Of a stretch of DNA of 11,886 bases, positions 1 through 11,886 are shown in pieces; the first letter of the stretch is position 1, and each line of letters begins with the position of its first letter. A program made the position numbers and the translations under genes. The stretch is from assembly GCA_030740295.1 (NCBI GenBank), contig JASLXP010000859.1, forward strand, positions 1 to 11,886, in the 5' to 3' direction. The notes under the pieces are model-generated. The model saw only the letters and a program-made list of their open reading frames with translations. It did not search any database and was not told the origin of the DNA. This DNA comes from Planctomycetota bacterium. Lineage in GTDB: Bacteria > Planctomycetota > PUPC01 > JACPCR01.

Positions 1-764
1 CGCTCGCGAATCAGGCGTGCCATGCGGCGCAACTTTGGGTCGGGGATGTAGCGCGTGATATCTTCCCAACTCGCCGTGCCGCACCAATGGCTCTCCAGCA
101 GGTTGAACTCACCCATGTCGCCCGTGCGGTTCATGTGGACGAGTTCGGCCAGCAACGCCTGCTCACCGGCGGCGAGGACTTTCGGGTCGTCAATGAGTGC
201 CGGCGCGAGCACCAGCGGCGTGAGATAACCGTGGACGTTCGCACCGTTGGCGCCGTTGATGTGCATCCAGGCGATGTAGCCAGCTTCCTTGCTGCCGAGA
301 TCAATCGCCTTCAACGTCTCGCGGATGATCGCGTGCGTTTCCGCCGTCAGCTTGTCGGGAGCACGCAACGCCAGCAGAATCCAGGACGTCGGTTTTCGGC
401 TTTTCTTGTTCTTCTCCCGCCAAGAGCCTACGTCGGCGAGCACACCCCGGCACTGATTCTGAATTTCCTTGTTAACCATGGCAACTTGCTGCGCGTCGCC
501 GGAAAGGAGCCGCTGGAGCTTTGAAAACTTCCCAGGTATGCCCTCGGGATTGCTTCGCCAGTTGATGCTCTGCCACATGAATGTGAGGGCCTCCTCGCCG
601 TACACGGTCCGGCCTTGGAAGAACGCTTCATCATAAATCGCCGTCCGCCATGAAAGAACATCAGGCAACGGCATGGGGTTCGGTGGCTCAGCGGCATGCA
701 ATGCGGCGAGCGACACGAGCAGCAGGGCAGTGAGGATGGTGAGTTTCATCATATGGCATTTCAT
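1..764 (-). CDS. Secreted protein of unknown function, 5' part only (C-terminus outside the window)
   Basis: The minus strand is open without a stop from position 764 to the window edge, giving 254 complete codons. I chose the ATG at 764 because GGAAGG (780-775) lies 10 nt upstream; in-frame ATGs at 752 and 749 are alternatives. The N-terminus has the form of a signal peptide: a basic start, the hydrophobic stretch LTILTALLLVSLAAL, then HAAE as a likely cleavage site, so the protein should be exported. The mature part begins EPPNPMPLPDVLSW and is mixed alpha-helical in character, with Trp-rich stretches such as FMWQSINWRSN and later a motif ESHWCGTASWEDI. I do not recognise the family. It could be a fragment of one of the large secreted helical-repeat proteins of PVC bacteria, but that is a guess. 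Codon use and GC content match the HzsA-like gene and unlike the integrase zone, so it looks like resident chromosome. Confidence 0.75.
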   Translation of the reverse strand, partial: MKCHMMKLTILTALLLVSLAALHAAEPPNPMPLPDVLSWRTAIYDEAFFQGRTVYGEEALTFMWQSINWRSNPEGIPGKFSKLQRLLSGDAQQVAMVNKEIQNQCRGVLADVGSWREKNKKSRKPTSWILLALRAPDKLTAETHAIIRETLKAIDLGSKEAGYIAWMHINGANGANVHGYLTPLVLAPALIDDPKVLAAGEQALLAELVHMNRTGDMGEFNLLESHWCGTASWEDITRYIPDPKLRRMARLIRE

Positions 765-774
765 TGTGTTTATT

Positions 775-780
775 CCTTCC
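775..780 (-). promoter_or_regulatory. Ribosome binding site deciding the start of the first gene
   Basis: GGAAGG on the minus strand lies 10 nt before the ATG at 764. No comparable purine run precedes the in-frame ATGs at 752 and 749, so it favours the longest start. Confidence 0.5.
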
Positions 781-836
781 ATTTCACAATCAAGCTTCAA
801 TGTTGAAAATATGTTTCACTATATTTCGGCATTAAT

Positions 837-1082
837 TCAATTGACCGGGCCGGGTCGGATGATTCGTGGGGCAGTTTTTATTTTTGGCCTGATTGCAAGC
901 CAGTCAACACCCTGAAATACAGGATCATCAATTTCTATTATTTCATCATCACCCCGGTAAGGACACATGCTGTCCACCCATGCGATCATTTTGCGGAGCC
1001 TGACTGCGTCGACTTTGACATCGTGGTGTTTTCCACTCGATATGCGCTCAATCAGGCGGCTCTTGTACGACAGGCTTGTCAT
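837..1082 (-). pseudogene. C-terminal fragment resembling HzsA-like/c-type cytochrome proteins (81 codons)
   Basis: This open frame encodes 81 residues with no haem motif or signal peptide. Its middle, VRLRKMIAWVDSMCPYRGDD, aligns with the region after the second haem site of the large HzsA-like protein at 5701-10311, where the text is PERDLLMAWMDGNSNYNGTW. Just before it, SSGKHHDVKVD matches VDGHDDRLPD in the same order. The remaining tail (DPVFQG, WLAIRPKIKTAP) has the look of the short conserved C-terminus seen after the haem region of such proteins. I therefore infer the last 80 or so residues of a paralogue whose front is gone, probably lost in the rearrangement that brought in the integrase next door. 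Its ATG overlaps the stop of the 43-codon ORF upstream (ATGA), so it may still be translated. A small free-standing gene is the alternative. Confidence 0.5.
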
Positions 1083-1210
1083 TGGTTCAAGAGTTCGGTA
1101 AGCGGCCGGAAAATCTTTTTGTAGTAACGCCCCTTGGACCTTACGAACAAGAATGCACTCACGAAGATGATCAGCGCGATTGGTATTAGATACGACATAC
1201 GCTCCTGCAT
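1079..1210 (-). CDS. Small single-span membrane protein candidate (43 aa)
   Basis: A short frame runs from ATG at 1210 to TGA at 1081-1079. The product starts MQERMSYL, then has a hydrophobic segment of about 17 residues (IPIALIIFVSAFLFV, residues 9-23), followed by a strongly basic patch (RSKGRYYKKIFR) and a short polar tail. That is the usual layout of a one-pass membrane peptide with its basic side in the cytoplasm. The stop overlaps the start of the next ORF by ATGA, an arrangement typical of translational coupling. Evidence against: no good Shine-Dalgarno precedes 1210. An AGGAG precedes the second Met (1198), but with only 3 nt spacing. It lies directly upstream of a probable gene remnant, so chance is possible. 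No family recognised. Confidence 0.4.
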   Translation of the reverse strand: MQERMSYLIPIALIIFVSAFLFVRSKGRYYKKIFRPLTELLNQ

Positions 1211-1241
1211 AACATATTAAGTAGTAGCTCTATTTGAGCTG

Positions 1242-1273
1242 ATATGCGCTATTGGAAATCCAAAAGTGCATAT
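1242..1273. repeat. 14-bp inverted repeat in the region upstream of the integrase
   Basis: The arms 1242-1255 (ATATGCGCTATTGG) and 1260-1273 (CCAAAAGTGCATAT) pair over 14 positions, with one A-A mismatch and one G-T wobble, around a 4-base loop AAAT. It sits in the AT-rich 124-bp gap between the divergent 43-codon ORF and the integrase. It is flanked by two partly repeated blocks containing TATTTGAG and GCTGATAT. It could be an operator, a recombinase accessory site or a folded single-strand recombination site. No T-run follows it, so it is not an obvious terminator. Confidence 0.5.
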
Positions 1274-1334
1274 TTGAGTTTGGCTGATATCATAGGTCTT
1301 TTACTTAATTCTAAGTAGTGAGATCAAGACTTCA

Positions 1335-2315
1335 ATGGCCAAGCAGGAAAAAATTCTGGACGAAGTAGTACGCGTCATTCGTGTTAAGCACTATGCAATC
1401 AAGACTGAGCGAGCTTACAAGGGATGGATAGGGAGATATATCAAGTATCACAATATGAAAAGCCGTGAGGACCTCAAGGGCGGCGAAGAAAAGATTCAGG
1501 ATTACCTGACGCATCTCGCGGTCGAAGGAAAGGTCAGCCAGTCCACCCAAAACCAGGCGTTGAATGCTCTGGCCTTTCTGTACAACCAGGTTCTTAAGAC
1601 TCCTCTTGATGACAATATCGATGCAGTTCGGGCACGCAGAAGTCAAAAGGTCCCGGTGGTTCTCACCACCGATGAGGCCGCAAAGATTATTACACTTATG
1701 TCAGGCCCGACGCAGTTGATTGTGAAGCTGCTGTACGGAAGTGGGCTGCGTATTGCAGAGGCGGTCAGACTACGAGTCAAGGATGTTGATTTTGGTATGA
1801 AGGAAATCTTGGTTCGGTCCGGCAAGGGTGATAAGGACCGCGTGACAACTTTATCCGCTGCTGCCGTTCCTTTTCTAACGGAACAGTTGGGTCGGGCCAG
1901 GACACTCCACGAGAATGATCTTCGGGAGGGATACGGCGAAGTATATCTCCCAAACGCGCTTGCCAGGAAGTTCAAGAGTGCTGCCCGTGAATGGACCTGG
2001 CAGTATGTTTTCCCTTCCCGCAGAAGATCTGTCGATCCCCGCAGCGGTAAAGAGGGGCGTCATCACGTGAATGCCAGCGTCGTCAATAAAGCAATCAAGG
2101 TGGCAGCAAGGGAGTCCGGCATTGTGAAAAACATCAGTGCCCACACATTTCGGCACAGCTTTGCCACGCACCTCCTTCAACGGGGAACTGATATCAGAAC
2201 AGTCCAGGCACTACTTGGACATGAATCTGTGACAACAACCATGATCTATACCCACATACTGAATCAAGGCGGTCATGGTGTAGTAAGTCCATTGGACGAT
2301 CTGAATGTTGACTAA
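1335..2315 (+). CDS. intI: Integron-type integrase (tyrosine recombinase, IntI family)
   Basis: A 326-residue site-specific tyrosine recombinase, close to the usual IntI length. The N-terminal SAM-like DNA-binding domain covers about residues 5-95 (ERAYKGWIGRYIKYHN). The catalytic domain follows, with all expected residues: Arg139 in GSGLRIAEA, Lys164 in GKGDKDR, His270 and Arg273 in HTFRHSFATHLL, His296 in LLGHES, and nucleophile Tyr305 in MIYTHIL. Between them, residues about 198-235 (GYGEVYLPNALARKF, then WQYVFPS, SVDPRSG) match the extra segment that separates integron integrases from XerC/D and phage integrases. The tail LNQGGHGVVSPLD is also IntI-like. Integron integrases recombine attC cassette sites with attI; I found no convincing attC array nearby, so it looks solitary. 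Its Shine-Dalgarno is weak and its base composition is more AT-rich than the flanking genes, consistent with transfer. No LexA box is obvious. Confidence 0.93.
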   Translation: MAKQEKILDEVVRVIRVKHYAIKTERAYKGWIGRYIKYHNMKSREDLKGGEEKIQDYLTHLAVEGKVSQSTQNQALNALAFLYNQVLKTPLDDNIDAVRARRSQKVPVVLTTDEAAKIITLMSGPTQLIVKLLYGSGLRIAEAVRLRVKDVDFGMKEILVRSGKGDKDRVTTLSAAAVPFLTEQLGRARTLHENDLREGYGEVYLPNALARKFKSAAREWTWQYVFPSRRRSVDPRSGKEGRHHVNASVVNKAIKVAARESGIVKNISAHTFRHSFATHLLQRGTDIRTVQALLGHESVTTTMIYTHILNQGGHGVVSPLDDLNVD

Positions 2316-2381
2316 AGGATGCAAGGCTTACGTTTTGGGAATCGAACACAGGCCAGTTGAACTCAGGAGCGATAGCGGGGT

Positions 2382-2470
2382 CTTCTGAGAAGCTCGCTGT
2401 GCGATCATGTGCCCTGCAAGCACCGAGTCGCTGTTTGTAAATGGATTGCGTGAGCAGCTTCTGAGAAGCT
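2382..2470. repeat. Pair of CTTCTGAGAAGCT repeats after the integrase
   Basis: The 13-mer CTTCTGAGAAGCT occurs at 2382-2394 and 2458-2470, 76 bp apart. The second copy extends to the perfect inverted repeat AGCTTC-TGA-GAAGCT (2456-2470). Because each copy is itself nearly palindromic, the outer AGAAGCT (2388-2394) and AGCTTCT (2456-2462) can also close a large hairpin of about 75 nt. This lies 67 bp after the integrase stop, where a recombination site might be expected, but the GTTRRRY/RYYYAAC ends of attC are absent. Confidence 0.5.
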
Positions 2471-2501
2471 TTGAGAAGGTATTGGGGCGCTGGGATGTCT
2501 T

Positions 2502-2660
2502 TCAGCTCTCAACACGATGCACAGCAATCCAAGCGCGTCCCCGGCCTCCATTCGTAGCCATTTTGAAGACCGTATGAAGGCCGAGTGTTAGTAATTCAAC
2601 CACGATGAACAGATGCCATAGTCGGATCTGAAATTTCAAGAAATTTTTTTTGAAAAACCG
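2502..2660 (-). pseudogene. Possible relic of an integrase-core (rve/DDE) transposase
   Basis: In one minus-strand frame the text RLWHLFIVVELLTLG, followed by H and later RAWIAV, resembles the beta-strand block of integrase-core transposases. There a typical run is WHLFIVVELGTRR, then a His, then AW. The spacing is a few residues off, no catalytic Asp/Glu triad can be assembled, and the frame upstream passes into a GC-rich palindromic stretch that does not look coding. I read it as a possible small decayed fragment of an insertion sequence in the mobile zone. A chance frame is a real alternative. Confidence 0.25.
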
Positions 2661-2741
2661 GATCTCGTTGTCAAAAAGGTGGGTAACCGATGGGCACACA
2701 CAGGGCGGGCCTGGGGGATATTTACACAGAATCGGCGGGGG

Positions 2742-2768
2742 GACCCTGCGGGGGGATCCCCCGGGGTC
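2742..2768. repeat. Very GC-rich hairpin
   Basis: GACCC (2742-2746) pairs with GGGTC (2764-2768), and CGGGGG (2749-2754) pairs with CCCCCG (2758-2763) around the loop GAT, with a 2-nt bulge. Within it GGGGGATCCCCC is a perfect palindrome. It is followed by TTTCAG rather than a T-run, so it would be at best a weak terminator for plus-strand transcription from the integrase. Confidence 0.45.
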
Positions 2769-2807
2769 TTTCAGAACAACAAAGTATTGGAGGAACTTTT
2801 CCGTTGT

Positions 2808-2828
2808 GTCCATTCTGTCCATTCTGTC
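2808..2828. repeat. Short tandem repeat, unit GTCCATTCT
   Basis: The 9-mer GTCCATTCT is present twice in tandem (2808-2816, 2817-2825), followed by GTC of a third unit. It lies immediately after the stop of the probable integrase tail on the minus strand. Confidence 0.6.
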
Positions 2829-2830
2829 AC

Positions 2831-2997
2831 CTACTCTCCTGCTTTCAGATTGAATCCGCCGGCAACCAGAAGAGAATGCATCGCCGCCTTAATGTGCTGG
2901 GGTAGCTCGCCCCAAGCTTCCACGATTCTGGCCAGTTCCGGGTCTAATTCTGAGCAATCTGGGCAAGCAGACCCCCAAGACGCGCCATAAGTCTTTG
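2831..2997 (-). pseudogene. 3' end of a second, probably phage-type integrase gene (remnant)
   Basis: About 55 codons on the minus strand read TYGASWGSACPDCSELDPE, then LARIVEAWGELPQHIKAAM, HSLLVAGGFN and LKAGE, ending in TAG at 2833-2831. The pattern DPELARIVEAWGELPQHIKAA resembles the short tail that follows the catalytic tyrosine in many phage-like tyrosine recombinases of PVC bacteria (remembered similarity, not a search). The frame stays open upstream to 3193, but there it runs through the antisense of the tRNA fragment, so the catalytic part is missing. I interpret it as the truncated end of an integrase left at an integration junction. Being only a tail, the family call is uncertain; it could be the end of another protein. 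Confidence 0.4.
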
Positions 2998-3016
2998 TAC
3001 CACAAGTGTCAGCCGA

Positions 3017-3062
3017 CGGACTGAAAATCCGCGTGCCGGCGGTTCGATTCCGCCCCTGCCCA
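3017..3062 (+). tRNA. 3' part of tRNA-Phe(GAA), truncated; probable attachment-site remnant
   Basis: The sequence has an anticodon stem-loop (CGGA 3017-3020, loop CTGAAAA 3021-3027 with anticodon GAA at 3023-3025, TCCG 3028-3031), a five-base variable region, and a perfect T-arm (GGCGG 3038-3042, TTCGATT, CCGCC 3050-3054). It ends with a 3' acceptor strand CCTGCCC (3055-3061) and discriminator A3062. The upstream half is not a tRNA: no GGGCAGG acceptor strand or D-arm is found at the right distance (the nearest is GGGCAAG at 2961, too far), and position 3016 breaks the anticodon stem. CCA is not encoded. A 3' tRNA half of this size is what integrases leave at one end of an island that entered a tRNA gene, and a probable integrase tail lies 20 bp away. 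Confidence 0.75.
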
Positions 3063-3067
3063 TTTAT

Positions 3068-3115
3068 AGAACAGCCGTTGAAAATGCCATATGCGGCACT
3101 TTCAACGGCTGTTCT
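3068..3115. repeat. Long perfect inverted repeat directly after the tRNA fragment
   Basis: The arms 3068-3083 (AGAACAGCCGTTGAAA) and 3100-3115 pair perfectly over 16 bp. After one mismatch, TGCC (3085-3088) and GGCA (3095-3098) add four more pairs around the loop ATATGC. No T-run follows on either strand. It begins 5 bp after the tRNA discriminator base, so it is in position to be part of an attachment site or excision-related structure. Confidence 0.8.
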
Positions 3116-3153
3116 CGCGTCTGAAGTATTTGGATTCCAGGCAGACATTGCAG

Positions 3154-3197
3154 GGGTTGGAGTAACGGCTTCAGCCGGGCCCGGACTCGCCATCCGC
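3154..3197. repeat. REP-like dispersed repeat, copy A
   Basis: The copy starts GGGTTGGAGTAACGGCT, holds the hairpin CGGCT-TC-AGCCG, and ends with CGCCATCCGC. It shares these blocks in the same order with copy B, 112 bp further on, differing mainly in the hairpin loop and a few bases. No coding frame seems meaningful here. Confidence 0.7.
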
Positions 3198-3265
3198 TCA
3201 GAGATCCCGGCTCTTGGTGCCGAATCATAAGATCAAACCTGGAGCTTCCAGTCTTGCCGGAGCAA

Positions 3266-3332
3266 GGGTTGGAGTAACGGCTAAATTTAGCCGGGCTCGA
3301 TTCGCCATCCGCATGAAGGCGAAACGGCGGAT
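3266..3332. repeat. REP-like dispersed repeat, copy B with second hairpin
   Basis: The copy starts GGGTTGGAGTAACGGCT like copy A, but its hairpin is the perfect 16-base palindrome CGGCTAAATTTAGCCG (3277-3292). After the shared end CGCCATCCGC (3303-3312), CATCCGC pairs with GCGGATG (3326-3332) to form a second hairpin missing from copy A. A further GGAGTAAC occurs at 3379, 108 bp after the one at 3271, so the core recurs at about 110-bp spacing three times. Confidence 0.65.
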
Positions 3333-3487
3333 GTTTGTTGAGATGGGCAAGCAACACCAGTTCCAAGCGCGGAATTGCGGAGTAACTGGTAGGCCAGATT
3401 TCAACGTTTGCGTGATATCCGACTATCAGCACGTCTGGGGTCGCGGATTCAATGAGATGGGTCTTTTGAACGACTGATGAGCCGCAG

Positions 3488-4513
3488 CTACCGCCGACCT
3501 TGGAGGACGACGCGGAAGCCTAAGCTGTTGAGACGCTGCGAGGGCCTGCCCCTGCCGCGGAAAGCGGAACGGCAGCCCCTGGCATTGGTGAACCAGCTAC
3601 CTCCACGAGACACGCGAAGACTGCCCGTGGCAGGGCCTGCTGGGTCAACAACGGTCTTTGAGGAATAATCCCCATACCAGTCCGAACACCATTCCCACAC
3701 GTTGCCATGCATATCGTAAAGGCCCCAATCGTTGGGCTTCTTCAGCCCGACCGGATGAGCATACTTTTCTCCCGCGACCAACGCATTGCCGTGTAACCAG
3801 GCATAGACTCCCAGGAAGACGGAGTTGTCGTCTTCGCCGTAGCAAAAGCGTGTGGCCGTGCCTGAACGGCATGCGTATTCCCATTGGGCCTCGGTAGGAA
3901 GGGCAAAGGTCGTAGTTTGTAATGCGGGCACTCCGTGACCGCTTTTATCTTGTCGCGGAGCGCCAAGACCACTCAGCTTCTTAAGAAACTCCTGGCAGTC
4001 TTGCCACGAAACGTGAGTCGCGGCATGCCGTGGATTTTCCTTCGTGAAATTATCTGGCTTCCAGCGCTCATCGCCCTTCCATGGCTCGCCCTTCCAGGGC
4101 TCTTTGCCCATGACCTTCTTCCACTCGGCCTGAGTCACCTCGTACTTCCCGATGTAAAAGGGGCGCGAGAGGGTGACCTTATGTTGTGGCTCACTACTAC
4201 TCCCATACTTCTCATTGTCCGGGCCGCCCATCATGAAGGAACCGGCACGGCACAGGACGAGATGGATGCCGGTGACCTTGTGCCGGATCTCAAGGGGAAG
4301 GCCCGAGTCTTTATCGAATCCCAATCGAACGGTGTTGCCGTAAGCGTCTTTGCTCTTCGAAGGAATCTCGAAATCATGAGAAAGCTTGTCCGGAAGTTTG
4401 GATTTCTCGAGACGATTCTCCTCGGCCCGACTGAGAGCTGGACAACAGAACGAGAGCAGTAAAGAAACCCGGGGAAGCAGTCGGTAAGTCATGCCTTCGG
4501 CCACATTTGTCAT
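3488..4513 (-). CDS. Exported FGE/SUMF1-family protein, formylglycine-generating-enzyme-like but lacking one catalytic Cys
   Basis: 341 residues. The N-terminus (MTYRLLPRVSLLLSFCCPAL, then SRA-EEN) reads as a signal peptide, so the protein probably acts outside the cytoplasm. Residues about 85-337 form an FGE-sulfatase (SUMF1) domain: VLCRAGSFMMGG, FYIGKYEVTQAEWKKVM, HVSWQDCQEFLKKL, ALPTEAQWEYACRSG, WGLYDMHGNVWEWCSDWYG and SRGGSWFTNARGCRSAFR. True FGE oxidises a sulfatase cysteine with two active-site Cys five residues apart. Here the first position is Thr309 and only Cys314 remains, so sulfatase activation is unlikely and another FGE-fold role is more likely. The domain contains a duplicated EPWKG. 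The ATG at 4513 lies 3 nt after the doxX-like stop, indicating an operon; the in-frame ATG at 4492 is an alternative start. No sulfatase gene is nearby. Confidence 0.9.
   Translation of the reverse strand: MTNVAEGMTYRLLPRVSLLLSFCCPALSRAEENRLEKSKLPDKLSHDFEIPSKSKDAYGNTVRLGFDKDSGLPLEIRHKVTGIHLVLCRAGSFMMGGPDNEKYGSSSEPQHKVTLSRPFYIGKYEVTQAEWKKVMGKEPWKGEPWKGDERWKPDNFTKENPRHAATHVSWQDCQEFLKKLSGLGAPRQDKSGHGVPALQTTTFALPTEAQWEYACRSGTATRFCYGEDDNSVFLGVYAWLHGNALVAGEKYAHPVGLKKPNDWGLYDMHGNVWEWCSDWYGDYSSKTVVDPAGPATGSLRVSRGGSWFTNARGCRSAFRGRGRPSQRLNSLGFRVVLQGRR
4071..4100. repeat. 15-bp tandem duplication inside the FGE-like gene
   Basis: Two 15-bp units, TCGCCCTTCCATGGC and TCGCCCTTCCAGGGC, lie head to tail with one mismatch. 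On the coding strand they specify the repeated EPWKG within KEPWKGEPWKG, around residues 138-147. The frame is kept. Confidence 0.7.
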
Positions 4514-4516
4514 GTA

Positions 4517-4942
4517 TTATTTATCTTTCTTGTCGAACAACTTCTCATCCAACGAGTGCTTACCAGGACCAATAAGCAACAGACTGAAAAAGAGAATGGC
4601 CGCCTCAAGGGCATGAGAATACTTCACAAATGGATCACCCATATTCAGATGCATCAGGGCGGCTACAACCATTGTGCTAAACAGAAAGAAGCATGCAGGG
4701 CGCGTGAAAAGGCCAAGCACTAATAACAGACCGCCAGCAAATTCAGAGATTGCAGCCATAAAGCCCATGAAGGTTGGCGCAAAACTCACACCCATGGCTG
4801 ACAAAGCTCCACCAAGCTTTGTCCATGCTTCCGTTCCTGCGGCCAGTTTTGGGAATCCATGACACATGAACATTATTCCGATGCCAAACCTCAATATGAG
4901 AAGGCCTATGTCACGTTGTTTGTCGAGTTTGTGAAATATCAT
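4517..4942 (-). CDS. DoxX-family small membrane protein
   Basis: I chose the ATG at 4942, giving 141 residues, because AAAGGAG (4955-4949) lies 6 nt upstream; the frame is open further upstream to 5011, but that extension is polar and has no ribosome site. The protein has four hydrophobic segments: IGLLILRFGIGIMFMCHG, the FAPTFMGFMAAISEFAGG region, LLLVLGLFTRPACFFLFSTM and LEAAILFFSLLLIGPG. Typical DoxX-family motifs are HGFPKL near the end of the first span, EFAGGLLLVLGLFTR and a final GPGKHSLD. DoxX/DoxD-like proteins are integral membrane proteins, in some cases subunits of quinone-linked oxidoreductases, but most have no proven reaction. It is the first gene of a tight minus-strand pair with the FGE-like gene. 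Two 12-bp palindromes about 190 bp upstream may control the pair. Confidence 0.88.
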   Translation of the reverse strand: MIFHKLDKQRDIGLLILRFGIGIMFMCHGFPKLAAGTEAWTKLGGALSAMGVSFAPTFMGFMAAISEFAGGLLLVLGLFTRPACFFLFSTMVVAALMHLNMGDPFVKYSHALEAAILFFSLLLIGPGKHSLDEKLFDKKDK

Positions 4943-4948
4943 GATCTT

Positions 4949-4955
4949 CTCCTTT
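4949..4955 (-). promoter_or_regulatory. Strong Shine-Dalgarno of the doxX-like gene
   Basis: AAAGGAG on the minus strand is spaced 6 nt from the ATG at 4942. It decides this start over the upstream in-frame ATG at 5011. Confidence 0.75.
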
Positions 4956-5127
4956 GCAAATGCTTCGGCTGGGACAAGGGGCTTGCGCCCTTCCCCCTGG
5001 GAACCGGACAAGACAGTTTTCCATCATCCGACTGGAGCACTTGTAAGGCCATGCTCTTTTGAGAGTCAGCGCATCGACATTTGAGCTGAGAAGCGCGAGA
5101 GCCCGGGATGTCATTCATGAGTAGTTG

Positions 5128-5154
5128 CTGAACGTTCAGATACAAGAATTCTTG
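5128..5154. promoter_or_regulatory. Two adjacent perfect 12-bp palindromes, candidate operators
   Basis: CTGAACGTTCAG (5128-5139) and CAAGAATTCTTG (5143-5154) are each perfectly self-complementary and are separated by 3 bp. They lie upstream of the doxX-like gene (minus) and about 50 bp before the promoter-like boxes of the candidate RNA (plus). Symmetric 12-mers like these are typical of dimeric repressor or activator sites. No regulator gene is in the window. Confidence 0.45.
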
Positions 5155-5201
5155 GGCTGTCGGCTGTCCTTTCACTGTTTTTGACTGAAATCGACGACTT
5201 C

Positions 5202-5231
5202 ATTTGACCTGGTCGAATTTGACCTTATGAA
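5202..5231 (+). promoter_or_regulatory. Sigma70-like promoter for the candidate RNA, with a direct repeat
   Basis: TTGACC (5204-5209) and TATGAA (5226-5231) are separated by 16 bp. This fits a housekeeping promoter whose start would fall near 5237-5239, exactly where the predicted RNA fold begins. The spacer contains a second copy of ATTTGACCT (5202-5210 and 5217-5225), which also makes GGTC...GACC symmetry and could be a regulator site. Confidence 0.4.
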
Positions 5232-5236
5232 TTCTT

Positions 5237-5351
5237 GCTCGGCGATCTCACCTCGCTGGCAGGTCGAGGGAGGGTGACCTTCGCCAGGTCCGAAGGCCGA
5301 GCGCCCTCCTCTTGACGGGGAGAATCGGTTTAATCCGATTCTCCCTTTTTT
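5237..5351 (+). ncRNA. Candidate structured RNA with a predicted pseudoknot, ending in an intrinsic terminator
   Basis: Hand folding gives a consistent structure. P1 pairs GCTCGGC (5237-5243) with GCCGAGC (5296-5302). Inside it, CTGGC-AGGTC (5256-5265) pairs with GACCT (5276-5280) and GCCAG (5283-5287) across a 2-nt bulge, closing a 10-base loop. From that loop GGAGGG (5269-5274) can pair with CCCTCC (5304-5309) just after P1, forming a pseudoknot. That same 3' strand can alternatively make an 8-bp stem with 5269-5276, so two states are possible. The terminator at 5318-5351 follows directly, and promoter-like boxes end 6 nt before P1. It could be a free sRNA or a cis leader of the HzsA-like gene that starts 350 bp later. 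I cannot match it to a known family. Part of it (CAGGTCCGAAGG) recalls SRP RNA, but that motif is incomplete. Confidence 0.45.
5318..5351 (+). terminator. Intrinsic terminator
   Basis: A perfect 11-bp stem, GGGAGAATCGG (5318-5328) with CCGATTCTCCC (5335-5345), has the loop TTTAAT and is followed by six T (5346-5351). It acts on plus-strand transcripts. No protein gene ends upstream on this strand, which supports a non-coding transcript in front of it. Confidence 0.88.
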
Positions 5352-5700
5352 ATTCGGCCAGACAAGCATTGGCACTGGTTCTCATCACAGACCGAAAGTC
5401 GCCTCTGGGGGCACGGATTGTTTATTCATTCATGCAGTGTTGCTCGTGATAGTTGCCGACCACTCACACGTGATGGATGTATGCATACACCGCGTGATAT
5501 ATTGAGTTGCTGCGCTCAGCACTCCCCGCGCATCCAGAAGAAACCTCGACGAATTCTTGAGCTATCGTGGGGGCCGGCAGCTTTGCTGCCTCGTGCCGCC
5601 AAGCCGTCAAGTGACATCCTGGCTGCATGTCCCTATGATTCCTGGCCGTGATTTCGTCGAAGTCTGAGGGTCTTGTTCCGCTATGCTGAGGAGGCTGCGA
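5352..5700. other. Intergenic region upstream of the HzsA-like gene
   Basis: I see no convincing gene on either strand. Two symmetric sites are visible: the perfect 12-bp palindrome TGTATGCATACA (5478-5489), a possible operator, and the hairpin GGCAGC-TTT-GCTGCC (5576-5590), which looks like one of the short palindromic repeats of this genome. No clear -35/-10 pair could be chosen by eye. The ribosome site AGGAGG (5689-5694) precedes the ATG at 5701. Confidence 0.5.
5689..5694 (+). promoter_or_regulatory. Ribosome binding site of the HzsA-like gene
   Basis: AGGAGG lies 6 nt before the ATG at 5701. It falls inside the reading frame that begins at ATG 5683, so 5701 is the better start. Confidence 0.75.
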
Positions 5701-8700
5701 ATGTGGAAAACGGAGTTCTTGTTGTTCCCCGCGCTTCTCTTTTGTTGCTCCGGGACGATGCGGGCGCAGCCGTCGCGCGAGCGGATGGCTTACTGGTGGC
5801 TTGATGAGATCCGGACGGCTTCCTTTGCTCTCAGTAAAGCTCGGACCGGGCGTGTGGCGACCTGGCCTCGAATGACGGTGCCGGCAGGCTCCGGGACGCT
5901 TCCGCTTCCCAAAGCGAACGGAGCTGTTGAGATCGACGGGTTGCTTGATGAGCCGGCCTGGCAGCAGGCGACGCGCTTTCCGGTGGGGCCTATATTCGGG
6001 CCTTGGCGTGACGGGCCTTTCTGGCTCATGGTCAGCGCGTGGCGTGACGAGAAGAGAGTTTACCTTGCGGTTCAGTCGGAGCGGAGCCTGACGGACCTTG
6101 GTGCGCTCGTGCAACCGGGGGAGCTGTTTCGCGCGGCAGGCAGGCCGATCTCGATTCACAAGGGGAAAAGCCTGACTGGTGGAGCGGTGAAGGTGGACGG
6201 GCAGAAACACATTCTGGAAATGGTTCTTCCCTTTAGAGGCAAGTCTGTCTCGTTGTCGTTCCCGGTCGAGATCGTACGTCGCAGCGGCGGCAAGCTCCCA
6301 AGTGAGCTGGCCTCTCTCGGGCTGACGAAGCTCGGAAGAGCCGGCAGGCGCTCACGGCGGAGGAGCTCGGTCTGGCTGGAACCCATCGCCGTCAACCTAG
6401 TGCCGTCGGATGCGTCGGCCCAATTGACGTGGCTAACAGAAGCACGGCTGTCGCACGTGCTCGAAGCTAATGGGAAGTCTGTGAGCAAAGGTGAATACCC
6501 GGTGCAGCCCGGCAAGGAAGACGGGGTATCTCGTTTCCACTGGCAGGCAAAGTGGAAGGGGCTTACCTGCCAGCTCGAAGGCTTCCGCTATGTCGAGCCC
6601 GTCGTGAAGAGGCTTGCCGCAGTTCGCGGGATGCATCAGAGATCACCATCCGACAGCGCAGCAGATCCAGCCACAGAAAATCAGGCTGAAGAAATCCAGC
6701 GCATGGAGGAACGGCTGCGAACGATCGTTCCAAATCCTGGAAATCACGGGCGGGACGCCCGTGCCACGATGCCGAAGGATCGCGCCGCGTGGCGTGAGCT
6801 TTACTGCCGGGCGAGAGAAATGCAGTCCGGCGCGCATCTCAGTATGCTCGATGGGCCTCTGCTCTTCGTCAAGAGACACCCTTACTTCGCCGGCCACATC
6901 TACGACGATTACTACACCTGGCGTCCGGGCGGGGGCATCTATGTCTTTGAGAATCCTGACGCTGCTTTCGCTAAGAGGAAAGTGCGGGCGGTCATCGATC
7001 CGAAAACGAAGCCGACTCTTGGTGGCGGCGTCTATCGCGATCCTGAGATTTCCTGGGACGGCAAGCGGGTTCTCTTCGCGTGCAAATCCGATCGAAACGC
7101 TGGTACGAGTATCTACGAAATCGGCGCTGACGGGCACGGCCTTCGCCAGCTCTCCACTCCCGAAAAATTCCATGACATCACGCCCTGTTACCTTCCCGAC
7201 GGGCGTATTGTTTTCACGTCGACCCGCCCGCGCGGGCTCGTCCCTTGTAACAACACCGGGGTGGACAGCCTGCACACGATGAACGCGGACGGCAGCGCGG
7301 TCCGCAGCATTTCTTACAACAACGTCAATGAATTCGACCCGTCCGTGCTGCACGACGGCCGGATCATGTATGGCCGCTGGGAATACGTGGACAAGACGGC
7401 GCTCTACATGCAGAGCCTTTGGACGGTGTTCCCTGACGGAACAAACGAAACCGCGCTGTTTGCCAACAACCTGGCAAAGCCGACGGCCATCCTCGACGCG
7501 CGCCCCGTGCCGGGCACCAATCTCATCGCAGCTTCACTCACGCCGCACAACGGCCAGGCCGCGGGCGCCATCGCCATGATCGATCCGCTGCTGGGCAAGA
7601 ACAATCTGCAGGCCGTCACTAACTTCACACCGGAATACCCCGTCAGGATGGACCAGGGGCTGACCATCGCGCCGTGCGATCCGTGGCCCCTCTCGAAAGA
7701 CGATGTTCTCATCAGTAACAACGCTATCGGGGCCCATGGCATCCTTGAGCTGGTCGACCGCTTCGGCCATCGTGAGCTGGTCTACTGCGACCCGGACCTT
7801 TCATGCTATTCGCCGATGCTGGTCAGACCGCGCCGCGCACCGACAGCGATTCCTGCGGCGGACCCTGCGGACGAGCCGGGACGGTTTCTCCTCCTCGATG
7901 TTTATCGTGGCCTCAAAGGTGTGAAGCGGGGCACGGTCAAACGGCTGCGCGTGATCGAAGAGACCGCGCGCATCAGCCCGGTCCCGCCCGGGGGACGATG
8001 GTGGAATCAGGCTTTCCTCGTCAGTTGGCAGGGCTCTTATGTCGTCAAGAATTTCCTCGGCACGGTACCGGTCTATCCGGATGGCTCGGCACATTTCGAG
8101 GTCCCACCGGGAAGGGCTGTTTACTTTGAAGCGCTGGACGCGGACGGCCGTGAGGTGCAACGGATGCGAACCTTTGTGCAGGCCGTGCCCGGTGTCACAC
8201 GCTCCTGCGTCGGCTGCCACGAAAACAAGATGACGACCACTACGCACACCACCTTCCGACCGATGGCCACGCAGCGACAGCCCTCCGCACTCGAACCGGA
8301 ATCCTGGGGCAGCGGGTACATCGACTATCCCACCATGATTCAACCCATCCTCGACCGCCACTGCGTGCAGTGTCATGGCGGCGAGAAGGGTATCGAAGGC
8401 GGCATCGATCTTTCCGGCGGCTGGACGTGGGCCTTCAACATAAGTTACGAGACCCTCCTCAAGAACAACCTCGCCGGTTACCTGCGCTGCCACAACGGTG
8501 ACGTCACGACTTCTGACATCCTTCCTCCTCGGACGCTTGGCTCCGGCTCTGCGCCACTCGCGGACCTCCTCGTTGACGGACACGATGACCGCCTCCCGGA
8601 TTTGACCCGGCCGGAGCGCGACCTGCTCATGGCCTGGATGGACGGCAACAGCAACTACAACGGAACCTGGAACTACACCCGCCAGGCGACCTGCCGGGCC

Positions 8701-10311
8701 ATCCTCTCTACCGCCTCCCCCCTCTCCGGCGCGATGCAGGCCGCAGGCTGCACGCAGTGCCATACGCCCAGACACATTGGCAACGATTGGGTAAATCTGG
8801 AACACCCCGAATGGAGCCGCGTCCTCCGTGCACCTCTGGCGAAAACCAATGACGGTCCTGGATTGGCCTGGTGCCGCAAGAGAAAGGCAAAGAGCGGCCT
8901 GCCCCTTGTTACCCAACGCCAACTCCCTCCCGACGTGTTTCGCCCTCCCCACTGGCCGGAGAGAGACCCGTCCGGAGAAGTGCACACGACCTTTGCTTCG
9001 ACCAGCGACGAACACTATCAGGCGATCCTGAAGATCATCCGGAAAGCGAGAAACCAAGCCCTGGCCAGCCCCCGCGTCGATATGCCGGGAGCGGAAGTGA
9101 CGGCGGGCGCGCGCCGGCTGCAGATACCGATGCCCCTGCCCGATCCACTGCCTGTTCTGAAGGCCAGCCTGACGGACGACGCGGTGAAGCTTTCCTGGCC
9201 TCGAACCGCAGAGACCCTCGGTATGCAGTTCATACTCTACCGATCCGCTGAGGCCGATTTCGCGCCGGATGACAAGGCCCTCCTCGCTGAGACTACGCTC
9301 TTTCAATACACGGATACAGTCGCACCGGAGGGAACGCAGCACTACGCGCTGGTGCTGTTGTCCGGTGCCGAGCGCAGCAAGCCAATCCGTACGAGCATCA
9401 AGATACCCCGTCCATCGCCGCCGCCCGTACCTGCGGGTCTTGCCGCCAGACCTGGCCCCGGACAGGTGGTTCTGTCGTGGACATCTTCCGGAAAGTCCCG
9501 GCTTCGCTTCAACGTCTATCGCGCCAGGACCGGCTCGAAAACTTTCAGAAAGATCAACGAGGAACCTCTGCTGGCCTCGTCATTCGTGGATGCCGAAGTT
9601 GAGAAGGGTGTGAAGCATGATTTCACGGTCCGCGCGCTGAGCCGCCGTGGTGTGTTGAGCGAACCCGCGTCTCACGTCACCGCTGCTCCTCTGCCCGAGA
9701 TCAAAGCCCCGGTATTCACTGCCCTCTTCAGCGAAGATACTGACGGCAAGCTGGTCGACGGTTCGCTCCTCAAAGGCCGACGTCACGGCAAAGCGAAACT
9801 GACGGAGAAGTCGCTCGACCTTCGCCAGGGAGGACACGTGACTTTTGCACACCGGCAGGAATTCGATCTCAACCCGCGCCTGTCCATCGAATGCCGAATC
9901 TACTTCGACGAAGCCGGCCAGATGCCGGTCATAATCAGTTGTGGTCGATGGCGCGGCACCGGCTGGTTCCTGCAGCGCATCGGCGCCGGTTGGCGGTGGC
10001 ATGTGGGAGGTGTCGACTGTGACGGCGGCAAGGTCAAGCCCGGCCAATGGATCCACGTGGTCGCCACCTTCGACGGCCGTCACGCCCGCGTGTTCCAAAA
10101 CGGCATCCAGGTCGCCTCTAAGCCCTGCAAGCCGAACCTCACCCCCTGGTCCGGCCCGCTCTTCATCGGACAGTACGGCCCAACACCGTCTCCGCCGTAC
10201 CAGGTAAAAGGCCGTATCCGTGACGTGAAAATCTACCGGCGGGCCATCTCCGCGAGCGAAGTCCGTGGTAACTCAGCCAAGCCGTTGCCCAAAGGCTCTC
10301 CAGTTCCTTGA
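5701..10311 (+). CDS. Large secreted HzsA-related multihaem cytochrome with CBM9-like, propeller, FN3-like and LamG-like modules
   Basis: 1536 residues from ATG 5701 (ATG 5683 would add six). A signal peptide (MWKTEFLLFPALLFCCSGTM, then RAQ) directs export. Residues about 65-110 look CBM9/DOMON-like (EIDGLLDEPAWQQA). About 385-720 is a TolB/PD40-type beta-propeller (ISWDGKRVLFACKS, YLPDGRIVFTSTRPRG) of the kind in hydrazine synthase alpha, and the following region also follows the HzsA-like pattern. Three CxxCH c-type haem sites are present: CVGCH (836-840), CVQCH (888-892) and CTQCH (1017-1021). Then come two FN3-like repeats (about 1153-1235 and 1244-1331) and a LamG/concanavalin-like domain (about 1340-1524: WIHVVATFDGRHARVFQNG). 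True HzsA is about 800 residues with two haems and works with HzsB and HzsC, which are absent here, so hydrazine synthesis is not implied. A periplasmic or surface redox role is inferred. Residues 348-356 (NHGRDARAT) come from an in-frame palindromic repeat. No operon partner is adjacent. Confidence 0.9.
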   Translation: MWKTEFLLFPALLFCCSGTMRAQPSRERMAYWWLDEIRTASFALSKARTGRVATWPRMTVPAGSGTLPLPKANGAVEIDGLLDEPAWQQATRFPVGPIFGPWRDGPFWLMVSAWRDEKRVYLAVQSERSLTDLGALVQPGELFRAAGRPISIHKGKSLTGGAVKVDGQKHILEMVLPFRGKSVSLSFPVEIVRRSGGKLPSELASLGLTKLGRAGRRSRRRSSVWLEPIAVNLVPSDASAQLTWLTEARLSHVLEANGKSVSKGEYPVQPGKEDGVSRFHWQAKWKGLTCQLEGFRYVEPVVKRLAAVRGMHQRSPSDSAADPATENQAEEIQRMEERLRTIVPNPGNHGRDARATMPKDRAAWRELYCRAREMQSGAHLSMLDGPLLFVKRHPYFAGHIYDDYYTWRPGGGIYVFENPDAAFAKRKVRAVIDPKTKPTLGGGVYRDPEISWDGKRVLFACKSDRNAGTSIYEIGADGHGLRQLSTPEKFHDITPCYLPDGRIVFTSTRPRGLVPCNNTGVDSLHTMNADGSAVRSISYNNVNEFDPSVLHDGRIMYGRWEYVDKTALYMQSLWTVFPDGTNETALFANNLAKPTAILDARPVPGTNLIAASLTPHNGQAAGAIAMIDPLLGKNNLQAVTNFTPEYPVRMDQGLTIAPCDPWPLSKDDVLISNNAIGAHGILELVDRFGHRELVYCDPDLSCYSPMLVRPRRAPTAIPAADPADEPGRFLLLDVYRGLKGVKRGTVKRLRVIEETARISPVPPGGRWWNQAFLVSWQGSYVVKNFLGTVPVYPDGSAHFEVPPGRAVYFEALDADGREVQRMRTFVQAVPGVTRSCVGCHENKMTTTTHTTFRPMATQRQPSALEPESWGSGYIDYPTMIQPILDRHCVQCHGGEKGIEGGIDLSGGWTWAFNISYETLLKNNLAGYLRCHNGDVTTSDILPPRTLGSGSAPLADLLVDGHDDRLPDLTRPERDLLMAWMDGNSNYNGTWNYTRQATCRAILSTASPLSGAMQAAGCTQCHTPRHIGNDWVNLEHPEWSRVLRAPLAKTNDGPGLAWCRKRKAKSGLPLVTQRQLPPDVFRPPHWPERDPSGEVHTTFASTSDEHYQAILKIIRKARNQALASPRVDMPGAEVTAGARRLQIPMPLPDPLPVLKASLTDDAVKLSWPRTAETLGMQFILYRSAEADFAPDDKALLAETTLFQYTDTVAPEGTQHYALVLLSGAERSKPIRTSIKIPRPSPPPVPAGLAARPGPGQVVLSWTSSGKSRLRFNVYRARTGSKTFRKINEEPLLASSFVDAEVEKGVKHDFTVRALSRRGVLSEPASHVTAAPLPEIKAPVFTALFSEDTDGKLVDGSLLKGRRHGKAKLTEKSLDLRQGGHVTFAHRQEFDLNPRLSIECRIYFDEAGQMPVIISCGRWRGTGWFLQRIGAGWRWHVGGVDCDGGKVKPGQWIHVVATFDGRHARVFQNGIQVASKPCKPNLTPWSGPLFIGQYGPTPSPPYQVKGRIRDVKIYRRAISASEVRGNSAKPLPKGSPVP
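6745..6768 (+). repeat. In-frame palindromic repeat encoding HGRDARAT
   Basis: CACGGGCG (6745-6752) and CGCCCGTG (6756-6763) form a perfect 8-bp stem around GGA, followed by CCACG. This string is a familiar dispersed palindromic repeat of Verrucomicrobia- and Planctomycetes-type genomes (recalled, not searched). Here it lies in the linker between the N-terminal module and the propeller, and is translated without breaking the frame. Confidence 0.65.
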
Positions 10312-10355
10312 GCTGGGAGATCTGCAATGCACCGCAACACGAAGGCCCTGATTTC

Positions 10356-11597
10356 TCAGAAATTCTTACCCATCCCTTCGCCGCCAATCTGGAAGAGACG
10401 GCCTTCTCCCGGAGCAAGGGCGACGAGTTGAGCCTTGGCGTTCGGCGGCCATAGCTCTCTGATTATTCGGTCACGCGGATCGACGTGATAGAGCTTTTCG
10501 TCTTTGACATTTACCTCGACCGTGACTCGCGCCCAATCGCATGGGTTGGCATTCACTATCATCAAGTAACGCTGGTTGTCTTCATCGAGGAAGAGACCGG
10601 CGGTCACCTGGTCTCCCTTGACATCCACACTGAGATGCTCGCCGCTCTTCGGGAGATTACGTGTGCCGTTCCAGAGCGTGCCGTTGTGGAAGACGCCGAC
10701 GTTTCGGAGACGCCGAAGCACGGGCGCCAAAGTGTGGATTTCGGTATTGATCGCTTTGGCGATCTCCCACGTCTCGGTGGTTGAGCCGTCGGGTCTGACC
10801 ATGGCCTGGTCATGAGCGTAGGTAAAGTACTGCAGGCCCTTCGCACCGTAGGCCAGATCGTTGAAAAGCTGAAAACGCATGTGCCCTTCGGTCGGCGTTG
10901 GGTAAGCGCCGTGTCGCACGGCACACGTGAATGCCCAGAAGGGGATGTCGTAGAAGTTGGACAGGCTTCGCACCAGGTCGAGGCACTCAAAGTAATCGGG
11001 CTTCACAATGATCTTGTGATCGGCAAAAACATTCGGCAGTGCGCGTCCCTCCTCGACATCGGCCTCCGTTCCGATCGTGATCGGATAGTGGTCGTAACTC
11101 AGCATCTGCGGTCTGGTCATTCGGATGTACTCCCGCCAGAACCATTCCACGGTGACTGCTCCCCACCCCCGGATGGGAGGGAAGTGGTTGATATAGATCA
11201 GGTGATACGGATCGAGGGTGCGGATGTAATCGGCGACCTCAGCCAATATGGACAGCGCGTCGAAGTGCGGCTCATCGCGCAGGTGGTAGCCATAAAGGCC
11301 GGGATGCTCTCGCACCTTATCGACCAGACGTTTGATCTGTTTCTTACGATTCGCGGTGAGCTTGAAATCGTTCCCAACGTGATAGGTTGAATGTCCCAGC
11401 AGCAGTCTCACCCCGTGGGTGTGCGCAATGTCCAGCGCCCTGACGACTGCTGGAAGTTTCGAATCGGGTGAGGAATGACTGATCGTAAAGCCCGCCTCAG
11501 CCATGCCGGCCATGACATCATCGCGAATCAGATCCCCGCCGGGACCCGCCCAGCCGACGATCGGGAATGCCTCTTCATCCAGGATATTCTCAGCCAT
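10356..11597 (-). CDS. Glycoside-hydrolase-like TIM-barrel protein, cytoplasmic
   Basis: 413 residues. The start is secure: GAGGAG (11611-11606) lies 8 nt before ATG 11597, and an in-frame TGA lies five codons upstream, so no signal peptide can be added. The sequence reads as a (beta/alpha)8 barrel: FPIVGWAGPGG opening, AEAGFTISHSS, HGVRLLLGHS, HPGLYGYHLRDEP with Glu109 in the place of an acid/base residue, MLSYDHYPI, IPFWAFTCAVRHG, and GHMRFQLFNDLAYGAKGLQYFTYA, the last being a hallmark of beta-galactosidase-like and related hydrolases. Residues about 315-405 resemble a C-terminal beta-sandwich (LFLDEDNQRYLMIVN, APGEGRLFQIG). I cannot assign a GH family or substrate, and the nucleophile is not certain. 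Related proteins are often exported, so the lack of a leader is notable. It converges with the HzsA-like gene across a 44-bp gap with no clear terminator. Confidence 0.82.
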   Translation of the reverse strand: MAENILDEEAFPIVGWAGPGGDLIRDDVMAGMAEAGFTISHSSPDSKLPAVVRALDIAHTHGVRLLLGHSTYHVGNDFKLTANRKKQIKRLVDKVREHPGLYGYHLRDEPHFDALSILAEVADYIRTLDPYHLIYINHFPPIRGWGAVTVEWFWREYIRMTRPQMLSYDHYPITIGTEADVEEGRALPNVFADHKIIVKPDYFECLDLVRSLSNFYDIPFWAFTCAVRHGAYPTPTEGHMRFQLFNDLAYGAKGLQYFTYAHDQAMVRPDGSTTETWEIAKAINTEIHTLAPVLRRLRNVGVFHNGTLWNGTRNLPKSGEHLSVDVKGDQVTAGLFLDEDNQRYLMIVNANPCDWARVTVEVNVKDEKLYHVDPRDRIIRELWPPNAKAQLVALAPGEGRLFQIGGEGMGKNF

Positions 11598-11805
11598 GTT
11601 TTCGTCTCCTCAGAACTGATGATTCATGAATTTATCCTGACAAGGCCGGACATGATCGTGGCCTCAAACATTCCGCAGGTCAAGATAAACCGATCCTGTT
11701 TTTTCAACACTCGGTAAGTTCCGGTCGGGTGATTTATCGAGTCAGATATTGTGATTTCGGAGCCGAACGTCTAGCCCTCCAAGACCGAGTCGTTGACGGA
11801 TTTCA
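11598..11805. other. Upstream region of the glycoside-hydrolase-like gene
   Basis: No gene is supported here. GAGGAG (11611-11606, minus) is the ribosome site of the gene at 11597. The 10-bp palindrome ATTCATGAAT (11622-11631) sits just upstream of it and could be a regulator site. No reliable promoter boxes were found by eye. Confidence 0.4.
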
Positions 11806-11852
11806 GGGGCGAAGCCCCGGGCTGTTTGCCTAGCCCAGCCCAACGGGCTGGG
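11806..11852. repeat. Double-hairpin dispersed repeat (REP-like)
   Basis: GGGGC-GAA-GCCCC (11806-11818) and CCCAGCCC-AAC-GGGCTGGG (11834-11852) form two strong hairpins. Between them CGGGCTG can pair with the AGCCC of the second arm, giving an alternative fold. Elements of this form (gaagccccgggctg plus caacgggctggg) are, from memory, scattered between genes in PVC genomes. No coding content is seen from here to the window end. Confidence 0.65.
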
Positions 11853-11886
11853 TGAAAAGTACAGAGATTTAAAAAGGGGCAACGCC

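Follow-up and report, generated by a model that had tools for sequence, protein, structure and literature searches.

We propose that positions 5237–5351 of the window, as we call the whole 11,886-nucleotide stretch of DNA analysed here, may encode an independently terminated, non-coding and lineage-specific small RNA of about 115 nt. It would be read from the plus strand of the intergenic region between a DoxX-family gene and a hydrazine-synthase-alpha-like (HzsA-like) gene. We put the probability of this reading at roughly 45%. A strong intrinsic terminator and several long pairings are present in the DNA, and no relative appeared in what we searched. The stretch is neither a demonstrated pseudoknot nor a supported riboswitch, and it gives no strong grounds for announcing a new class of RNA. 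The features on which the argument turns are the following.

4517–5011, minus strand: open reading frame of a DoxX family protein, the divergent neighbour
5204–5231, plus strand: promoter-like site TTGACC-16-TATGAA, a weak match (9/12)
5237–5351, plus strand: candidate RNA stretch, intergenic between the DoxX-family gene and the hydrazine-synthase-alpha-like gene
5237–5245/5253–5260, plus strand: 5' hairpin of the minimum-energy fold, whose 5' arm alternatively forms the outer stem P1
5263–5276/5302–5316, plus strand: long hairpin of the minimum-energy fold
5317–5351, plus strand: intrinsic terminator, with stem 5317–5328/5335–5346, a 6-nt loop and a T run at 5346–5351
5611–5639, plus strand: promoter-like site GTGACA-17-TATGAT (10/12), past the terminator and ahead of the large gene
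5683–10311, plus strand: large downstream gene, whose protein has an HZS_alpha middle domain and, at its C terminus, a LamG-like domain

The lengths of many listed homologues (138–145 aa) suggest that the DoxX-family gene starts near 4939, and the HzsA-like gene likely starts at 5701, with GAGGAGG at 5688–5694. Proteins that equal or nearly equal those encoded here appear under the sources jgi and ena, and the window is therefore probably a metagenome contig. The closest relative of the HzsA-like protein, itself aside, is 65% identical, and relatives are found in genomes of Planctomycetes, Verrucomicrobia, Lentisphaerae, Kiritimatiellae, Armatimonadetes and others (80 kept of 128 loci). Farther out, the window encodes an integron integrase at 1335–2315 on the plus strand (TIGR02249, 431.1 bits, cut-off 265) and, at 10359–11597 on the minus strand, a protein of 413 aa that matches nothing in Pfam or NCBIfam. 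The latter has many homologues of similar length, the best full-length one 77% identical; the names that their sources give include Planctomycetes, Verrucomicrobiota, Latescibacterota and Chloroflexi.

Between the integrase and the DoxX-family gene, the stretch 3010–3115 resembles by eye the 3' half of a tRNA, with a T-arm-like GGCGGTTCGATTCCGCC at 3038–3054; ARAGORN found no tRNA. A 16-bp perfect inverted repeat follows the tRNA-like part (3068–3115). Beyond it, GCA(G/A)GGGTTGGAGTAACGGCT occurs at 3150–3170 and again at 3262–3282, 112 nt apart, each copy overlapping a short inverted GGCT...AGCC in a manner that is REP- or attC-like.

The most solid element of the candidate is its terminator. 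An intrinsic terminator is defined as a G-C-containing stem-loop directly before a U run, and 5317–5351 has this form: the stem comprises 12 pairs, 11 of them Watson–Crick (5318–5345) and one G–U, and its T run lies on the plus strand only. We scanned both strands for perfect stems of 9 or more followed by 5 or more T among the next 7 bases: the window holds a single such site, whereas 100 shuffled windows averaged 0.01. The stem itself was equalled in stability by none of 300 shuffles (z −5.78). Under a loose criterion terminator-like sites are not enriched, whether in 4500–5800 (1 against a mean of 1.4) or across the whole window (12 against 11.0 in shuffles). With loose sites as frequent as in shuffles, what matters at 5317–5351 is how good the terminator is. 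The sequence-only reading had reported this stem and T run, and both are in place and beyond chance at the stringent setting.

These counts also bear on the most deflationary explanation, that a GC-rich stretch happens to lie beside a fortuitous hairpin and is neither transcribed nor selected. The ordinary number of loose sites fits such an accident, as do the weak promoter and the lack of a homologue in anything searched, but a stringent terminator found once where 0.01 is the mean does not, and we regard chance as very improbable.

No evident gene needs this terminator, because the plus-strand frames scanned between the end of the integrase (2315) and 5237 gave no Pfam match; nor did those scanned in 2679–5446. 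The earlier observation that no protein gene accounts for the terminator therefore stands for the scanned frames. Immediately ahead of it lies a GC island, with 68.8% G+C over 5237–5316 against 46.0% in 5011–5236 and 54.4% in 5352–5682. GC richness of an intergenic stretch is a recognised hint of structured RNA. Together with the stringent terminator and the long hairpin described below, the GC island and the lack of a Pfam match in the scanned frames make a small RNA plausible. Set against it are a promoter match that is not significant, the lack of a homologue and of an Rfam family, and the unexceptional stability of 5237–5310.

The main rival to a small RNA is that the terminator alone has a function, that of ending or blocking other transcription. 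The terminator would close a longer unannotated or pervasive plus-strand transcript, or insulate the downstream gene, while the GC-rich stretch before it would be unselected. Such a terminator would explain why 5237–5310 is no more stable than its shuffles, and it sits comfortably with the poor promoter and with the fact that no conservation was found. It leaves the GC island unexplained, as well as a long hairpin whose stability was matched in just 2 of 300 shuffles, and it lacks an obvious client among the scanned plus-strand frames of 2315–5237. We consider it possible but doubtful.

The candidate had been credited with its own promoter boxes, and the letters and the 16-bp spacing are indeed there: TTGACC occupies 5204–5209 and TATGAA 5226–5231, and no other site on the plus strand of 5011–5316 matches as well. 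The match is not significant, since one as good arose in 199 of 1000 shuffles of 5011–5316 (about one in five) and in 13.4% of 3000 shuffles of 5181–5240. For the site at 5611–5639, shuffles of 5351–5700 provide the measure: 242 of 1000 held a match of at least 9/12, and matches of at least 10/12 averaged 0.031 per shuffle. A separate promoter-like site for the downstream gene plausibly counts in favour of the small RNA.

A short repeat, GAATTCTTG, recurs three times on the plus strand of the same intergenic region. Its first copy (5146–5154) lies inside a perfect 12-bp palindrome, CAAGAATTCTTG (5143–5154); the second (5229–5237) spans the proposed −10 box and the first base of the RNA; and the third (5551–5559) precedes the promoter-like site at 5611 by about 50 nt. 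Any 9-mer was present three times in 13 of 5000 shuffles of 4944–5700, and with one mismatch allowed the window holds 11 matches to GAATTCTTG against a mean of 3.24, a number reached in none of 200 shuffles. The repeats could possibly be the operator of a dimeric regulator.

The helices first drawn for the candidate are all present as pairings. The 7-bp outer stem, P1 (5237–5243/5296–5302), is Watson–Crick at 7/7 positions, and the 10-bp inner stem with a bulge, P2, is found at 5256–5265/5276–5287, its 2-nt bulge at 5281–5282. The pairing between the loop and the tail (5269–5274/5304–5309) is likewise Watson–Crick at 6/6 positions, and was taken to form a pseudoknot that competes with an 8-bp alternative stem.

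Energies point to a different fold. The minimum-energy structure of 5237–5351 (−62.8 kcal/mol) consists of the 5' hairpin, the long hairpin and the terminator. The long hairpin (5263–5316) has 14 pairs, two of them G–U, with a bulged base at 5310 and an inner stem at 5278–5283/5291–5296. The six loop-tail pairs are exactly six pairs of this hairpin. Because they are identical to its core, the pseudoknot and the competing stem are one pairing seen twice. A pseudoknot call can arise in just this way, when a pairing at the heart of a plain hairpin, as the loop-tail pairs are here, is counted twice.

Could P1, P2 and the loop-tail helix nonetheless coexist, as a pseudoknotted RNA would require? 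All 23 pairs are Watson–Crick, and sets of at least 23 were reached in just 7 of 12000 shuffles of 5237–5316, a count to be read with the architecture having been chosen after seeing it. The best of the window's 1182 real 80-nt tiles, at positions 9301 and 9321 within the large gene, held 21 pairs. Energetically, P1 with P2 (−27.6 kcal/mol) is less stable than the unknotted alternatives of both 5237–5310 (−32.2) and 5237–5316 (−39.2). P1, P2 and the terminator together reach −49.6 kcal/mol against the full-length minimum, and since the loop-tail duplex adds at most −10.3 kcal/mol before any knotting penalty, the gap to −62.8 stays. P2 is doubtful even before the tail appears: in a pseudoknot-free model of 5237–5303 alone, its pair 5258–5285 has a probability of 0.18, whereas the P1 pair 5240–5299 has 0.9999. 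As the loop-tail pairs are the hairpin core, they contribute no extra signal. The six pairs therefore exist while the knot built on them is unsupported, and we hold a pseudoknotted RNA to be most unlikely.

Comparison with shuffles locates the unusual stability. The whole of 5237–5351 is extreme (z −5.08, 0 of 200 shuffles as stable; z −5.65, 0 of 300 in a repeat), which is owed mostly to the terminator. Without it, 5237–5310 is unremarkable (z −0.22, 70 of 200 shuffles as stable; z −0.24, 108 of 300 in a repeat) and 5237–5316 only mildly unusual (z −1.82, 13 of 300), while the long hairpin alone has a z of −2.97. What had been presented as four independent signals is not confirmed as such: the terminator is solid; the promoter, the stability of 5237–5310 and the pseudoknot are not independent or not significant.

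P1 likely forms only before the tail is made. In the full-length molecule the pseudoknot-free model gives the long-hairpin pair 5272–5306 a probability of 0.99996 and the P1 pair 5240–5299 one of 4e-6. In a series of increasing chain lengths, P1 is predicted for ends near 5303–5308, the core of the long hairpin appears at 5312, and the hairpin is complete from 5316. For chains ending at 5332–5336 the best fold combines P1 with a pairing of the tail to the terminator arm (5303–5311 with 5317–5322 and 5327–5329), at −41.5 against −40.8 kcal/mol, a difference of 0.7. From 5340 onward the long hairpin stands beside a growing terminator. During synthesis, then, the 5' arm would pair with 5296–5302 as P1 and later yield to the long hairpin. 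The 3' part of the putative RNA would be a 14-pair imperfect hairpin followed at once by a constitutive intrinsic terminator. We infer this folding order, as well as transcription, the start position and any function.

The succession of partners invites another explanation, that the stretch is a leader or attenuator of the HzsA-like gene in which a metabolite or protein selects between P1/P2 and the long hairpin, leaving the tail CCCUCCUC (5304–5311) either hidden or paired with the 5' arm of the terminator. The tail does have several mutually exclusive partners, and its brief pairing with the terminator 5' arm at chain ends 5332–5336 is predicted with P1 kept. Nor need the gap to the gene be disqualifying, since PMC8632094 places a published riboswitch candidate, the potE motif, some 200 nt from its own gene.

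Three results weaken the leader. First, in equilibrium folding the best terminator-free folds reach −41.5 and −40.8 kcal/mol against −62.8, which leaves the completed terminator ahead of every alternative found by roughly 21 kcal/mol; no terminator-preventing structure prevails at equilibrium, and the alternative pairing at 5332–5336 is predicted to be brief. Second, the gene starts about 350 nt past the terminator, with the 10/12 promoter-like site in between. Third, a comparable sense-strand terminator within up to 700 nt upstream of an in-frame start was found in 0 of 71 related loci, which are distant relatives, so that a leader confined to this lineage would escape the comparison. Of 80 fetched loci, 9 were set aside because their upstream DNA fell short of 300 nt or an in-frame start was lacking, and the window was recovered as a control. 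The 80 loci also gave no significant sequence or model match. In these loci, then, the candidate shows no conserved link to the gene downstream.

Given the lead of the terminator and the lack of a comparable one at the 71 loci, the RNA is unlikely to be a sensor for the hydrazine-synthase-alpha-like gene, and we rate the sensing leader, one of two options first offered, as improbable. Far less credible again is a new class of co-transcriptional switch, in which P1 would form first and CCCUCCUC would then pick the P2 loop (making a true pseudoknot), the long hairpin or the terminator 5' arm, a ligand or protein acting at that moment to set termination before the hydrazine-synthase-alpha-like gene.

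With the same energy gap, intervening promoter-like site and 0 of 71 loci in view, the stretch is read most simply as a small RNA that ends in a constitutive terminator. A free small RNA was the other option, and it is the better of the two: a terminated plus-strand transcript without a recognisable protein gene is plausible. If the candidate acts at all, its role would most likely be that of an ordinary regulatory small RNA; its terminator would also keep small-RNA transcription from entering the downstream gene.

Searches for relatives drew a blank. An Rfam scan (release 15) had been proposed as a check, and no family matched anywhere in the window at its gathering score. In 5000–5500, five sub-threshold matches appeared at E ≤5, of which two overlap 5237–5351: Atu_C4 (RF02499) on the plus strand at 5286–5357 (21.5 bits, E 0.081, gathering score 80) and Clostridiales-2 on the minus strand at 5274–5353 (19.5 bits, gathering score 58.6).

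DNA searches gave chance-level matches only in the 80 related HzsA-like loci, no match in plasmids and phages, and none in viral contigs for two exact patterns. Across genomes, matches occurred in 4 of 17 at E ≤0.1 (7 matches), in 2 of 387 and 2 of 46 at E ≤0.001, and in 0 of 343 at E ≤0.0001. We take the 11 genome matches to be chance matches to coding DNA, since all lie in open frames of 149–977 aa and none is followed by TTTTT in the next 60 bases.

Passages of PMC2864571 describe the search for structured RNA as joining conserved sequence with secondary-structure evidence such as covariation, and PMC8632094 calls covariation strongly indicative of structure and too little of it a reason for lower confidence in rare motifs. 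We built two covariance models, each from one sequence given twice: R1 from the P1 and P2 first drawn, and R2 from the minimum-energy fold. R1 found nothing in 240 genomes at E ≤0.01, nor in 343, 183 and 179 genomes at E ≤0.001, and R2 nothing in 240 genomes at E ≤0.001. In the window and the 80 loci the best non-self matches scored 21.2 bits (R1, E 0.093) and 15.5 bits (R2, E 3.9), while the window itself, the sole positive control, scored 116.3 and 111.8 bits. The genome draws overlap, and the larger searches used stricter filters. These negatives are weak, resting as they do on single-sequence models, such filters and genomes none of which is known to hold the RNA.

Several other identities were tried and set aside. 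Pairing of the RNA with the downstream ribosome-binding site, through a tail CCUCCUC complementary to GAGGAGG, is undistinguished, with 1175 of 1369 other stretches equal or better against 5237–5316. As to a coding remnant, the short frames scanned around 5237–5351 had no Pfam match and the two scanned through it had no PHROGs match. Neither 4.5S RNA nor the glutamine riboswitches are among the Rfam matches of 5000–5500. Integron attC sites are flanked by RYYYAAC and GTTRRRY; with 35–120 bases between such flanks, neither strand of the window has a match. A group II intron fragment was considered because of a domain 5-like hairpin at 5002–5033 on the minus strand (Plastid-petD, 29.1 bits, E 0.00032, below the gathering score of 65.5; Intron_gpII, 16.4 bits, E 0.83), but it leaves 5237–5351 unexplained. 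That hairpin may be a decayed intron end lying upstream of the DoxX gene, or it may have arisen by chance.

How does the candidate compare with known systems? The fluoride/crcB and ZMP/pfl riboswitches are pseudoknotted transcriptional riboswitches followed by a terminator. A helix with a loop-tail pairing before a terminator recalls them, in the first drawing only; the five Rfam matches at E ≤5 in 5000–5500 include neither of them, the terminator here has no effective competition at equilibrium, and an ordinary hairpin accounts for the loop-tail pairs. The weak likeness to Atu_C4, a small RNA of Rhizobiales, apparently comes from the stem and U tract of the terminator, whereas two pairs of Atu_C4's first hairpin are non-standard here, and the candidate is not a member. 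Intergenic bacterial small RNAs that end in an intrinsic terminator form a general class. Although no named family matches, the putative RNA resembles that class in being intergenic, GC-rich, about 100 nt long and built of hairpins that end in a stem and U tract. If transcribed, it would be one more lineage-specific small RNA, from an uncultured bacterium with gene relatives mainly among Planctomycetes, Verrucomicrobia, Lentisphaerae and neighbouring groups.
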